A stretch of 64,000 nucleotides of DNA from Georgenia satyanarayanai (GTDB taxonomy: Bacteria; Actinomycetota; Actinomycetes; Actinomycetales; Actinomycetaceae). Both the position numbers and the translations under genes were made by a program. The stretch covers positions 1-64,000 of the forward strand of contig NZ_VUKC01000001.1 in assembly GCF_009193135.1 (NCBI RefSeq). Reading direction: 5' to 3'. Within the stretch, counting starts at the first letter, position 1. Each line of letters starts with the position of its first letter. Positions 1 to 64,000 of this stretch are shown here, piece after piece. The notes beneath the pieces are model-generated. The model ran no database searches, was not told the origin of the DNA, and worked only from the letters and a program-made list of their open reading frames with translations.

Positions 1-2
1 CG

Positions 3-551
<549 letters not shown>

Positions 552-552
552 G

Positions 553-1080
553 CTACTCGGCCTGACCCGGCCCGTGCGGGTCGGCGTGCTCGTAGTAGCC
601 GGCGTCCTTGGCCCGCTGGAAGGAGCGGCGGATCTCGTCCTCCGCCTCCTCCCGGCCCACCCAGTGCGCGCCCTCGACCGACTTGCCGGGCTCGAGGTCC
701 TTGTAGACCTCGAAGAAGTGCTGGATCTCCAGGCGGTGGAACTCGCTGACGTCCTCGATGTCCGTGCGCCACGACGCGCGCTGGTCACCGGTCGGCACGC
801 AGAGCACCTTGTCGTCACCGCCGGCCTCGTCGCGCATGCGGAACATGCCGAGCGCGCGGCAGCGGATGAGGCAGCCGGGGAAGGTGGGCTCCTCGAGGAG
901 GACGAGAGCGTCGAGCGGGTCACCGTCCTCGCCGAGGGTCATCTCGATGAAGCCGTAGTCGTCCGGGTAACGGGTGGAGGTGAAGAGCATCCGGTCCAGG
1001 CGGATGCGTCCGGTCTCGTGATCCACCTCGTACTTGTTGCGGTTCCCCTTGGGGATCTCGATCGTGACGTCGAACTCCAC
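553..1080 (-). CDS. ppa: Inorganic pyrophosphatase
   Basis: Soluble family I pyrophosphatase, hydrolysing PPi to two phosphates and pulling biosynthetic reactions forward. The 175-residue protein begins [20 protein letters not shown], the usual start of the family, and carries the Mg-binding pattern around DPLDALVL (D-x-D-x-x-D type) with conserved YPDDYGF and a C-terminal [11 protein letters not shown] chose the GTG at 1078-1080 because the homologous N-terminus starts there and a purine-rich site (AGGAGAAGAGG) lies just upstream; a longer frame reaches 1158 but its extra 26 residues do not resemble the family. Divergent from dacB. Confidence 0.95.
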
Positions 1081-1220
1081 TGCCTGACCTCTTCTCCTGA
1101 GTGCCGGTGCCTCGCTGGGGTGCGGGACCGGGAATGCGCTCATGTCGTTACCGGGCACTAGTCTGGCCTACGAGTTCGCAGATCGCGGCCACGACGTGGC
1201 GCAGGAGGGTGGCGGCCGGC

Positions 1221-2591
1221 GTGGCGTCGACCAGCAGGCGGCGGGTGACGGCCACCGTCTCGGCCCTGCTCCTCCTCCTCGTGGGGGGCTACGGCGCAGC
1301 CGACGCCGCCGACGTCGTCCCCGGGGTCCTCACGACGCAGCCGCCGGTCCCCGAGCCGGCGCCCTTCCCGCGGGCCAGCGCCGCGCCCGCCGAGCCGCTC
1401 GTCCCGGCGCTCGACCCGGAGGCGCCGCTGCCCTCGGCGCAGCGCCTCACCGAGCTCAGCGAGGCGCTCGCCGCGGACGAGCGGACCGGCGGGGACGTCG
1501 GTGTCGTCGTCGCGGACGCCCTCACCGGCGAGGTGCTCGTCGACGTCGGCGGCGCCCGGCCGCGTACCCCCGCGTCCTCCCTCAAGCTCCTCGGCGCCGT
1601 CGCGGCGCTCGACGCGCTCGGTCCCGGCCACGTCCTGCGCACGACGGCGGTCGCCGGGGAGGGCGGGCAGGTCGTGCTCGTCGGGGGCGGCGACATCCTC
1701 CTCACCGACGGTGAGGCGAACCCGCGCGACGTCGTGGGCCGGGCCTCGCTGCGCGACCTCGCCGCCCAGGCCGCCGAGGTGCTCGCCGGGCAGGAGGTGC
1801 GCGTCGCCGTCGACGACTCGCTCTTCACCGGCCCGCTCTACGCCCCCGGCTGGGGCGGCATCGACCTGGACTTCGTCATGCCGGTCCAGCCGCTCGCGGT
1901 GCGGGCGGGGGTCGACCCGAGCGGCGGGTACCAGGCGGACCCCGCCCTCGCGGCCGGCGCGGCCTTCGCGGACGCGCTGCGCGCCGAGGGCGTCGCCGTC
2001 CGCGGGGAGGTCGTCCGGGCCGCCGCGCCCGCCGGTGGGCAGGAGCTGGGGGCCGTCGAGTCGGCCCCGCTGCGCGACGTCGTCGCCTACACGCTGGCGG
2101 TGTCGGAGAACTCCGTCGCCGAGGTGCTCGCCCGGCTCGTCGCCGTCGCCGTCGGCGAGGAGGCGACCTTCGCCGGCGCGACCCGCGCCGTCGTCGACCG
2201 CCTCGCGGGCCTGGGGATCGACACCGACGGCGTCACCCTGGCCGACACCTCCGGCCTCCTCGTGGAGAACCAGGTCCCGGCGGTGGTGCTCGCCGAGGTC
2301 GTCACCACCGCGATGGGGCGCCCCGAGCTGCACGGCGCGGTCACGGGCCTGCCAGCGGCCGGTCTCGAGGGCACGCTGAGCGCGCGGCCGATGGGCCCCG
2401 CCGCGGGGGTGCTGCGGGCCAAGACGGGCACGCTCACCACGGCCGTCAGTCTCACCGGCCTCGTGCAGGACGTCGCGGGCCGGCTGCTCGTCTTCGCCGT
2501 CGTCGCCGACGAGCTCGAGCTCGGTGGGGTGGGCCCGGCCCGGGCCGCCGTCGACGAGTGGGCCGCTGCCGTCACCACGTGCGCGTGCTGA
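1221..2591 (+). CDS. dacB: D-alanyl-D-alanine carboxypeptidase / endopeptidase (PBP4, peptidase S13)
   Basis: A penicillin-binding protein of the S13 family, acting outside the membrane on peptidoglycan peptides. All three active-site motifs are present in order: S119-S-L-K122 (SxxK), S295-E-N (SxN) and K401-T-G (KTG). Residues about 10-29 form a signal peptide or anchor after an Arg-rich N-terminus. A proline-rich stretch follows, then the catalytic domain; 456 residues is normal. The GTG at 1221 is chosen because it follows AGGAGG (1203-1208) and gives a sensible signal peptide; GTG 1209 is too close to that site and GTG 1245 is possible. A TAGTCT box at 1159-1164 may be its -10. The gene is followed by a strong palindrome. 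Confidence 0.88.
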   Translation: MASTSRRRVTATVSALLLLLVGGYGAADAADVVPGVLTTQPPVPEPAPFPRASAAPAEPLVPALDPEAPLPSAQRLTELSEALAADERTGGDVGVVVADALTGEVLVDVGGARPRTPASSLKLLGAVAALDALGPGHVLRTTAVAGEGGQVVLVGGGDILLTDGEANPRDVVGRASLRDLAAQAAEVLAGQEVRVAVDDSLFTGPLYAPGWGGIDLDFVMPVQPLAVRAGVDPSGGYQADPALAAGAAFADALRAEGVAVRGEVVRAAAPAGGQELGAVESAPLRDVVAYTLAVSENSVAEVLARLVAVAVGEEATFAGATRAVVDRLAGLGIDTDGVTLADTSGLLVENQVPAVVLAEVVTTAMGRPELHGAVTGLPAAGLEGTLSARPMGPAAGVLRAKTGTLTTAVSLTGLVQDVAGRLLVFAVVADELELGGVGPARAAVDEWAAAVTTCAC

Positions 2592-2596
2592 CAACA

Positions 2597-2668
2597 AACG
2601 TCGCAATTGGTGGCTCCGCTGACGCTTCAGCGTCTCGGAGCGTCGCTCAACCCACCAATTGCGACGTT
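2597..2668. repeat. Palindromic intergenic element (complete copy)
   Basis: A perfect 17-base inverted repeat, AACGTCGCAATTGGTGG at 2597-2613 and its complement at 2652-2668, encloses a second nested hairpin (CTCCG..GACGCT / AGCGTC..CGGAG). The AATT core is striking in DNA this GC-rich. A further partial copy of the 3' arm (TGCGACGTTC plus GGG) follows at about 2678-2690. The same arm occurs at both sides of the DUF559 gene (10575-10641 and 11723-11789). It may also act as a transcription terminator for dacB, though there is no T-run. Confidence 0.85.
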
Positions 2669-2722
2669 CTGGGCAAGTGCGACGTTCGGGGGCGGCGCTG
2701 CGCCGTGCCGGGACGCGCGGGA

Positions 2723-2728
2723 TAGCGT
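2723..2728 (+). promoter_or_regulatory. -10 box, leaderless start of the DUF2342 gene
   Basis: TAGCGT is followed by six bases and then the ATG at 2735, which has no ribosome binding site. That spacing puts the transcription start at or next to the start codon. Confidence 0.55.
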
Positions 2729-2734
2729 GGCCGC

Positions 2735-3796
2735 ATGAGCTCTCCCATCGACTGGCGGGTGGCCCGCCACCGCGCCGCCGTGCTGTCCCGGCCCGGGCCC
2801 CGTGCCGGCCGCGCGGAGGCCCGCGGCCTCGTCACCGTGCTCCACACCTCCGCGAAGGAGGCACCTGGCCACGTCGCCGACATCACCGGCCTGGACGACG
2901 CCGCCGCGCGGGCCGCCCGGCGCCCCGTCTACGTCGTGGACCGGGCCCGCTGGGCCGAGGCCAACGTCGGGATGTTCCGCCACCTCGTCGGGGACCTGCT
3001 CCCGCCCACCACGCTGCCCGGAGCCGCGCGGCTCGGCGGCGAGGAGCTCGGCGTCATGCTCTCCTACCTGTCGACGAAGGTGCTCGGCCAGTTCGACCCC
3101 TTCACCAGCGTCGACGGCCGCGGGGAGCCCGGCTACCTCCTCCTCGTCGCGCCGAACATCCTCCACGTCGAGCGCGAGCTCGACCTCGACGCCCTCGACT
3201 TCCGCCGCTGGGTCTGCCTCCACGAGCAGACGCACGCCGTCCAGTTCTCCGCCGCGCCCTGGCTCGCCGGCCACCTCGCCGAGCGGATGACCGCGACCGT
3301 CTCGTCGATCGCCTCCCCCGAGGGCGGGGCGCAGCGACTCGCGCGCACCGTGCGCGCCGTCGTCGAGGCCGTCACCACGCCGCGCGGGGAGACCCCGGCG
3401 GCGCAGGCCCTCGCCGGCCCGCTCGTCGACGCCGTGCTCACCGAGGAGGAGCGCGAGCGCCTCGCCGAGGTCGTCGCCGTCATGTCGCTGCTCGAGGGGC
3501 ACGCCGACGTCGTCATGGACGCCGTGGGTCCGCGCGTGCTGCCCTCGGTCGCCCGCATCCGCACCCAGTTCGACCGCCGCCGTGAGGGAACCGGGACACT
3601 GGACGTCGTCGTGCGCCGGCTCATGGGAGTGGACGCGAAGATCGCGCAGTACCGCAACGGCGCCGACTTCGTCCGTGGGGTCGTCCACCGGGTGGGTCAC
3701 AACGGGCTCAACGCCGTGTGGGCCGCCGCGGAGAACCTCCCGACCCCCGCCGAGATCGCCGACCCGACCGCCTGGGTGCGCCGGGTCCACGGCTGA
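2735..3796 (+). CDS. Zinc-dependent metalloprotease-like protein (DUF2342, 'coenzyme F420 biosynthesis associated')
   Basis: A 353-residue member of the zincin-like DUF2342 family, widespread in actinobacteria and usually found just upstream of tilS, as here. The zinc motif HExxH is seen as HEQTH at residues 163-167, inside an otherwise helical, soluble protein with no signal peptide. The family has been labelled F420-associated from phylogenetic co-occurrence; no substrate is established to my knowledge, and nothing else here makes F420. It ends four bases before the tilS start, so the two are probably co-transcribed. Confidence 0.85.
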   Translation: MSSPIDWRVARHRAAVLSRPGPRAGRAEARGLVTVLHTSAKEAPGHVADITGLDDAAARAARRPVYVVDRARWAEANVGMFRHLVGDLLPPTTLPGAARLGGEELGVMLSYLSTKVLGQFDPFTSVDGRGEPGYLLLVAPNILHVERELDLDALDFRRWVCLHEQTHAVQFSAAPWLAGHLAERMTATVSSIASPEGGAQRLARTVRAVVEAVTTPRGETPAAQALAGPLVDAVLTEEERERLAEVVAVMSLLEGHADVVMDAVGPRVLPSVARIRTQFDRRREGTGTLDVVVRRLMGVDAKIAQYRNGADFVRGVVHRVGHNGLNAVWAAAENLPTPAEIADPTAWVRRVHG

Positions 3797-3799
3797 GCC

Positions 3800-5005
3800 G
3801 TGGCCGGTCCCGCCCCGGCGGTGGCCGCCGCCCGCACCGCCGTCCGCGCGGTGCTGGCGGACCTGCCCGCGGGGTCCCTCGTGCTCGTCGCCTGCTCGGG
3901 CGGCGCAGACTCCCTCGCCCTGGCCGCCGCGACCGCCTTCGTCGCCCCGCGGGCGGGCCTGCGGGCGGGGGCCGTCGTCGTGGACCACCGGCTCCAGGTG
4001 GGCAGCGGCGACGCCGCCCGCGCGGCCGCGGAGGCGTGCCGCGGGCTCGGGCTCGACCCGGTCCAGGTGCGCGGCGTCGACGTCGGGGGAGCAGGCGGCC
4101 CCGAGGCCGCCGCCCGGTCGGCTCGCTACGCCGCGCTCGAGGACGCCGCGGCGACCTCCGGGGCGGCCGCGGTGCTGCTCGGGCACACCCTCGACGACCA
4201 GGCCGAGACGGTGCTCCTCGGACTCGGCCGCGGGTCCGGTGGACGCTCGCTGGCGGGCATGGCCCCCGCCGCCGGGCTGTGGCGCCGTCCCCTCCTCGGC
4301 CTGCGACGCCGTGACACCGAGGCGGTGTGCACCGCCCACGGGCTGCGCTGGGCCGACGACCCGACGAACACGCCCGACGGCCCGTGGCGCCGCGCCGACG
4401 GCGGGCCGCTGCGCCGCTCGGCCGTGCGCCACCACGTGCTGCCCGCCCTGGAGGACGCTCTCGGCCCGGGGGTGCCCGAGGCGCTGGCCCGCACCGCCCG
4501 GCGGCTGCGCGAGGACGAGGACTATCTCGCGGCGGCCGCCGCCGAGCTCGCGGCGCGTGCGGGACTGCCGGAGGGGCCGTCGACAAGTCGGCTGTCGGCG
4601 ACAAGTCGGCTGTCGGCGGCAAGTCGGCTGTCGGCGGCAAGTCGGCTGTCGGCGACAGGTCGGCTGTCGGGGGCAAGTCGGCTGTCGGGGGCAAGTCGGC
4701 TGTCGGCGGCAAGTCGGCTGTCGGCGGGCGAGGACGGGGTGAGCCGGGCCGGCGAGGTGAGCCTCGACGTCGTCGTGCTCGCGGGGGCGCACCCCGCGCT
4801 GCTCGGGCGGGTGCTCCACCGGGCCGCCACGGCGGCCGGCTGCCCGCCCGGGTCGCTCACGGCCGCGCACGTCGCGGCGCTCGAGACACTCGTCACGGGG
4901 TACCGGGGACAGGGCCCGGTGTCGCTGCCCGGCGCTGTCACCGCCGGGCGTCGGTGTGGGAGGCTGACCTTCGGTCGCCGCGGCCCGCGCGGCGCAGGTG
5001 AGTGA
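3800..5005 (+). CDS. tilS: tRNA(Ile)-lysidine synthetase
   Basis: Modifies C34 of the CAU-anticodon isoleucine tRNA to lysidine so that it reads AUA; essential in most bacteria. The N-terminal PP-loop ATPase carries S33-GGAD-S38 and later VDHRLQ and the [11 protein letters not shown] helix. It starts with GTG four bases after the DUF2342 stop. The notable oddity is an in-frame array of eight 18-base repeats (4581-4724) that adds about 48 residues of the unit TSRLSA between the ATPase domain and the short C-terminal domain. The frame is intact on both sides, so the protein is probably functional with a flexible insert. Its end overlaps the region of the hpt start. Confidence 0.92.
4581..4724 (+). 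repeat. 18-base tandem repeat array (8 units) inside tilS
   Basis: Eight consecutive copies of CGACAAGTCGGCTGTCGG or close variants (CGGC, GGGC or CGACAGG at the unit start). Each unit can form a small stem CGACA/TGTCG around AGTCGGC. Being 18 bases long, the units keep the tilS frame and encode the six-residue repeat TSRLSA / ASRLSA / ASRLSG. The same unit occurs at 17469-17504 and, on the other strand and diverged, at 54429-54554. Confidence 0.95.
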
Positions 5006-5015
5006 GGGAGTGCGC

Positions 5016-5570
5016 GTGGACGCCAGCGACATGGGAGACGACCTCGAGAAGGTCCTGCTGTCGAAGGAGCAGATCGAGGCCCGGCTCGACGAGATGGCGG
5101 CCGAGATCGACGCCGACTACGCCGGCAAGGACCTCCTGCTCGTCGGGGTGCTGCGCGGCGCCGTCATGGTCATGGCCGACCTCTCCCGGCGTCTGCACAC
5201 CAGCATCGAGATGGACTGGATGGCGGTCTCCTCCTACGGGTCGGGCACCAAGTCCTCCGGCGTGGTGCGCATCCTCAAGGACCTCGACACCGACCTGCAC
5301 GGGCGCCACGTGCTCATCGTCGAGGACATCATCGACTCCGGGCTCACGCTCTCCTGGCTCGTGTCGAACCTCCGCAGCCGCGGGCCGGCGTCCGTGGAGA
5401 TCGCGACCCTGCTGCGCAAGCCGGAGGCCGCCAAGGTGGACGTCGACGTCCGGTACGTCGGTTTCGACATCCCGCCGGAGTTCGTCATCGGCTACGGGCT
5501 CGACTTCGCCGAGAAGTACCGCCACCTGCCCTTCGTCGGCACGCTGGCGCCGCACGTCTACAACGGCTGA
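5016..5570 (+). CDS. hpt: Hypoxanthine phosphoribosyltransferase
   Basis: Purine salvage enzyme joining hypoxanthine (and guanine) to PRPP to give IMP/GMP. The 184-residue protein has the PRPP-binding signature VLIVEDIIDSGLT near residue 105 and the usual LLVGVLRGAVMVMADL near the N-terminus. The GTG at 5016 is preferred because AGGGAG lies five bases upstream and family members begin MDA-DMGDDL; an in-frame GTG at 4998 would overlap the tilS stop. The tilS-hpt-ftsH order is conserved in actinobacteria. Confidence 0.93.
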   Translation: MDASDMGDDLEKVLLSKEQIEARLDEMAAEIDADYAGKDLLLVGVLRGAVMVMADLSRRLHTSIEMDWMAVSSYGSGTKSSGVVRILKDLDTDLHGRHVLIVEDIIDSGLTLSWLVSNLRSRGPASVEIATLLRKPEAAKVDVDVRYVGFDIPPEFVIGYGLDFAEKYRHLPFVGTLAPHVYNG

Positions 5571-5590
5571 GCGGCCCGCGCGCCGCCGCC

Positions 5591-5618
5591 GGGCAGGGAC
5601 CGGGCGGCGGTCCCGCCC
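5591..5618 (+). terminator. Probable terminator hairpin after hpt
   Basis: GGGCAGGGACCG pairs with CGGTCCCGCCC, with one bulged base and a short loop, just after the hpt stop. No T-run follows, as is common in very GC-rich actinobacteria. Confidence 0.45.
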
Positions 5619-5655
5619 TGGGCGAACACGCACCCGCCTGCGCGGAGTGTCCGTG

Positions 5656-5661
5656 TAACGT
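5656..5661 (+). promoter_or_regulatory. Candidate -10 box upstream of ftsH
   Basis: TAACGT in the 141-base hpt-ftsH spacer; no convincing -35 is seen. A start just downstream would give a leader of about 45-50 bases containing AGGAGG at 5682-5687, which is unusually far (24 bases) from the ftsH ATG. Confidence 0.35.
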
Positions 5662-5711
5662 CACATGGTGATCGATCAAGCAGGAGGGACCCGGCCGTCG
5701 CGCCGCCACCG

Positions 5712-7733
5712 ATGAACGCCAAGAAGCTGCTGCGCGGCCCCATCGTGTGGGTCGTCCTCGTCCTCGTCCTCGCCTACCTCGGGGCCTCGATGCTCACCGG
5801 GGAGAGCCCCGAGGAGATCGACACGTCCGACGGCCTGGAGCTGCTCGCCGGTGAGACCGTCGAGCAGGCGGAGGTCACCGACACGACGCAGCGCGTCGAG
5901 CTCGTCCTCAGCGAGGACTTCGAGGACAAGGGCGACCTCGTCGCCTTCTACTACGCGACCCCGCAGGGCGAGACCGTCATGGAGGCGATCGCCGCGGCCG
6001 ACCCCGCCGAGGGCTTCAACTCCGAGGTGCCCCGCCCCTCGTTCTGGTCCTCCGCGCTCAGCCTCCTGCTGCCGATGCTCATCCTCCTCGGCGTCTTCTG
6101 GTTCCTCCTGTCCCGCATGCAGGGCGGCGGCGGGATGATGAAGTTCGGCAAGTCCAAGGCCAAGATGGTCAGCAAGGAGAACCCGCAGGTCACCTTCGCC
6201 GACGTCGCCGGCGCGGAGGAGGCCGTCGAGGAGCTCCAGGAGATCCGCGAGTTCCTCGCCGACCCGACGAAGTTCCAGGCCGTGGGCGCGAAGATCCCCA
6301 AGGGCGTCCTCCTGTACGGCCCGCCCGGCACCGGCAAGACCCTCCTCGCCCGCGCCGTCGCCGGCGAGGCCGGGGTGCCCTTCTACTCGATCTCCGGGTC
6401 GGACTTCGTCGAGATGTTCGTCGGAGTCGGCGCCTCCCGCGTCCGCGACCTCTTCGAGCAGGCCAAGTCCAACGCCCCGGCGATCATCTTCGTCGACGAG
6501 ATCGACGCCGTCGGGCGCCACCGCGGCGCCGGCATGGGCGGCGGACACGACGAGCGCGAGCAGACGCTCAACCAGATGCTCGTCGAGATGGACGGCTTCG
6601 ACGTCAACACCAACGTCATCCTCATCGCCGCCACGAACCGCCCCGACATCCTCGACCCCGCCCTGCTCCGGCCGGGCCGCTTCGACCGTCAGATCACCGT
6701 CGAGGCCCCCGACCTCCAGGGCCGCACCGCGATCCTGCGCGTCCACGCCCGCGGCAAGCCGATGGTGCCCGAGATCGACCTCGGGATGGTCGCCAAGCGC
6801 ACCCCCGGCTTCACCGGCGCGGACCTGGCCAACGTCCTCAACGAGGCCGCCCTCCTCACCGCGCGCTCCGGCGCGGACCTCATCGACGACCGCGCGCTGG
6901 ACGAGGCGATCGACCGCGTGATCGCCGGGCCGCAGAAGCGCACCCGGGTGATGAACGAGAAGGAGAAGAAGATCACCGCCTACCACGAGGGCGGCCACGC
7001 CCTCACGGCGGCGGTCCTCCGGTACACCGACCCGGTGACGAAGGTGACGATCCTGCCCCGCGGCCGCGCCCTCGGCTACACGATGGTCATGCCGAGCGAG
7101 GACAAGTACTCGACTACCCGCAACGAGCTCCTCGACCAGCTCGTCTACGCGATGGGCGGACGAGTGGCCGAGGAGATCGTCTTCCACGACCCCACGACCG
7201 GTGCCTCCAACGACATCGAGAAGGCCACCGGTCTGGCCCGCAAGATGGTCACCCAGTACGGGATGAGCGACCGGATCGGCGCGGTCAAGCTCGGCGGCGA
7301 CAACGGCGAGCCGTTCCTCGGCCGCGACATGGGTCACCAGCGCGACTACTCCGAGGACATCGCCCGCGTCGTCGACGAGGAGGTCCGCCGCCTCATCGAC
7401 TCGGCGCACGACGAGGCGTGGGAGATCCTCCACGAGTACCGCGACGTCCTGGACCACCTCGTCCTGGAGCTCCTCGAGCACGAGACGCTCAACGAGAAGG
7501 AGCTCGCCGCCGTCTTCGCGCCCATCACCAAGCGCGACCCCCGGCCGGTGTGGCTCTCCTCGGCCAGCCGGACCGTCTCCGACCGCCCCCCGGTCCGGAC
7601 GCCCCTCGAGCAGCGCACCGGCGACGACGGCATGCTCCCGCAGGACGAGGCGGCCGCCGCGGGCGGCGAGGAACCCGGGCTGGGCGAGGTCCCGCCGTCG
7701 GGGCAGGTCGGCGGCCCGGCCGAGGGCCTGTGA
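5712..7733 (+). CDS. ftsH: ATP-dependent zinc metalloprotease FtsH
   Basis: Membrane-anchored AAA+ protease that extracts and degrades membrane and unstable cytosolic proteins. In order: transmembrane segment about residues 8-28, a periplasm-side domain, a second transmembrane segment about 115-135, the AAA+ module with Walker A GPPGTGKT (203-210), Walker B IIFVDEID and the second region of homology [20 protein letters not shown], then the protease domain with H425-EGG-H429. HEGGH rather than HEAGH is common in actinobacterial FtsH. The 673-residue length and acidic Gly-rich tail are normal. The stop codon overlaps the folE start (TGATG), implying coupling. Confidence 0.97.
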
Positions 7734-8335
7734 TGTCCGAGGAGCCGGCGCTCCCGCCCGAGCTGCGCCCCTACGACGCGGAGGGGGTCCGCGCGGCGGT
7801 GCGCGACCTGCTCGTCGCCGTCGGGGAGGACCCGGACCGCGAGGGCCTGCGCGACACCCCCGCCCGGGTGTCACGTGCCCTGCAGGAGATCTTCGCGGGG
7901 ATGCGCACCGACCCGGCCGAGATCCTCGCGACGACCTTCGACCTCGGCCACGAGGAGATGATCCTCGTGCGGGACATCGAGGTGTACTCCACCTGCGAGC
8001 ACCACCTGCTGCCCTTCCACGGCGTCGCGCACGTGGGCTACATCCCCGGGCACCAGGGCCGGGTCACCGGGCTGAGCAAGATCGCGCGGCTCGTGGAGAC
8101 CTTCGCCCGCCGCCCGCAGGTGCAGGAGCGGCTCACCTCGCAGGTCGCCGACGCGCTCGTCACCCACCTCGACCCGCAGGGCGTCATCGTCGTCATCGAG
8201 TGCGAGCACCTGTGCATGTCGATGCGCGGGGTGCGCAAGCCCGGTGCCCGCACGATCACCTCCGCGGTCCGTGGCCAGATGCGTCAGGCCGCCACGCGGG
8301 CGGAGGCGATGAGCCTCATCGCGCCCCGCCGCTGA
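7733..8335 (+). CDS. folE: GTP cyclohydrolase I
   Basis: First step of tetrahydrofolate synthesis, converting GTP to 7,8-dihydroneopterin triphosphate. The 200-residue protein shows the zinc and active-site segment [13 protein letters not shown] and the second cysteine region [13 protein letters not shown], both diagnostic of type I enzymes. The ATG at 7733 overlaps the ftsH stop by one base. It heads the folate genes folE, folP, folBK, although folP seems to have its own promoter. Confidence 0.97.
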
Positions 8336-8349
8336 CCGTGGCCGCCCCC

Positions 8350-8355
8350 TATCCT
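8350..8355 (+). promoter_or_regulatory. -10 box, leaderless start of folP
   Basis: TATCCT, six bases, then the GTG at 8362. No ribosome binding site precedes this start. Confidence 0.55.
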
Positions 8356-8361
8356 GGGCCG

Positions 8362-9225
8362 GTGGGCAGCCCGCGAGCACGTGCCGCCGACCTGACGAGG
8401 GTCGGCCGGACGCTCGTCATGGGCGTCGTCAATGTCACGCCCGACTCCTTCTCCGACGGCGGCCGCTGGGACCGCCCCGACGCCGCCCTCCGTCACGCGC
8501 GTGAGCTCCGCGCCCAGGGCGCGGACGTCCTCGACGTCGGTGGGGAGTCCACCCGGCCCGGCTCGGAGCGCGTGCCACCCGCCGTCGAGATCGACCGGGT
8601 GCTGCCCGTCGTCACCGGGCTGGCCGCCGAGGGCGCCGTCGTCAGCGTCGACACGGTCCACGCCGAGACGGCCGACGCCTGCCTGCGGGCGGGTGCCGCC
8701 GTCGTCAACGACGTCGCCGGCGGGCTCGCCGACCCCGAGATCCTCGCGGTGGCCGCGCGCCACGGCGCCGTGTACGTGCTCGGCCACTGGCGCGGGGACC
8801 CCGCGACGATGAACGAGCGCGCCGTCTACGACGACGTCGTCACCGACGTGTGCACCGAGCTCGCGGCGCGGGTGGACGTCGCGCTCGCGGCGGGGGTGGA
8901 CCCGGCGACGCTCGTCCTCGACCCCGGGCTGGGCTTCGCCAAGGACGCCCCGCACAACTGGCAGCTCCTCGCCCACCTCGACCGGCTGCAGGCGCTGGGC
9001 TACCCGGTGCTCGTCGGTGCCTCGCGCAAGCGCTTCCTCGGCACCCTGCTGGCCGCCGACGACGGCACGCCGGCGCCGCCCACCGCCCGCGATGCGGCGA
9101 CCGCGGCCGTCTCCGCGCTCGCAGCGGCGGCCGGCGTGTGGGGCGTGCGGGTCCACGAGGTGCCCGGCAGCCGCGACGCGGTCCGGGTGGCCGCCGCGCT
9201 CACCGCTGCCAGGCTGGCCCCATGA
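8362..9225 (+). CDS. folP: Dihydropteroate synthase
   Basis: Condenses 6-hydroxymethyl-dihydropterin pyrophosphate with p-aminobenzoate; the sulfonamide target. The 287-residue protein has VMGVVNVTPDSFSDGG near its start, DVGGESTRPG (pterin/PPi loop), VVNDVAGG, LDPGLGFAKD and VGASRKRFLG, covering all the conserved loops of the TIM barrel. The GTG at 8362 fits the TATCCT promoter and the family length. Its stop overlaps the folBK start (ATGA). Confidence 0.96.
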   Translation: MGSPRARAADLTRVGRTLVMGVVNVTPDSFSDGGRWDRPDAALRHARELRAQGADVLDVGGESTRPGSERVPPAVEIDRVLPVVTGLAAEGAVVSVDTVHAETADACLRAGAAVVNDVAGGLADPEILAVAARHGAVYVLGHWRGDPATMNERAVYDDVVTDVCTELAARVDVALAAGVDPATLVLDPGLGFAKDAPHNWQLLAHLDRLQALGYPVLVGASRKRFLGTLLAADDGTPAPPTARDAATAAVSALAAAAGVWGVRVHEVPGSRDAVRVAAALTAARLAP

Positions 9226-10091
9226 GTGACCGCATCACCCTGAGCGGGCTGCGTGCCCGCGGCCGGCACGGCGTGCTCGCGGCCGAGCGCGAGCTGGGGC
9301 AGGAGTTCAGCGCCGACGTCGTGCTCCACCTCGACACGCGGGCGGCCGCCGCGGGCGACGACCTGTCCGCCACCGTCAACTACGCGGACGTGGCGCGCGA
9401 GGTCGTCGCGGTCCTCGCCGGGCCGCCCGTCGACCTCGTCGAGACGGTCGCGGCGACCATCGCCGAGCGGGTGCTCGCCCACCCGCGGGTGCTCGCCGTC
9501 GACGTCACCGTCCACAAGCCCCAGGCGCCGGTCCCCGTGCCCTTCGCCGACGTCACCGTCCACGTCCACCGCACGGCCGGCGACGCCGGCGGTGGGCGTG
9601 AGGTCGTCCTCGCGCTCGGGGGAAACCTCGGGGACGTGCGCGCCACGCTCTCGGCGGCCCTCACCCAGCTCGCTCGGCACCCGCGCGTGACGGTCGCCGC
9701 GGTCTCCCCGCTGCTGCGCTCGACGGCACTCACCCTGCCCGGCGCCGGGCCGCAGCCGGACTACCTCAACGCCGTCGCCGTCCTGCGCACCGACCTGCCG
9801 CCGCGTGAGCTGCTCGCGCTGTGCCAGGGGCTGGAGCTGGGGCACGGACGGGTGCGCGGGGAGCGGTGGGGCGCGCGGCCGCTCGACCTCGACCTCGTCG
9901 CGGCCGGGACCGTGACCTGGCAGGACGCCGACCTCACCCTGCCGCACCCGCGCGCCCACGAGCGCGCCTTCGTGCTCGCCCCGTGGGCGCGGGTGCGGCC
10001 GGACGCCGTGCTCCCGGGCCACGGGCCGGTGGCCGGGCTCGCCGCCCGCCTGGGGCCGGTCGAGTGGGTGGCCGAGGAGTGGTGGACCTGA
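9222..10091 (+). CDS. folBK: Dihydroneopterin aldolase fused to HPPK (FolB-FolK)
   Basis: One 289-residue polypeptide carries two consecutive folate-pathway enzymes. Residues 1 to about 122 are dihydroneopterin aldolase (GVLAAERELGQEF, the NYADVA segment and VHKPQAPVPVPFADV). Residues about 128-289 are 6-hydroxymethyl-dihydropterin pyrophosphokinase (LALGGNLGDVRATL, GERWGARPLDLDLV, LPHPRAHERAFVLAPW). In the pathway FolB supplies the substrate of FolK, and FolK supplies FolP encoded just upstream. Overlaps folP by four bases and DUF3180 by one. Confidence 0.95.
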   Translation: MSDRITLSGLRARGRHGVLAAERELGQEFSADVVLHLDTRAAAAGDDLSATVNYADVAREVVAVLAGPPVDLVETVAATIAERVLAHPRVLAVDVTVHKPQAPVPVPFADVTVHVHRTAGDAGGGREVVLALGGNLGDVRATLSAALTQLARHPRVTVAAVSPLLRSTALTLPGAGPQPDYLNAVAVLRTDLPPRELLALCQGLELGHGRVRGERWGARPLDLDLVAAGTVTWQDADLTLPHPRAHERAFVLAPWARVRPDAVLPGHGPVAGLAARLGPVEWVAEEWWT

Positions 10092-10546
10092 TGCGGGGGA
10101 CGAGCTGGCAGACGCTGCTGGGGACGGCCGTCGTCGTGGGCGCGGTCTCCTACCTCGGGCTCACCGTGCTGGAGACGCGCAGCGGGACGGTCGTGCCGGT
10201 GGCGGCGCAGACGTGGCTGGTGCTCGCGGTCGTCGCCGTCGTGCTCCTCCTCCTCGGCCGCTCGGTGCGCCGCCTCACCGAGGGGCGCACCACCCGCATG
10301 GACCACCTGCGCGCGGCGCGCGTCGCGATGTTCGCCAAGGCGTGCTCGCTGTGCGGCGCCGCCTTCACCGGCTACTTCGCCGCCCAGGTGGCCGTCGCGT
10401 GGACCAACATCTCCGCCCCCGCCCTGCGCGACCACGCCGTCTGGTCCGGCGCCGCGGGCGTGGCCGCGCTGGTGCTCCTGGCAGTGGCGCTCGTGGTCGA
10501 GCACTGGTGCCGTCTCCCCCCGGAGGACGACCCCGAACCCGCCTGA
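10091..10546 (+). CDS. DUF3180 family membrane protein
   Basis: A 151-residue protein with four predicted transmembrane segments (about residues 8-24, 38-58, 85-105 and 117-138) and a short acidic, proline-rich tail. DUF3180 proteins sit next to folK in many actinobacteria; no function is known. The ATG at 10091 overlaps the folBK stop, so it is translated with the folate genes. Confidence 0.85.
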   Translation: MRGTSWQTLLGTAVVVGAVSYLGLTVLETRSGTVVPVAAQTWLVLAVVAVVLLLLGRSVRRLTEGRTTRMDHLRAARVAMFAKACSLCGAAFTGYFAAQVAVAWTNISAPALRDHAVWSGAAGVAALVLLAVALVVEHWCRLPPEDDPEPA

Positions 10547-10574
10547 CCCGCGCCCCGCCCCCGCCCCGCCTCCC

Positions 10575-10641
10575 AACTTCCCAATTGGTGAGTTGACTGA
10601 CGGTTATGGGCGGCAAGGCGTCGCTCGACGTCGCACGTGGT
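10575..10641 (+). repeat. Left flanking repeat of the DUF559 gene
   Basis: A 67-base sequence that aligns without gaps, in inverted orientation, to 11723-11789; I count 52 of 67 identical positions by hand. Shared blocks include AATTGG, GTTGACTGACGG, GGCGTCG and CACGTGGT. Its outer arm is a degenerate form of the 17-base arm of the palindrome at 2597-2668. It lies between the DUF3180 stop and the end of the DUF559 gene. Confidence 0.75.
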
Positions 10642-10664
10642 GGGTTGTGGGGGCCTCGGGTCCG

Positions 10665-11612
10665 TCAGCTCGTCCGACCCTGGAAGTGGCGCTGCCACCG
10701 GGGGTCGAGGCGCCTGACCCGCACACCCCGGGACTCGAGGGCCTCGACGACGCGCCGCAGGGTCTGGGCCGGGTGGGTGTAGACGTCGGCGGCGCGGATG
10801 ACGATGAGGCGCCAGCCGTGCCTGTCGAGGAACTCGCGCCGGACGACGTCGTGACTCCACTGCGCGTCGTCCTCCGCGTGCTGGCGACCGTCGTACTCCA
10901 GCGCCAGGAGGAGCCCGGGGTAGGCGAGGTCGAGGCGGTAGGTGGTCACGCCGTCGTCGTCGCGCAGCTCGACCTGGAGCAGCGGCTCGGGCAGGCCGGC
11001 GAGGACGAGCAGCATCCGGACGCGGGTCTCCATCGGGGACTCCGCGCCCGCACGGACGTACTCGGCGGCACGGCGGGCAGCGGTCGCGCCCTTGAGCCGC
11101 GTCCGCCGGCACGCCTCGCGCAGTCCCTCAACTGTGACGTGCCCGAGGCGCACGAGGCAGTCGCCGACGACGACGGCGTCGACCAGTGGCAGCACGCGAG
11201 CCAGGTCGATGAAGGTCTGCTCGGGTGAGGTGACCGCGACGCCGCGGACGTGGTGACCGCGCTCCAGGGTGGTGCACACGTGGAAGGTCGTGCCCTCGAG
11301 ACGGTGCCTCTCGTTCGCCGTCGCGACCATGACGTGCGTCGTCGGCGTGTCGGGGACGACGGCGCCCCACAGGCGGGCGGCGGTGTGGTGGCTGACGACG
11401 GCGAGCGGGCCGGCGACGAGGAGCGCGGCCCGGGCTCGCAGCCACGTGTCGACCTCAGCGCCCTCCGGGACGCGGACGCCGCGGAGGACGGCGGTGTAGC
11501 GGTGGTGGCGCAGGTCCCGCTCCGTCACGCCGACGGCGTCGGCGTCCCGGGAGCGGAAGAGGTGATGATCGGGTGCGGGCCGGCGGAACGCGGCCCCAGG
11601 TTCGGCTGACAT
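10665..11612 (-). CDS. DUF559 / Vsr-like nuclease-fold protein with AbiEi-type N-terminus
   Basis: A 315-residue protein. The C-terminal about 115 residues match the DUF559 group of PD-(D/E)xK-like folds related to the Vsr mismatch endonuclease: an acidic helix (ESPMETRVRMLL), YRLDLAYPGLLLALEYDGRQH, with the paired Asp and Glu expected of a metal site, and GWRLIVIRAADV. The N-terminal part (winged-helix-like region, then SHHTAARLWG and a two-domain AbiEi-like layout) resembles type IV antitoxin-like proteins often fused to DUF559. The target is unknown. It runs opposite to its neighbours and interrupts a block (DUF3180 to PH-domain genes) that is otherwise tightly packed. Inverted repeats lie on both sides, which suggests a transposable or homing cassette (inference). 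Confidence 0.8.
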   Translation of the reverse strand: MSAEPGAAFRRPAPDHHLFRSRDADAVGVTERDLRHHRYTAVLRGVRVPEGAEVDTWLRARAALLVAGPLAVVSHHTAARLWGAVVPDTPTTHVMVATANERHRLEGTTFHVCTTLERGHHVRGVAVTSPEQTFIDLARVLPLVDAVVVGDCLVRLGHVTVEGLREACRRTRLKGATAARRAAEYVRAGAESPMETRVRMLLVLAGLPEPLLQVELRDDDGVTTYRLDLAYPGLLLALEYDGRQHAEDDAQWSHDVVRREFLDRHGWRLIVIRAADVYTHPAQTLRRVVEALESRGVRVRRLDPRWQRHFQGRTS

Positions 11613-11654
11613 GGACCGATGGTGGGGACGCAGGCGGGAGACGGGGAGCCGTCA

Positions 11655-11697
11655 TCCACAGCCGCGGCGAGAGCGGTGGCCGAAGGGCGCCTGTGGA
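11655..11697. repeat. Short inverted repeat upstream of the DUF559 gene
   Basis: TCCACAG at 11655-11661 and CTGTGGA at 11691-11697 form a 7-base inverted repeat within the 243-base spacer upstream of the DUF559 start. It could be a regulator site or a leader hairpin for that gene. The rest of this spacer holds the right flanking repeat and the next gene's ribosome binding site. Confidence 0.4.
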
Positions 11698-11722
11698 GCA
11701 CCGATGGACGGCCGAACATCTG

Positions 11723-11789
11723 ACCACGTGGTCGGTTGACCGACGCCGTCGCGCGCATAGCCGTCAGTCAACCCGCCAATTGCGACGTT
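11723..11789 (-). repeat. Right flanking repeat of the DUF559 gene
   Basis: Inverted partner of 10575-10641. Its outer end reads AACGTCGCAATTGG on the minus strand, identical over 14 bases to the arm of the palindrome at 2597. Internally GGTTGACCGACG and CGTCAGTCAACC (11733-11773) can form a long hairpin with one mismatch, and ACCACGTGGT at the inner end is a perfect palindrome. Confidence 0.8.
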
Positions 11790-11855
11790 GGCGGGGGAGG
11801 GCGGTGCGTGGGGTGTGGGAGGCTTCCGGTGCTGACCGTACGAGGAGGACCGTTC

Positions 11856-12371
11856 ATGAGTGACACGCCCCGCTGGCAGGGGGAGGCGCGCAACCCGTTC
11901 GCGCCCGAGGGCCTGCAGTTCACGCCCGTCTCCCGCGGCCTGACGAAGGTGCGGCTCATCTCGGTGGCGGTGTGGCTGGGCCTGCCGCTCGTCGTGCTCG
12001 TCGTCCTCGCCGTGCTCTTCCCCGGCTGGTGGTGGGCGATCCCGATCGGCGTGCTCGTGCTGTTCGTGGCGTGGCTCGGCTGGCTCGTCCCGCGGCAGGT
12101 CCGCTCGATCGGCTACGCCGAGCGCGACGAGGACCTCCTCATCCGCAAGGGCATCCTCTTCCGCCAGCTCACCGTCGTGCCCTACGGCCGCATGCAGTAC
12201 GTCGACGTCCAGGCGGGCCCGCTCGACCGGTGGGCGAAGGTCGCCAAGGTCCAGCTCCACACGGCCTCGGCGCAGACCGACGCGTCGATCCCCGGCCTGC
12301 CGCCGGAGGAGGCCTCGCGCCTGCGCGACCGCCTCAGCGAGCGTGGCGAGTCGAGGCTGGCCGGGCTGTGA
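11856..12371 (+). CDS. PH-domain (bPH2, YdbS-like) membrane protein
   Basis: A 171-residue protein with two adjacent transmembrane helices (about residues 30-50 and 53-72) followed by one bacterial PH domain of the DUF304 type (RSIGYAERDEDLLIRKGILFRQLTVVPYGRMQYVDVQAGPLDR in outline). The ATG at 11856 follows AGGAGG at 11843-11848; a longer frame upstream would run through the repeat and is not credible. Overlaps the next gene by four bases. YdbS/YdbT-type pairs are linked in Bacillus to membrane or bacteriocin stress; the role here is unproven. Confidence 0.85.
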   Translation: MSDTPRWQGEARNPFAPEGLQFTPVSRGLTKVRLISVAVWLGLPLVVLVVLAVLFPGWWWAIPIGVLVLFVAWLGWLVPRQVRSIGYAERDEDLLIRKGILFRQLTVVPYGRMQYVDVQAGPLDRWAKVAKVQLHTASAQTDASIPGLPPEEASRLRDRLSERGESRLAGL

Positions 12372-14131
12372 GCGTCGACCAGCAGCAGCCGGCCCCCGAG
12401 GAGCACGTCGACTGGCGGCGGGTCCACAAGGTCACCCCCGTCCTCAACGCGTGGAAGGTCATCGTCGCGCTCTTCGCGGTGCTGATCTGGCAGAACACCC
12501 AGCTCATCGCCGAGGTGTGGGAGGACCGCGACACCGTCGACTGGACGCTCGTCCTCCTCATCGGGGGCGGGGCAGTCCTCCTGCTCCTCCTCGTCCTCAC
12601 CGCCTACTCGGTGCTGTCGTGGCGGATGATGCGCTACGCCGTCGGGCGCGACGCGGTCTTCCTCCACAGCGGCATCCTCTTCCGCCAGCAGCGCCACGCG
12701 CGGCTCAACCGCATCCAGGCGGTCGACGTCGTCCAGCCGCTCCTCGCGCGCCTCTTCGGTCTCGCCCAGCTCAAGATCGAGACGGCGGGCGGGGGCGGCT
12801 CGTCGGTCGTCCTCGCCTTCCTCAAGGAGGACGAGGCCCAGCGGCTGCGCCGCGAGGTGCTCGACCGCGTCGCCGACCGCGGGACGACGGCGGCACCGGC
12901 ACCTGCGTCCGACGGTGAACCCGCCGCTCCGGACGCCCCTGCCGCGCCACCGGCACGGCCCGACGTCGAGCGCGAGCTGCTCACCGTGCCCACCGGGCGG
13001 CTCGTCGGCTCGCTCATGCTCTCGGGGTCGATGATCGCGCTCGTCGTCGTCCTCGTCGTCCTCCTCGTCGCGGCGATCGCCGCCGAGAGCCTCGCACCGC
13101 TCGCGGGCGCGCTGCCCGGCTTCATCGGCTGGGGCACCTACCTGTGGGGCCGCTTCACCGGCGGCTTCAACTTCCGCGCCGCGATCTCCCCCGACGGCAT
13201 CCGCCTGCGCTACGGCCTGCTCGAGCAGCGCACGCAGACGGTGCCGCCGGGCCGCGTGCACACGGTCGGGCTCAAGCAGCCGCTCCTGTGGCGTCGGCGC
13301 GGCTGGTGGCGCGTGGAGGTCAACGTCGCCGGGTACGGGGGCCTGGAGAACCAGATGGAGGCGACGACCGGCAACGTCCTGCTGCCCGTGGGCTCCCGTG
13401 GTGACGCACTCACCGCGCTGTGGCTGGTCCTGCCGGACCTCGGCGTGGCGGACCCGCAGGCGGTCATCGACGCCGCGCTCGAGGGCGCCGGTGACGCCGC
13501 CGGCTTCACCACGAGTCCCCGCAGCGCCCGCTGGCTCGACCCGATCTCCTGGCGCCGCAACGGCATCCAGCTCACCGACAGCGCCGTGCTCATGCGCAGC
13601 GGCCGGCTCAGCCGTGCCCTGGCGATCGTCCCGCACGAGCGCACCCAGTCGCTGGCCATCAGCCAGGGGCCGCTCGAGCGCCGCGCCGGGATCGCCAACG
13701 TCGTCGCGGCCACGGTCGGCGGGTCCGTCTCGACGACCGCCCACCACCTCGAGCAGATGACCGCGCTTGCGCTCCTCGGTGAGGCCTCCCAGCGCTCCCG
13801 CGCCGCCCGGCACCGCGAGTCCCCCGAGGAGTGGATGCGCCGCGTCGGCCTGCTCGAGCCGGCACAGCACGGGCAGCCCGACGGCGGTGCGCCGGTCCAG
13901 GCGCCCCCGCCCGCGGGGGCCCCGGTCCAGGCGCCCCCGCCGCCGGGTGTCCCGGTCCAGCTGCCCCCGCCCGGAGGGGCTCCGGTCCAGGCGCCGCCAC
14001 TGGCGGGTCCGCCCGTGCACGTGCCCGCCGCCGCGCCCCCGCCGCCCACGGGCGCGCCGCTCACACCTCGTCCCGACGTCCCGCCGCCGCCCGCCGGGCC
14101 TCCCGTCCAGGACCCGCCGCCACCCCGGTGA
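12368..14131 (+). CDS. PH-domain (bPH2, YdbT-like) membrane protein with proline-rich tail
   Basis: A 587-residue partner of the preceding gene. It has paired transmembrane helices near residues 25-45 and 55-75 and again near 215-255, with three DUF304/bPH2 domains (after about 85, about 265 and about 400). Recurring features are RQQRHARLNRIQAVDVVQPL and LAIVPHERTQSLAISQGPL. The last about 80 residues are a low-complexity tail of APVQAPPP-like units. Starts at GTG 12368 within GTGA overlapping the upstream stop. It is likely a membrane complex with the smaller protein. Confidence 0.85.
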   Translation: MSVDQQQPAPEEHVDWRRVHKVTPVLNAWKVIVALFAVLIWQNTQLIAEVWEDRDTVDWTLVLLIGGGAVLLLLLVLTAYSVLSWRMMRYAVGRDAVFLHSGILFRQQRHARLNRIQAVDVVQPLLARLFGLAQLKIETAGGGGSSVVLAFLKEDEAQRLRREVLDRVADRGTTAAPAPASDGEPAAPDAPAAPPARPDVERELLTVPTGRLVGSLMLSGSMIALVVVLVVLLVAAIAAESLAPLAGALPGFIGWGTYLWGRFTGGFNFRAAISPDGIRLRYGLLEQRTQTVPPGRVHTVGLKQPLLWRRRGWWRVEVNVAGYGGLENQMEATTGNVLLPVGSRGDALTALWLVLPDLGVADPQAVIDAALEGAGDAAGFTTSPRSARWLDPISWRRNGIQLTDSAVLMRSGRLSRALAIVPHERTQSLAISQGPLERRAGIANVVAATVGGSVSTTAHHLEQMTALALLGEASQRSRAARHRESPEEWMRRVGLLEPAQHGQPDGGAPVQAPPPAGAPVQAPPPPGVPVQLPPPGGAPVQAPPLAGPPVHVPAAAPPPPTGAPLTPRPDVPPPPAGPPVQDPPPPR

Positions 14132-14179
14132 CCCGGGGCCGGTGTCCGACGTCACCGCCGCGCTGGCGGTGGGCGGGGC

Positions 14180-14185
14180 GATAAT
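14180..14185 (+). promoter_or_regulatory. -10 box, leaderless start of the DUF2520-panC fusion
   Basis: GATAAT, six bases, then the GTG at 14192, in the 60-base spacer after the PH-domain genes. It marks a new transcription unit at the pantothenate genes. Confidence 0.5.
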
Positions 14186-14191
14186 GGCGCG

Positions 14192-16027
14192 GTGACCGCG
14201 AGCGTGCCTGGAGACGTCCCGCCGTCGTCCCGACCCGGACGGCTCGGCGTGGGCGTCGTCGGTGCGGGCCGCGTCGGCGCGGTGATCGCCAGCGCGCTGC
14301 GGGCAGCCGGCCACAGCGTCGTCGGGGCGAGCGCGGTGTCGCAGGACAGCCGAGACCGCGTCGACGCGCTCCTGCCCGGGGTCCCGGTGCTCGAGATCCC
14401 CGACGTCGTCGAGCGCGCCGAGCTCGTCCTCCTCACCGTCCCGGACGACGCCCTCGCCGGCCTCGTCCAGGGGATCGCCGACACAGGCGGCTGGCAGGCG
14501 GGCCAGATCGTCGTCCACACCGCCGGCCGGTACGGCACCGACGTCCTCGTGCCCGCGCAGCGGGCCGGGGCGATCCCCGTCGCCCTGCACCCGGCGATGA
14601 CCTTCACCGGCACGAGCATCGACCTGTCCCGCCTGGTCGGCTGTCCCTTCGCCGTCACGGCTCCCGGGCCGGTGCTGCCGATCGGGCAGGCGCTCGTCGT
14701 CGAGATCGGCGGGGAGCCGGTGGCGCTGCCGGAGTCGGCGCGCCCGCTCTACCACGCTGCCCTCGCGCACGGCGCCAACCACCTCGTCACCCTGGTGACC
14801 CAGGCGATGCGCGTCCTCGGGCGTGCCGGCGTCGACGAGCCCGGGCTCTACCTCGGCCCGCTCCTCACCGCGGCCCTCGACGGCACCCTGCGCGACGGCG
14901 AGCTCGCGCTCACCGGCCCCGTCCTGCGTGGGGACGCCGGCACCGTGGCCGAGCACGTCGCCACCCTCGCGGCCCTCGCCGCCGAGGACGCGACCCTCAG
15001 CGACCTGCCGCCGGCCTACCGCACCCTCGCTCGGGTGACGACGCAGCGGGCCTGGTCCGCGGGCCGGCTCACCGACTCCGCCGCCCAGCTCCTGCTCGAC
15101 GCCGTCGCCGAGGCGCCCGCCGTCGACGCTCCCGTCCACCCGGCAGCCGACCACGACGACGCCGCCGCGCCCGTGCCGTCGCCCGTCCTCGTGCGCACCC
15201 GCGAGGACCTGCGCGAGGTCCTGGACCGGCAGCGCGGCACCCGCGCCGTCGTCATGACGATGGGGGCGCTGCACGAGGGACACCTCGACCTCGTCCGCGA
15301 GGCTCGCCGCCGCGCCGACCACGTGGTCGTGACGATCTTCGTCAACCCCCTCCAGTTCGCGCCGGGGGAGGACCTCGACGCCTACCCGCGCGACCTCGAG
15401 GCCGACCTCGCCAAGCTCGCGAGCGTGGGTGCGGACGTCGTCTTCGCCCCCGGCCCCGAGACGATGTACCCGACCGGTGACCCACGCGTGCGGGTCGACC
15501 CTGGCCCGCTCGCGTCCGTCCTCGAGGGCGGGACCCGACCCACCCACTTCGCCGGCGTCCTCACCGTGGTCCTCAAGCTCCTCCACCTCACCCGGCCGCA
15601 CGTCGCGCTCTTCGGGCAGAAGGACGCCCAGCAGCTCGCGCTCGTCCGGGCGATGGTGCGCGACCTCGACGTCGACGTCGAGGTCGTCGGCGTGCCGATC
15701 CGCCGGGAGCCCGACGGCCTGGCGATGAGCAGCCGCAACGCCTACCTCGGAGACACCGACCGGGCTGCCGCGCTCGCGCTCTCCGCCGCCCTCGAGGCGG
15801 CACGCGGGGCCGCCGGTGGCGGGGCCGAGCAGGTGCTGGCCGCCGCCCGGGAGCGTCTCGCCGCCGAGCCCGGCGTCCGGCTCGACTACCTCGAGCTCGT
15901 CCACCCTGAGACGATGGAGCCCGTGCCCGCGGGCGCGAGCGGGCCCACCCTGCTCGTCGTCGCCGCCTGGGTCGGGACCACCCGGCTCATCGACAACACG
16001 ATTCTCGACCTCTGGAAGGACGAGTGA
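14192..16027 (+). CDS. panC: DUF2520 (Rossmann-like) - pantothenate synthetase fusion
   Basis: A 611-residue two-part protein. Residues about 17-305 are a Rossmann-fold dehydrogenase-like domain ([51 protein letters not shown]) of the DUF2520 type. After an acidic, Ala-rich linker, residues about 330-611 are pantoate-beta-alanine ligase, with [16 protein letters not shown] (HxGH), [25 protein letters not shown] and AMSSRNAYL. PanC joins pantoate and beta-alanine to make pantothenate. PanD, which makes beta-alanine, is encoded next. The N-terminal half may be the ketopantoate reductase that supplies pantoate (inference). Confidence 0.92.
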
Positions 16028-16029
16028 CG

Positions 16030-16512
16030 ATGCCAGCGCCCAGCTCGCTGCAGCGACCCATGCTCATCGGCAAGATCCACCGCGCCACGGTGACCGCTGC
16101 CGACCTCCACTACGTCGGTTCCATCACGGTGGACGCCGACCTCCTGGACGCCGCCAACCTCCTGCCCGGCCAGCAGGTCGACGTCGTGGACATCACCAAC
16201 GGCTCGCGCCTCACCACCTACGTCATCCCCGGGGAGCGCGGGAGGGGCGACATCCAGATCAACGGGGCGGCCGCGCACCACGTGCACCCCGGCGACCTCG
16301 TCATCCTCATCGCCTACGGGATGCTCAGCGACGCCGACGCTCGCACCTACGAGCCGGCGGTCGTCTTCGTCGACGAGCACAACCACATCCTCGACGTCGG
16401 CCCGGAGCCGGCGCAGCTGCCCGCCGCCGCCGACGACGTGCCCTACCCCGTCGAGCCCAGCGGGGTCCCCTTCGCCGACTACCGCGCCGAGGCAGTCACC
16501 GGGCCGCGCTGA
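16030..16512 (+). CDS. panD: Aspartate 1-decarboxylase
   Basis: Pyruvoyl enzyme making beta-alanine from aspartate for pantothenate. The self-cleavage site is the Gly30-Ser31 bond in [14 protein letters not shown]; Ser31 becomes the pyruvoyl group. [21 protein letters not shown] and DLVILIAYG are all typical. The ATG at 16030 sits nine bases after GGAAGGA; an in-frame GTG at 16024 overlapping the panC stop would be only three bases from it. The 160-residue length includes a slightly long N-terminus (family members often start at MLIGKIH). Confidence 0.93.
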
Positions 16513-16513
16513 G

Positions 16514-17434
16514 GTGACGGGCGTCCTCGAGGGCTTCGCCGCGCTCGCGGCGCTCATCGCCCTCGGCGCCGTCCTCGCCCACGTCGGCTTCCTCACCTAC
16601 GCCAGCCAGACGATGCTCGTCCGGCTGGCGTTCTGGGTGGCCAGCCCGGCGCTCCTGCTCACCGTCGTCGCCGACGCCGACGTCCACACCGTCTTCTCCT
16701 CGACCCTCGTCGCCACGGCGGGAGCGGTCGCGGGTGCCCTGGTCCTGTACCTGCTCCTCTCGCGGGTGGTCGCGCGGCGGCCGCCGCCGGAGACGGTCGT
16801 TGCCGCGCTGTGCTCGATGTACGTCAACGCCGGGAACCTCGGCCTGCCGGTGGCCGCCTACGTGCTGGGGGACGCCGCGCTCGTCGCTCCCGTCATCCTC
16901 CTGCAGCTCGTGGTGCTCCAGCCGGTCGCGCTCGCGGTCCTCGACCGCACGACGGCGGGAGGCGGGATGGGGGTGCGGCAGCTCGCGCTGCGCACGGTCC
17001 GCAACCCGCTCATGCTCGGCGCGGTGCTCGGCCTCGTCCTCGCGCTCACCGGCCTCCGGCTGCCCAGCGTCGTGCGTGCGCCCGTCGACCTCCTCGGTGG
17101 GATGGCCGTCCCGGCGATGCTCCTCGCCTACGGCGTCTCGCTGCGGCTGGGTCCCAAGCCCGGCGCCGGCTCGCCGCCGCGGGACCTCGTGCTCGTCGTC
17201 GGGCTCAAGCTCCTCGTCCAGCCCGCCCTCGCCTGCCTCCTCGGCATGGCCGTCGGGCTGCAGGACACCGCCCTCTACGCCGTTGCGGTGCTCGCGGCGC
17301 TGCCCACGGCGCAGAACGTCTTCGTGCTCGCCAGCCGCTACGACCGTGGCGTCGTCGTCGCCCGCGACGCGATCTTCCTCTCGACGATCGGTTCCGTGCC
17401 CGTGATCCTCGCCATCACCGCCCTGCTCACCTGA
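16514..17434 (+). CDS. AEC family (auxin efflux carrier) transporter
   Basis: A 306-residue membrane protein with about ten hydrophobic segments arranged in two halves around a central loop, matching the bile/arsenite/AEC superfamily. The conserved SMYVNAGNLGLPVAAYVLGD and ALPTAQNVFVLASRY segments are visible. Starts with GTG two bases after the panD stop, so it is likely expressed with the pantothenate genes. Whether it moves pantothenate or another organic acid cannot be said from the sequence. Confidence 0.85.
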   Translation: MTGVLEGFAALAALIALGAVLAHVGFLTYASQTMLVRLAFWVASPALLLTVVADADVHTVFSSTLVATAGAVAGALVLYLLLSRVVARRPPPETVVAALCSMYVNAGNLGLPVAAYVLGDAALVAPVILLQLVVLQPVALAVLDRTTAGGGMGVRQLALRTVRNPLMLGAVLGLVLALTGLRLPSVVRAPVDLLGGMAVPAMLLAYGVSLRLGPKPGAGSPPRDLVLVVGLKLLVQPALACLLGMAVGLQDTALYAVAVLAALPTAQNVFVLASRYDRGVVVARDAIFLSTIGSVPVILAITALLT

Positions 17435-17468
17435 CGCGTCCCATCCCCGAGAGCTGGGCTGTTCCTGT

Positions 17469-17504
17469 CGACAAGTCGGCTGTCGGCGACAGGTCGGCTG
17501 TCGG
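17469..17504 (+). repeat. 18-base repeat, two units, in a convergent spacer
   Basis: Two tandem copies (CGACAAGTCGGCTGTCGG, then CGACAGGTCGGCTGTCGG) matching the unit found eight times in tilS. They lie between the 3' ends of the AEC transporter and the oppositely oriented P-loop kinase, and are followed by a run of G-rich sequence. Confidence 0.9.
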
Positions 17505-17534
17505 CGGTGGGGGTGGGGGCGGGGGCGGGTCTCC

Positions 17535-18230
17535 TCAGGCGGGGCGGGTGACGAGGCCGCGGATGTACTGCTCGGCCTCGGTCACCCGCATCGTGCGCGC
17601 GCCGCGGCGCTCGAGCTCGGCGATCATCCCCGGCTCGATGCGCGCGAGGTTGAGGCCGCGGCGCAGGAGTGTGAGCGGGGGCTTGCGGGCCTCACCGAGG
17701 TCGCGCAGGAGCCGGAACCAGAAGGTCTGCAGGCGCGGGCGCCACAGGCACAGGGCGTCGGCGAGGATGTCCTCGTCGCGGCACTCCGCGATGAGCTCGG
17801 CGGCGAAGATTCCCTCGGCGAGCACGATGGGGCTGCCGCCGGCGTCGAACTGGGTGGTCGTCGTGCGCCGGTTGGTCGGGATGTCGTACAGCGGCACCTC
17901 GGCGCGGCCGGTGCGGGCGATCTCGAGGAGCGCGGCGAGCGCGCCCTCACGGTCCCAGCTGCGCGGGTCGTCCCAGTCGACGATGCCGTACCGGCGGGGC
18001 AGCTCGGGGTGGTCACCGTCGCGGTAGAAGTCGTCCAGCGAGACCACCGGGAGGCCGAGTCGGCCCGTGAGCGAGGTCTTTCCCGACCCGGAGGGCCCGG
18101 TGAGAAGCACCACGCGAACGGGCGTGCGCCGCGCACCCGGCGGGATGTCGAACAGCCCGGGCTGGCTGACCTCGTCGGCGGCGGGACCGGCCTCGGCGTC
18201 GCCCGTGGCGCCGGTGCTCGTCGCGCTCAT
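17535..18230 (-). CDS. Uridine kinase-like P-loop ATPase
   Basis: A 231-residue soluble kinase with Walker A GPSGSGKTSL, then VVSLDDFYRDGD (the Asp-containing lid of uridine/pantothenate-type kinases), an IVDWDDPRSWD segment and LAEGIFAAEL. These are family features of uridine kinase-like proteins in actinobacteria; the real substrate is untested. The ATG at 18230 is chosen because the longer frame upstream is Arg-rich and unlike the family. Divergent from lysS. Confidence 0.8.
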   Translation of the reverse strand: MSATSTGATGDAEAGPAADEVSQPGLFDIPPGARRTPVRVVLLTGPSGSGKTSLTGRLGLPVVSLDDFYRDGDHPELPRRYGIVDWDDPRSWDREGALAALLEIARTGRAEVPLYDIPTNRRTTTTQFDAGGSPIVLAEGIFAAELIAECRDEDILADALCLWRPRLQTFWFRLLRDLGEARKPPLTLLRRGLNLARIEPGMIAELERRGARTMRVTEAEQYIRGLVTRPA

Positions 18231-18275
18231 CGCCCATCCCCTCGTGCGCCGCCTCGGCCCGGCGCGTCCCGCACG

Positions 18276-18281
18276 AGGATA
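18276..18281 (-). promoter_or_regulatory. -10 box for the uridine kinase-like gene
   Basis: TATCCT on the minus strand (AGGATA on plus), giving a leader of about 40 bases that includes a GAGGGG site before the ATG. Confidence 0.4.
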
Positions 18282-18312
18282 GCGCCGGGCCCGGCCCCGA
18301 CGCGCCGCTGGA

Positions 18313-18318
18313 TAGGAT
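18313..18318 (+). promoter_or_regulatory. -10 box, leaderless start of lysS
   Basis: TAGGAT, six bases, then GTG at 18325; no ribosome binding site. Confidence 0.55.
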
Positions 18319-18324
18319 CGGGGG

Positions 18325-19863
18325 GTGAGTGAGACGACCCCCACCGTGCCGGTACCCGAGGATCTCGAGCAGGACGTTCCCGAGCAGGTCAGGGTCCGTG
18401 CCGAGAAGCGCGCCCGGATGCTGGCCGCGGGCGTCGACCCCTACCCCGTCACCCTCCCGGTCACGACGACCATCGCCGCCGTCCGCGAGAGGCACGCCGG
18501 TCTGGAGGCGGGGGAGGAGACGGACGACGTCGTCGGCGTCGCCGGGCGGGTCATGTACCTGCGCAACACGGGCAAGCTGTGCTTCGTCACGCTCCAGAGC
18601 GGGGACGGCACCCGCCTGCAGGCGATGCTCTCGCGCGCCGAGGTCGGGGAGGAGGCGCTGGCCGCCTTCAAGGCCGACGTCGACCTCGGCGACCACCTCT
18701 TCGTGCACGGCCGGGTCATCGCCTCCCGCCGTGGCGAGCTGAGCATCTTCGCCGACTCCTACCGGCTGGCCGCCAAGTCCCTGCGTCCGCTGCCCAAGAC
18801 CTACGAGACCGAGGACGGCGAGCAGGTCGCGCTCTCCGAGGAGGGCCGGGTGCGCCGCCGCCACCTCGACCTCATCATGCGCCCGGCCGCCCGCGACATG
18901 GTCCGCACGCGCGCCGCCGTCGTGAGGTCGTTGCGCCGCAACCTCGACGAGCGCGACTTCCTCGAGATCGAGACGCCGATGCTCCAGGTCCAGCCGGGTG
19001 GTGCGGCCGCGCGGCCCTTCGTCACCCACATGAACGCCTACGACGTCGACCTCTTCCTCCGCATCGCGCCCGAGCTCTTCCTCAAGCGCGCCGTCGTCGG
19101 CGGGATCGACCGGGTCTTCGAGATCAACCGCAACTTCCGCAACGAGGGCGCCGACTCCAGCCACTCCCCGGAGTTCGCCATGCTCGAGGCCTACGAGGCC
19201 TACGGCTCCTACGACACGATGGCCGCGCTCACCCGCCACCTCGTCCAGCAGGCGGCGCTGGACGCCTTCGGGAGCACGACGGTCACCCTCGCGGACGGCA
19301 GCGAGTACGAGCTCGGGGGCGAGTGGGACGAGCTGTCCCTGTTCCCCTCGCTCAGTGCCGCGCTCGGTGAGGAGGTCTCCCCGCAGACCTCGCTCGCGGA
19401 CCTCACCCGGCACGCCGACCGGCTCGAGGTCCCCGTCGCCCCGCACTACACGCCCGGCAAGGTCGTCGAGGAGCTGTGGGAGCACCTCGTCGGCGACCAC
19501 CTCCACGCCCCGACCTTCGTGCGCGACTACCCCGTGGACACCTCCCCGCTCACCCGCGAGCACCGCTCGGTGCCGGGTGTCGTGGAGAAGTGGGACCTGT
19601 ACGTGCGCGGCTTCGAGCTCGCCACCGCCTACTCCGAGCTCGTCGACCCCGTCGTCCAGCGCGAGCGCTTCGCCGCGCAGGCGCTCGTGGCCGCGGCGGG
19701 CGACCCCGAGGCCATGGTCCTGGACGAGGACTTCCTCCAGGCGATGGAGCAGGGCATGCCGCCGGCCGGTGGCATGGGGATGGGCATCGACCGCCTCCTC
19801 ATGGCGCTCACCGGCCACGGCATCCGCGAGACGATCACCTTCCCGCTGGTCAAGCGCCTCTGA
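18325..19863 (+). CDS. lysS: Lysyl-tRNA synthetase, class II
   Basis: Charges tRNA(Lys). The 512-residue protein has an N-terminal OB fold ([20 protein letters not shown]) and the class II catalytic core: motif 1 FLEIETPML, motif 2 [18 protein letters not shown], and motif 3 [13 protein letters not shown]. Length and ends match the family. The GTG at 18325 is set by the leaderless promoter. Adjacent to the pantothenate genes, a common actinobacterial arrangement. Confidence 0.97.
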
Positions 19864-19885
19864 CGGGCTGCTCGTCCTCCCGCGT

Positions 19886-19909
19886 CCGTGCGCCGGGGGC
19901 GGTGCACGG
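19886..19909 (+). terminator. Possible terminator after lysS
   Basis: CCGTGCGCC and GGTGCACGG can pair with one mismatch around a six-base G-rich loop. It is weak evidence, but it sits 22 bases after the lysS stop, where a terminator is expected. The rest of the 173-base spacer shows nothing clear. Confidence 0.25.
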
Positions 19910-20036
19910 CTGCCCGGGGCGACGGCTCCACCGACCCTGGCCGCCTCACGGCGTCGTCGCCCGAACCCGCACGCGTACTGTGAGCCTCTGCCGGGGGAGA
20001 CCCACGACACCGCGACGAACGGGTATGACGAGAGCA

Positions 20037-21077
20037 ATGACTGCAGAATCTGACACGCCGGAACGGCCCGGTCGGTCGGTCGGGGTCCGCGAGGTGGCGG
20101 CGATGGCCGGCGTGTCCCTGGGCACCGTCTCCAACGTCCTCAACAACCCCGACCGTGTGGTGCCCAAGACGCGCGAGCGGGTCGAGCGCGCGATGCGGGA
20201 GCTCGGTTTCGTGCCGTCGCGGGCGGCGGGACAGCTCCGCAGCCGCAGGTCCGAGCTCATCGGCGTCGTCGTCCCCGACGTGGGGAACCCCTTCTGGGCG
20301 TCGGTGCTCCGGGGGATCGAGACGGTCGCCGACGGCGCGGGTCTCACGATGGTCGTCGGCTCGACCCGACAGGACCCCGCGCGCCAGCGGCACGTGCTGC
20401 GGGTGCTGGAGAGCCAGGGCGTGGACGGCCTGGTGATCGCGCCGATCGTCGAGCGTGCCGAGGACTGGGCCGCCTTCGAGGACCGCCGCTTCGGTGTCGT
20501 GACGCTCGAGCGGCAGGCGGCGGGCTCCTCGGGCGCCTGGGTGAGTCTCGACAACGTCGAGGGTGCTCGTCAGGCGATGGGCCACCTGGTCGACCAGGGG
20601 CACCGTCGTATCGCGCTCGTCAACGGTCCGACATCGGTGTCGTGGTGCGCCGAGCGGCGTGAAGGCGCCGTCCAGGCCGTCACCGAGCGTGGGCTGCGGG
20701 CCGCGGACGTCGTGGTCGACGTCGTCGTCGGCGACCTCACGGTCGAGGAGGGCGCCCGTGCGGTCGAGCCGCTGCTCGCCACCGGCGCGGTCTCGGCGGT
20801 GATGTGCGTGAACGACATGCTCGCCCTGGGCGCGCTCCTGGCCATGCAGCGACGGGGGACCCGGGTCCCGCAGGACATCGCCCTCGTCGGGTACGACGAC
20901 GCGGACTTCGCCCCGGCGCTCAACCCGCCGCTGACGACGGTGCACCAGCCCGCCTTCGACATGGGGACCGCCGCGGCGGGCCTGCTCGTCCGGGCCGACG
21001 GGCGGGCACCGGGCGAGCACATCTCCTTCGAACCCCGGCTCGTCGTCCGCGGCTCCAGCGTCGTTGCCCAACCGTGA
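20037..21077 (+). CDS. LacI family transcriptional regulator
   Basis: A 346-residue regulator: N-terminal helix-turn-helix VREVAAMAGVSLGTVSNVLNN with the hinge helix (PSRAAGQLRSRRS), then a periplasmic-binding-protein-like sugar-sensing domain starting IGVVVPDVGNPFW. It immediately precedes the sugar-uptake operon and tandem TGAACCGGTTCA sites, so it most likely represses that operon until a sugar binds. Start is ATG 20037 or the in-frame ATG 20025; neither has a good ribosome binding site. Confidence 0.9.
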   Translation: MTAESDTPERPGRSVGVREVAAMAGVSLGTVSNVLNNPDRVVPKTRERVERAMRELGFVPSRAAGQLRSRRSELIGVVVPDVGNPFWASVLRGIETVADGAGLTMVVGSTRQDPARQRHVLRVLESQGVDGLVIAPIVERAEDWAAFEDRRFGVVTLERQAAGSSGAWVSLDNVEGARQAMGHLVDQGHRRIALVNGPTSVSWCAERREGAVQAVTERGLRAADVVVDVVVGDLTVEEGARAVEPLLATGAVSAVMCVNDMLALGALLAMQRRGTRVPQDIALVGYDDADFAPALNPPLTTVHQPAFDMGTAAAGLLVRADGRAPGEHISFEPRLVVRGSSVVAQP

Positions 21078-21087
21078 CCTCCCTCAG

Positions 21088-21116
21088 TTGACACGAGCGC
21101 CACAACGGGACATTGT
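21088..21116 (+). promoter_or_regulatory. Promoter of the sugar-uptake operon
   Basis: A near-ideal -35 TTGACA (21088-21093), exactly 17 bases, then CATTGT (21111-21116) as -10. It is the best sigma-70 type promoter in the window and abuts the operators downstream. Confidence 0.75.
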
Positions 21117-21144
21117 TGAACCGGTTCATAAGTGAACCGGTTCA
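21117..21144 (+). promoter_or_regulatory. Tandem LacI-type operators
   Basis: Two perfect 12-base palindromes TGAACCGGTTCA at 21117-21128 and 21133-21144, 16 bases centre to centre, with the central CG typical of LacI-family sites. They cover the expected transcription start and early leader, so binding should block initiation. The LacI gene next door is the obvious candidate. Confidence 0.85.
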
Positions 21145-21204
21145 AAGACGACGAAACGACGGGCACGGCAGCCCAGCCGCCCGCAGCACCACGAGGAGGA
21201 TCCT

Positions 21205-21954
21205 GTGAATCGGGACCACGTCACCCGCCGGGAGTACGACGAGTGGCTCAACGAGGCGGCGAGCCTGGCTCGTGCCCTGCGCTACCCCGTGACGGCCGAG
21301 ATGGTCAACGACAGCGCCGGTATCGTCTTCGGCGACGACCAGTACGAGGCCTTCACCAACGGGCTGTGGTCCCGTGAGCCCTACGAGGTCATGGTGATCT
21401 TCGAGGCGCTCAACGAACCCGCCGTCGACGGTCTGCCGACCGCAGGGGCCGGCCACGCCGAGTACGGCGGCCTGTGCGACAAGCTGATGATCGTGCACCC
21501 GGGGAAGTTCTGCCCGCCGCACTTCCACCAGCGCAAGACCGAGAGCTACGAGGTCGTGCTCGGCGAGATGGAGGTGTTCTACTCCCACCGCCCCGTGGCC
21601 GTGGGGGACGAGGACGTCGTCGAGTTCTCGCCGATGGCCGAGGGCGCTGCCTGGCCCGAGGGCGTCGCCCTTCCCGCGGGCAGGGAGGACTCCTACGCCG
21701 AGCTCACCAGCTACGTCCGCCTGCGCGCCGGGGACCCGAAGTTCGTCATGCACCGCAAGCACCTGCACGCCTTCCGCTGCCCGGCGGACTCGCCGGTGCC
21801 CCTCGTCGTGCGGGAGGTCTCGACCTACAGCCACGAGCCGACCGAGCACGCCCAGGGCAACCCCGCCCCCCTGCCCTCCTGGGCAGGGCTCCACGACAAC
21901 GCTTTCGTCGCGCCCGCCGCCAACTCCGGGCGTCTCGCGACGGCGATCCGCTAG
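21205..21954 (+). CDS. D-lyxose ketol-isomerase
   Basis: A 249-residue cupin-type sugar isomerase of the D-lyxose/D-mannose isomerase (DUF1498) family, interconverting D-lyxose and D-xylulose (or D-mannose and D-fructose). The metal-site segment PPHFHQRKTESYEVVLGEMEV with two His, a Lys and Glu is clear, and a later His lies in FVMHRKHLHAFRC. The GTG at 21205 has AGGAGG five bases upstream. First gene of the operon controlled by the tandem operators. Confidence 0.88.
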   Translation: MNRDHVTRREYDEWLNEAASLARALRYPVTAEMVNDSAGIVFGDDQYEAFTNGLWSREPYEVMVIFEALNEPAVDGLPTAGAGHAEYGGLCDKLMIVHPGKFCPPHFHQRKTESYEVVLGEMEVFYSHRPVAVGDEDVVEFSPMAEGAAWPEGVALPAGREDSYAELTSYVRLRAGDPKFVMHRKHLHAFRCPADSPVPLVVREVSTYSHEPTEHAQGNPAPLPSWAGLHDNAFVAPAANSGRLATAIR

Positions 21955-21995
21955 CCCCCTCCACCCACCCGTCCATCCCGTCAAAGGAGACCACC

Positions 21996-23018
21996 ATGCG
22001 CACCCTCACCTCCGTCGCGGCCCTCGCCGTCGCGGGCCTCATGCTCACCGCCTGCGCCAGCGGCGCCGACGAGCCCGCTGCCGACGCCGCCAGCGGGGAC
22101 GCCCCGGCGACCGAGTTCGAGGCCAAGGACCCGCTCACCCTCGGGTACTCGGTCTACGACCTGCAGAACCCCTACTGGCAGTCCTACGCCGCGGGCGTCG
22201 AGGCCGGCGCCGAGGCCGCCGGCGTCGACGTGACGGTCGTCGACCAGAAGTCCGACCAGCAGCAGCAGGTCTCCGGCAGCCTGGACCTCGTCAACCAGGG
22301 GATCTCCGGACTCATCGTCACCCCCGTCCAGCCCTCCGCGCTCCCGGCGACGATCGACGCGGCGCACGACGCCAAGATCCCGGTCGTCATCGCGGACATC
22401 GGCACGGCGGGCGACTACGACGCCTACATCCAGTCCAACAACGTCGACGGTGGCGCGCTCGCCGCCGACTACGTCATCGAGCAGCTCGGGGACGTCCCGG
22501 GCCCGCACAAGGTCGGTGTCATCGAGCTGCACGCCGGCTCCGTCGTCGGCGAGGAGCGGGTCGCCGAGTTCGTCTCGACCATCGAGGCGCACGAGAACTT
22601 CGAGATCGTCTCGAGCCTCGACGGCAACGACACCGTCGACGGCGGCTTCGCGGCCGCGCAGGACATGCTGTCCGCGAACCCCGACCTCGAGGTCATCTAC
22701 GCCGCGAACGACGACTCGGCGATGGGCGCGCAGCGGGCGATGGAGACGGCGGGCAAGTCCGTCGCCGACGGGTTCATCCTCATCGGCTTCGACGGCGCCG
22801 ACGGCGCTCTCGACCTCATCGAGCAGGGCCTGATGAGCGCGTCGGTCGCGCAGGACCCGTACGGCCAGGGCGTGAAGGCCGTGGAGACCGTCCTCGCCCT
22901 GCTCGACGGCACGGTCGAGTACGACGACGCCGCCAGCAGGACGATCTTCTTCCCGGTCGAGATCGTCACGGCGGAGAACCTGGACGACTTCCGCGCGTCC
23001 CGCGCCGCCCAGGACTGA
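21996..23018 (+). CDS. Sugar ABC transporter substrate-binding lipoprotein
   Basis: A 340-residue binding protein of the ribose/galactose type (periplasmic-binding fold I). The signal peptide ends in the lipobox LTAC, so the mature protein is lipid-anchored outside the membrane. Typical segments are LGYSVYDLQNPYWQS, GLIVTPVQPSALP, VVIADIGTAGDYDAYIQSNN and IYAANDDSAMGA. AAAGGAG lies six bases before the ATG. It delivers sugar to the permeases encoded downstream. Confidence 0.92.
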   Translation: MRTLTSVAALAVAGLMLTACASGADEPAADAASGDAPATEFEAKDPLTLGYSVYDLQNPYWQSYAAGVEAGAEAAGVDVTVVDQKSDQQQQVSGSLDLVNQGISGLIVTPVQPSALPATIDAAHDAKIPVVIADIGTAGDYDAYIQSNNVDGGALAADYVIEQLGDVPGPHKVGVIELHAGSVVGEERVAEFVSTIEAHENFEIVSSLDGNDTVDGGFAAAQDMLSANPDLEVIYAANDDSAMGAQRAMETAGKSVADGFILIGFDGADGALDLIEQGLMSASVAQDPYGQGVKAVETVLALLDGTVEYDDAASRTIFFPVEIVTAENLDDFRASRAAQD

Positions 23019-23027
23019 GACGACGAC

Positions 23028-23060
23028 GGGTGGGGGCGCGCGGGGACGCCGCCCCCACCC
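23028..23060 (+). terminator. Intra-operon hairpin after the binding-protein gene
   Basis: An 11-base perfect stem, GGGTGGGGGCG with CGCCCCCACCC, between the binding-protein stop and the ATPase start. Such hairpins often stabilise or attenuate the message so that binding protein is made in excess over the ATPase. Confidence 0.6.
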
Positions 23061-23100
23061 GGCCGTGAAGGACCCGGTCGTGAAGGATGGAGACAAAGCG

Positions 23101-24618
23101 ATGACGACAGTGCTTCAGGTGAAGGACGTCGTGCAGGAGTACCCCGGCGTCCGGGCGCTCAAGGGAGTGTCCCTGGAGCTGCGCGCGGGCCAGGTCCTCG
23201 GACTGGTCGGCGAGAACGGCGCCGGGAAGAGCACACTGATCAGGATCCTCGGCGGTATCGAGACGCCGGTCCGGGGTGAGGTCGCCGTCCAGGGCCGGCC
23301 CCGGACCTTCCGCAGCTCCGCGGACTCCCAGGCCGCGGGGATCAGCGTGGTGAGCCAGGAGTTCCGCCTGGTCTCCCAGCTGTCCATCGCCGACAACGTC
23401 TTCCTCGGGCACGAGTCGACGACCGCGGGGGTCGTGGACGGCGCCGGGACGCGCCGGCGGACGGCCGAGCTCCTCGACCAGCTCGGCCTCGACCTCGACC
23501 CGGACCGGCCGGTCTCGTCCCTCACGGTGGGCGACCGGCAGATGGTCGAGATCGCCCGGGCCCTGTCCCGCGAGTTCGACGTCCTCATCATGGACGAGCC
23601 CACCGCCGCTCTCAACGGAGCGGAGATCGGCCGACTCCACGGCATCGTGCGCCGCCTCGCGGACCAGGGCAAGGCGATCATCTACGTCTCCCACCACCTC
23701 GACGAGATCTTCGAGATCTGCCACGACGTCGCCGTGCTCCGCGACGGCGAGCTCGTCGCGCACGCACCCACCGCCGAGCTCGACGAGGCGCGCCTCGTCG
23801 AGCACATGCTCGGCCGCAAGCCCCAGACCCTCGACCGGGCGACCGGCACCGCTAGTGACGCCGCCGTCCGCCTCGAGGTCCGCGAGCTGCGGGTGCCCGG
23901 TGTCGCGAGCCCTGTCAGCCTCAGCGTGCGCGCCGGGGAGATCCTCGGGCTCGCGGGCCTCGTCGGCTCCGGCCGCACCGAGCTCACCCGCGCCCTGTTC
24001 GGCGACCTCGTCGCGATGGGCGGGGAGGTCCGCATCGACGGCCGCCCCGTCCGTCTGCGCTCGAGCCGTGAGGCCATGCGCAACGGGCTGTTCATGCTGA
24101 GCGAGGACCGCAAGGGGGAGGGGATCCTGCCCCACCTCGACGTCACCGAGAACGCGATGGTCTCGCGGGACAGGTCCGCCCTCCCGCTGCGTCAGCGGCT
24201 CCTGCCGGTCGGCAGCGACGAGCGGGCCCAGTTCACGCGGCTGCGCGACCTCATGCGCATCCGGGTGCCGCACGGCCGGCAGCTCATCGGGAACCTCTCG
24301 GGCGGCAACCAGCAGAAGGTCCTCCTCGGCCGGGCGCTCCTGTCCGGGTGCTCCGTCCTGCTGCTCAACGAGCCCACCCGAGGGGTCGACGTCGGCGCCA
24401 AGGTCGACATCTACCAGCTCATCCGGCAGCTCGCCGAGTCAGGGGTGGCTGTCATCGTCTCGAGCTCGGACGCTCCGGAGCTCGCCGCCATCACCGAGCG
24501 CTGCGCGGTCTACTTCGCCGGCCGCCAGGTCGCCGAGCTGCACGGTCGCGACGTGACCGAGGAGAACATCGTCGGAGCATCTGTCGGTCAGACCGCGGAG
24601 GAGATCACCCATGCCTGA
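23101..24618 (+). CDS. Sugar ABC transporter ATP-binding protein (RbsA/XylG type, duplicated ATPase)
   Basis: A 505-residue protein with two fused ATPase domains. Domain 1 has Walker A GENGAGKS (37-44) and Walker B VLIMDEPT. Domain 2 has the degenerate loop GLVGSGRTEL and the signature LSGGNQQKVLLGRALL. This asymmetry is normal for the carbohydrate-uptake group. The ATG at 23101 has GGAG eight bases upstream; GTG 23065 would be an alternative. It overlaps the next gene by eight bases. Confidence 0.93.
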   Translation: MTTVLQVKDVVQEYPGVRALKGVSLELRAGQVLGLVGENGAGKSTLIRILGGIETPVRGEVAVQGRPRTFRSSADSQAAGISVVSQEFRLVSQLSIADNVFLGHESTTAGVVDGAGTRRRTAELLDQLGLDLDPDRPVSSLTVGDRQMVEIARALSREFDVLIMDEPTAALNGAEIGRLHGIVRRLADQGKAIIYVSHHLDEIFEICHDVAVLRDGELVAHAPTAELDEARLVEHMLGRKPQTLDRATGTASDAAVRLEVRELRVPGVASPVSLSVRAGEILGLAGLVGSGRTELTRALFGDLVAMGGEVRIDGRPVRLRSSREAMRNGLFMLSEDRKGEGILPHLDVTENAMVSRDRSALPLRQRLLPVGSDERAQFTRLRDLMRIRVPHGRQLIGNLSGGNQQKVLLGRALLSGCSVLLLNEPTRGVDVGAKVDIYQLIRQLAESGVAVIVSSSDAPELAAITERCAVYFAGRQVAELHGRDVTEENIVGASVGQTAEEITHA

Positions 24619-25648
24619 GGCACCCACGACCGCTGCGGCCGCCCTGGTCGCCGACGAGCGCGCGCGGTCCGCCGAGCGGGCGCGACGAGCGGACCACCGC
24701 CGTCGCCTCATGCAGAACGCCGGCGTCCTCATCCCGTTCCTGCTCGTGCTCGTCGCCGGGCTCCTCGTCGTGCCCAACTTCTCCTCGTCGTCGAACGTGA
24801 CGAACGTGCTCGTCAACGCCGCGATCCTGGCGATCGTCGGTTACGGCATGACCCTCGTCATCGCGGTCCGCGGCATCGACCTGTCGGTCGGGTCGGCCCA
24901 GGCACTGGCGGCCTGCGTCGCCGCGGCCGCCGTCAACGCGGCCGGTCCGCTCGTCGGCGCGCTCGTCGGGATCGGCGTCGGCGCCGGGCTCGGGCTCGTC
25001 AACGGGCTCATCGTCACCCAGCTGCGGGTGCCGGGCTTCATCGCCACGTTGAGCACGATGAGCGTCTTCCGCGGCCTAGTCCTCCTCTTCACCGGCGGCG
25101 CACCGATCATGGTCGCGTCCGTGGGCTTCAAGTCGGTCTCGACCAGCTCGGTGCTCGGGGTCCCGGTGCCCTTCCTCCTCGCGGTCGTGCTCGGCGCCGC
25201 AGCCGTGTTCGTCCTCGGCCGGATGCGCTTCGGCAAGCACGTCGTCGCGGTCGGTGACAACCCCGAGGCGGCGGTCGACACCGGCATCAGTGTCAACCGG
25301 GTGCTCCTGTGGGCCTACCTCGTCGCCGGTGCCTCCGCGGGCGTGGGCGGGGTGCTCCTGGCGAGCCAGCTCGGTGCCGTCAACGGCTCCGTCGCGTCGG
25401 GCCTCGAGCTGCAGGCCATCGCCATCGTCGTCCTCGGTGGCACGAGCATGGCGGGCGGGCGGCCGCGCATCGCCGGCACGTTCGTCGCCGCCCTGCTGCT
25501 CTCGATGATCAACTCCGGCCTCAACCTGCTCAACGTCCCCTCGTTCTACCAGTACGTCGCCCTCGGCGCCCTGCTCGTGTTCGCACTCAGCATCGACGGC
25601 GCCCAGCGGGCCGCCGTCCGCCGCATGCTCGTCGGGAGGATCTCGTGA
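24611..25648 (+). CDS. Sugar ABC transporter permease (RbsC/XylH type) 1
   Basis: A 345-residue membrane protein with eight to ten hydrophobic segments and the RbsC-type signatures VIAVRGIDLSVGS, GLVNGLIVTQLRVPGFIATL and AIAIVVLGGTSMAGG. Probably half of a permease heterodimer with the next gene, both energised by the upstream ATPase. Confidence 0.93.
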   Translation: MPEAPTTAAAALVADERARSAERARRADHRRRLMQNAGVLIPFLLVLVAGLLVVPNFSSSSNVTNVLVNAAILAIVGYGMTLVIAVRGIDLSVGSAQALAACVAAAAVNAAGPLVGALVGIGVGAGLGLVNGLIVTQLRVPGFIATLSTMSVFRGLVLLFTGGAPIMVASVGFKSVSTSSVLGVPVPFLLAVVLGAAAVFVLGRMRFGKHVVAVGDNPEAAVDTGISVNRVLLWAYLVAGASAGVGGVLLASQLGAVNGSVASGLELQAIAIVVLGGTSMAGGRPRIAGTFVAALLLSMINSGLNLLNVPSFYQYVALGALLVFALSIDGAQRAAVRRMLVGRIS

Positions 25649-26673
25649 CCACCACGGACCAGCTCACCACCGCACAGACACCCCCGGGTGGCCCGACCCG
25701 TCCCGGCGACCGCCCCGGCCTCGCCGGAGCGGTGTGGCGGGTCCTCTCGCAGCAGTACCTCGTCGTCGCGCTCGTCGCCCTCTGCCTCGCGGTCGGGCTC
25801 GCCCGGCCGGCCTTCTGGGGGACGGGGAACCTCTCCAACCTGCTGTTCCAGGCGTCCTTCGTGGGTCTCGCGGCGGTCGGGATGACGCTGCTCATCGCCG
25901 GTGGACTGCTCGACCTGTCCGTCGGCGGCGTCATCGCGGTGAGCTCGATCGCGGTCGCGACCGTGCTGCCGCACACGACGATCGGGGCGGCGATCGGCCT
26001 GGCGCTCCTCATCGGGGCCGGGCTCGGGCTCGTCAACGGGCTGCTCGTCACCTACGTGAGGATCGCCCCCTTCATCGCCACCCTCGGCACGCTCTACCTC
26101 TTCCTCGGCCTGGCGTTCATCTGGACCTCCGGCTCGGTCGTCCCGATCACCTCGAGCAACTACCGGGCGCTGACGACGGGCACCGTCGGCTGGGTCCCCG
26201 TGCCGTTCCTCGTCTTCGCCGCGACCGCCGTGGCCGGCTACCTCCTCCTCAAGCGCACGTACTTCGGCCGGACGGTGCGCGCGTTCGGCTCCAACGAGCG
26301 TGCCGCGGTGCTTGCCGGCCTCCCGGTCAACCGGGCGAAGGTCACCGTGTTCGTCGTCGCCGGCGTGTGCTTCGCCCTCGCGGCGGTCTTCATGGCCGGA
26401 CGCCTGGCCTCGGCGGAGGGCAACATGGCCATGGGCTTCGAGATGGACGTCATCGCGGCGGTCGTCGTGGGCGGCACCGCGCTGCGCGGTGGCCGCGGCA
26501 CGCTGCTCGGGACCGTGGTGGGCGCGCTGCTCTTCGCCGTCCTGGCCAACGCCCTCAACCTCCTCGGTGTGGCGTCCTACTGGCAGTACGTCCTCACCGG
26601 CACCGTGCTCGTCGCCGCCATCGCCATCGGCGCCCGGCGGGCGTCGGCCGCCGAGGTCCGGGGGGCGGGCTGA
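25645..26673 (+). CDS. Sugar ABC transporter permease (RbsC/XylH type) 2
   Basis: A 342-residue paralogue of the preceding permease with matching signatures (LLIAGGLLDLSVGG, GLVNGLLVTYVRIAPFIATLGTL, DVIAAVVVGGTALRGG). Starts at GTG 25645, four bases inside the end of permease 1, after GGGAGGA. Two different permeases in one operon suggest a heterodimeric channel. The stop overlaps the next gene (TGATG). Confidence 0.93.
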   Translation: MTTTDQLTTAQTPPGGPTRPGDRPGLAGAVWRVLSQQYLVVALVALCLAVGLARPAFWGTGNLSNLLFQASFVGLAAVGMTLLIAGGLLDLSVGGVIAVSSIAVATVLPHTTIGAAIGLALLIGAGLGLVNGLLVTYVRIAPFIATLGTLYLFLGLAFIWTSGSVVPITSSNYRALTTGTVGWVPVPFLVFAATAVAGYLLLKRTYFGRTVRAFGSNERAAVLAGLPVNRAKVTVFVVAGVCFALAAVFMAGRLASAEGNMAMGFEMDVIAAVVVGGTALRGGRGTLLGTVVGALLFAVLANALNLLGVASYWQYVLTGTVLVAAIAIGARRASAAEVRGAG

Positions 26674-27683
26674 TGGGGTTCGGGGGTGACTCCGTCCCGC
26701 TGCCCGACGGCCTGCGCCATCTTGTCGGTGCGACCGACCAGCTCGTGTCCGTGGAGCGTCTCGTGCGTGACGACGGACCCGGCCGCGGCGCGCCCGTGCT
26801 CGCCGTGCGCAACCCCCGGGGGATCTCCTTCGAGGTCCTGCTCGACCGGGCGATGGACCTGGGGTGGGCGGACGCGGCAGGCCTGCCCCTCGCGTGGCGC
26901 TCGTCCCGCGGGCCGGTGAGCTCCGCCCGGCACGAGCCCGAGGGCACCGGCTGGACGAGGACCTTCGGGGGCGGCCTGCTGACCACGTGCGGTCTCAGCT
27001 CGACGGGTGCGCCCTCGGAGGTGGACGGCGTCCGGCACGGCCTGCACGGGCGGGTGGGTCACGTCCCCGCGGAGAACGTCGGCTGGCGGCTCGTCGACGA
27101 CGGCGACGACCGCGCCGTCGAGGTGACGGGCGACGTCGTCGAGGCGGGGCTCGGCGCGCCGACGCTCCGGCTGAGGCGACGCATCGTCGCGAGCACGACG
27201 ACGGCCCGCCTCCGGGTCGAGGACACGGTGCGCAACGAGGGGTTCACCCCCGCCGCGCACATGTTCCGCCACCACCTCAACCTCGGGTACCCGCTCGTCC
27301 AGCCGGGGACGGTCGTCACGGCGACCGCCGACGCCGTCGGGGAGCGGGACCGTGCCGACGGCTGGCAGCCCCTGCCGTGGACGCTGGACGCCCCCGTGGT
27401 GGCCCCGGAGACCGTCCTGTACTGCCGGCCGCGGGCGGGGAGCACCGCGACGACGACGGTGCGGGCGCCCGGTGGTGAGTGGCTCGAGGTCGAGCAGTCC
27501 GTGCCCACGTTCCCGCTCCTGGTGCTCTGGCGCGACCCGACGCCGGGCGTCAACGTGCTCGGCGTGGAGCCCTCGACCTCGCGGGACGGCGGCCGTGCCC
27601 AGGCCGAGCGGGACGGCGAGGTCGTGCGGCTCGACCCTGGAGTGGCACGCTCCTACGTGACGGTGGTGCGCGCCGGCCGCTGA
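26673..27683 (+). CDS. DUF4432 protein, aldose 1-epimerase-like
   Basis: A 336-residue protein of the galactose-mutarotase-like fold, DUF4432 family. Segments that fit are HGLHGRVGHVPAENVGW, MFRHHLNLGYPL and PSTSRDGGRAQAERDGE. It is last in the sugar operon and translationally coupled to permease 2, so it probably interconverts anomers of the imported sugar before isomerisation (inference). No sugar kinase follows. Confidence 0.8.
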   Translation: MGFGGDSVPLPDGLRHLVGATDQLVSVERLVRDDGPGRGAPVLAVRNPRGISFEVLLDRAMDLGWADAAGLPLAWRSSRGPVSSARHEPEGTGWTRTFGGGLLTTCGLSSTGAPSEVDGVRHGLHGRVGHVPAENVGWRLVDDGDDRAVEVTGDVVEAGLGAPTLRLRRRIVASTTTARLRVEDTVRNEGFTPAAHMFRHHLNLGYPLVQPGTVVTATADAVGERDRADGWQPLPWTLDAPVVAPETVLYCRPRAGSTATTTVRAPGGEWLEVEQSVPTFPLLVLWRDPTPGVNVLGVEPSTSRDGGRAQAERDGEVVRLDPGVARSYVTVVRAGR

Positions 27684-27768
27684 GCCGGGAGACGGCGCAG
27701 CAGCACCCCGGGCGAGCGGCACCCCAGGACGACGAGCCCTGCCGGGGCCGCGGACGTGACGTGGCACC

Positions 27769-28782
27769 TCACTCCCGTCCGTCCGTCCACGACTCGCGCA
27801 GGCTGCGGGCGCGCGCCTCGTCCGCACGGCGGCGGGCCGCGGCGCGGTGGCTGGCGCGCTGGTCGCGGACGTCCACCTGGATCGCGCGGTCCGCCTCCAC
27901 CCCGCTCACCAGCTGCCGGGCCCGCGCGAGCTCACGGTCGAGCTCGGCGCCGAGGAGGAGGGAGATGTTGATGAGCCACAGCCACAGGACGAGGACGACG
28001 ATGCCCGCCAGCGTCGCGCCGTAGGTCGTCTCGAAGTATCCGGCGAGCCGGAGGTAGAGCTGGAAGCCGAAGGAGGCGACGAGCGCGATGCCCAGTGCCA
28101 GGAGCGAGCCGGGGGAGACGAGCCGGAAGCGCTGGTACCGGACGTTCGGCGTCGTGAAGTAGAGCAGGCAGATGACGACGAGCCCGGCCAGCAGGACGAC
28201 CGGCCAGCGGGCCAGCTCCCACACGGTGACCGACGCCTCCACCTCCAGCGTCTTCCCGACGGCGCGCGCGACCGGGCCGGAGACGACGGCGAAGAGGGTG
28301 ACGAGCGTGGCGAAGACGACGAGGACGAGGGTGGTGAGCAGGTGCCAGCCGAGCAGCTGCAGGGCCGGGCGCCCCTCCTCGACGCCGTAGATGCGGTTCA
28401 TCGCCCGGCCGAACGAACCGACGTACCCGGCCGCGATCCACAGCGAGGACCCGACGCCGAGCGCGAGCGTCCACCCCGCGGCCGGGTGCTCCAGGACGGA
28501 ACGGACCGGCTGGCTGATGAGGTCGAGGGCGTCCTCGTCGGGGGCGAGCTGACCGACGATCTCGAGCATCGTGTCGGTGCTCGCCGCGCCCTGACCAGCG
28601 AGGGCCAGCACGGAGGTGAGCATGATGACGAGCGGAGGGATCGCGAGGACGGAGAAGAGGGTGAGCGCCGCGGACCGGTCCAGGCACTCGTCGGCCATGA
28701 AGTCGCGCAGGGCCTTGCCCAGCATGAACCGCCGCGACGGGCGGCGCCCGGGCCGCGGGGTACCAGCCTGCTGTGAGCTCAT
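27769..28782 (-). CDS. YihY/BrkB family inner-membrane protein
   Basis: A 337-residue protein with six hydrophobic segments in the YihY/virulence factor BrkB pattern: FMADECLDRSAALTLFSVLAIPP near the start, AAGYVGSFGRAMNRIYGVEEGRP and the closing VLVLWLWLINISLLLGAELDRE. The C-terminal 50 residues are charged and cytoplasmic. Function of the family is unsettled; it is not RNase BN as once proposed. ATG 28782 is preceded by GGGGGTGA. Confidence 0.87.
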   Translation of the reverse strand: MSSQQAGTPRPGRRPSRRFMLGKALRDFMADECLDRSAALTLFSVLAIPPLVIMLTSVLALAGQGAASTDTMLEIVGQLAPDEDALDLISQPVRSVLEHPAAGWTLALGVGSSLWIAAGYVGSFGRAMNRIYGVEEGRPALQLLGWHLLTTLVLVVFATLVTLFAVVSGPVARAVGKTLEVEASVTVWELARWPVVLLAGLVVICLLYFTTPNVRYQRFRLVSPGSLLALGIALVASFGFQLYLRLAGYFETTYGATLAGIVVLVLWLWLINISLLLGAELDRELARARQLVSGVEADRAIQVDVRDQRASHRAAARRRADEARARSLRESWTDGRE

Positions 28783-28840
28783 CGTCACCCCCTCGGGCCT
28801 ACGCAAGCACGGTCGGTCCCCGGCTGCGCGCCGGCACGGC

Positions 28841-29569
28841 TCAGCGGCCCTGCCACAGGTCCCGCAGCACGGCGTTGAAGGGCTCCCCGGCGAGCTGCAC
28901 CTCGTGGCCGGAGCCCTCGACCACCCGCAGCCGGGCACCGTGGTCCCGGGCGAGGGCGAGGCAGACGGCGTGGAAGGCCTCGTCGTGCCGGCCGGTGACG
29001 ACGACCGTGGGGAAGGGGGCACCGGCGAGGTGCGCCACCGGCACCTCGCCCTGCCACGGGTGCCTGGCGCGTCGGAGCGCGGGGACCATCCCCTCGAGCC
29101 GCGCGAGCAGCTCGGCCGGGAGGTCGTCCTCCGGCGTGCCGACCAGGGCGAGGAACCGCCCGAGGAACTCGCGGTCGTCCACGTCGGTGCGCAGGAGCGC
29201 CCGCAGGGAGTCGACGAGCGCCGCGACGGCCGGGTGGTCGGCGGCCGCCGCGAAGAGGGGTGGCTCGGCGAGGACGAGGGACCGGACCGCGGCGGGCCGC
29301 AGGTGGGAGGCGACGAGCGCGACGAGGCCGCCGTAGGAGTGTCCTACGAGGTGGGCGCCGTCACCGAGGAGCCGCGCGACGTCCTCGCCGTCGCTGAGGA
29401 AGTCCTCACCGGGCCCCGGGCGGGCGTAGGCCCGGCGGGTCGGCACGACGAGCTCGAACCCCTCGTCCGCGAGCGGCCGCTGCGCGAGCCACTCCTCGGG
29501 GCCGGTGGCCAGCGACCCGTGGACCAGGACGGCACGGTCGCCCTCGCCCCACACCGTCGGCGTCGACAT
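28841..29569 (-). CDS. Alpha/beta hydrolase
   Basis: A 242-residue alpha/beta-hydrolase: oxyanion region AVLVHGS, nucleophile elbow GHSYGG, late Asp in VTGRHDEAF and His in EGSGHEVQLAGEP. Soluble, no signal peptide. The substrate cannot be told. The ATG at 29569 is set by a leaderless promoter. Confidence 0.87.
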   Translation of the reverse strand: MSTPTVWGEGDRAVLVHGSLATGPEEWLAQRPLADEGFELVVPTRRAYARPGPGEDFLSDGEDVARLLGDGAHLVGHSYGGLVALVASHLRPAAVRSLVLAEPPLFAAAADHPAVAALVDSLRALLRTDVDDREFLGRFLALVGTPEDDLPAELLARLEGMVPALRRARHPWQGEVPVAHLAGAPFPTVVVTGRHDEAFHAVCLALARDHGARLRVVEGSGHEVQLAGEPFNAVLRDLWQGR

Positions 29570-29576
29570 GGCGCAC

Positions 29577-29582
29577 AGCGTA
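29577..29582 (-). promoter_or_regulatory. -10 box, leaderless start of the hydrolase gene
   Basis: TACGCT on the minus strand, seven bases, then the ATG at 29569. Confidence 0.5.
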
Positions 29583-29622
29583 GGGCACCCGGGCACGGCG
29601 GACGGCGCTCCGCGCTCGCGGC

Positions 29623-31287
29623 TCACCCCGGGCGCGGCCGGTGCGTCAGGGCGTCGACGAACACGGTGCGGATGTCGGCCGGGTCGCGCGCGAGGTAGCT
29701 GCGGCCGCCGGTCTGGGCCGAGATGAGCCGCAGGACCTCCTCGTCGGCACCCGGGCCCATGCCGACCGTGATGACGGGGACCGGACGGCTGGGGTCGATG
29801 CGGGCCTGGAGCTCGGCGAGCAGCTCGTCCAGGGAGATGCCGTCGTCGTCCTCGTTGACGCCGTCGGTGAGCAGGACGACGGAGTTGACGTACCCCGGCT
29901 CGTAGGTCTCCTGGACCTGCCGGTAGGCGTCGAGGACGGTGTCGTACAGGCCGGTGTCCGCGCCGGGCCGGACGTGGTCGGACAGGGCCGCGGCGGCTTC
30001 CAGGAGGGCGTCGCGGTGGATGCCCGCACCGCTCTCGGCGTGGAGAGGCAGGACCGGGGCCAGCTCGGTCCAGTCGGTGCCACCGGGGTGGTCGGTGGAG
30101 AACACCCACAGCCCCACCTGGGAGGTCAGCGGGAAGACGCTCAGCGCGGTCTGCGCGGAGGCGCCCGCCAGCGCGATCCTCGTCCGGTCCCCGGCCGGCT
30201 GGAGCATCGACCCGGAGACGTCGATGACGGCGAGCATGCGCATGTCGACCGCGACGGTGCGCCAGAGCGTCACCACGGCGTCCGCGTCGGCGGCCGCCGG
30301 CTGCGGCAGGACGCCCGCGGGGTCGCCGACGAGCCCGGGTCCGGCGTCGTCGCCCGGAGCGCGGAAGCCCGCGGCCCGCACGTCCGCCACGCCCGCCACG
30401 CCGGTGAGGGCCTCCTCGAGTGCCGCCAGCGCGGCCCGCATGCCTACCCCGTTGTCCGTCCCGGGCAGCGGCACCCAGGAGTAGGTGAGCGCACCCGTGC
30501 CCTCCGCCGGGACGACGACCTCCAGGGGTGTCACGGCGTTGACGGCGCGCTGCTGCACGACCTGCTGCTCGGTGGCGACGACGGCGCTGACACCCTCGGC
30601 GTCGTTCCCCGCGTACCTCACCAGCTCGTCGGGGTCGGCGACGAGCCGGGACATCTGGATCATCGCGGCACCGAGCAGCTGGTCACCGCCGGGGGTGCCC
30701 GCCAGGGCCGCGTGGGCGGAGTGGAGGAGGAGCAGGCTCGCGGTGGACTCCGTGGGGTCGGCGATGCGCGGGGCGAGCGGGCCGGAGAGGATCTCGGGCC
30801 ACGGCTGCGGCCCGCTCGCGCCCGTGGACTCGGCGAGCGTGGCGGGGACGGCGACGAGGACGGGGGTCCAGGCGAGGGTGGGACCGGCGGTGAGTGCCGG
30901 GGCGCCGGGGTCCTGGTTGACCCGCTCGACCCAGACGTCGGAGTCCGGGATCCACACCCGCGACGGGACCGTGCCGCCGCGGAGCTGCTCCGCCGTGTCC
31001 GCCGCGGAGCTCGTGGCGACGGAGTAGGTGGTGCACGGGTCCGCGTCCTCGACGCGGTCGGCGGCGGCGACGACGACGGGGGCGAAGTCCGGGGTGGTGG
31101 TGACCGGGACGGTCAGCTCCTGCGCGCAGCCGGCGGTCGTGGGGCCGGGCGCCCCCGTCGCGTCCGGGGCGGCGCCGTCGTCGCGCAGGAGGCCCCAGGC
31201 GAGCAGGGCGAGCACGACGACGACCACGAGCACGGCGAGGACCCGCGCGAGCCCGCCCCCGCCACGCGTCGTCGCGTCATCGGCCAT
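29623..31287 (-). CDS. Membrane-anchored VWA-domain protein with solute-binding-like N-terminal domain
   Basis: A 554-residue protein with one N-terminal transmembrane anchor (about residues 14-34) and an extracellular body. Residues about 55-300 look like a type II solute-binding fold (PSRVWIPDSDVWVERVN, TESTASLLLLHSAHAAL). Residues about 350-550 form a von Willebrand A domain with the metal site DVSGSM and later VVLLTDGVNEDDDG. It likely binds a ligand or partner at the cell surface; no neighbouring gene tells which. It was not matched to a named gene. Confidence 0.82.
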   Translation of the reverse strand: MADDATTRGGGGLARVLAVLVVVVVLALLAWGLLRDDGAAPDATGAPGPTTAGCAQELTVPVTTTPDFAPVVVAAADRVEDADPCTTYSVATSSAADTAEQLRGGTVPSRVWIPDSDVWVERVNQDPGAPALTAGPTLAWTPVLVAVPATLAESTGASGPQPWPEILSGPLAPRIADPTESTASLLLLHSAHAALAGTPGGDQLLGAAMIQMSRLVADPDELVRYAGNDAEGVSAVVATEQQVVQQRAVNAVTPLEVVVPAEGTGALTYSWVPLPGTDNGVGMRAALAALEEALTGVAGVADVRAAGFRAPGDDAGPGLVGDPAGVLPQPAAADADAVVTLWRTVAVDMRMLAVIDVSGSMLQPAGDRTRIALAGASAQTALSVFPLTSQVGLWVFSTDHPGGTDWTELAPVLPLHAESGAGIHRDALLEAAAALSDHVRPGADTGLYDTVLDAYRQVQETYEPGYVNSVVLLTDGVNEDDDGISLDELLAELQARIDPSRPVPVITVGMGPGADEEVLRLISAQTGGRSYLARDPADIRTVFVDALTHRPRPG

Positions 31288-31295
31288 GCTGCCAG

Positions 31296-31301
31296 AACGT
31301 A
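31296..31301 (-). promoter_or_regulatory. -10 box, near-leaderless start of the VWA gene
   Basis: TACGTT on the minus strand, eight bases, then the ATG at 31287. Confidence 0.45.
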
Positions 31302-31342
31302 GCCGCTCGACGCGTCCGCCGGAAGGGGGTGGCCGACCGACC

Positions 31343-31348
31343 TACGCT
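31343..31348 (+). promoter_or_regulatory. -10 box, leaderless start of the acyl-CoA dehydrogenase gene
   Basis: TACGCT, six bases, then the ATG at 31355. It lies back to back with the VWA promoter. Confidence 0.55.
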
Positions 31349-31354
31349 CGGGGC

Positions 31355-32506
31355 ATGACCACCGAGCTGCTGCCCGACGCCCTCCTCGACCGGATCCGGG
31401 ACCGCGCGGCCCGCTACGACCGGGAGAACGACTTCTTCGCCGAGGACCTCGCCGAGCTCGTCGCGGCCGGGTACCTCACCGCCATGGTGCCCACCGAGAT
31501 GGGCGGCGCCGGGCTCAGCCTCGAGGAGATGACCCGCCAGCAGATGCGGCTGGCCGGTGCCGCACCGGCCACGGCGCTCGCGGTCAACATGCACCACGTG
31601 TGGGTGGCCGTGGCCCGCATCGTCCGGGCGCGCGGCGACCACTCCTGCGACGTCGTCCTCGAGGAGGCGGCCGCCGGGGAGATCTTCGCCTTCGGGGTCT
31701 CCGAGGCGGGCAACGACCTCGTGCTGTTCGGCTCCGCGAGCGACGCCGTGCCCGACGGCGCGGGCGGCTACTCCTTCCACGGCACGAAGATCTTCACCTC
31801 CCTCTCCCCGGCGTGGACGCGACTGGGCACCTTCGGCACCGACCGGACCGGTGGGGAGGACCACAACGTGTGGGGCTTCGTCACCCGCGACGGCGGGGGA
31901 GTGGAGGTCCGCGACGACTGGGACGCGATGGGGATGCGCGCCTCGCAGTCCTGCACCACCGTCCTGTCCGGCGCGCACGCCCCGGCCGAGCGCGTCGTGC
32001 GCCGCCTCGAGCCCGGCCCGACGACGGACCCGTTCATCTTCGGGATCTTCGCGGCCTTCGAGATCCTCCTCGCGAGCGTCTACACCGGCATCGCGGCGCG
32101 GGCGATCGACGTCGCCGTCGCCACCGTCCACGAGCGGCGGTCGATGGCCGCCGGCGGCGCCCCGTACGCCCACGACCCGGACATCCGCCGGCGGCTGGCC
32201 GACGCCGCCATCCAGCTCGACGGCGTCTACCCGCAGATCGCCCAGGTCGCCCGGGACGTCGACGAGCAGGTGGACCGCGGCTCGCTGTGGCTGCCGCAGC
32301 TGTCCGCCGTCAAGGCGCGCGCGACCGAGACCGCCAAGGACGTCGTCGAGAAGGCCGTGCGCGTGTCGGGCGGCTCGAGCTACTTCAGCCGCAGCGAGCT
32401 CTCCCGGCTGTACCGCGACGTCCTCGCCGGGCTCTTCCACCCGAGCGACGACGAGTCCGTCCACCGCGCGTGGGCCACCGTGCTGCTCGGGCCGGCCGGG
32501 GACTGA
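31355..32506 (+). CDS. Acyl-CoA dehydrogenase family protein
   Basis: A 383-residue flavoprotein-like sequence with the acyl-CoA dehydrogenase layout: helical N-terminal domain (GYLTAMVPTEMGGAGLSLEEM), middle beta domain (GVSEAGNDL, FHGTKIFTSLSP, DDWDAMGMRASQS) and C-terminal helical bundle. Such proteins oxidise acyl-CoAs or act as flavin-dependent oxidases. No conserved catalytic Glu could be assigned with confidence, so the reaction is open. Its stop codon directly abuts the end of the convergent SnoaL-like gene. Confidence 0.85.
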   Translation: MTTELLPDALLDRIRDRAARYDRENDFFAEDLAELVAAGYLTAMVPTEMGGAGLSLEEMTRQQMRLAGAAPATALAVNMHHVWVAVARIVRARGDHSCDVVLEEAAAGEIFAFGVSEAGNDLVLFGSASDAVPDGAGGYSFHGTKIFTSLSPAWTRLGTFGTDRTGGEDHNVWGFVTRDGGGVEVRDDWDAMGMRASQSCTTVLSGAHAPAERVVRRLEPGPTTDPFIFGIFAAFEILLASVYTGIAARAIDVAVATVHERRSMAAGGAPYAHDPDIRRRLADAAIQLDGVYPQIAQVARDVDEQVDRGSLWLPQLSAVKARATETAKDVVEKAVRVSGGSSYFSRSELSRLYRDVLAGLFHPSDDESVHRAWATVLLGPAGD

Positions 32507-32860
32507 TCAGCGCGGGGTGTGCTGGTGGCTGACCAGCCGCCAGCCGCCCGCTCGTCGCACGTACACGCTCGCGACGAGCGCGGTGTAGGGCGAGCCCGCG
32601 CGCTCGGCCTCGACGCGGTAGCTGACGACGGCGACGTCCGGTGTCGGCTCGAGGACGTCGAGGTCGGTGAGCTCGTGGGTGTCCCACGGCGGACCGGCCA
32701 TCGAGGCGAGCACCTGCCGGCGTCCGGCGAGGAGCAGCCCGCCCGGGAAGAGCATCCGGACGTCGTCGTCGAGGACCTCGTCGTAGAAGGCGAGGGCACG
32801 GTCGGGCCCGCTGGACAGCGCGCGCCAGCCCAGGCGCTCGAGCTCCTCGGGAGTGCTCAC
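32507..32860 (-). CDS. SnoaL-like / nuclear transport factor 2-fold protein
   Basis: A 117-residue cone-shaped-fold protein (ELERLGWRALSSGPDRALAFYDEVLDDDVRMLFPGG, ending VRRAGGWRLVSHQHTPR in outline), typical of small SnoaL/DUF4440 proteins. Starts at GTG 32860 with AGGAG at suitable distance; the longer upstream frame is rejected for that reason. Substrate unknown. Confidence 0.8.
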   Translation of the reverse strand: MSTPEELERLGWRALSSGPDRALAFYDEVLDDDVRMLFPGGLLLAGRRQVLASMAGPPWDTHELTDLDVLEPTPDVAVVSYRVEAERAGSPYTALVASVYVRRAGGWRLVSHQHTPR

Positions 32861-32883
32861 GGTCCTCTCCTCTCGTCGCGCGC

Positions 32884-32889
32884 ACGCTA
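32884..32889 (-). promoter_or_regulatory. -10 box for the SnoaL-like gene
   Basis: TAGCGT on the minus strand, giving a short leader that still includes the AGGAGAGG ribosome binding site. Confidence 0.4.
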
Positions 32890-32918
32890 CCGCGCCGGGC
32901 GGCCGACGGGCCACCGCC

Positions 32919-32924
32919 TACAGT
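32919..32924 (+). promoter_or_regulatory. -10 box, leaderless start of the ankyrin gene
   Basis: TACAGT, seven bases, then the ATG at 32932. Confidence 0.5.
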
Positions 32925-32931
32925 GGCGGGC

Positions 32932-33306
32932 ATGGAACTCTCCGACGAGCAGACCGCGAGGGTCGTCGCGATGGCCATGGAGCTGGCGCGCGGTGGGCAG
33001 ACGGCGGAGGTGCTCGAGCTCGTCGACCACGGCCTGCCGGTCGACACCCGGGACGCCGAGGGCAACACCATGCTCATGCTCGCCGCCTACCACGGGCGCG
33101 CCGCCACGGTGCGGGCGCTCGTCGAGCGCGGCGCCGACGTCGACCTGCGCAACGCGCGTGACCAGTCCCCGATCGCCGGTGCCCTGTTCAAGGGCGAGGA
33201 CGGCGTCGTCACGGTGCTCCGCGAGGCCGGTGCGGACCTCGACGCCGGCACTCCCAGCGCCCGCGTCACGGCCGAGATGTTCGGCCGGTCCCACCTCCTG
33301 GGCTGA
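32932..33306 (+). CDS. Ankyrin-repeat protein
   Basis: A 124-residue protein of about three ankyrin repeats: HGLPVDTRDAEGNTMLMLAA, GADVDLRNARDQSPIAGALF and GADLDAGTPSARVTAEMFG. Small ankyrin proteins of this kind often sit beside catalase genes, where they have been linked to catalase activity (AnkB in Pseudomonas); here the catalase gene is the next gene, in convergent orientation. Role here is inferred from that neighbourhood. Confidence 0.85.
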   Translation: MELSDEQTARVVAMAMELARGGQTAEVLELVDHGLPVDTRDAEGNTMLMLAAYHGRAATVRALVERGADVDLRNARDQSPIAGALFKGEDGVVTVLREAGADLDAGTPSARVTAEMFGRSHLLG

Positions 33307-33310
33307 GACG

Positions 33311-33351
33311 CGGGAGGACCCGGGTGACCGTGTGTCACCCGGGTCCTCCCG
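33311..33351. terminator. Bidirectional terminator hairpin
   Basis: A perfect 18-base stem, CGGGAGGACCCGGGTGAC and its complement, with a five-base loop, between the ends of the ankyrin gene and the convergent catalase gene. The cleanest terminator-like hairpin in the window, usable in both directions. Confidence 0.85.
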
Positions 33352-33380
33352 CTGCCGTTCGGTCCCGCGAGGGGGCGAGG

Positions 33381-34898
33381 TCAGAGGGTGCTCATCGCCG
33401 GCTCGTTGTTCGGGTTCGCGTCGAGCGAGTCGAGCGTCCCCGCCTTGAGGGCCTCGACGGCGCGCCGCACGCCCTCGCCGTAGGCCGGGTCGGCCAGCGT
33501 GCAGTTCTGGATGTGCCGCTCGACGGTCGCGTCGGACGCGCCGTCGATGGCGCGGGCCGTGTTCGCGAAGAGGCGCTGCTGCTCCTCCGGGCTCATGAGC
33601 CGGAAGAGGTTGCCGGGCTGCTCGTAGTAGTTGTGGTCCTCCTCGCGGTAGTCGAACCGGTCGGCGACGGCACCCACGGCCTGGGTGGGCTCGCGGTAGG
33701 CCGGGTCGTTCTGGAGGCGGCCGTAGCTGTTGGGGGTGTAGCTCGGCATGCTGCCGCCGTTGCCGTCCACCCGGCCCTGGCCGTCGCGGTGGTAGGTGTT
33801 GACGGCCTTGGCCGCGCGGGGGTAGTTCACCGGGATCTGGTGGTGGTTGACACCGAGGCGGTAGCGGGCGGCGTCACCGTAGGAGAACAGGCGGCCCTGG
33901 AGCATGCGGTCGGGGGAGAAGCCGATGCCGGGAACGACGTTCGCCGGGGTGAAGGCGGCCTGCTCGACGTCCTGGAAGTAGTTCTCCGGGTTGCGGTTGA
34001 GCTCGAACTCGCCGACCTCGATGAGCGGGTAGTCCTTCTTCGACCAGACCTTGGTGAGGTCGAAGGGGTGGAAGCGGTAGTGCTGCGCGTCCGCCTCGGG
34101 CATGACCTGGATGGAGAAGGTCCACTTCGGGTAGTCGCCACGCTCGATGGCCTCGTAGAGGTCGCGCTGGGCGGACTCGCGGTCCTCGGCGACGACCTTG
34201 GCGGCCTCGGCGTCGGTGAGGTTCTTGATGCCCTGCTGCGTGCGGAAGTGGAACTTCACCCAGAAGCGCTCGTTCTGCGCGTTGACGAAGGAGTAGGTGT
34301 GCGAGCCGAAGCCGTGCATGTGGCGGTAGCCGTCGGGGATGCCGCGGTCGGACATGACGATGGTGACCTGGTGCAGCGCCTCGGGCAGGTTGGTCCAGAA
34401 GTCCCAGTTGATCTCGGCGTCGCGCATGTTCGTGCGCGGGTTGCGCTTGACGGCGCGGTTGAGGTCGGGGAAGTGGTGGGGGTCGCGCAGGAAGAACACC
34501 GGGGTGTTGTTCCCGACCATGTCCCAGTTGCCCTCCTCGGTGAAGAAGCGCAGGGAGAAGCCGCGGATGTCGCGCTCGGCGTCGGCCGCGCCGCGCTCAC
34601 CGGCGACGGTGGAGAAGCGGGCGAACATCTCGGTCTGCTTGCCGACCTCGGAGAACAGGGCTGCCCGGGTGTACTTCGTGATGTCCTGCGTCACGGTGAA
34701 GGTGCCCCACGCGCCGGAGCCCTTGGCGTGCATGCGCCGCTCGGGGATGACCTCACGGTCGAAGTGGGCGAGCTTCTCGAGGAACCACACGTCCTGGAGC
34801 AGCATCGGGCCACGCGGGCCGGCGGTCACGGCGTTGTCGTTGTCCCAGATGGGAGCGCCGGCGGCAGTGGTGAGCGGCAGGTTGTTGTCCGCGGACAT
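33381..34898 (-). CDS. katA: Catalase (monofunctional haem catalase)
   Basis: A 505-residue clade-type small-subunit catalase removing hydrogen peroxide. The distal His lies in [20 protein letters not shown], the Asn in [16 protein letters not shown], and the haem-ligand Tyr in [20 protein letters not shown] stands five bases before the ATG. It lies 47 bases downstream of the Fur-family gene on the same strand, so the two are probably one operon induced by peroxide. Confidence 0.97.
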
Positions 34899-34945
34899 TC
34901 ATTCTCCTTGTGTGCGTGCATCGGCACGGCGTGCCGACTCGGGTC

Positions 34946-35365
34946 TCAGGTCTGGGTGCGACAGGCGGGGCAGGTGCCCCAGTAGACGACCTCGGCGGCG
35001 TCGATCGAGAAGCCGTGGTCGTCGCTCGCCGTGAGGCAGGGCGCGTGGCCGACGGCGCAGGGCACGTCGCCGATCTCGCCGCACGTCCGGCACACCACGT
35101 GGTGGTGGTTGTCCTCGCGGAAGAGCTCGAAGCGGCCGGGGGACCCGTCCGGCTCGATCCTCCGCAGGAGGTGCACGTCCGTCAGGGCGTGCAGGACGTC
35201 GTAGACCGCCTGGGTGGACACCGTCCCGAGACGCTCCTTGACGAGACGCCGGATCTCCTCCGCCGTCGCGTGGGGGTGCGCCTCGACCTCCGCCAGGACC
35301 GCGAGACGCGGAGCGGTGACCCGGAGGTCGGCGGCGCGCAGCAGCTCGGCGTGGTCGGTGGGCAT
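34946..35365 (-). CDS. Fur family (FurA/PerR-like) peroxide-responsive regulator
   Basis: A 139-residue metal-dependent repressor: winged-helix domain (LRVTAPRLAVLAEV, TVSTQAVYDVLHAL), then the HHHVVCRTCGEIGDV metal segment and a C-terminal CPAC that completes a structural zinc site. The tight linkage to katA suggests a peroxide sensor that loses DNA binding when oxidised. A palindrome over its own promoter -35 fits autoregulation. Confidence 0.9.
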   Translation of the reverse strand: MPTDHAELLRAADLRVTAPRLAVLAEVEAHPHATAEEIRRLVKERLGTVSTQAVYDVLHALTDVHLLRRIEPDGSPGRFELFREDNHHHVVCRTCGEIGDVPCAVGHAPCLTASDDHGFSIDAAEVVYWGTCPACRTQT

Positions 35366-35371
35366 GGGTCA

Positions 35372-35400
35372 AGACTAGGCAGGAGACTGGAACTGTTCAA
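35372..35400 (-). promoter_or_regulatory. Promoter of the fur-katA operon
   Basis: Minus strand: -35 TTGAAC (35395-35400), 17 bases, -10 TAGTCT (35372-35377), six bases to the ATG at 35365, so the transcript should be leaderless. Confidence 0.65.
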
Positions 35401-35401
35401 G
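35387..35401 (-). promoter_or_regulatory. Probable Fur-family operator
   Basis: CTTGAACAGTTCCAG on the minus strand is a 7-1-7 imperfect palindrome (six of seven pairs) that covers the -35 box. It resembles the operators described for mycobacterial and streptomycete FurA proteins upstream of their own gene. Confidence 0.6.
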
Positions 35402-35479
35402 TCTTGGGGTGTCTCCGGGCGAGGGTCCGTGGCGTGGCGTCCCGCCCGGCGCGCGGGCCGGGCGTGCCATCATCGGGCG

Positions 35480-36031
35480 ATGAGCACGAGCGGCGCCTAC
35501 CCCGAGGGGACCGAGCGGCCCTCGGTCATCGTGCGGCCCGCCCTCCCGTCCGACGCCCGGCGCATCTACGAGCTCGTCGCCCCGTACGCGGAGCAGCGCA
35601 TCCTCATCGCCAAGGAGCTCATCAGCTACTTCGAGGCGATCCAGGAGTTCCTCGTCGCGGAGCTGCCCGACGAGGACGGCAGCTGGCAGGTGGTCGGCTG
35701 CGGTGCGCTGCACGTCATGTGGGACGACATCGCCGAGGTCCGCACCCTCGCGGTCGACCCCGGCTGCCAGCGGCGCGGCGTGGGCTGGCACGTGCTCAGC
35801 GCGCTCATCGAGCGGGCGCGGGTGCTGGGGCTCAGGCGCGTCTTCTGCCTCACCTTCGAGGTCGAGTTCTTCCAGCGGATGGGCTTCGAGGTCATCGAGG
35901 GCACGCCGGTGGGCACCGACGTCTACGCGCAGATGCTGCGTTCCCACGACGACGGCATCGCCGAGTTCCTCGACCTCGCCCGGGTCAAGCCCAACACCCT
36001 CGGCAACTCCCGCATGCTCCTCGAGCTCTAG
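35480..36031 (+). CDS. argA: Amino-acid N-acetyltransferase (short ArgA-like GNAT)
   Basis: A 183-residue GNAT protein: VIVRPALPSDARRIYELVAPYAEQRILIAKEL at the start in outline, then the acetyl-CoA loop VDPGCQRRGVGWHVLSALI and VFCLTFEVEFFQRMGF. It resembles the short actinobacterial N-acetylglutamate synthases such as Rv2747, the first step of arginine synthesis. A CATCAT six bases before the ATG could be a leaderless -10. Its stop overlaps the next, convergent gene by four bases. Confidence 0.83.
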   Translation: MSTSGAYPEGTERPSVIVRPALPSDARRIYELVAPYAEQRILIAKELISYFEAIQEFLVAELPDEDGSWQVVGCGALHVMWDDIAEVRTLAVDPGCQRRGVGWHVLSALIERARVLGLRRVFCLTFEVEFFQRMGFEVIEGTPVGTDVYAQMLRSHDDGIAEFLDLARVKPNTLGNSRMLLEL

Positions 36032-36669
36032 CCGACGAGGACGACGACGAGGTCGGCCCGGTCCCGGACCGCGCGGACGAGCGCGGCGTTGGGCTCGTCG
36101 GTGCCCTCCGTCCATGCCGCCGCGGCGGCCGGGTCCATCCCGTGCCGCTCGTGGCGGGCCCGCAGCCGGCGCCGGCGCTCCTCGTCGGGCAGGTCGACGT
36201 ACCAGACCGCGTCGAGGCACGAGCGGGCGGCCGGCCACGCGCCGTCGTCGAGGAGGAGGTAGTTCCCCTCGGTGAGGACGAGACGGGTCGGCGGCGGCAC
36301 GGCGACGGCGGCGGCCACCGGCTCGTCGAGCTCGCGGTCGAAGTCGGGGGCGTAGACGGTGCCCCCCTCGGTGTCGCGCAGGCGGCCCAGGAGGTGGGCG
36401 TAGCCGGTGTCGTCGAAGGTGTCCGGCGCCCCCTTGCGGCCGCGCCGGCCCAGCGTGTGGAGGACGGCGTTGCTCAGGTGGAAGCCGTCAATCGGGACGA
36501 GCGCGGCGCGAGGAGCGAGGGCGGCCACGAGCGCTGCGGCGAGGGTCGACTTCCCCGCTCCGGGCGGCCCGGCGAGCCCGAGGAGACGCCGCGGGGCACC
36601 GTCCTCGAGCAGGGAGCCGGCACGGTCGACGAGCTCGGGCAGCGTGGCGCGCAGGGTCGGCGGGGCCAC
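36028..36669 (-). CDS. P-loop nucleoside/sugar kinase-like protein
   Basis: A 213-residue kinase with Walker A GPPGAGKST, DGFHLSNAVLHTLGRRGRKGAPDTFD (in outline) and LTEGNYLLLDDGAW, the pattern of the pantothenate/uridine/fructose kinase-like YggC group. Substrate not established. GTG start, three bases after the stop of the upstream membrane-protein gene, so probably an operon. Confidence 0.82.
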   Translation of the reverse strand: MAPPTLRATLPELVDRAGSLLEDGAPRRLLGLAGPPGAGKSTLAAALVAALAPRAALVPIDGFHLSNAVLHTLGRRGRKGAPDTFDDTGYAHLLGRLRDTEGGTVYAPDFDRELDEPVAAAVAVPPPTRLVLTEGNYLLLDDGAWPAARSCLDAVWYVDLPDEERRRRLRARHERHGMDPAAAAAWTEGTDEPNAALVRAVRDRADLVVVLVG

Positions 36670-36672
36670 GGC

Positions 36673-37125
36673 TCAGCCCTCGCGGGGCAGGCGCCGGCGC
36701 ACGAGGAGGACGACGACGGTGAGCTGCGCGGTGACGGCGCCCAGGGCGAGGAACAGCACGGTGCGGGCCGGGTCCGCGAGTGACCAGCCGACCGCCGCGC
36801 CCACGCTCCACACGAGCGTGGCCCGCACGACCCACCGCAGCCGCTCCCGGGTCGCCTCGACGACACCCGCGAGGGGGCGGCCGACGAGCGCGCCGCGCAG
36901 CCCGAGAGCGGCGAACGCCGCGCCGGCGAGCGCGAGGAGCTGCCCACCGCCGAGGATGGTGAGCGTGGGGCCGGCGAGGAGCGGGTCGGAGCTGCTCAGC
37001 GCGAGGATCGCGGCGGCCACGACCGCCAGCCCGAGGCACGCGGCCCCGCAGCCGACGACGGCGTCGCGCAGGGCACGGATGGTGCGCGCCAGCCGGACGT
37101 CCGGCGGGACCGAGGGGCTCTCCAC
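36673..37125 (-). CDS. Four-helix membrane protein of unknown function
   Basis: A 150-residue protein with four hydrophobic segments (about residues 25-45, 52-75, 95-115 and 120-140) and short loops. No family recognised. GTG start after a leaderless-type TAGGGT box; followed directly by the kinase gene. Confidence 0.7.
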   Translation of the reverse strand: MESPSVPPDVRLARTIRALRDAVVGCGAACLGLAVVAAAILALSSSDPLLAGPTLTILGGGQLLALAGAAFAALGLRGALVGRPLAGVVEATRERLRWVVRATLVWSVGAAVGWSLADPARTVLFLALGAVTAQLTVVVLLVRRRLPREG

Positions 37126-37131
37126 ACCGGC

Positions 37132-37137
37132 ACCCTA
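37132..37137 (-). promoter_or_regulatory. -10 box, leaderless start of the four-helix membrane protein
   Basis: TAGGGT on the minus strand, six bases, then the GTG at 37125. Confidence 0.45.
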
Positions 37138-37216
37138 CGTGGCGGCCGGCCCGGGACGGTGCCGCCGAGCCCGCGGCACCACGGACGCCCGGCGCGCGGG
37201 CGGTCGGCCCCGCTCG

Positions 37217-37222
37217 TAACCT
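37217..37222 (+). promoter_or_regulatory. -10 box, leaderless start of the lipoprotein gene
   Basis: TAACCT, six bases, then the ATG at 37229. Confidence 0.5.
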
Positions 37223-37228
37223 CGTGGC

Positions 37229-37714
37229 ATGAGACGCCGAGCCGCCCTGTCAGCCGTCCTGCTCATCCTCGCCGCGGGCTGCAGCACCAACGACGAGGCG
37301 TCGCTCGAGCGGCCGACCGACGCCGGGGAGCGCGACAGCGAGCAGGTGGCCACGTGCGAGGCCTTCTACGAGGGGACCGGGACACCGCTGGCGGAGCGTG
37401 CCGAGGCGGCCCGCGTGGCCCTCGAGTCCGGCCAGGTGACCGACACCACGACGTACACGGAGGTCAACGCGCTCGAGCAGCGGCTGCGGGAGCTCACCCG
37501 CGACGCCCACCCCGAGATGGTGCCGGTCCTGGCGGAGGTGGCCGGCCCCCTCACCGCTGCCGTCACCGCGGTCAACGAGGCCGGTGAGCAGGAGGTGCCC
37601 GAGGGGGAGGAGCCCGCCTTCCCGGACCTCACGACGATCGACGTCACCGAGGCCGCGACCGCGCAGGAGACGCTCGCCGAGATGTGCTCCGACGCCGGGT
37701 ACGAGGCCCCGTAG
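37229..37714 (+). CDS. Small lipoprotein of unknown function
   Basis: A 161-residue protein with an Arg-rich signal peptide ending in the lipobox LAAGC, then an acidic, helical, largely soluble body. Two further Cys (near residues 48 and 154) could form a disulfide. No family recognised. It converges on mutY with one base between stops. Confidence 0.75.
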   Translation: MRRRAALSAVLLILAAGCSTNDEASLERPTDAGERDSEQVATCEAFYEGTGTPLAERAEAARVALESGQVTDTTTYTEVNALEQRLRELTRDAHPEMVPVLAEVAGPLTAAVTAVNEAGEQEVPEGEEPAFPDLTTIDVTEAATAQETLAEMCSDAGYEAP

Positions 37715-37715
37715 C

Positions 37716-38603
37716 TCAGCCGGGCAGCGCCCACCGCCCCGGCGCGGGCTCCGCCACGAGGCCGTCCACGAGGAGCGAGGCCAGGGCCCGCTCCGGCTGG
37801 GCGGCGTCCGCCGCGCCCTCGCGCAGCGGGGCGAGGAGCTCCTCGGTGGCGAGCGTGGCGCCGTCGGGCTGCTCACGCAGGCGCGCCATGACGCGGCCCC
37901 GCGCCTGACGGTCCGTCCCGTGCCACGCCTGCCGGCGGGGACCCTGGGCGGCCGCCGGCGCGCCGGCACGCCGCCAGCGGCACCGCTCCGCCAGCGGGCA
38001 GGCGGCGCAGCGGGGGGAGCGCGCGGTGCACACGAGGGCGCCGAGCTCCATGACGCCCTCGTTCCAGCGGACGGAGGCGGCGGCCTCGGCGGGCAGCAGC
38101 TCGGCCGCGCCCGCCCGCTCCCCGGCGGTGAGCCCCGGCGGCGGCAGCGCCCGGCCGGCGACGACGCGGCCCAGGACGCGGCGCACGTTCGTGTCGAGCA
38201 CGAGGGCGCGGCCGCCGTGGGCGAAGCTGACGACCGCTGCGGCCGTGTACCCGCCGACCCCCGGCAGGCTGAGCAGCTCCTCCTCCGTGCGCGGCACCAC
38301 CCCGCCGAAGCGGTCGGTGACCTGCGCGGCACACTCCCGCAGCCGCAGCGCCCGGCGCGGGTAGCCGAGGCGGTCCCAGGCACGCAGGACGTCGGCCGGT
38401 GCGGCCGCGGCGAGGTCGGCCGGCTCGGGCCACCGCACCATCCACGCCTCCCAGACGGGCGCGACACGGGCCACCGGCGTCTGCTGGGACATGACCTCGC
38501 TGACGAGCACGCCCCACGGCGTCGTGCCGGGGCGTCGCCACGGGAGGTCGCGGGCGTGGGTGGCGTACCAGTCGGCCACCGTCGCGTGGAGGTCGGTGCG
38601 CAT
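37716..38603 (-). CDS. mutY: A/G-specific adenine DNA glycosylase
   Basis: Removes A mispaired with 8-oxoguanine. The 295-residue protein has catalytic Glu36 in SEVMSQQTPVARV, the helix-hairpin-helix LPGVGGYTAAAV (about 113-124), catalytic Asp137 in LVLDTNVRRVLG and the 4Fe-4S cluster C192-x6-C199-x2-C202-x5-C208. The C-terminal part is short and lacks a full NUDIX-like recognition domain, as in other actinobacterial MutY. ATG 38603 is chosen over a much longer frame. Confidence 0.93.
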   Translation of the reverse strand: MRTDLHATVADWYATHARDLPWRRPGTTPWGVLVSEVMSQQTPVARVAPVWEAWMVRWPEPADLAAAAPADVLRAWDRLGYPRRALRLRECAAQVTDRFGGVVPRTEEELLSLPGVGGYTAAAVVSFAHGGRALVLDTNVRRVLGRVVAGRALPPPGLTAGERAGAAELLPAEAAASVRWNEGVMELGALVCTARSPRCAACPLAERCRWRRAGAPAAAQGPRRQAWHGTDRQARGRVMARLREQPDGATLATEELLAPLREGAADAAQPERALASLLVDGLVAEPAPGRWALPG

Positions 38604-38660
38604 CGCCACCCAGTGTGCCCCGTCCCGGCGAGCCGCCCGGACCCCGCGCCCGAACCTGCC

Positions 38661-38666
38661 TACCGT
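38661..38666 (+). promoter_or_regulatory. -10 box, leaderless start of the 38673 gene
   Basis: TACCGT, six bases, then the GTG at 38673. Confidence 0.5.
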
Positions 38667-38672
38667 CGGGGT

Positions 38673-39275
38673 GTGACGAGCTCGACCCCGGACCCGACGC
38701 AGCGACCGGCCCGACCCTCGGCCGCCGTCTACCGGCGCCGCCGCGCCGTGGCGCTGCTGCTCCTGCTGCTCGTCGGCGCCGGTGTGGTCTGGGGCGTCAG
38801 CACGGTGCTGGGCGGTCGGGACCCGGCGGCCGGCGCGCCCGACGCCGCCGCCGTGGAGGCGGCCGCGACGCAGCCACCGCCGGCGCCGCCCGGTCACGTG
38901 GCGGTGTGTGCCGCGGAGGACATCACGGCCGAGGTCGCGGTGGAGCCGGCCGGCGCCGGCGCGAGCGTCGAGGTGAGGATGCGCAACGCCGGTGCGGTGC
39001 CGTGCCTCGTCGACGCGGGGCCGGGCGTGCTCGTCGCCGAGGTCGGCTCGGGCACCGACTCCGTGTGGTCCTCGGCGCACTGCGCGGGCGAGGCGAGGGA
39101 GGAGCTGCTCCTCGACACCGGGTCCGCCACGCCCGTGACGGTGCGCTGGGACGGCCACCGCTCCGCCGCCGGCTGCCCCGGTGACCAGCCGCAGGCCGGG
39201 CGGGGCACCTACCGGGTCACCGTCGCGCTCGACGGCGAGCCGCTCGGCGGGCCCGAGGTCTTCACCCTCGGGTGA
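38673..39275 (+). CDS. Membrane-anchored extracellular protein (DUF4232-like)
   Basis: A 200-residue protein: short basic N-terminus, one transmembrane helix (about residues 27-48), an Ala/Pro-rich linker, and a beta-rich outer domain with VEVRMRNAGAVPCLVDAGP, similar to DUF4232 domains. Cys residues in the outer domain are likely paired as disulfides. Function unknown. Converges on disA. Confidence 0.7.
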   Translation: MTSSTPDPTQRPARPSAAVYRRRRAVALLLLLLVGAGVVWGVSTVLGGRDPAAGAPDAAAVEAAATQPPPAPPGHVAVCAAEDITAEVAVEPAGAGASVEVRMRNAGAVPCLVDAGPGVLVAEVGSGTDSVWSSAHCAGEAREELLLDTGSATPVTVRWDGHRSAAGCPGDQPQAGRGTYRVTVALDGEPLGGPEVFTLG

Positions 39276-39287
39276 GGCGGGGCCGGC

Positions 39288-40361
39288 TCAGACGTAGCGC
39301 TCGAGGATGGAGGACTCGGCCAGCCGGGAGAGCCCCTCACGCACCGAGCGGGCGCGCTGCGGCCCGACGCCGTCGACCTGCTGGAGGTCCTCGGTGCTCG
39401 CCGCGAGGAGCTTCTGGAGCGGGCCGAGGTGCTCGACCAGCGCCGTCACCACCGGGGAGGGCAGGCGGGGGATGCGCGAGAGCATCCGGTAGCCGCGGGG
39501 GCTGAGGGGGTCGTCGAGGGACTGGCCGTCGGGTCCGCCGATGCCGAGGGCACGCGCGATCGCCGACATCTCGATGAGCTCGGCGGAGGACAGCGCGGCG
39601 AGCCGCGCCTGGACCCCGGCGACGTTGTCCGCCGCCCTGGCGCTGTAGTCGCGGATGATGAACTCCCGGTCGGGCGCGAGCCCGCCGATGAGCTCCTCGA
39701 GCTGGAGGGACAGCAGGCGTCCGTCCGCGCCGAGCTCGACGACGTAGCCGTCGATCTCCGCGGAGATGCGCGAGACCATCTCGAGGCGCTGGACGACGGT
39801 CGTGACGTCGCGGACGGTGACGAGGTCCTCGATCTCCAGGGCTGCCAGCGTGCCGGACACCTCGTCGAGGCGGGCCTTGTAGCGCTCGAGCGTGGCCAGG
39901 GCCTGGTGCGCGCGGGAGAGGATGGCGCTGGAGTCCTCGACGACGTGCCGCACGCCGTCGACGTAGAGCGCGACGATGCGCATCGACTGGCTCACCGTGA
40001 TGACGGGGTACCCCGTCTGCTTGGCCACCCGCTCGGCGGTGCGGTGCCGCATGCCGGACTCGCTCGTCTCGACGCTCGTGTCGGGCATGAGCTGGACGTT
40101 GGCGCGCCGGATCCGCTGGCGGGCGTAGTCGACGACGACGGCGCCGTCCATCTTGGCGAGCTCGCGCAGCCGGGTGGCGGAGAACTCGACGTCGAGGTCG
40201 AAGCCGCCGGAGCAGATCGTCTCGACGAGGTCGTCGTAGCCGAGGACGATGAGCGCGCCGGTACGCCCGCGCAGGATGCGCTCGAGGCCGTCCCGCAGCT
40301 CGGTGCCCGGTGCGACGGCCTGCAGGGTGGCGCGCAGCAGGGTGTCGGCCTTGTCGGGCAC
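39288..40361 (-). CDS. disA: Diadenylate cyclase DisA, DNA integrity scanning protein
   Basis: Makes c-di-AMP from two ATP and stalls on branched DNA. The 357-residue protein has the cyclase motifs D72-GA and R105-HR ([11 protein letters not shown]), a helical spine, and a C-terminal helix-hairpin-helix domain ([19 protein letters not shown]). GTG 40361 lies five bases after AGGAG. The radA-disA pair is conserved in Gram-positives. Potassium transporters are known c-di-AMP targets, and trkA/trkH lie 2.5 kb away. Confidence 0.96.
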
Positions 40362-40411
40362 CTGTTCTCCTCGGGTCGCGGGGCGGAGCGCCGCACGCGC
40401 GGCCCCGGGCG

Positions 40412-41836
40412 TCATCTTACGGCGCGCACGTGCCGTTCCGGCTCCTTGGGCGGCGGTGGCTTCTGGGGCAGGGCACCGAGCAGCGCCTCGTGGACGTTGG
40501 CGACCGGGAGCACCGACACGCCGGCAACGGCCTTGAGCTGGTCGGCGCCGTGCCGGGGGACGAGCGCGATGGTGAACCCGAGCCGGGCCGCCTCGCTCAG
40601 CCGACGCTGGACCCCGACCGTGGCCCGGACGTCCCCGGTGAGCCCGACCTCCCCGATCGCGACGACCCCGCTGACGAGCGGCCGGTCGGCGGCTGCGGAG
40701 GCGACGGCGAGCGCGACGGCGAGGTCGACCGCCGGCTCGACGGCCCGTGCCCCGCCCACGGTGGAGACGTAGACGTCGCGACCGCCGAGGTCCAGGCCCA
40801 CCCGCGCCTGGAGGACGGCGAGGGTCATCGCGGTGCGCGAGGCGTCCAGGCCGGAGGTGGTGCGGCGCGGGTTGCTCAGCGAGCTGTTGGCGACGAGCGC
40901 CTGGATCTCGGTGGGCATCGGGCGGCGCCCCTCGAGGCTCACCGAGGCGCAGGTGCCCGGCACCGCGGTGGTGCGGGACTCGGAGAGGAAGAGCCCGGAC
41001 GGGTCGGCCAGGCCGCTGATGCCGGAGTCGGTCAGCTCGAAGCAACCGACCTCGTCGGTGGGGCCGTAGCGGTTCTTCGTCGCCCGCAGCAGCCGCAGGC
41101 GGGAGTGGCGGTCGCCGTCGAACTGGCACACGACGTCGACGAGGTGCTCGAGCACGCGCGGTCCCGCGAGCGAGCCGTCCTTGGTGACGTGCCCGACGAG
41201 GATGACGGGCACGTGCCGCTTCTTCGCCGCACCGATGAGCGCGGCGGCGACCTCCCGCACCTGGCTCACCCCGCCGGCGGCGCCGTCCACCTCGGCCGAG
41301 GAGATGGTCTGGACGGAGTCGACGACGACGAGGGAGGGGGCGGCGGCCTCGATGTGGCCGAGCACGGTGGCGAGGTCGTTCTCGGCGGTGAGGAGCAGCC
41401 GCTCGGCCATCGCCCCGATCCGGTCCGCGCGCAGGCGCACCTGGCTGGCCGACTCCTCACCCGTCACGTAGAGCACCGAGCCGGTGCCGTGCTCGGCCGC
41501 CCGGGCGGCGACGTCGAGCAGGAGCGTGGACTTGCCCGCCCCGGGCTCGCCGGCGAGGAGCACGACGGCGCCCGGGACGATCCCGCCGCCGAGGACGCGG
41601 TCGAGCTCCCCGACCCCCGTGGGGCGGGCGCGGGCGGTGTCGACGTCGACGTCACCGATGGGCTGGGCGGCGAGCGCCGGCCGGGCCGGGGCGGGGGCGC
41701 GGCTGCCGGCCGGCGCGCCGGCCTCGCTCACGGTGCCCCAGGCCTGGCACTCCCCGCAGCGGCCGACCCACTTGGTGGTGCTCCAGCCGCACTCCGTGCA
41801 CCGGTAGGCGGGGCGCTGGGTCCTGGTCGATGCCAT
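40412..41836 (-). CDS. radA: DNA repair protein RadA
   Basis: Recombination branch-migration ATPase. The 474-residue protein has a zinc finger (C13, C16, C27, C30), RecA-like core with Walker A GEPGAGKS (96-103), the RadA-specific motif KNRYGPTDE, and a Lon-protease-like C-terminal domain. The ATG at 41836 follows a leaderless promoter. Ends about 50 bases before disA, on the same strand. Confidence 0.96.
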
Positions 41837-41842
41837 GGGGTG

Positions 41843-41848
41843 ACGGTA
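41843..41848 (-). promoter_or_regulatory. -10 box, leaderless start of radA
   Basis: TACCGT on the minus strand, six bases, then the ATG at 41836. Confidence 0.55.
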
Positions 41849-41881
41849 GCCCGGGCCACCGACACGGCGGCCGGACCGTCC

Positions 41882-42775
41882 TCAGGCCGTGGGGACCGCG
41901 TCGATCCGCATCGTCAGCGTGTGCGTCCCGCCGGGGGCGAGGACGACGAGGTCGGTGCCGGAGTTGAAGGCGTCCGGCGGGCAGGTCATCGGCTCCACGG
42001 CCACCCCGCGCCGGTCGACCTTCTCCCCGGTGTAGACCTGCACCCAGGGGCTGTCGGCGTGCATCCGCGCGCTGAAGGGGGTGCCCGGGTGCTCGAGCGT
42101 CACGGTCCAGCCGCCGTCGGGCAGGGCGGTGTAGGCGTGGTCGACACGGCGCTCGCCCAGCGGGCGCGGTGCGCGCAGGTCGAGGTCGCCGCTCACGTCC
42201 CGCAGCCCCACGGGCCGCAGCCGCTCGTCGACCTCGAGGACCCGTGCGCCGGGGGCGGTGAGCGTGCACTCGTCCACCGGCGCGCGGTCGCAGCTGAGGT
42301 AGGGGTGGGAGGAGGCGCCGTACGGGGCCGGGACCTCACCGAGGTTGGTCGAGGTGATGCTCACCGTGAGGCCCGACCCGGCGTCGAGGCGGTAGGTGAC
42401 CGTCGAGCGGAGCCAGAAGGGGTAGCCGTAGCGGGGCGCGAGGTCCGTCGTCAGCGTGACCTCCTCCGCCGTGGCCGACGCGACGTCCCAGCGCACCCAG
42501 CACGCCAGCCCGTGGAGGGCGGCGTTCGTCTCGTGCTCGTTGACCGGGACCTCGTGCGTCTGGCCGCCGAACTCGTAGCGGCCGTCGGTGATGCGGTTGG
42601 GCCACGGCAGGAGCGTCTTGCCGAGGTAGCCGACGGGCAGCTCGCCCGGGTCGTGCCCGACGACGACGTGCCCGCCGCGCCAGGTGAGCCCGGCGAGGCC
42701 CGCGCCCACGGTGACGACGGTCGCGCGGTAGTCACCGGCGGTGAGGGTGAGGACATCGCCTCCGGGGGTGGTCAC
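41882..42775 (-). CDS. galM: Aldose 1-epimerase (mutarotase)
   Basis: A 297-residue beta-sandwich epimerase: LLPWPNRITDGRYEFGGQ, ALHGLACWVRWDV, YGASSHPYLSCD (catalytic His region) and the late VEPMTCPPDAFNSG with the Glu. Interconverts sugar anomers in the cytoplasm. GTG 42775 has GGAAGGA six bases upstream. A LacI-type palindrome overlaps its expected transcription start. Confidence 0.92.
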   Translation of the reverse strand: MTTPGGDVLTLTAGDYRATVVTVGAGLAGLTWRGGHVVVGHDPGELPVGYLGKTLLPWPNRITDGRYEFGGQTHEVPVNEHETNAALHGLACWVRWDVASATAEEVTLTTDLAPRYGYPFWLRSTVTYRLDAGSGLTVSITSTNLGEVPAPYGASSHPYLSCDRAPVDECTLTAPGARVLEVDERLRPVGLRDVSGDLDLRAPRPLGERRVDHAYTALPDGGWTVTLEHPGTPFSARMHADSPWVQVYTGEKVDRRGVAVEPMTCPPDAFNSGTDLVVLAPGGTHTLTMRIDAVPTA

Positions 42776-42802
42776 GTCGTCGTCCTTCCTTGCGCCACCG
42801 GG

Positions 42803-42816
42803 CGTGAACGCTCACA
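42803..42816 (-). promoter_or_regulatory. Candidate LacI-type operator of galM
   Basis: TGTGAGCGTTCACG on the minus strand is a near-palindrome with a central CG, the form typical of LacI-family operators. It lies just downstream of the galM -10 box. Confidence 0.5.
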
Positions 42817-42820
42817 TCCC

Positions 42821-42826
42821 ATCCTA
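42821..42826 (-). promoter_or_regulatory. -10 box of galM
   Basis: TAGGAT on the minus strand, giving a leader of about 40 bases that contains the candidate operator and the ribosome binding site. Confidence 0.5.
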
Positions 42827-42846
42827 GTGAGGGCTGCGGGCGGCGG

Positions 42847-43515
42847 TCAGGGCCGCGCGGCGAAGGTCTCGAGGAGGCTCGAGTCGCCCGAGACGATGAT
42901 CGTGTCCCCGGGGCTGATCCGGGTGTCCTCGGTCGCGTACTCGAAGGCCTCGCCGGGGGACTTCACCCCGAGGACGGTGACGCCGTAGCGGGCGCGGATC
43001 TGCGACTGGCCGATCGTGAAGCCCTGCGTCTCCCGCGGCGGGCGCATCTTGACGATCGTGAAGCCGTCCTCCATCTCGATGTAGTCGAGCATGCGGCCGG
43101 AGACCATGTGCGCGACGCGCTGACCGGCGTCGTGCTCGGGGTAGACGACGTGGTGGGCGCCGATGCGCCGCAGGATGCGCCCGTGCTCGCCGGAGGTCGC
43201 CTTCGCCCAGATCTGCGGCACCTCCATGTCGACGAGGTTGGCCGTGACGAGGACGCTCGCCTCCAGCGACGTGCCGACCCCGACGACGACGACGGAGAAG
43301 TCCTGCGCGCCCAGCTGCTCCAGTGCGTCGGGGTTCGTCGCGTCCGCCTCGACCACCGGGAGGCGTCCGGACCACTGGGAGACGAGGTGCTCGTCCTTCT
43401 CCACGGCGAGGACCTCGCGCCCGATGTCCTCCAGCGTCGCCGCGAGCGCGGCCCCGAAGCGGCCGAGCCCGATCACGAGCACCGCGCCCGCGCGGGGCAG
43501 GTTGCGCTGCGCCAT
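42847..43515 (-). CDS. trkA: Potassium uptake regulatory subunit TrkA/KtrA
   Basis: A 222-residue RCK protein: N-terminal Rossmann domain with VLVIGLGRFGAALAATLE and VEADATNP, then a C-terminal RCK_C (ligand-binding) domain. It gates the membrane subunit encoded just upstream (trkH). RCK_C domains can bind c-di-AMP, which DisA makes (family knowledge). Starts at ATG 43515 after AAAGGA. Confidence 0.93.
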   Translation of the reverse strand: MAQRNLPRAGAVLVIGLGRFGAALAATLEDIGREVLAVEKDEHLVSQWSGRLPVVEADATNPDALEQLGAQDFSVVVVGVGTSLEASVLVTANLVDMEVPQIWAKATSGEHGRILRRIGAHHVVYPEHDAGQRVAHMVSGRMLDYIEMEDGFTIVKMRPPRETQGFTIGQSQIRARYGVTVLGVKSPGEAFEYATEDTRISPGDTIIVSGDSSLLETFAARP

Positions 43516-43556
43516 CTGTCACCGTTCCTTTCGTCTCGGCCCCCAGTGTGCCCGGC

Positions 43557-44954
43557 TCAGCCGACGATCGGCGGCTCGGACGGCATGCGGATCACCCGGC
43601 GGCGCTGACGCAGCGCCAGCGCGCCCGCCAGCGTGACGGTGCCGAGGCGGCCGGCGAACATGAGCGCGCTGAGCACGTACTTGCCGGCGTCGGGCAGGTC
43701 GGGGGTGATCCCGGTGCTCAGCCCGACGGTCGCGAAGGCGGAGATGACCTCGAAGAGCACGAGCTCGAGGTGGTAGTCGGTGAGGGCGAGGAGGAGGAGC
43801 GTCGCGACGCCCACGAGCGTGGCGCCGAGGAAGGCGACGGCGACGGCGAGCCGGATCGTCGTCGTGCCGATCCTGCGCCCGAAGGCCTCGGCGTCCCGGT
43901 CGCCGCGGGCCTCGGCGACGATGGCGAGGACGAGGACGGCGAAGGTCGTCACCTTGATGCCGCCCGCGGTGGACGCGGAACCGCCACCGACGAACATGAG
44001 CGCGTCGGTGAGGAACCACGTCGCGTCGCTCGCGACGGCGAGGTCGACCGTGCTCAGGCCCGAGGACCGCGAGTTCACCCCGGCGAGGAGCGAGGCGAGC
44101 AGCCGGTCGGCGACCGGCAGCTGCCCGAGGGTCGCGGCGTTGCGCCACTCGAAGACCGCGAAGCCGAGCGCGCCGCCGACGGCGAGCACGCTGTAGGTGA
44201 CGAGCGTGAGCTTGGAGTGGAGGGACAGGCGCCGCCGGCCCCGCAGCAGCCCGGCGACGTTGAGGATGACGGGGAAGCCGAGAGCCCCGATCCCACCGCC
44301 GACGATGATGGGCAGGCACATCCACCAGTCCCCGACGTACGGCTCCATCCCGCTCTCCAGGACGACGAAGCCGGCGTTGTTGAAGATGGACACCGACATG
44401 AACAGCGCGTGCCACAGCGCCGCGTCCAGCGACTCCCCCAGCGTGAGGAAGCGGGGCAGGAGGACGAGGGTGAGGGTCGCCTCGACGGCGAGGGACGCGA
44501 CGACGACGGCGCGCACGAGGGTGCCGACCTCCCCCAGGCGGGTGGTCTTCGTCTCCGAGGCGGCGAGCAGCCGCTGGGTGAGGCCGATCCGTCGGGAGAT
44601 CGCCAGTCCGAGGATCGAGGCGAGCGTCATGACGCCGAGCCCGCCGATCTTGATCCCGATGATGATGACCGCCTGCCCGAAGGCGGACCAGTAGGTCGCC
44701 GTCGACACCGTCGTCAGCCCCGTGACGCACACGGCCGACACGGCCGTGAAGAGCGCGTCGACGAAGCGGGCCGGCTCGGGCGCGCGGGTCGCCGCGGGCA
44801 GCGACAGCAGGGCGGTGACGACGGCGATGATCGCGGCGAAGACGAGGAGCGCCAGCCGCGCGGGGGAGCGGTGCGCCACGTGGTCGACGGCGTCGCGCAA
44901 CGCGCCGAGCGCCCGTGCGGGCCAGGGGGTGCGCGCCGTCCTCACAGCTGTCAC
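43557..44954 (-). CDS. trkH: Potassium uptake channel subunit TrkH/KtrB
   Basis: A 465-residue membrane protein with four M1-P-M2-like units; P-loop regions include FTAVSAVCVTGLTTVS and FNNAGFVVLESGMEPY, and the last carries FATVGLSTGITPDL. Ktr/Trk systems import K+ with a cytoplasmic RCK ring (trkA, downstream). GTG start preceded by AAGGTGG. Confidence 0.94.
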   Translation of the reverse strand: MTAVRTARTPWPARALGALRDAVDHVAHRSPARLALLVFAAIIAVVTALLSLPAATRAPEPARFVDALFTAVSAVCVTGLTTVSTATYWSAFGQAVIIIGIKIGGLGVMTLASILGLAISRRIGLTQRLLAASETKTTRLGEVGTLVRAVVVASLAVEATLTLVLLPRFLTLGESLDAALWHALFMSVSIFNNAGFVVLESGMEPYVGDWWMCLPIIVGGGIGALGFPVILNVAGLLRGRRRLSLHSKLTLVTYSVLAVGGALGFAVFEWRNAATLGQLPVADRLLASLLAGVNSRSSGLSTVDLAVASDATWFLTDALMFVGGGSASTAGGIKVTTFAVLVLAIVAEARGDRDAEAFGRRIGTTTIRLAVAVAFLGATLVGVATLLLLALTDYHLELVLFEVISAFATVGLSTGITPDLPDAGKYVLSALMFAGRLGTVTLAGALALRQRRRVIRMPSEPPIVG

Positions 44955-44984
44955 TCGCCCACCTTGCCAGACTCCGGCCCGCGC

Positions 44985-44990
44985 TACCGT
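44985..44990 (+). promoter_or_regulatory. -10 box, leaderless start of acuC
   Basis: TACCGT, five bases, then the ATG at 44996. Confidence 0.5.
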
Positions 44991-44995
44991 GAAGC

Positions 44996-46165
44996 ATGCC
45001 CAAGCCGCTGCTCCCGTGGAGCGAGGACCTGCTGAAGTACAACTTCGGCGCCGGCCACCCGATGGCCCCCCTCCGCCTCGCCCTGACGCACCGGCTGCTC
45101 GACGACCTCGGCCTCCTCGAGGACTTCACCGTCACGGACGTCGCCCCCGCCGACGACGCCGCGCTCCTGCGCGTCCACGAGGCCGCGTACCTGGCGGCCG
45201 TGCGCGCGGCCGGTGAGGGGCGGCCCGACCCGGCGCGCGGGCTGGGGGAGGCGGACAACCCGATCTTCGGGCACATCCACGAGGCCGGTGCCCGGGTCGC
45301 CGGCTCCACCCTCGCCGCCGCGCGCGCCGTCTGGGAGGGGCGCGCGACCCGCGCGCTCAGCCTCGCCGGGGGCATGCACCACGCGATGCCGAACCGGGCG
45401 TCGGGCTTCTGCGTCTACAACGACGTCGCCGTGGCCGTCGCCGCCCTCCTCGACGCGGGCGCCGAGCGGGTCGCCTACGTCGACCTCGACGCGCACCACG
45501 GCGACGGTGTCGAGCGGGCCTTCTGGGACGACGACCGCGTGCTGACGATCTCCGTCCACCAGCACCCCGGCACGCTCTTCCCCGGCACGGGCTACGCCCA
45601 GGACCTCGGTGGGCCCGCGGCGCGCGGGAGCGCGGTCAACGTGCCGCTGCCCCCGGGCACCGGGGACGCCGGCTGGCTGCGGGTCCTGGACGCCGTCGTC
45701 GCCCCGCTCGTCGAGGAGTTCCGCCCCCAGCTGCTCGTCACCCAGCACGGCTGCGACTCCCACGCCCTGGACCCGCTCGCCGAGCTCGCGGTCTCCGTCG
45801 ACGCCCAGCGGCGCGCCGCCGTCCTCATGGGCGAGCTCGCCGACGCGCACGCCGAGGGTCGCTGGGTGGCGACCGGTGGTGGTGGCTACGAGGTCGTCAG
45901 CGTCGTCCCGCGGGTGTGGGGGCACCTGGCCGCGGTCGTCGCCGGCCGTCCCCTCGACCCGGGCACCGCGGTGCCCGAGTCCTGGCGCGCCGACGTCACC
46001 GGGCTGGCCGACGTCGAACCGCCCCTGCTGATGACCGACGACGTCGACGCCGCCTACCGTCCGTGGTCCGCGGGCTACAACCCCGACGACGCCGTCGACC
46101 GCGCCGTCATGGCCACGCGGGGCGCGGTGTTCCCGCTCCACGGGCTCGATCCGCATCTCCGGTAG
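44996..46165 (+). CDS. acuC: AcuC-like class I-type histone deacetylase family protein
   Basis: A 389-residue zinc deacetylase-fold protein: GGMHHAMPNRASGFCVYNDVAVA, YVDLDAHHGDGVERAFW (zinc Asp and His), VTQHGCDSHALDPLA and GGGGYE. AcuC in Bacillus deacetylates acetyl-CoA synthetase and activates it; the same role is plausible here but no acetoin genes are nearby. Confidence 0.92.
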   Translation: MPKPLLPWSEDLLKYNFGAGHPMAPLRLALTHRLLDDLGLLEDFTVTDVAPADDAALLRVHEAAYLAAVRAAGEGRPDPARGLGEADNPIFGHIHEAGARVAGSTLAAARAVWEGRATRALSLAGGMHHAMPNRASGFCVYNDVAVAVAALLDAGAERVAYVDLDAHHGDGVERAFWDDDRVLTISVHQHPGTLFPGTGYAQDLGGPAARGSAVNVPLPPGTGDAGWLRVLDAVVAPLVEEFRPQLLVTQHGCDSHALDPLAELAVSVDAQRRAAVLMGELADAHAEGRWVATGGGGYEVVSVVPRVWGHLAAVVAGRPLDPGTAVPESWRADVTGLADVEPPLLMTDDVDAAYRPWSAGYNPDDAVDRAVMATRGAVFPLHGLDPHLR

Positions 46166-46204
46166 GGCGACGGCCGAACGTTTCCCAAATGTCGCCCGAG
46201 GCTC

Positions 46205-46210
46205 TAGAGT
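46205..46210 (+). promoter_or_regulatory. Candidate -10 box of the bldC-like gene
   Basis: TAGAGT, with TTCCCA 17 bases upstream as a possible -35 (46182-46187). Leader of about 45 bases. Confidence 0.35.
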
Positions 46211-46258
46211 CGTCGCGTATCTCCGCGCGATCGCGCCGAAAACGACAGGTAGGTGGAC

Positions 46259-46468
46259 ATGGCCGAGCACCAGGCACCGCGGTTCCTCACCGTGGCCGAG
46301 GTTGCCGAGCTCCTCCGGGTCTCGAAGATGACCGTCTACCGCATGGTGCACGCCGGGGAGATCCCCGCCGTCCGGGTGGGCCGCTCCTTCCGTGTCCCGC
46401 AGCTGGCCGTCGAGGAGATGCTCAGCAGCGGCATCGGCGACTGGTCCCCGGAGTCCCAGGCCCGCTGA
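46259..46468 (+). CDS. bldC: BldC-like MerR-type helix-turn-helix protein
   Basis: A 69-residue DNA-binding protein: FLTVAEVAELLRVSKMTVYR, then MVHAGEIPAVRVGRSFRVP, the hallmark of BldC/excisionase-type single-wing proteins. In Streptomyces BldC holds back sporulation; in non-sporulating relatives the role is unclear. ATG 46259 is preferred over GTG 46253, which overlaps the ribosome binding site AGGTAGG. Confidence 0.85.
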   Translation: MAEHQAPRFLTVAEVAELLRVSKMTVYRMVHAGEIPAVRVGRSFRVPQLAVEEMLSSGIGDWSPESQAR

Positions 46469-46511
46469 GCCTGCCCTCGCGCGCGCCGCGTGGTCGCGAG
46501 ACGATCACGCG

Positions 46512-47672
46512 ATGGCGCTCACGCGAACCCTGCTCGTCGTCCTGGCCGGTGGCGCGGGCTCCCGGATGGAGACCCTCACCGAGAACCGGGCCAAGCCGGC
46601 GCTGCGCTTCGGCGGCAGCCACCGGCTCATCGACTTCCCGCTGTCCAACGCCGCCAACAGCGGCGTGAACGACGTGTGGGTGCTCGAGCAGTTCGAGCCC
46701 GAGTCGATCACCCGGCACCTGGCGGGCGGCCGGCCCTGGGACCTGGACCGTTCCCGCGGCGGGCTCATGCTCCTGGGGCCCCACCGCGGCGACGAGCGCG
46801 AGGGCTGGCACACGGGCACGGCCGACGCGCTGTGGCGCAAGGTCGACAGCATCCGGGAGCTCGACCCCGACGTCGTCCTCGTCGCCTCCGCCGACGCCGT
46901 CTACCGGATGGACTACGCCGACGTCGTCGCCCACCACGTCGCCGGTGACGCCGAGGTCACCATGGTCACCACCCGCCACGACGGCGACTGCTCGCGCTAC
47001 GGGGTCGTCCGCGTCGAGGAGGGACGGGTGACGGAGTACGTCCTCAAGCCCGACGACCCGCCCACCCGGACCGTGACGACCGAGGTCTTCGCCTTCACGC
47101 CCGCCGCCCTGCTCGCGACCCTCGAGGCCTGCGCCGGCGAGGCCGACGAGGACGGGCTGGGTGACCTCGGTGAGCAGGTCCTGCCGGCGATGGTGGGCCG
47201 CGGTGCGGCCGCGGACTACCGGCACAGCGGCTACTGGCAGGACGTCGGCACGGTCGACGCCTACTGGGCGGCCCACATGGAGCTGCTCGAGCAGCCGCCC
47301 TTCGACCTCGACGACCCGGCGTGGCCGATCCGTACCCCCGCGCACCGCCACCTCGGGGCCCGGGTCCACGCCCGGGGGCAGGTCGAGGACTCCCTGCTCT
47401 CGCCCGGCGTCGTCGTCGAGGGCACGGTGCGGCGCAGCGTCCTGGCCCCCGGCGTCCAGGTGGCCCCGGGCGCGGAGGTCGTCGACTCCGTCCTCCTCGA
47501 CGACGTGCGGGTGGGGCCGGGGGCCACGGTGCGCCGCAGCGTCGTCGACGAGGGTGCCCGCGTGCGCGGCCGCGCGGAGGTCGGCGGGGACGGCGGGGTC
47601 ACCCTCGTCGGGGCCGGCAGCGTCGTCCACCCGCGCAAGCGGATCCCCGCCGGCGGGCGCTACCCGGGGTGA
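46512..47672 (+). CDS. glgC: Glucose-1-phosphate adenylyltransferase family protein
   Basis: A 386-residue nucleotidyltransferase: LAGGAGSRMETLTENRAKPALRFGGSHRLIDF (sugar-nucleotide signature, in outline), SGVNDVWVLEQF, then a C-terminal left-handed beta-helix of hexapeptide-like repeats (SLLSPGVVVEGTVRRSVLAPGV). Makes ADP-glucose for glycogen. It is close to but shorter than classical GlgC (about 405-415), so another NDP-sugar is possible. It sits alone between bldC and bS22, without other glycogen genes. Confidence 0.85.
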   Translation: MALTRTLLVVLAGGAGSRMETLTENRAKPALRFGGSHRLIDFPLSNAANSGVNDVWVLEQFEPESITRHLAGGRPWDLDRSRGGLMLLGPHRGDEREGWHTGTADALWRKVDSIRELDPDVVLVASADAVYRMDYADVVAHHVAGDAEVTMVTTRHDGDCSRYGVVRVEEGRVTEYVLKPDDPPTRTVTTEVFAFTPAALLATLEACAGEADEDGLGDLGEQVLPAMVGRGAAADYRHSGYWQDVGTVDAYWAAHMELLEQPPFDLDDPAWPIRTPAHRHLGARVHARGQVEDSLLSPGVVVEGTVRRSVLAPGVQVAPGAEVVDSVLLDDVRVGPGATVRRSVVDEGARVRGRAEVGGDGGVTLVGAGSVVHPRKRIPAGGRYPG

Positions 47673-47709
47673 CCTGCGTCCCAGAGCCGCGGCGGGGGCG
47701 AGGAGGCGG

Positions 47710-47715
47710 TAGACT
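47710..47715 (+). promoter_or_regulatory. Candidate -10 box of the bS22 gene
   Basis: TAGACT, about 63 bases before the bS22 ATG; no clear -35. Confidence 0.4.
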
Positions 47716-47778
47716 CGCCGAGTTCAGCGTGTAGTCCCGCGCGCCACCATCCGGCACACCACAGCACTGCGAGGTCCC

Positions 47779-47877
47779 ATGGGCTCTGTCATCAAGAAGC
47801 GCCGTAAGCGTATGTCGAAGAAGAAGCACCGCAAGCTGCTTCGCAAGACGCGCCACCAGCGTCGCAACAAGAAGTGA
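47779..47877 (+). CDS. 30S ribosomal protein bS22 (AURKAIP1/COX24-type)
   Basis: A 32-residue, extremely basic protein beginning [19 protein letters not shown]. It matches the small actinobacterial ribosomal protein bS22 seen in mycobacterial ribosome structures. Too short for usual gene calling. GAGG lies near the ATG, and a strong terminator follows directly, so it is a single-gene unit. Confidence 0.93.
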
Positions 47878-47883
47878 TCGCCT

Positions 47884-47910
47884 CCAGGCCCGGCAGACTG
47901 CCGGGCCTGG
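47884..47910 (+). terminator. Terminator after the bS22 gene
   Basis: CCAGGCCCGGC and GCCGGGCCTGG form a perfect 11-base stem with a five-base loop, six bases after the stop codon. It also lies between convergent genes and may serve the HAD gene on the other strand. Confidence 0.8.
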
Positions 47911-47926
47911 CGCATGTCCGGCGGTC

Positions 47927-48742
47927 CTAGGGGCCGACCCGTCGGCGCAGGGCGCGCAGCACGGCGGTCGCGGCCCACGCCGCCCCGGCCCAGCCGGCGC
48001 CGCGCACCCCCGTGCGCACGTCCTGCTTGACGTCCCGGCGGCGGCGGCGGAAGTCGCGCACCGGCCAGCTGACGTCCACCGCGTGCAGCCGCATGCGCGG
48101 CTCGGGGTTGATCGCGCAGGGCGAGCCGACGATCGAGAGCAGCGGGATGTCGTTGACGGAGTCGCCGTAGGCGTGGCTGCGGGCGAGGTCGATGCCGCGC
48201 TCCCGCGCGAGGGCCTCGACGTTGGCCCTCTTGCCCTCGCCGTGGAGCATGTTGCCGCGCAGCTCCCCGGTGTAGACGCCCTCCTCGTGCTCCGCGACGG
48301 TGCCGAGCGCCCCCGTGGCGCCGAGCCGGCCGGCGATGAGGTCGGCGATCTCGGCGGGGGTCGCGGAGATGAGCCACACCTCGTGCCCCGCGGTGAGGTG
48401 CTCCTCGATGAGCGCCCGCGCGCCGGGGAAGATCTTGTTGGCCAGGACCTGGTCGTAGACCTCCTCGCCGATCGAGATGATCTCCGCGACGGTCCGTCCC
48501 CGCACGATGCGCAGGGCCCGGGCCCGGACAGCGGCGATGCGCCGCACGTCCTCCCCGAACAGGAAGTAGCGCACGGAGTGGCCGGCGAAGAAGGCGATGT
48601 CGCGCAGCCCGAAGAAGTCGCGCCGGTACAGCTCGCGGGCGAGGTGGTAGGCGCTGGCCCCGCGGATGATCGTGTTGTCGACGTCGAAGAAGGCCGCGAC
48701 CACGGCGCCGTCACGTCCGGGGCCTTCCGTCGTCACCTGCAC
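47927..48742 (-). CDS. HAD-IB family phosphatase (SerB-like)
   Basis: A 271-residue HAD hydrolase: motif I FFDVDNTII (Asp20 nucleophile, Asp22), motif II SATP, Lys in KRANVEAL, motif IV GDSVNDIPLL. The C-terminal 60 residues are Arg-rich and may contact membrane or nucleic acid. Such proteins are often called phosphoserine phosphatase-like, but the substrate is uncertain. GTG 48742 is set by a leaderless promoter. Confidence 0.87.
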   Translation of the reverse strand: MQVTTEGPGRDGAVVAAFFDVDNTIIRGASAYHLARELYRRDFFGLRDIAFFAGHSVRYFLFGEDVRRIAAVRARALRIVRGRTVAEIISIGEEVYDQVLANKIFPGARALIEEHLTAGHEVWLISATPAEIADLIAGRLGATGALGTVAEHEEGVYTGELRGNMLHGEGKRANVEALARERGIDLARSHAYGDSVNDIPLLSIVGSPCAINPEPRMRLHAVDVSWPVRDFRRRRRDVKQDVRTGVRGAGWAGAAWAATAVLRALRRRVGP

Positions 48743-48748
48743 GTCCCC

Positions 48749-48754
48749 AGCCTA
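48749..48754 (-). promoter_or_regulatory. -10 box, leaderless start of the HAD phosphatase gene
   Basis: TAGGCT on the minus strand, six bases, then the GTG at 48742. Confidence 0.55.
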
Positions 48755-48766
48755 GGGTGCCGCACG

Positions 48767-48772
48767 TAGGAT
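48767..48772 (+). promoter_or_regulatory. -10 box, leaderless start of the glutaredoxin gene
   Basis: TAGGAT, six bases, then the GTG at 48779. Only 12 bases separate it from the divergent HAD -10 box. Confidence 0.55.
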
Positions 48773-48778
48773 CGGCGC

Positions 48779-49039
48779 GTGCCCGAGTCCCGAGTGGTCC
48801 TCTACTCCCGCGCCGGCTGCCACCTGTGCGACGAGGCGCGCGCCGTCGTCCTCGCCGAGTGCGACCGCGCCCGGGCCCGGTGGCGGGAGGTCGACGTCGA
48901 CGCCGACCCGCAGCTGCAGGCGCGCTACGGGGAGTACGTGCCCGTCGTCGAGGTCGACGGCACCGTCCAGGGCTTCTGGCACCTCGACCCCGCGCGCGTC
49001 CGGGAGGCACTCGACAACCCCAGCAACGCCGAGAGCTGA
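48779..49039 (+). CDS. Glutaredoxin-like protein (DUF836 type)
   Basis: An 86-residue thioredoxin-fold protein with the redox pair C-H-L-C in YSRAGCHLCDEA and the cis-proline segment YVPVVEVDG. Small proteins of this type occur near HAD and redox-linked genes in actinobacteria. GTG start. Its stop lies inside the terminator stem. Confidence 0.87.
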   Translation: MPESRVVLYSRAGCHLCDEARAVVLAECDRARARWREVDVDADPQLQARYGEYVPVVEVDGTVQGFWHLDPARVREALDNPSNAES

Positions 49040-49069
49040 GCTCTTCCGGGGAAGGGCTCAGCTCTCGGC
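49028..49069. terminator. Bidirectional terminator hairpin
   Basis: A perfect 14-base stem, GCCGAGAGCTGAGC and its complement, with a loop that can itself fold. It overlaps the 3' end of the glutaredoxin gene and lies before the convergent yceI end. Confidence 0.75.
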
Positions 49070-49096
49070 GCCGTGCGTGTCGCGGGGGCGGGCGTG

Positions 49097-49627
49097 TCAG
49101 GCCGCGATCGCGGAGATCTCCATGGCGATGCGGATCTTGTCGCCGACGAGCACGCCGCCGGTCTCGAGGGCCGCGTTCCACGTGAGGCCGAAGTCCTTGC
49201 GGGAGACCTCGGTGGCGGCGGAGAACCCGACGCGCTTGTTGCCGAACGGGTCGGTCGCCGCGCCGTTGTACTCGACCGCGAGGGAGGCGGGCTTGGTCAC
49301 GCCGTTGATGGTGAGGTCGCCGTTGACGGTGAACTCCTCGCCGCTGCCCTCGACGCCGGTGCTCGCGAAGGTCCAGGTGGGCTTGTTCTCGGAGTCCCAG
49401 AAGTCGGCGGAGCGCAGGTGGTTGTCGCGGTTCTCGTCGCGGGTGTCGACGGAGGCGGACTGGATCGTCACGTTGACGGCGGAGTCGGCGAAGCTCTCGG
49501 CCACGGTGATGTCGCCGGCGAAGTCGGTGAACTGGCCGCGCACCTTGGAGATGCCGGCGTGACGGACGGTGAAGCCGATCTCGGTGTGCGACGGGTCGAT
49601 GGTGTACGTGCCGGGGGCGAGCGTCAT
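49097..49627 (-). CDS. YceI family lipocalin-like protein
   Basis: A 176-residue beta-barrel: YTIDPSHTEIGFTVRHAGISKVRG, DTRDENRDNHLRSADFWD (in outline) and DLTINGVTKPASL. YceI proteins bind isoprenoid or other amphipathic molecules. No signal peptide is present, so it is probably cytoplasmic. GGAG precedes the ATG by eight bases. Confidence 0.9.
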   Translation of the reverse strand: MTLAPGTYTIDPSHTEIGFTVRHAGISKVRGQFTDFAGDITVAESFADSAVNVTIQSASVDTRDENRDNHLRSADFWDSENKPTWTFASTGVEGSGEEFTVNGDLTINGVTKPASLAVEYNGAATDPFGNKRVGFSAATEVSRKDFGLTWNAALETGGVLVGDKIRIAMEISAIAA

Positions 49628-49658
49628 GGTGGGGTCTCCCAGATTGATGCAAACGAAC

Positions 49659-49670
49659 TTGACTGTTCAA
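49659..49670. promoter_or_regulatory. Candidate regulator-binding palindrome upstream of yceI
   Basis: TTGACTGTTCAA: TTGA and TCAA arms around CTGT, inside an unusually AT-rich patch of about 45 bases upstream of yceI. It resembles MarR-family boxes; no MarR gene is adjacent. Confidence 0.45.
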
Positions 49671-49783
49671 CATTAAGCGCTAGACGCGCGGTGTGCAACA
49701 GGAGCCGCCGACCCGGGGCGAGGGTGGGACGGACCTCACCACCCGGCCCCGGGGGCAGGGGCCCCCGTCCCCCGGGAGTTTGC

Positions 49784-49789
49784 GACACT
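49784..49789 (+). promoter_or_regulatory. Candidate -10 box, leaderless start of the phosphoglycerate mutase-like gene
   Basis: GACACT, six bases, then the ATG at 49796; weaker than the other leaderless boxes. Confidence 0.35.
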
Positions 49790-49795
49790 AGGGGC

Positions 49796-50494
49796 ATGTC
49801 CCGAACGACGGTGCACCTCCTGCGCCACGGCGAGGTCCACAACCCCGGCGGCGTCCTGTACGGCCGGCTCGAGGGTTTCCGCCTGTCCGACCGCGGGCAG
49901 CAGATGGCGCGGCGGGTCGCCGAGGTCCTCCACGGCAACGGGCACGACCTCCGCCTCGTCCTCGCCTCCCCGCTCCAGCGCGCCCAGGAGACGGCACTGC
50001 CCACGGCGCAGGCCTTCGGCCTCGGGCTCGGCACCGACGAGCGCCTCATCGAGGCCGCCAACGACTTCGAGGGCACGACCGTCGGCAGCCAGCGGGCCAA
50101 GCTCGCCAGCCCCCGCTACTGGCGCCGCTACGTCAACCCGGCCCGGCCCAGCTGGGGCGAGCCCTACCGCGACCAGGTCGCCCGCATGACCGCCGCGGTC
50201 GGCGACGCCCGCCGCCGCCTCCAGGCGCAGGACGGCGGCGAGGCGCTCCTCGTCAGCCACCAGCTGCCCATCTGGGTCACCCGCCTCTTCCTCGAGCGCC
50301 GCCCGCTGTGGCACGACCCCCGCAGGCGACAGTGCTCCCTGGCCTCCCTCACCTCCCTCACCTTCGACGGGTCCCGGCTCGTGGGCCTGGCCTACTGGGA
50401 GCCGGCCGCGGACCTCGTCGCCGGCGCCCTCGACCTGCTGCCCGGCGCCTCCGGTGCGGCGGTCCCGCGCGCGGACGCCGAGGAGCGCGCGTGA
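49796..50494 (+). CDS. Histidine phosphatase / phosphoglycerate mutase-like protein
   Basis: A 232-residue histidine phosphatase: LLRHGEVHNPGG (catalytic His), LASPLQRAQETA, and LLVSHQLPIWV with the second His. It opens the cytochrome c assembly operon in many actinobacteria, as here; its stop overlaps the start of the thioredoxin-like gene. The substrate is unknown. Confidence 0.9.
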   Translation: MSRTTVHLLRHGEVHNPGGVLYGRLEGFRLSDRGQQMARRVAEVLHGNGHDLRLVLASPLQRAQETALPTAQAFGLGLGTDERLIEAANDFEGTTVGSQRAKLASPRYWRRYVNPARPSWGEPYRDQVARMTAAVGDARRRLQAQDGGEALLVSHQLPIWVTRLFLERRPLWHDPRRRQCSLASLTSLTFDGSRLVGLAYWEPAADLVAGALDLLPGASGAAVPRADAEERA

Positions 50495-51075
50495 GGCGGG
50501 CGGCGCGCGCGCTGGCGGCCCTCGCGCTCACCGCACTGGCCCTCGCCGGCTGCGCCCCCGCCTCGGACACGGCGCAGGACACGACCGGCGCGGGCTACCA
50601 GGCCGGTGACGGCTCCTGGACCACGTGGGAGGAGGGCGAGCGCACGGGCCCGGTCGAGCTCGTCGGCACCACCTACGAGGGCGAGGAGGTGGCGCTCGCC
50701 GACTGGCGCGGCGACGTCGTCGTCCTCAACTTCTGGTACGCCGCCTGCCCGCCCTGCCGCGCCGAGGCCCCCGACCTCGCCGCGATCCAGACGGACTACG
50801 CCGACGCCGGGGTCCGGCTGCTCGGCGTCAACCCGCGCGACGACGCGGCCACCGCCCAGGCCTTCGAGCGCAGCTTCGAGGTGCCCTACCCGAGCGTCCA
50901 CGACGAGGCGGCCCGCGGGGTGGCGGCGCTCCAGGGCGTCGTGCCGCTGCAGGCGATGCCGACGACGGTCGTGCTCGACGCCGAGGGGCGCGTCGCGGGC
51001 CGGGTGCTCGGCCAGATCGACCCGGGCGTCGTGCGCGGCATGGTCGACGACGTCCTCGCCGAGGCCGCCCGATGA
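50491..51075 (+). CDS. resA: TlpA/ResA-like thioredoxin lipoprotein
   Basis: A 194-residue extracytoplasmic thiol-disulfide protein. The signal peptide ends in the lipobox LALAGC. The thioredoxin domain has the CPPC active site in WYAACPPCRAEAPDL and the cis-Pro segment QAMPTTVVLDAEG. Keeps apocytochrome c cysteines reduced for haem attachment. GTG 50491 has AGGAG five bases upstream. Confidence 0.93.
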   Translation: MRRAARALAALALTALALAGCAPASDTAQDTTGAGYQAGDGSWTTWEEGERTGPVELVGTTYEGEEVALADWRGDVVVLNFWYAACPPCRAEAPDLAAIQTDYADAGVRLLGVNPRDDAATAQAFERSFEVPYPSVHDEAARGVAALQGVVPLQAMPTTVVLDAEGRVAGRVLGQIDPGVVRGMVDDVLAEAAR

Positions 51076-51875
51076 GCTGGGACGGCATCGCCGAGACCTT
51101 CCAGGCGACCGTCCTGAGCGGCTCCCTCCTCGCCGCGGTGCCCGTCGCGCTGCTGGCCGGGGCGGTCTCCTTCGCCTCCCCCTGCGTGCTGCCGCTCATC
51201 CCCGGCTACGTCGGCTACCTCGGCGGGATGGCCGGGACGCTGGGCCACGCACCGGGCGGCACCGGCCGCGCGGCGACGGCGGCGCGCACGTCGACGGGCC
51301 AGGGCCGGCTGCTCCTCGGCGTGCTCCTGTTCGTCCTCGGCTTCAGCGCGGTCTTCGTGCTCCTCGGCGTCGTCTTCGGGGCGCTCGGGGTGGCGCTCGC
51401 GCCGTGGCTCGACGTCATCACCCGGGTGATGGGGGTCGTCGTCATCCTCATGGGTCTGGCCTTCATGGGCGCCGTGCCCTTCCTCCAGCGTGAGCGCCGC
51501 CTCCACCTCAGCCCCCGCGCGGGGCTGTGGGGGGCGCCGCTGCTCGGTGTCGTCTTCGGGCTCGGCTGGGCGCCGTGCATCGGCCCCACCCTGTCCGCGG
51601 TCCTGCTGCTCTCCCTCGACGGCGGCGACCCCGCCCGCGGGGCGCTGCTCGCCGCGGCCTACTGCCTGGGCCTGGGCGTGCCGTTCGTCGTCATCGCGCT
51701 GCTCTACTCGCGCACGACGCGGGCGATGGGCTTCCTGCGCCGGCACCGCCTGACGATCATGCGGGTCGGCGGCGCGATGCTCGTGCTCGTCGGCCTCGCG
51801 CTCGTCACCGGGCTGTGGGGGCACTTCGCGGGCTGGGTGCAGGGCCTGGTCGCCGGCTTCGTGACGGTGGTGTGA
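51072..51875 (+). CDS. ccdA: Cytochrome c biogenesis protein CcdA
   Basis: A 267-residue, six-helix membrane protein that passes electrons across the membrane to ResA. The two redox Cys are in SFASPCVLPLIPGY and GLGWAPCIGPTLS. Coupled to resA by ATGA overlap and to resB by TGATG. Confidence 0.94.
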   Translation: MSWDGIAETFQATVLSGSLLAAVPVALLAGAVSFASPCVLPLIPGYVGYLGGMAGTLGHAPGGTGRAATAARTSTGQGRLLLGVLLFVLGFSAVFVLLGVVFGALGVALAPWLDVITRVMGVVVILMGLAFMGAVPFLQRERRLHLSPRAGLWGAPLLGVVFGLGWAPCIGPTLSAVLLLSLDGGDPARGALLAAAYCLGLGVPFVVIALLYSRTTRAMGFLRRHRLTIMRVGGAMLVLVGLALVTGLWGHFAGWVQGLVAGFVTVV

Positions 51876-53464
51876 TGAGCTACCGCCCCGAGGGCCTGCG
51901 CACGATGGACGAGGCCGACGACGCCCCGCCGCCGCCCGCCGCCCCCGCCGGGATCGGCCTGCGCGGCTGGCTGCGCTGGGCCTGGCGCCAGCTCACCTCG
52001 ATGCGGGTGGCGCTGCTCCTCCTCATGCTCCTCGCGCTCGCCGCGCTGCCGGGTGCCTTCTTCCCGCAGCGGCCGCAGGACCCGGCGGCCGTGGCCGCCT
52101 ACTACGCCGACAACCCCGGGGCAGCGGAGTGGCTCGAGCGGCTCGGCCTCTTCGACGTCTACGGCGCCCCGTGGTTCGCGGCCATCTACCTGCTCCTGTT
52201 CGTCTCGCTCATCGGCTGCATCCTGCCCCGCACCCGCGCCCACGTCCGGGCGCTGCGGGCGGCGCCCTCGCGCGTGCCGCGGCGCCTGGGCCGGTTCCCC
52301 GTCCACGCCACCCACACGACGTCGGCGTCCGCCGCGGAGGTCACCCGGGCGGTGCGCCGGGCCCTGGGCCGGCGCTTCCGGGTCGCCCAGACGCCCGAGG
52401 GGATCAGCGCCGAGCGCGGCTACCTCCGGGAGACCGGCAACATCGTCTTCCACCTCTCGCTCGTGGGGGTGCTCCTCGCCCTGGGTGCCGGCCAGATGCT
52501 CAGCTACCGCGGGCAGGCCGTCGTCGTCGAGGGGCGCTCCTTCGCCAACGCGCTCGTGGACTACGACTCCTTCACCCCCGGCACGCTCGTCGACACCGAC
52601 GACCTCGAGCCCTTCACCGTCACCCTCGACGAGCTCACCTCGGAGTTCACCTGGGACGCGCAGGCGCGCGACTTCGCCGCGGATGTCACCGTCACCCGGC
52701 CGGACGGTGAGGCCCGGACCGACACGATCCGGGTCAACTACCCGATCAACGCCGCCGGCGCGAACGTCTACCTCGCGGGCAACGGCTTCGCCCCGCACCT
52801 GACCGTGCGCGACGCCGCGGGGGAGGTCGCCTTCTCCCAGCCGGTGCCCTTCCTCCCGGAGGACGACTTCTACACCTCCCGCGGCGTCGTCAAGGTCCCC
52901 GACGTCTCCCCGGGACTCGAGCAGCTCGGCTTCACCGGCTACCTGCTGCCCAGCGCGGTCCTCGACGAGGAGGGCGCCCGCTCGGTGCACCCGCAGCCCA
53001 ACGCCCCGCTCGTCGTCCTCGACGTCTACACCGGCGACCTCGGCCTGGACGACGGCGTCCCGCAGAACGTCTACGAGCTCGACACCGAGGGCATGACCCC
53101 GGTGATGGCGGGCGAGGAGGCGGCCAAGATCCTCATCGAGCCCGGGCAGGAGGTCGAGCTGCCCGACGGCCTGGGCACCATCGCCTTCGACTCCCTGCCG
53201 CGCTTCGCCGCCCTCGACCTGCGCTACGACCCCTCGCTCACCGTCCTGCTCGTCTCCGCCCTCCTCGCCATGGCCGGGCTGTCCGCGTCGCTCTTCGCGC
53301 CGCGGCGCCGGCTGTGGGTGAAGATCGGGCAGGACGAGGACGGACGTACAGTTGTCGAGGCGGCCGCGCTCGCCCGCGGCGACGACCCCGGTCTCGAGCC
53401 CGAGCTCGAGCGCGTCATGACCGCAGTCCGGGCCGCCGCGCCCACGTCTCAGGAGGACACGTGA
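51875..53464 (+). CDS. resB: Cytochrome c biogenesis protein ResB
   Basis: A 529-residue membrane protein: transmembrane helices near residues 45-65, 105-125 and 195-215, a large outer domain, and a final helix near 455-475. With CcsB it forms the system II haem lyase. Segments such as SMRVALLLLMLLALAALPG, FPQRPQDPAAV and GYLRETGNIVFHLSL are typical. Confidence 0.94.
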   Translation: MSYRPEGLRTMDEADDAPPPPAAPAGIGLRGWLRWAWRQLTSMRVALLLLMLLALAALPGAFFPQRPQDPAAVAAYYADNPGAAEWLERLGLFDVYGAPWFAAIYLLLFVSLIGCILPRTRAHVRALRAAPSRVPRRLGRFPVHATHTTSASAAEVTRAVRRALGRRFRVAQTPEGISAERGYLRETGNIVFHLSLVGVLLALGAGQMLSYRGQAVVVEGRSFANALVDYDSFTPGTLVDTDDLEPFTVTLDELTSEFTWDAQARDFAADVTVTRPDGEARTDTIRVNYPINAAGANVYLAGNGFAPHLTVRDAAGEVAFSQPVPFLPEDDFYTSRGVVKVPDVSPGLEQLGFTGYLLPSAVLDEEGARSVHPQPNAPLVVLDVYTGDLGLDDGVPQNVYELDTEGMTPVMAGEEAAKILIEPGQEVELPDGLGTIAFDSLPRFAALDLRYDPSLTVLLVSALLAMAGLSASLFAPRRRLWVKIGQDEDGRTVVEAAALARGDDPGLEPELERVMTAVRAAAPTSQEDT

Positions 53465-54417
53465 ACGACCTCGGCCAGCTGAGCCTGCTGGCGATCTACG
53501 GCGCGATGGCCGCCTACGGCATCGCGATGATCGCCTTCGGCATCGACCTGTCCGCCCTGCGTGACGGTGGTCCCGCCGACCGCCCCCGCCGGGCGGTGGG
53601 CGTGGCCATGACGACGACGTGGGCGGGCCTGGCCCTGCACGCGATCGGCGTCGTCACCCGCGGGATCGCCGCCGGCCGCGTGCCGTGGGCGAACATGTAC
53701 GAGTTCTCGATCGTCTTCACGCTCGTCGCGGTGACGACCTTCCTCCTCGTCCAGCGCTGGCGCGACCTGCGCTACCTCGGCGCGCTCGTCATCACCCCGG
53801 TGCTCCTCGCCCTCGGCCTGGCCGTCTCCGTCCTCTACATCGAGGCCGACGGCGTGCGCCCGGCGCTGGACCACTACTGGCTCGTCATCCACGTCTCCGT
53901 CGCGACGGCGGCGATCGGGGTCTTCTCCGTGGCCGCGGCGATCTCGGTGGTGCAGCTCGTCAAGGCGCGCGGGGAGGCCACCCGGGTCGCCGCCGAGCGG
54001 GAGCCCGCCGTCGCCCTCGCCGGCGGCGGCTCCGGTGCCACGGCCGCCGGCGCCGCGCCGGTGGAGCGCGACCGCGGCTTCTGGGGCCGGCTGGCCGACG
54101 TGCTGCCCAGCGCCACCGAGCTCGAGCGCCTGGCGTACCGGCTCAACGCCGTCGGCTTCCTGCTGTGGACCTTCACGCTCATCGCCGGCGCGATCTGGGC
54201 CGAGCACGCGTGGGGCCGGCCGTGGAACTGGGACCCCAAGGAGGTCGGCACCTTCGTCGTGTGGGTCGTCTACGCCGCCTACCTCCACGCCCGCGCGACC
54301 CGCGGCTGGGACGGGCGCAAGGCCGCCTACCTCGGCCTGTCCGGCTTCGGGCTGCTGCTCGTCAACTACTACGTCGTCAACCTCTTCGCCGACACCGTCC
54401 ACGGCTACGCTTTCTAG
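53461..54417 (+). CDS. ccsB: Cytochrome c biogenesis protein CcsB (CcsA-type haem channel)
   Basis: A 318-residue membrane protein with eight helices and the tryptophan-rich WWD motif in WGRPWNWDPKEVGTFVVW, which binds haem for attachment to apocytochrome c. GTG 53461 has AGGAGG five bases upstream and overlaps the resB stop. Last gene of the operon; an 18-base repeat array follows. Confidence 0.95.
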   Translation: MNDLGQLSLLAIYGAMAAYGIAMIAFGIDLSALRDGGPADRPRRAVGVAMTTTWAGLALHAIGVVTRGIAAGRVPWANMYEFSIVFTLVAVTTFLLVQRWRDLRYLGALVITPVLLALGLAVSVLYIEADGVRPALDHYWLVIHVSVATAAIGVFSVAAAISVVQLVKARGEATRVAAEREPAVALAGGGSGATAAGAAPVERDRGFWGRLADVLPSATELERLAYRLNAVGFLLWTFTLIAGAIWAEHAWGRPWNWDPKEVGTFVVWVVYAAYLHARATRGWDGRKAAYLGLSGFGLLLVNYYVVNLFADTVHGYAF

Positions 54418-54428
54418 CCCACCCCCCG

Positions 54429-54554
54429 CCGACAGCCGACTTACCGCCGACAGCCGACTTACCGCCGACAGCCGAGTTGTCGTCGACAGCCGAGTTGTCG
54501 TCGACAGCCGAGTTGTCGTCGACAGCCGAGCTGTCGTCGACAGCCGAGCTGTCG
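54429..54554 (-). repeat. 18-base tandem repeat array (7 units) in a convergent spacer
   Basis: Seven units spaced exactly 18 bases. Two units match the complement of the tilS-type unit (CCGACAGCCGACTT core); five are a diverged subtype (TCGACAGCCGAGTTGTCG, the last two with AGCTG in place of AGTTG) in which the CGACA/TGTCG hairpin is exact. The array fills the spacer between ccsB and the convergent PLDc_N gene and may double as a terminator. Confidence 0.95.
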
Positions 54555-54559
54555 GACGC

Positions 54560-54958
54560 TCAGCTGCGGGTGCCGGGCTCGCCGTCGTCGGTCGTCTCGT
54601 CGTCGGCGTCCGTGTCGGCGGTCGGCTCGGGCGCCGGGGGCTCGGCGGGCCGCTGCCGGTCGAGGCCCGCGAGGAACTCGGGGTCGTCGTCGGGGGCTAG
54701 CGGGCGCGGGGCGGGCCGCCGCGGGCCGGGACGCGAGGGGCGGCCGGCAGCCCCGCCCCGGACCTGGCCGGCGGCCTGGCGGCTCACCCGGCTCACGACG
54801 AGCCACGCGAGGGCCCCGGCACCCGGGAAGACGACGATGAGGATGACCCACAGCGCCTTGGGCAGGCCCACGGGCATGTCGGCGTCGTCGGAGCGGACGC
54901 AGTCGACGAGGGCGTAGACGACGAGGGCGACGAGGAGGATGACCGGCAGGAATCTCAT
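54560..54958 (-). CDS. Small membrane protein with PLDc_N domain
   Basis: A 132-residue protein with two hydrophobic segments in the phospholipase D N-terminal (PLDc_N) arrangement: LPVILLVALVVYALVDCVRS and LPKALWVILIVVFPGAGALAW, then a disordered proline-rich and acidic tail. No enzyme domain is present. ATG 54958 has AGGGA close upstream. Confidence 0.85.
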   Translation of the reverse strand: MRFLPVILLVALVVYALVDCVRSDDADMPVGLPKALWVILIVVFPGAGALAWLVVSRVSRQAAGQVRGGAAGRPSRPGPRRPAPRPLAPDDDPEFLAGLDRQRPAEPPAPEPTADTDADDETTDDGEPGTRS

Positions 54959-54967
54959 GTTCCCTCA

Positions 54968-54973
54968 AGCCTA
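54968..54973 (-). promoter_or_regulatory. -10 box of the PLDc_N gene
   Basis: TAGGCT on the minus strand, nine bases before the ATG at 54958, giving a nearly leaderless message. Confidence 0.45.
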
Positions 54974-55014
54974 AGCCGAGCGGGCCGCGTCGGGGGCCCG
55001 GCGGGGCGGCGACG

Positions 55015-55020
55015 TAGGCT
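55015..55020 (+). promoter_or_regulatory. -10 box, leaderless start of the DUF4229 gene
   Basis: TAGGCT, six bases, then the GTG at 55027. Confidence 0.55.
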
Positions 55021-55026
55021 GGCCCC

Positions 55027-55305
55027 GTGCCCATCCTGCGTTACACGCTCCTGCGCCTGGCCCTCGTGGCCGGCGCCTTCGCGCTCCTGTGGCTGCTCGG
55101 CCTGCGCGGCTGGCTCGTCGCCGTCGTCGCCGTCGTCGTCGGGGCGATGCTGTCCTACCTCCTCCTGCCGCGCCAGGCCGACGCCGCGGCGGCCGTCATC
55201 GCCGAGCGCCGCCGCCGGACTGCGGACTCCCTGGACGAGGCCATCGCCCAGGACGCCGCCGAGGAGGACGCGATCATCGACGGCGAGGACCGCCGGACCG
55301 ACTAG
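55027..55305 (+). CDS. DUF4229 family membrane protein
   Basis: A 92-residue protein with two transmembrane helices (about residues 8-24 and 28-46) and a charged cytoplasmic tail. DUF4229 proteins are typical neighbours of menA in actinobacteria; function unknown. Its stop overlaps the end of menA. Confidence 0.85.
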   Translation: MPILRYTLLRLALVAGAFALLWLLGLRGWLVAVVAVVVGAMLSYLLLPRQADAAAAVIAERRRRTADSLDEAIAQDAAEEDAIIDGEDRRTD

Positions 55306-56171
55306 AGGACGAGGCCCAGGCCGAGGAGCACGCCGTAACCGAGCTCGAGCAGCCCGGTGTCGCGCAGCACGAGGATGAGCTCGCGCCCCCGCGCCCCGCC
55401 GAGCACCACCCGTGCCAGGCGCACGACCACCGGCACGAGCAGGAGGGTGAGGAGCGCCCACGGGTGGGCCGGGGCCAGGGCGACCGCGAGGACGAGCGGC
55501 ACGGCGACCATGGCGACGTACCCGAGGCGCGCGCGCCGGTCCCCGAGCCGCACCGCCAGGGTGCGCTTGCCCGCCACGGTGTCGGTCGGGATGTCACGGA
55601 CGTTGTTGACCATGAGCAGGGCGCAGGCGATGAGCCCGATGCCGACCGCGCCGGCCACCGCCGCCCACGACACGGTCAGGGCCTGGGTGTAGGTGGTCCC
55701 GAGTGTCGCGACGAGCCCGAAGAAGACGAAGACGCCCACCTCACCGAGCCCGCGGTAGCCGTAGGGGGTGCGGCCGCCGGTGTAGTACCAGGCCGCGACG
55801 ACGCACAGCGCCCCGACCGCGACGAGCCACCACGTGCCCGCCAGCGCGCACAGCACCAGGCCGAGGACGGCGGCGAGGCCGAAGGACGCGAAGGCGGCGA
55901 GCCGGACGGTGCCCGGCGGTGCGGCGCCCGAGCCGGTGAGCCGCGGGGGACCGGTGCGCACGTCGTCGGTGCCGCGCACGCCGTCGGAGTAGTCGTTGGC
56001 GAAGTTGACGCCCACCTGGAGGGTGAGGGCCACCCCGCCGGCGAGGAGGGCGCGGACGACGGAGCCGGAGCCGAGGTCGTAGGCGGCGCCGGTGCCGACG
56101 AGGACGGGGGCGGCGGCGGCGGGGAGCGTGCGGACCCGCGCGCCCTCCACCCAGTCGGCGAACGTGGCCAT
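55302..56171 (-). CDS. menA: 1,4-dihydroxy-2-naphthoate polyprenyltransferase
   Basis: A 289-residue UbiA-family membrane enzyme that attaches the prenyl tail to DHNA, giving demethylmenaquinone. The first Asp-rich motif is FANDYSDGVRG, the second is in DIPTDTVAGKRTLAVRLG; about eight or nine helices. ATG 56171 is preceded by AGGAG. Ends within the last bases of the convergent DUF4229 gene. Confidence 0.95.
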   Translation of the reverse strand: MATFADWVEGARVRTLPAAAAPVLVGTGAAYDLGSGSVVRALLAGGVALTLQVGVNFANDYSDGVRGTDDVRTGPPRLTGSGAAPPGTVRLAAFASFGLAAVLGLVLCALAGTWWLVAVGALCVVAAWYYTGGRTPYGYRGLGEVGVFVFFGLVATLGTTYTQALTVSWAAVAGAVGIGLIACALLMVNNVRDIPTDTVAGKRTLAVRLGDRRARLGYVAMVAVPLVLAVALAPAHPWALLTLLLVPVVVRLARVVLGGARGRELILVLRDTGLLELGYGVLLGLGLVL

Positions 56172-56211
56172 GGAGCTCCTTGCTGGGGGACGGCGTCCAG
56201 GGTATCGGCCG

Positions 56212-57402
56212 TCAGGGCATGCGCTCGGCCCGCGGGTCGGCGGCCGCGAGGAGCCCCGCGGCGGTCCGGGCGGCGGCCAGCCGGTCGACCTTGCCCGGAC
56301 CGCGCAGCGGCAGCTCGGGCAGCCGGACGAGCGCCCGGGGGGCGTGGTGGCGTCCCAGCCGCGCGGCGACGTGCGCGCGCACGGGACCCAGGGCAGGGAG
56401 GTCGTCACCCGCGACGACCACCGTCACGAGCGCTCCCCAGTGCTCGTCCGGGACACCGACGACGACGGCCTCCCCGGCGCCCGGCAGCTCACCCAGCGCC
56501 TGCTCCACCGCGGCGGCGGACACGTTGAGGCCGCCGGTGACGACGACGTCGTCCAGGCGGCCGAGGACCGTGAGGGTGCCGCCGTCGAGGGAGCCGCGGT
56601 CGTTGGTCCGCAGCCAGCGGCGGCCGTCGCGCTCCTGGAAGGTGTCGCGGTCGGCGGAGTCGTCGAGGTAGCCACGGGCGAGCACGGGGCCGGCGAGCCA
56701 GATGCGGCCGTCGGCGTCGACGTCGACGTCCACGCCGTCGAGGGGCACGCCGTCGTAGACGCAGCCCCCGCCGGTCTCCGTCATCCCGTACGTCGTCACC
56801 ACGGGTACGCCGGCGTCCCGGGCGGCGCCGAGGAGGGCTCCGGAGGTGCGGGCGCCGCCGACGAGGACCGCAGCGAGGCCGCGGAGGGCGGCGACGGCGT
56901 CGTCGTCGGCCATGACCCGGGCCAGCTGGGTCGGGACGAGGGAGAGGTAGCCCGGCACGTCCGGGCGCAGGCGGCGCACCGCGGCCGCGAGGTCGCCGGG
57001 CCGGAACCCGGCGGAGGTGTCGAGGACGACCGGGTCGGTGCCCGCGACGACCGAGCGCACCAGCACCTGGAGCCCGGCCACGTGGTGGACCGGCAGGCAG
57101 GCCACCCACTGCCCGGGGCCGGACAGGCGCGCGGAGGTGGCACGGGCCGAGGCGACGAGCCCGGCGCCGTCGAGCGCGACGAGGTGCCCGGTGCCCGAGG
57201 TCGAGCCGGAGGTCGCGACGAGAGCCGCGACGCCCTCCGGTGCGACGGGGGCAGGGGGCGTCGCGACCTGCGGGTCGGTCACCCGCAGCGCGGGCCCGCT
57301 GCCCTCCAGCGCCCGGGGCAGCGCGGTGAGCACGGCCGCGACGGCGCGCGCGCCGGTGCCGCCGGGGAGCACGGTGGCGGGGTGGCCGTCCTGGGACCTC
57401 AT
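56212..57402 (-). CDS. menE: O-succinylbenzoate-CoA ligase
   Basis: A 396-residue adenylate-forming enzyme activating o-succinylbenzoate. Seen: VATSGSTSGTGHLV (phosphate loop), TTYGMTETGGGCVYDG, NDRGSLDGGTLTVLGRLDDVVVTGGLNV (in outline) and the C-terminal catalytic Lys in GPGKVDRL. The phosphate loop lacks the usual Lys of the T-G-x-P-K pattern. Sits 40 bases upstream of menA on the same strand, so menE-menA are probably co-transcribed. Confidence 0.92.
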   Translation of the reverse strand: MRSQDGHPATVLPGGTGARAVAAVLTALPRALEGSGPALRVTDPQVATPPAPVAPEGVAALVATSGSTSGTGHLVALDGAGLVASARATSARLSGPGQWVACLPVHHVAGLQVLVRSVVAGTDPVVLDTSAGFRPGDLAAAVRRLRPDVPGYLSLVPTQLARVMADDDAVAALRGLAAVLVGGARTSGALLGAARDAGVPVVTTYGMTETGGGCVYDGVPLDGVDVDVDADGRIWLAGPVLARGYLDDSADRDTFQERDGRRWLRTNDRGSLDGGTLTVLGRLDDVVVTGGLNVSAAAVEQALGELPGAGEAVVVGVPDEHWGALVTVVVAGDDLPALGPVRAHVAARLGRHHAPRALVRLPELPLRGPGKVDRLAAARTAAGLLAAADPRAERMP

Positions 57403-57409
57403 GCCCGCC

Positions 57410-57415
57410 AGGCTA
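57410..57415 (-). promoter_or_regulatory. -10 box, leaderless start of menE
   Basis: TAGCCT on the minus strand, seven bases, then the ATG at 57402. Confidence 0.5.
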
Positions 57416-57429
57416 GGCCCCGGCGCGAG

Positions 57430-57435
57430 TACCGT
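57430..57435 (+). promoter_or_regulatory. -10 box of the DUF3048 gene
   Basis: TACCGT, about 28 bases before the ATG at 57464, leaving room for the GGGGAGGA ribosome binding site. Confidence 0.45.
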
Positions 57436-57463
57436 GGTTCTCGAGCGGACCGGGGAGGACGAC

Positions 57464-58492
57464 ATGGCTGGGCGACGCCGCCGGCTCGCGGCCCTGACCC
57501 TCGCGGCACTCGCGCTGGTGGGCTGCACCTCGTCGGTGCCGCGCGGGGTGGCGACCCCGACGGCGACCGCGACCGCGACCGCGCCCGCGCCCGGGGCCAC
57601 GTGGCCGCTCACCGGCGTGCCCGTCGAGGACGCCGAGGAGCGCCCGGCCGTGGCGGTCAAGATCGACAACACCGCCATGGCCCGCCCGCAGACGGGGCTC
57701 GGGGAGGCCGACGTCGTGTGGGAGGAGATGGTCGAGGGCGGCATCACCCGTTTCAACGCCGTCTTCCACTCCCGGCTCCCCGAGGTCGTCGGCCCGGTCC
57801 GCTCGGTGCGGCCGATGGACGCCGGGATCGTCGCGCCGCTCGGCGGCCCGCAGGTGATCTCCGGCGGCCAACCGCTCTTCCTCGACTCGGTGCGGGACGC
57901 GGGCGTCCAGCTCGTCTCCCACGACGCCGGGGACGCCGGCTTCTTCCGCAGCCCCGACCGCCGCGCGCCCCACAACCTGTACGGCCGCCTGCCCGAGCTG
58001 CTGTCCCAGGCGGAGGCGACCGAGCCGCCGCCCGGGCAGTTCAGCTTTGCGGCCGACGGCGAGGAGGCCACGGCGGCCACCACGGGGGAGCCGGCCACCG
58101 CGCTGCGGCTCAGCTTCCCGCAGACCTCGCCCGGGTGGACCTGGGACGCGGACGCGGGGCACTGGCTGCGCGACGAGGCCGGGGAACCGGCGACGTCGGC
58201 GGACGGGGACGTGCTCGGCGCGGACAACGTCGTCGTCCTGCGGGTGGAGGTCGTCGCCTCCGAGGGCCACGACCAGTCCGGCGACGCCGTCCCCGAGACG
58301 GTCATGACGGGCACCGGCGAGGCCCTCGTGGCCTCGGGCGGGCACGTCGTGCCGGCAACCTGGTCCAAGGCGGCCCTCGGGGAGCCCGTCGCCCTCGGAA
58401 CGGCCGCAGGCGACGGCGTCCTGCTCGCCCCCGGGACGACGTGGGTCGAGCTCGTCCCGGTCGACCGGGGCGGCGTCGAGATCGAGCACTGA
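57464..58492 (+). CDS. DUF3048 (YerB-like) lipoprotein
   Basis: A 342-residue extracytoplasmic protein. Lipobox LALVGC; a Thr/Ala-rich linker follows, then the DUF3048 N-terminal domain (VAVKIDNTAMARPQTGLGEADVVWEEMVEGGITRFNAVFH in outline, VGPVRSVRPMD) and C-terminal domain (GTGEALVASGG, TTWVELVP). YerB-family function is not settled; some link it to peptidoglycan or spore-wall hydrolases. GGGGAGGA lies upstream of ATG 57464. Confidence 0.87.
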   Translation: MAGRRRRLAALTLAALALVGCTSSVPRGVATPTATATATAPAPGATWPLTGVPVEDAEERPAVAVKIDNTAMARPQTGLGEADVVWEEMVEGGITRFNAVFHSRLPEVVGPVRSVRPMDAGIVAPLGGPQVISGGQPLFLDSVRDAGVQLVSHDAGDAGFFRSPDRRAPHNLYGRLPELLSQAEATEPPPGQFSFAADGEEATAATTGEPATALRLSFPQTSPGWTWDADAGHWLRDEAGEPATSADGDVLGADNVVVLRVEVVASEGHDQSGDAVPETVMTGTGEALVASGGHVVPATWSKAALGEPVALGTAAGDGVLLAPGTTWVELVPVDRGGVEIEH

Positions 58493-58524
58493 GCACGGTC
58501 GTCCGAAAGGGGGAGACCTGCGTC

Positions 58525-58587
58525 ATGCCCGGGCAGGACGGGGAACCGCCCGAATCGGTGCTGGTGGCCGATGGCTCGCCGTTGTGA
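58525..58587 (+). CDS. Candidate 20-residue ORF (small peptide 1)
   Basis: ATG 58525, stop 58585-58587, with GGGGGAG nine bases upstream. The peptide starts MPGQDGEPPES. Its TGA stop overlaps the GTG of the next small frame (TTGTGA). Only the ribosome binding site and coupling support it; it could be chance. Confidence 0.3.
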   Translation: MPGQDGEPPESVLVADGSPL

Positions 58588-58664
58588 GGAACGGCATGCT
58601 GGTACTCGTGACCGCGCTCCACGAGCTTCTTCCGATGTCGCAGGGGGTGTGGCAGGCACGGTAA
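58584..58664 (+). CDS. Candidate 26-residue ORF (small peptide 2)
   Basis: GTG 58584 to TAA 58662-58664. The peptide starts MRNGMLVLVTALHELLPM and ends in GVWQAR. It overlaps the previous small frame by four bases, as coupled genes do. Not recognised; support is limited to the overlap and the location in an otherwise unexplained 298-base region. Confidence 0.3.
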   Translation: MRNGMLVLVTALHELLPMSQGVWQAR

Positions 58665-58716
58665 CGGGGGGCGTGCCCGCTTCACGCAGGAGTGGAGGCC
58701 TGCGCGACGCGGCACG
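58653..58716 (+). ncRNA. Structured intergenic region with competing stems
   Basis: Three arms, GGCACG near 58655, CGTGCC at 58672-58677 and GGCACG at 58711-58716, allow two mutually exclusive hairpins. Inside the second, CGCAGG and CCTGCG form an inner stem. Together with the long hairpin downstream this looks like part of a folded RNA, but no known family is matched. Confidence 0.3.
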
Positions 58717-58721
58717 TACGA

Positions 58722-58777
58722 GGCTGTACCCGCAGCGGCTGACAGGGATGGAGGGCCCGGGCGCTGCGGGTACAGCC
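58722..58777 (+). terminator. Long hairpin ending the 58.5 kb region
   Basis: A perfect 16-base stem, GGCTGTACCCGCAGCG and its complement, around a 24-base loop, followed by GCTTTCTC. It lies 14 bases before the convergent menB end. It could end transcripts from either side or be the 3' stem of a small RNA. Confidence 0.6.
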
Positions 58778-58790
58778 GCTTTCTCGTGAC

Positions 58791-59744
58791 TCAGTAGTAG
58801 TACGGGAAACGTGACCAGTCGGGGTCGCGGCGCTCGAGGAAGGCGTCGCGCCCCTCGGCCGCCTCGTCGGTCATGTACGCCAGGCGGGTGGCCTCCCCGG
58901 CGAAGACCTGCTGCCCGGCCAGGCCGTCATCCACCATGTTGAAGGCGAGCTTGAGCATCCGGACCGCCTGCGGGGACTTGCCCGCCACGGTGAGCGCCCA
59001 CTCCAGCGCCGTCGACTCGAGGTCGGCGTGGTCGACGGCCTCGTTGACCACGCCCCAGCGCTCGGCGTCCTCGGCGGAGTACTCGCGGGCGAGGAAGAAG
59101 ATCTCCCGGGCGCGCTTGTCGCCGGCCTGCCGGGCCAGGAGGCCCGAGCCGTAGCCGGCGTCGAAGGACCCGACGTTCGCGTCGGTCTGCTTGAAGCGGG
59201 CGTGCTGACGGGAGGCCACCGACAGGTCGCACACGACGTTGAGGGAGTGCCCGCCGCCGGCGGCCCAGCCGCTCACCGCGGCGATGACGACCTTCGGCAT
59301 GGTCCGGATGAGGCGCTGGACCTCGAGGATGTGCAGCCTGCCGGCGCGGGCCGGGTCGATCTGCTCCCGGCGCCGGGCGGTGTCCGCCAGCGGGTCGGCG
59401 TCCTCCGTCTCGTAGCGGTAGCCGTCGCGGCCGCGGATGCGCTGGTCCCCGCCGGAGCAGAACGCCCAGCCGCCGTCCTTGGGGCTGGGACCGTTGCCGG
59501 TGAGGATGACGGCGGCGACGTCGGAGGTCATCCGCGCGTGGTCCAGGGCGCGGTACAGCTCGTCGACGGTCCGCGGCCGGAAGGCGTTGCGGACCTCGGG
59601 GCGGTCGAAGGCGATCCGGACCGCCGGCAGGTCGCGGCCCTCGCGGACCGCCCGGTGGTAGGTGATGTCGCTGAGGTCGAAGCCCTCCACCGGGCGCCAG
59701 GCGCTCGGGTCGAAGGGCTGGTCGGACGGCACGGGCTCGCTCAT
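58791..59744 (-). CDS. menB: 1,4-dihydroxy-2-naphthoyl-CoA synthase
   Basis: A 317-residue crotonase-fold enzyme cyclising o-succinylbenzoyl-CoA. Key segments: CSGGDQRIRGRDGYRYE, SGWAAGGGHSLNVVCDL, FKQTDANVGSFDAGYGSGLLA (in outline) and the characteristic C-terminal DPDWSRFPYYY. Length slightly above typical because of an N-terminal extension. Starts leaderless at ATG 59744. Confidence 0.96.
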   Translation of the reverse strand: MSEPVPSDQPFDPSAWRPVEGFDLSDITYHRAVREGRDLPAVRIAFDRPEVRNAFRPRTVDELYRALDHARMTSDVAAVILTGNGPSPKDGGWAFCSGGDQRIRGRDGYRYETEDADPLADTARRREQIDPARAGRLHILEVQRLIRTMPKVVIAAVSGWAAGGGHSLNVVCDLSVASRQHARFKQTDANVGSFDAGYGSGLLARQAGDKRAREIFFLAREYSAEDAERWGVVNEAVDHADLESTALEWALTVAGKSPQAVRMLKLAFNMVDDGLAGQQVFAGEATRLAYMTDEAAEGRDAFLERRDPDWSRFPYYY

Positions 59745-59750
59745 GCCGCC

Positions 59751-59756
59751 AGCCTA
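59751..59756 (-). promoter_or_regulatory. -10 box, leaderless start of menB
   Basis: TAGGCT on the minus strand, six bases, then the ATG at 59744. Confidence 0.55.
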
Positions 59757-59787
59757 GGCGTCGTCCCGCGGGGCACACTGCTGCCGG

Positions 59788-59793
59788 TACGCT
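59788..59793 (+). promoter_or_regulatory. Candidate -10 box of the SMR-tetR operon
   Basis: TACGCT, about 38 bases before the SMR ATG. The palindrome at 59807-59818 lies just downstream. Confidence 0.4.
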
Positions 59794-59806
59794 CGTGCCG
59801 TTCGTG

Positions 59807-59818
59807 GTACGCGCGTAC
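59807..59818. promoter_or_regulatory. Candidate TetR operator
   Basis: GTACGCGCGTAC is a perfect 12-base palindrome between the -10 box and the ribosome binding site of the SMR gene. The operon also encodes a TetR-family protein, the likely binder. Confidence 0.55.
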
Positions 59819-59830
59819 TGGAGGTGTGGG

Positions 59831-60181
59831 ATGGCGTGGGTGGTGCTGATGGCGTCGGGGCTCCTCGAGGCCGGGTGGGCGCTGGCCCTCAAGGCCTCCG
59901 AGGGGTTCACCCGGCTGTGGCCGAGCGTGTGGTTCGTCCTCCTCGCGGGCCTGAGCTTCCTCGGGCTCGCGTACGCACTGCGCTCGCTGCCGGTCGGTGT
60001 CGCGTACGCGGTGTGGACCGGGATCGGGGCAGCCGTCACGGCGACGATCGGCATGGCGTGGCTCGGTGAGGGCGTCTCGACGCTGAAGATCGTCTCGATC
60101 CTCCTCGTGATCGCGGGGATCGCCGGGCTCCAGATCTCGACGGCGGAGCCCGCTGCCGCGGTGGTGACGACCGGTGAGTGA
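59831..60181 (+). CDS. sugE: SMR family exporter (SugE/Gdx-like)
   Basis: A 116-residue, four-helix small multidrug resistance protein with the essential Glu13 in GLLEAGWALALK and SLPVGVAYAVWTGIGAAVTA, which fits the guanidinium-exporting Gdx/SugE branch better than EmrE. ATG 59831 has GGAGGT five bases upstream. Overlaps the tetR gene by eight bases. No guanidine riboswitch motif was seen upstream. Confidence 0.88.
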   Translation: MAWVVLMASGLLEAGWALALKASEGFTRLWPSVWFVLLAGLSFLGLAYALRSLPVGVAYAVWTGIGAAVTATIGMAWLGEGVSTLKIVSILLVIAGIAGLQISTAEPAAAVVTTGE

Positions 60182-60725
60182 GGAGCCCGCGGGCCGGGGC
60201 GCCCGCCGCCGCGCCGGGCTCGTCGAGGCCGCCGCCTCCCTCATCCTCGAGCTCGGCCCCGCAGAGGTGACCCACCGGCGCGTGGCCGAGCGGGCCGGTG
60301 CCTCCCTCTCGGCGACGACGTACTACTTCCGCGACCTCGAGGAGCTCCGCGGCTCCGGCGCCGAGCTCATCGCCGAGCTGTGGGCCGAGCAGGCCGAGTG
60401 GGTCGCCGAGCGCGCGGAGGAGGGGCCGCTCACCCGGGAGGAGACGGTCGAGCTGCTCAGCGAGGCACTGCTGCCGCCGGCAGCCGGCGTGCGGGGCCAC
60501 TACGAGCAGCTCGCCCGCGCCGGCCGCAGCCCCGCCGTCGCCGCCGCCTACCGGGCGGGGCGGGAGCGGCTCGCGGCCGCCGTTGCCCGTGCCCTCGCCG
60601 CTGCGGGGAGCACCTGTCCCGCCGAGGTGGCCCTCGCCGTCGTCGACGGCGCCGCGCTCGCCGCGCTCAGCGTCGGCGGCGACCCTCGCGCGGAGGCTGG
60701 TCGGCTCCTCGGTGAGGTGCTCTGA
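60174..60725 (+). CDS. TetR family regulator
   Basis: A 183-residue regulator: N-terminal helix-turn-helix ARRRAGLVEAAASLI, VTHRRVAERAGASLSATTYYFRD (in outline), then a helical ligand domain. Translationally coupled to the SMR exporter, so it probably represses that operon through the GTACGCGCGTAC site. GTG start. Confidence 0.87.
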   Translation: MSEEPAGRGARRRAGLVEAAASLILELGPAEVTHRRVAERAGASLSATTYYFRDLEELRGSGAELIAELWAEQAEWVAERAEEGPLTREETVELLSEALLPPAAGVRGHYEQLARAGRSPAVAAAYRAGRERLAAAVARALAAAGSTCPAEVALAVVDGAALAALSVGGDPRAEAGRLLGEVL

Positions 60726-60751
60726 TCCGCGCTGCCGGGGTGGGCCCGTCC

Positions 60752-60757
60752 TATCCT
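60752..60757 (+). promoter_or_regulatory. -10 box, leaderless start of menC
   Basis: TATCCT, six bases, then the GTG at 60764. Confidence 0.55.
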
Positions 60758-60763
60758 CGGGAG

Positions 60764-61750
60764 GTGACCTCCTCGCCCGGGCGCCCCGCCGTCCCGCCCG
60801 TCGCCGTCTGGTCCAGCCCGATGACCACCCGTTTCCGCGGCCTCACGACCCGGGACGGGGTCCTGCTGCGCGGCGACGCCGGCTGGGGGGAGTTCTCCCC
60901 GTTCTGGGACTACGACGACGCCGAGTCCCGCCCGTGGCTGGCGGCCGCCGTCGAGGCCGCCGAGCTCGGCTGGCCGGCCCCCGTCCGCGACCGGGTCCCC
61001 GTCAACGTCACCGTCCCCGCGGTCGGGCCCGAGGCGGCCGCGGCCATCGTCGCGGCGAGCGACGGCTGCCGCACGGCCAAGGTCAAGGTCGCCGAGCCGG
61101 GCCAGGACGTGGCCCACGAGCAGGCCCGGCTCGAGGCCGTCCGCGACGCCCTCGGGCCGGGCGGGAGGATCCGTGTCGACGCCAACGGCGCGTGGGACCT
61201 CGACACCGCCCTCGAGCGGCTCCGCCTCCTCGACCACGCGGCCGGCGGGCTGGAGTACGCGGAGCAGCCCTGTGCCGCCGTCGAGGACCTCGCCGCCCTG
61301 CGCCGCCGCACCGACGTCCCCATCGCCGCCGACGAGTCGATCCGGCGCGCCGCCGACCCCCTCGCCGTGCGTCGGGCGGAGGCGGCCGACGTCGTCGTCC
61401 TCAAGGTGCAGCCCCTCGGGGGCGTACGCGCCTGTCTGCGGCTGGCGGAGGAGGTCGGGCTGCCGGTCGTCGTCTCCTCCGCGCTCGAGTCCTCGGTCGG
61501 GATCGCCGCCGGCGTCGCGCTCGCCGCGGCCCTGCCCGAGCTCCACCACGCGTGCGGGCTCGGCACGGTCCGGCTCCTCGAGCGCGACACCGTCCCCGAT
61601 CCCCTCGTCCCGCACGGCGGCTACCTGCCGGTGACCGCCGCCGTCCCGACGCAGGCGAGCCTCGCCGCCGTCGCCGCGCCGCCGGACGTCAGCCGCCGGT
61701 GGGGCGCCCGTCTCGCCGACGTCGCCGCCCTGGCGGGGGCGAGCCGGTGA
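60764..61750 (+). CDS. menC: O-succinylbenzoate synthase
   Basis: A 328-residue enolase-superfamily enzyme dehydrating SHCHC to o-succinylbenzoate. Catalytic K-x-K in TAKVKVAEPG, metal ligands Asp in VDANGAW, Glu in YAEQPC, Asp in AADES, and the second Lys in LKVQPLGG. GTG 60764 is set by the leaderless promoter. Overlaps menD by four bases. Confidence 0.95.
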   Translation: MTSSPGRPAVPPVAVWSSPMTTRFRGLTTRDGVLLRGDAGWGEFSPFWDYDDAESRPWLAAAVEAAELGWPAPVRDRVPVNVTVPAVGPEAAAAIVAASDGCRTAKVKVAEPGQDVAHEQARLEAVRDALGPGGRIRVDANGAWDLDTALERLRLLDHAAGGLEYAEQPCAAVEDLAALRRRTDVPIAADESIRRAADPLAVRRAEAADVVVLKVQPLGGVRACLRLAEEVGLPVVVSSALESSVGIAAGVALAAALPELHHACGLGTVRLLERDTVPDPLVPHGGYLPVTAAVPTQASLAAVAAPPDVSRRWGARLADVAALAGASR

Positions 61751-63450
61751 GCGGCGAGGCGCCCGCCGCGCTCCTCGCCCGCGGGCTCGTCACCGAGCTC
61801 GTCCGTGGCGGCGTGCGGCACGTCGTCCTGTCCCCGGGCTCGCGCAGCGCGCCGCTCGCCTACGCGATGCTCGCCGCGCACGACGCCGGGTGGTTGCGCC
61901 TGCACGTGCGCGTGGACGAGCGGGTGGCCGGCTTCGTCGCGCTCGGGCTGGCCCGCGCCGACGGCGTGCCCGCCGCCGTCGTCACGACGTCCGGCACGGC
62001 CGTCGCCAACCTCCATCCCGCCGTCCTCGAGGCCGCGCACAGCGGGGTCCCGCTCGTCGTCCTCACCGCCGACCGCCCTCACGAGCTGCGCCGCACCGGC
62101 GCGAGCCAGACCACCGAGCAGGTCGGCATCTTCGCCGCCGCCCCGCGTTGGGCTGCCGACCTGCCTGCCGACACGCCCCCGGCCGCCACCCGTCAGGTCG
62201 TCGTCCGGTCCCTCGCCGCGGCCACCGGTGCCCGCTCCAGCGACCCCGGTCCGGTCCACCTCAACGTCGCCTTCCGCGACCCGCTCGTCCCGGACGCCGA
62301 CTGGCAGCCGGGGGACCGGCCCGCGCCCCGCGAGGTCGTCGCGGTTCGCGGGAGCGGTGGCACGGTCGACGTGCCCGCGGGTGGGCGCGCCGTCGTCGTC
62401 GCCGGGGACGGCGCCGGCCCGGAGGCCGCACGCGTCGCCGAGGCGGGGGGCTGGCCGCTCCTCGCCGAGCCGACGTCCGGGGCCCGGACCGGTCCCCACG
62501 CGGTCCCCGCCTACCGGCTGCTCCTCGCCGAGCTCGGTGAGGAGGTCGAGCGCGTCCTCGTGCTCGGCCACCCCACGCTCTCCCGCCCCGTCAGCGCGCT
62601 GCTCGCCCGCCCGGGCGTCGACGTCGTCGTCGTGGCGCCCACCGGCGCGGTGTGGCCCGACGTCGCCGGTACCGCCACACGTGTCGTGGGCGGCGTGCGT
62701 GTCGTCCCCGGCGACGACGACGGCGCGTGGCTGGCCAGGTGGCAGCGGGCCGGGGCCGCCGCCGAGCGGGTCCTCGCGGACCACGAGGAGCTCGACGGGC
62801 TGGGCGTGGCCCGCACGGTGGCGGCGGCCGCGACCGCCGCACACCGGGAGGGCCGCCGCGAGACGCTCGTCCTCGGGTCCTCGATGACGGTGCGGGACTG
62901 GGACCTCGCGGTCCCGGCGCTGCCCCAGGGGCTGCGGGTGGTCGCGAACCGGGGGCTGGCCGGCATCGACGGCACGGTCGCCACCGCGATCGGCCTCGCG
63001 CTCGCCACCGGCGCCCCCGCCAGGGTGGTCCTCGGCGACCTCACCTTCCTCCACGACGCCGGTGCGCTGCTGCGCGGGACGCTCGAGGAGGAGGTCGACC
63101 TCCAGGTGGTCCTCCTCAACGACCGGGGCGGGGCGATCTTCGCGACCCTCGAGCACGGCGCCCCCGAGCGGGCGGCGTCCTTCGAGCGGGTCTTCGGCAC
63201 GCCGCAGGAGGTTGACGTCGCCGCGCTCTGCGCGGGGTACGGCGTCCGGCACACGGCGGTGGGGAGCCGGGCGGAGCTGGCGGCCGTGCTGGCCGAGCCG
63301 GTCGTGGGCCGGTCCGTCGTCGAGGTGACGCTCGACCGCACGGACCTGCGCGACCAGCGGGCGCGCCTCGCGGCGAGCGTGAGCCGCGCCGTCCGTCCCG
63401 GGCCGGCAGGCCAGCGACGCACGGGCGCGCGCACTAGCCGTCGAGGGTGA
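61747..63450 (+). CDS. menD: SEPHCHC synthase
   Basis: A 567-residue thiamine diphosphate enzyme joining isochorismate and 2-oxoglutarate, the first committed menaquinone step. N-terminal VLSPGSRSAPLAYAM with the catalytic Glu in RVDERVAGFVALGLAR, TTSGTAVANLHPAV, and C-terminal ThDP/Mg site LGDLTFLHDAGALL with NDRGGAIFATLEHG. Its last 17 bases overlap the end of the convergent RsbW-like gene. Confidence 0.95.
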   Translation: MSGEAPAALLARGLVTELVRGGVRHVVLSPGSRSAPLAYAMLAAHDAGWLRLHVRVDERVAGFVALGLARADGVPAAVVTTSGTAVANLHPAVLEAAHSGVPLVVLTADRPHELRRTGASQTTEQVGIFAAAPRWAADLPADTPPAATRQVVVRSLAAATGARSSDPGPVHLNVAFRDPLVPDADWQPGDRPAPREVVAVRGSGGTVDVPAGGRAVVVAGDGAGPEAARVAEAGGWPLLAEPTSGARTGPHAVPAYRLLLAELGEEVERVLVLGHPTLSRPVSALLARPGVDVVVVAPTGAVWPDVAGTATRVVGGVRVVPGDDDGAWLARWQRAGAAAERVLADHEELDGLGVARTVAAAATAAHREGRRETLVLGSSMTVRDWDLAVPALPQGLRVVANRGLAGIDGTVATAIGLALATGAPARVVLGDLTFLHDAGALLRGTLEEEVDLQVVLLNDRGGAIFATLEHGAPERAASFERVFGTPQEVDVAALCAGYGVRHTAVGSRAELAAVLAEPVVGRSVVEVTLDRTDLRDQRARLAASVSRAVRPGPAGQRRTGARTSRRG

Positions 63451-63895
63451 AGGTCACCCAGATGTGCTTGGTCGTTCCCGTGGTGTACCAGCCGACCTCC
63501 TGGCCGACCCGCCGGGCGATCTGCAGCCCGAAACCGCCGGCCCCCGGCGCGCGGTGCCCGGCGAGGACCGGGACCGAGTCCGGGTCGTGGTCGGCGACCT
63601 CGAGGAGGTAGCGGCTGCCGTCGGATCCCAGCGTGACGATGGTCGGCGGCCGGCCGTGCTCCAGGGCGTTCGCGGCGAGCTCGGAGGCGACGAGGATCAT
63701 CCGCTCGGGCACGTCCCCCAGGCCGCCGGACGACGTCGAGTCCTCCAGCCCGAACGTCTCCCTCAGCCCCTGGCGGACCGTGCGGATCTCCTCGGCCGTC
63801 GACAGGGTCCACCGGCCGACCGTCCGGTAGCTCGCGGGCGGGGTGGAGGAGGTCAGCCCCTCGTCCGACTCCTCGCGGTGGATGTAGTCCGGCAT
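63434..63895 (-). CDS. RsbW-like anti-sigma factor / ATP-binding protein
   Basis: A 153-residue GHKL-type kinase domain: N-box LVASELAANALEHGRPP and G1/G2 region HRAPGAGGFGLQIARRVGQ. This is the HATPase_c_2 group that binds and phosphorylates anti-sigma antagonists or sequesters sigma factors. ATG 63895 has AAGGA just upstream; a GTG at 63925 is an alternative. No partner sigma gene is in the window. Confidence 0.87.
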   Translation of the reverse strand: MPDYIHREESDEGLTSSTPPASYRTVGRWTLSTAEEIRTVRQGLRETFGLEDSTSSGGLGDVPERMILVASELAANALEHGRPPTIVTLGSDGSRYLLEVADHDPDSVPVLAGHRAPGAGGFGLQIARRVGQEVGWYTTGTTKHIWVTFTLDG

Positions 63896-63970
63896 GTTGT
63901 CCTTCGTCTCGGTCCCGTGCAGCACCGAGCATGCGGCATCCCGGTGCCCCGGGCGACCGGAGGGAGGCGG

Positions 63971-64000
63971 TCAGCGCCCGGTGAGCCGCCGGCGGTCGTC
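63971..64000 (-). CDS. C-terminal tail of a gene continuing beyond the window
   Basis: Minus-strand frame open to the window edge and ending in TGA at 63971-63973; the visible tail is DDRRRLTGR. It would lie just upstream of the RsbW-like gene on the same strand. Too short to identify. Confidence 0.35.
   Translation of the reverse strand, partial: DDRRRLTGR

Follow-up and report, generated by a model that had tools for sequence, protein, structure and literature searches.

A Vsr-like nuclease gene bracketed by dispersed, genome-specific palindromes in Georgenia: a possible analogue of the REP/RAYT arrangement

Dispersed palindromes are long-standing puzzles, and the locus considered here poses the puzzle in a particular form: why is a nuclease gene enclosed between two inverted copies of a palindrome that recurs elsewhere in the genome, in the middle of a block of closely coupled genes? 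The window, that is, the entire stretch of 64,000 nucleotides from Georgenia satyanarayanai that was analysed (its 3.44-Mb genome is denoted G000), had been read in a preliminary description as containing a minus-strand DUF559/Vsr-like gene between a DUF3180 gene and two PH-domain genes (the names of these neighbours are those of that description), flanked by 67-base inverted copies of a repeat akin to a palindrome at 2597-2668. It was suggested that the gene could be a mobile or homing cassette, or that nuclease and palindromes could form a system analogous to REP/RAYT. The relevant features are the following:

10665-11612, minus strand: nuclease gene; 315-residue product with an AbiEi-like N-terminal region and a Vsr/MTES_1575-type PD-(D/E)xK nuclease
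11193-11558, minus strand: AbiEi-like region, the presumed DNA-binding part (residues 19-140; PADLOC AbiEi E 7.5e-9)
10737-10961, minus strand: nuclease domain (residues 218-292; Pfam match and conserved residues)
10575-10646, plus strand: left element, 72 nt (cores CAATTG at 10582-10587 and CACGTG at 10634-10639, 52 bp apart)
11718-11789, minus strand: right element, 72 nt (cores CAATTG at 11777-11782 and CACGTG at 11725-11730, 52 bp apart)
2597-2668, plus strand: third copy of the CAATTG family (cores at 2604-2609 and 2656-2661)

The assignment of the gene is borne out by Pfam: residues 218-292 match MTES_1575 (E 2.5e-11; 43.9 bits, above the cut-off of 38.2), and the protein also exceeds the cut-off for DUF559 (E 3.4e-5); its score against Pfam AbiEi_1 is below the cut-off. 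Among the 27 homologs described below, E239, D241, H245 and D255 are conserved in all 27 and D228 in 26; we take these five residues to be the catalytic set, which fits the Vsr-type PD-(D/E)xK motif. As judged by domain score and by these conserved putative catalytic residues, the window protein is an MTES_1575/DUF559 (Vsr-like) nuclease. Searches with the same protein returned only weak matches, far below the cut-off, from NCBIfam and, as the best match in the PDB, a glutamate mutase (E 0.058); an AlphaFold2 model from single-sequence input had a pLDDT of 42 and was unusable.

The flanking copies, too, are as had been described. Positions 10575-10641 and 11723-11789 are identical, in inverted orientation, at 52 of 67 positions, whereas the best of 200,000 pairs drawn at random within the window reached 42, and each copy makes up the larger part of one 72-nt element. 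The cores of both elements have the form CANNTG, with CAATTG on the outer and CACGTG on the inner, gene-facing side. The left element separates the 3' end of the DUF3180 gene from that of the nuclease gene, and the right one occupies the divergent gap upstream of both the nuclease gene and PH1. The palindrome at 2597-2668, which follows the stop codon of gene 1101-2591 by 5 nt, indeed belongs to the same family.

How widespread is this family? In the whole-genome search that the preliminary description had proposed, the arm AACGTCGCAATTGG proved to be dispersed, with 77 matches in G000 at no more than 2 mismatches versus 1 for the reversed control. The notion that the arm beside the gene also occurs elsewhere is thereby upheld, with the correction that the unit is not just a gene-side arm: the matches pair up as self-palindromic elements of 72 or 73 nt at about 52 places, this figure being half of the 104 both-strand hits of a sequence model, R1, that was built from 45 of these same elements. 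The model finds 62 such hits in the closest relative, G001, and 0-7 in other genomes; as 28 of 39 genomes contain a match at E<=0.05, mostly 1-5 (7 in G002, 5 in G004), the latter numbers represent background or remote similarity. Fifty places in G000 were listed, four single-arm ones (C1:13118, C16:213734, C16:373743, C17:102110) were dropped, and 45 elements entered alignment A1, which excludes a half element in L068; at least four further elements found by the model (C7:48417, C7:13398, C18:219098, C16:362258) lie outside this set. A scan of a contig collection for the strict CAATTG pair, in which records of the genome itself had possibly been left out, returned only two betaproteobacterial MAG contigs.

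The centres of the G000 elements fall into subfamilies, with 22 similar pairs against a mean of 0.4 and a maximum of 5 after a letter shuffle that ignores the palindromic make-up of the centres. By sequence, this structure suggests copying rather than independent origin. In locus L067, two elements with identical centres (2964-3035 and 3701-3772) lie 0.7 kb apart in direct orientation, with a gene that is presumably GNAT-like between them; this pair is likely to be a recent duplication.

The genome harbors a second family, GTCGGCTGTCGGCG, with an 18-nt tandem unit that is found in the window at 4587-4726, 17475-17506 and 54427-54458; it runs within a coding sequence read as tilS, sits elsewhere behind genes, and is present in 149 exact copies in G000, 15 in G003 and 0-5 in six other genomes. 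It also occurs just behind a DUF559-like paralog at C12:413745. Two weaker DUF559-like paralogs, L084 (gene at C1:79844) and L085 (gene at C21:71238), each have, by eye, an inverted repeat of their own on both sides; their guessed reading frames gave no Pfam match.

Is the gene itself mobile? Comparison of the DUF3180-PH junction in relatives speaks against this part of the earlier suggestion. G002 and G004, of the same genus, carry the same gene at the same junction, 58-59% identical to the G000 copy. In G001, the junction retains the left element, 56 nt matching the 3' part of the gene and the right element, most of the gene being gone, and the rest of that genome contains no match to it at E 1e-40. 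At the junctions of G003, G007, G026, G012 and G017, tblastn (E<=1e-5) found no homolog, and these junctions are, by eye, short and free of elements, so that the gene does interrupt a conserved block, as had been claimed; the G005 contig stops before the junction. The presence of the gene or its remnant at one junction in G000, G001, G002 and G004 implies that it predates their split and speaks against a mobile or homing cassette as far as the gene itself is concerned. No target duplication was seen and no clean pair of insertion and empty site was found, so that gene and repeats do not present themselves as a composite mobile element or IS moving jointly.

At this fixed place, the repeat has switched together with the gene. 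In G002 and G004 the gene is bracketed by another palindrome, GCATATG...CATATGC, and CATATG pairs are dispersed in these genomes (23 in G002, 29-30 in G004); none were found in G000, G001, G003, G005, G007 and G026, and none with the reversed pattern. Among twelve other genes compared between G000 and G002/G004, ten are 83-99% identical, PH1 79-80% and TilS 73-74%. Within the nuclease protein, identity between G000 and G002/G004 is 20-26% in residues 1-35, 43% in residues 36-70 and 49-77% in the remainder; in the G000-G002 comparison the first two segments are the lowest of nine (26% and 43%). Thus, on alignment, the part expected to read DNA is the most changed part of the protein, a divergence that need not imply a changed specificity because the first 15 residues are variable across all homologs (mean 0.28).

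The element populations themselves were then compared. Of the 33 G004 elements, 29 were considered (two flank the gene and two were not fetched): 13 share an intergenic gap with a G000 element, 2 more adjoin one with a single alignable flank, and the other 14 comprise 2 in a gap that is element-free in G000, 2 with a weak partial match and 10 without a counterpart among the fetched loci. The flanks of shared-gap elements are about 88-96% identical, and the chance expectation for shared gaps is 0.5-3, depending on the number of eligible gaps (p 2e-6 with only 500 gaps). Same-gap elements are no more similar than random pairs (15 pairs; p 0.43 for the whole element, 0.66 for the inner part); on this ground, descent in place of the G004 elements from G000-type ones was rejected. 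Hotspots, or hairpins selected by the host, would account for the sharing of gaps as well as replacement would; the data are compatible both with the replacement of elements in old gaps and with new insertions at tolerated hotspots, whose number is estimated from the overlap at about a hundred. One gap in the window is occupied by different families in the two genomes:

17435-17541, no strand: gap holding a CATATG element in G004 and a member of the second family (GTCGGCTGTCGGCG) in G000

For G000 versus G001, both flanks could be aligned at 21 loci; inspection by eye showed an element in both genomes at 17, in G001 only at 1 and no clear counterpart at 3, the shared fraction being biased upwards because elements of G001 had guided the choice of its stretches. 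In an orthologous gap (L042 in G000, L242 in G001), an unrelated long hairpin takes the place of the element in G001. In G000, CAATTG forms the core hexamer of 53 among 90 arms (entropy 2.07 bits; still 53 of 98 if all eight arms of the four unadded elements differed), and in G001, which has lost the gene, the commonest hexamer, CAGCTG, accounts for 13 of 54 (3.80 bits), a comparison that is biased because the G000 set was picked by the CAATTG pattern and the G001 set by a model trained on G000, and in which some G001 cores are poorly placed. The looser core in a genome without an intact gene is, on these sequences, suggestive only; the G001 copies look degenerate, and we infer that loss of the gene caused this decay.

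Does the association extend beyond the genus? When 396 genomes belonging to the order were searched, with only the five best candidates per genome scored, 27 homolog loci reached E 1e-40 or better; they are spread over 23 genomes. Repeated 12-mers in the 54 flanks of these homologs lie at a distance of 51 in 18 and of 52 in 9 (about 0 after shuffling). At least ten 12-mers are common to both flanks in 15 of the 27 homologs, as opposed to 10 of 591 control genes (p 1e-16), with the proviso that the homologs are drawn from related genera and that the flank statistics ignore kinship. The controls came from 0.8 Mb of G240 and G331 with 595 genes; 14 of these pass, including 4 DUF559 genes; the control counts of 10/591 and 7/591 exclude recognised DUF559 genes, a fifth of which was recognised later, so that 590 is the closer denominator. 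At a looser threshold for flank sharing the contrast is weaker (19/27 versus 103/595). The sharing threshold is missed by 12 of the 27 homologs and both stricter thresholds by 10 (L168, L169, L172, L180, L184-L189); yet L168 and L169 are bracketed by CATATG elements, L186-L188 have downstream arrays at 65-67 bp, and L180 has an upstream pair at 54.

Motifs taken from the gene flanks allowed a prediction of dispersal that was made beforehand and was borne out in both whole-genome tests, G016 and G398, which represent two other genera. The motif CACTCACGTGAGTG has 81 sites in G016, many of them in arrays at 52 bp, and 0 in seven other genomes; TCGCGYCWGRCGCGA has 23 sites in G398, with several pairs at 51 bp, and 0-1 in seven others. 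Each brackets the nuclease gene of its own genome, and the sites themselves are palindromic. Arrays in G016 (e.g. L328) comprise as many as five palindromic sites with a 52-bp spacing, and the three-site array in L328 has identical spacers. About 10% of each of G240 (some 380 kb) and G331 (some 370 kb) was surveyed for the repeats of six homologs: two gave a clear array elsewhere (L191 and L171, one each), one a weak hit (L192) and three none, and the stretches with the dispersed arrays of L191 and L171 revealed no DUF559 gene. Enrichment of 11-mers in G240 and G331 was uninformative, being swamped by coding bias. An 11-mer of TCAGCGGCATACGG, found in G240, e.g. in the downstream flanks of L170 and L191, has 93 near matches in 383 kb versus 3 for the reversed one.

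Dispersal combined with genome specificity is thus seen in five genomes (G000, G002, G004, G016 and G398), each family bracketing the DUF559 gene of its own genome; these amount to four lineages because the proteins of G002 and G004 share 96% identity. So far, the gene-repeat arrangement is known from at least two families within a single bacterial order. A RAYT as the mobiliser of these repeats was considered and rejected: a search for the Y1 transposase domain (PF01797, E<=0.001), which gave matches in 5 of 14 control genomes, gave none in 8 of 8 genomes.

Taken together, the observations to be explained are the bracketing, the dispersal, the spacing, the genome specificity, the switch of the repeat with the gene, the subfamilies and the conserved putative catalytic residues, and it appears very probable that the nuclease gene and the palindromes form a matched pair. 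Our preferred reading goes further: with a probability of roughly 0.55, this is a REP/RAYT-like pair of gene and repeat built on an unrelated nuclease, which spreads the repeat in a RAYT-like manner, binding, cleavage and spread being what we infer. The analogy proposed in the preliminary description is partly supported, by the dispersal, the cognate repeat in G002/G004, the G001 remnant with both elements and the motifs of G016 and G398; the enzyme is not of the Y1 kind. Under this scenario, the AbiEi-like N-terminal part would read a short palindromic site that is paired or arrayed at 51-52 bp, i.e. about five helical turns, so that the sites face the same side of DNA, a phasing suggestive of a complex that would hold two sites at once. 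The Vsr-type nuclease part would nick or cut at the recognised site, and repair or copying would multiply the element into tolerated gaps just behind genes, as is thought for RAYTs and REPs. The gene would stay at one locus between its own sites and be vertically inherited; upon a change in N-terminal specificity, the element population of the genome would turn over to the new sequence, in many cases within the gaps already in use, and once the gene is absent they would decay.

The most serious competitor, unlikely as it is, portrays the protein as an AbiEi-like autoregulator, with the flanking arrays as its operators, the dispersed copies as regulon or bystander sites, and a nuclease that acts elsewhere, e.g. 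in defence or repair. AbiEi proteins bind inverted repeats and autoregulate, according to the available portion of PMC7319586. The N-terminal part of the window protein is AbiEi-like, the right element lies in the gene's own upstream gap, and the G016 sites, which are not clearly behind genes, include several that a rough ORF caller places in divergent gaps. This is difficult to reconcile with the position of the dispersed copies behind genes: a rough caller found 19 convergent, 24 codirectional, 2 divergent and 1 unclear context among 46 G000 elements (it misassigned the right window element, which is really in a divergent gap); for 29 elements of G004 the corresponding counts are 15, 9, 0 and 5, and the G000 elements frequently lie 5-40 nt past a stop codon. 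Moreover, arrays at the 27 homologs are at least as frequent downstream of the gene as upstream, and the subfamilies point to copying.

Still less likely is the possibility that the elements are terminators or other 3'-end hairpins of the host, homogenised by drift or conversion, and that the gene is bracketed for insulation. The hairpins are strong, with a median z of -6.1 in G000 (40 of 45 below -2) and -7.2 in G004 (29 of 29); G004 elements often have, by eye, an A-tract/stem/T-tract appearance; of 39 distances measured to 3' ends, 35 do not exceed 40 nt; and different families use the same gaps. In G004 the pairing covaries (391 pairs versus 313 expected). In G000, both arms fit one consensus and most dyad positions show no pairing covariation; only positions 10 and 16 and, more weakly, 34 and 36 in the centre covary beyond independence, and a plain RNA hairpin as the only constraint was rejected. 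The CATATG and CAATTG families thus differ, covariation being broad in the former and limited to a few dyad positions in the latter. Terminators would have no need for an arm that is specific to its genome, recurs at a fixed 51-52 bp and has its match in the flanks of a single nuclease gene, and the right window element lies in a divergent gap. That the sites are species marks, used for selective exchange of DNA or for self-recognition by the nuclease in the manner of DUS for ComP, is improbable: the joint change of gene and repeat sequence resembles a switch of dialect, for which the DUS dialects are a precedent (PMC3630211), but thousands of DUS (same source) compare with about 23-81 sites per genome here, no methylase or uptake gene is apparent beside the nuclease gene in the ORF list of the window, and the bracketing array at the gene is left unexplained.

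If the REP/RAYT-like reading is correct, the pairing of gene and repeat suggests what DUF559/MTES_1575 proteins that carry an AbiEi-like part may do. The flanks of the nuclease gene, having predicted the repeat of their own genome in both whole-genome tests, provide a direct handle on dispersed palindromes, and G000 and G002/G004 would represent a natural specificity switch between close species with most neighbour genes 83-99% identical.

How does this arrangement relate to known systems? In the excerpts available of PMC2817692, RAYT genes are always flanked by two inverted REPs, which are abundant and dispersed, and REPs lie mainly in convergent and codirectional gaps near 3' ends, some families being species-specific (also PMC3733652, likewise in part). 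Similarly, the gene is here placed between two inverted palindrome copies (G000, G002, G004, G016, G398), and the repeats are dispersed and sit behind genes in convergent or codirectional gaps in G000 and G004, which is not clear in G016. The differences are that the roughly 23-81 sites per genome are fewer than the REPs, whose copy number is quoted as >100, that the sites are phased at 51-52 bp, and that the protein combines a Vsr-type PD-(D/E)xK nuclease with an AbiEi-like part, RAYT being an IS200/IS605-type Y1 (HUH) enzyme; the G000 consensus shows no evident GTAG. Because the enzyme class differs, the present system is not a member of the REP/RAYT group. CGTC-tagged REPs resemble the elements described here in being dispersed palindromes at 3' ends, and the G000 half-element has GACG/CGTC inner blocks, whereas the CATATG, CACGTG and TCGCG families lack, by eye, the CGTC block, and those REPs are reported without a dedicated enzyme (PMC3733652, in the part available), unlike the repeats paired here with a nuclease gene.

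The protein has relatives in other settings. AbiEi antitoxins share the N-terminal similarity noted above, and binding to inverted repeats is described for AbiEi and for the related Rv2827c (PMC7319586); unlike them, the present system has a C-terminal nuclease, DUF3180/PH neighbours and dispersed sites. In PMC3710099 the MTES_1575 nuclease appears as a domain of the Vsr type that occurs in fusion with HEPN and other domains, and VsrA of Caulobacter, a DUF559 Vsr-like protein and similar in that respect, is tied to a cytosine methylase (PMC12907096), which is a difference; the available portions of these two papers contain no mention of a repeat association, and titles and abstract openings in the open-access literature none of a link between DUF559/MTES_1575 and dispersed palindromes. 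Set against these systems, the arrangement may tentatively be regarded, at somewhat less than even odds, as a REP/RAYT-type design that was invented a second time and non-homologously, in which a Vsr-type nuclease with an AbiEi-like reader would maintain and renew the phased palindromes across the genome and a change of specificity would rewrite the whole population in place.
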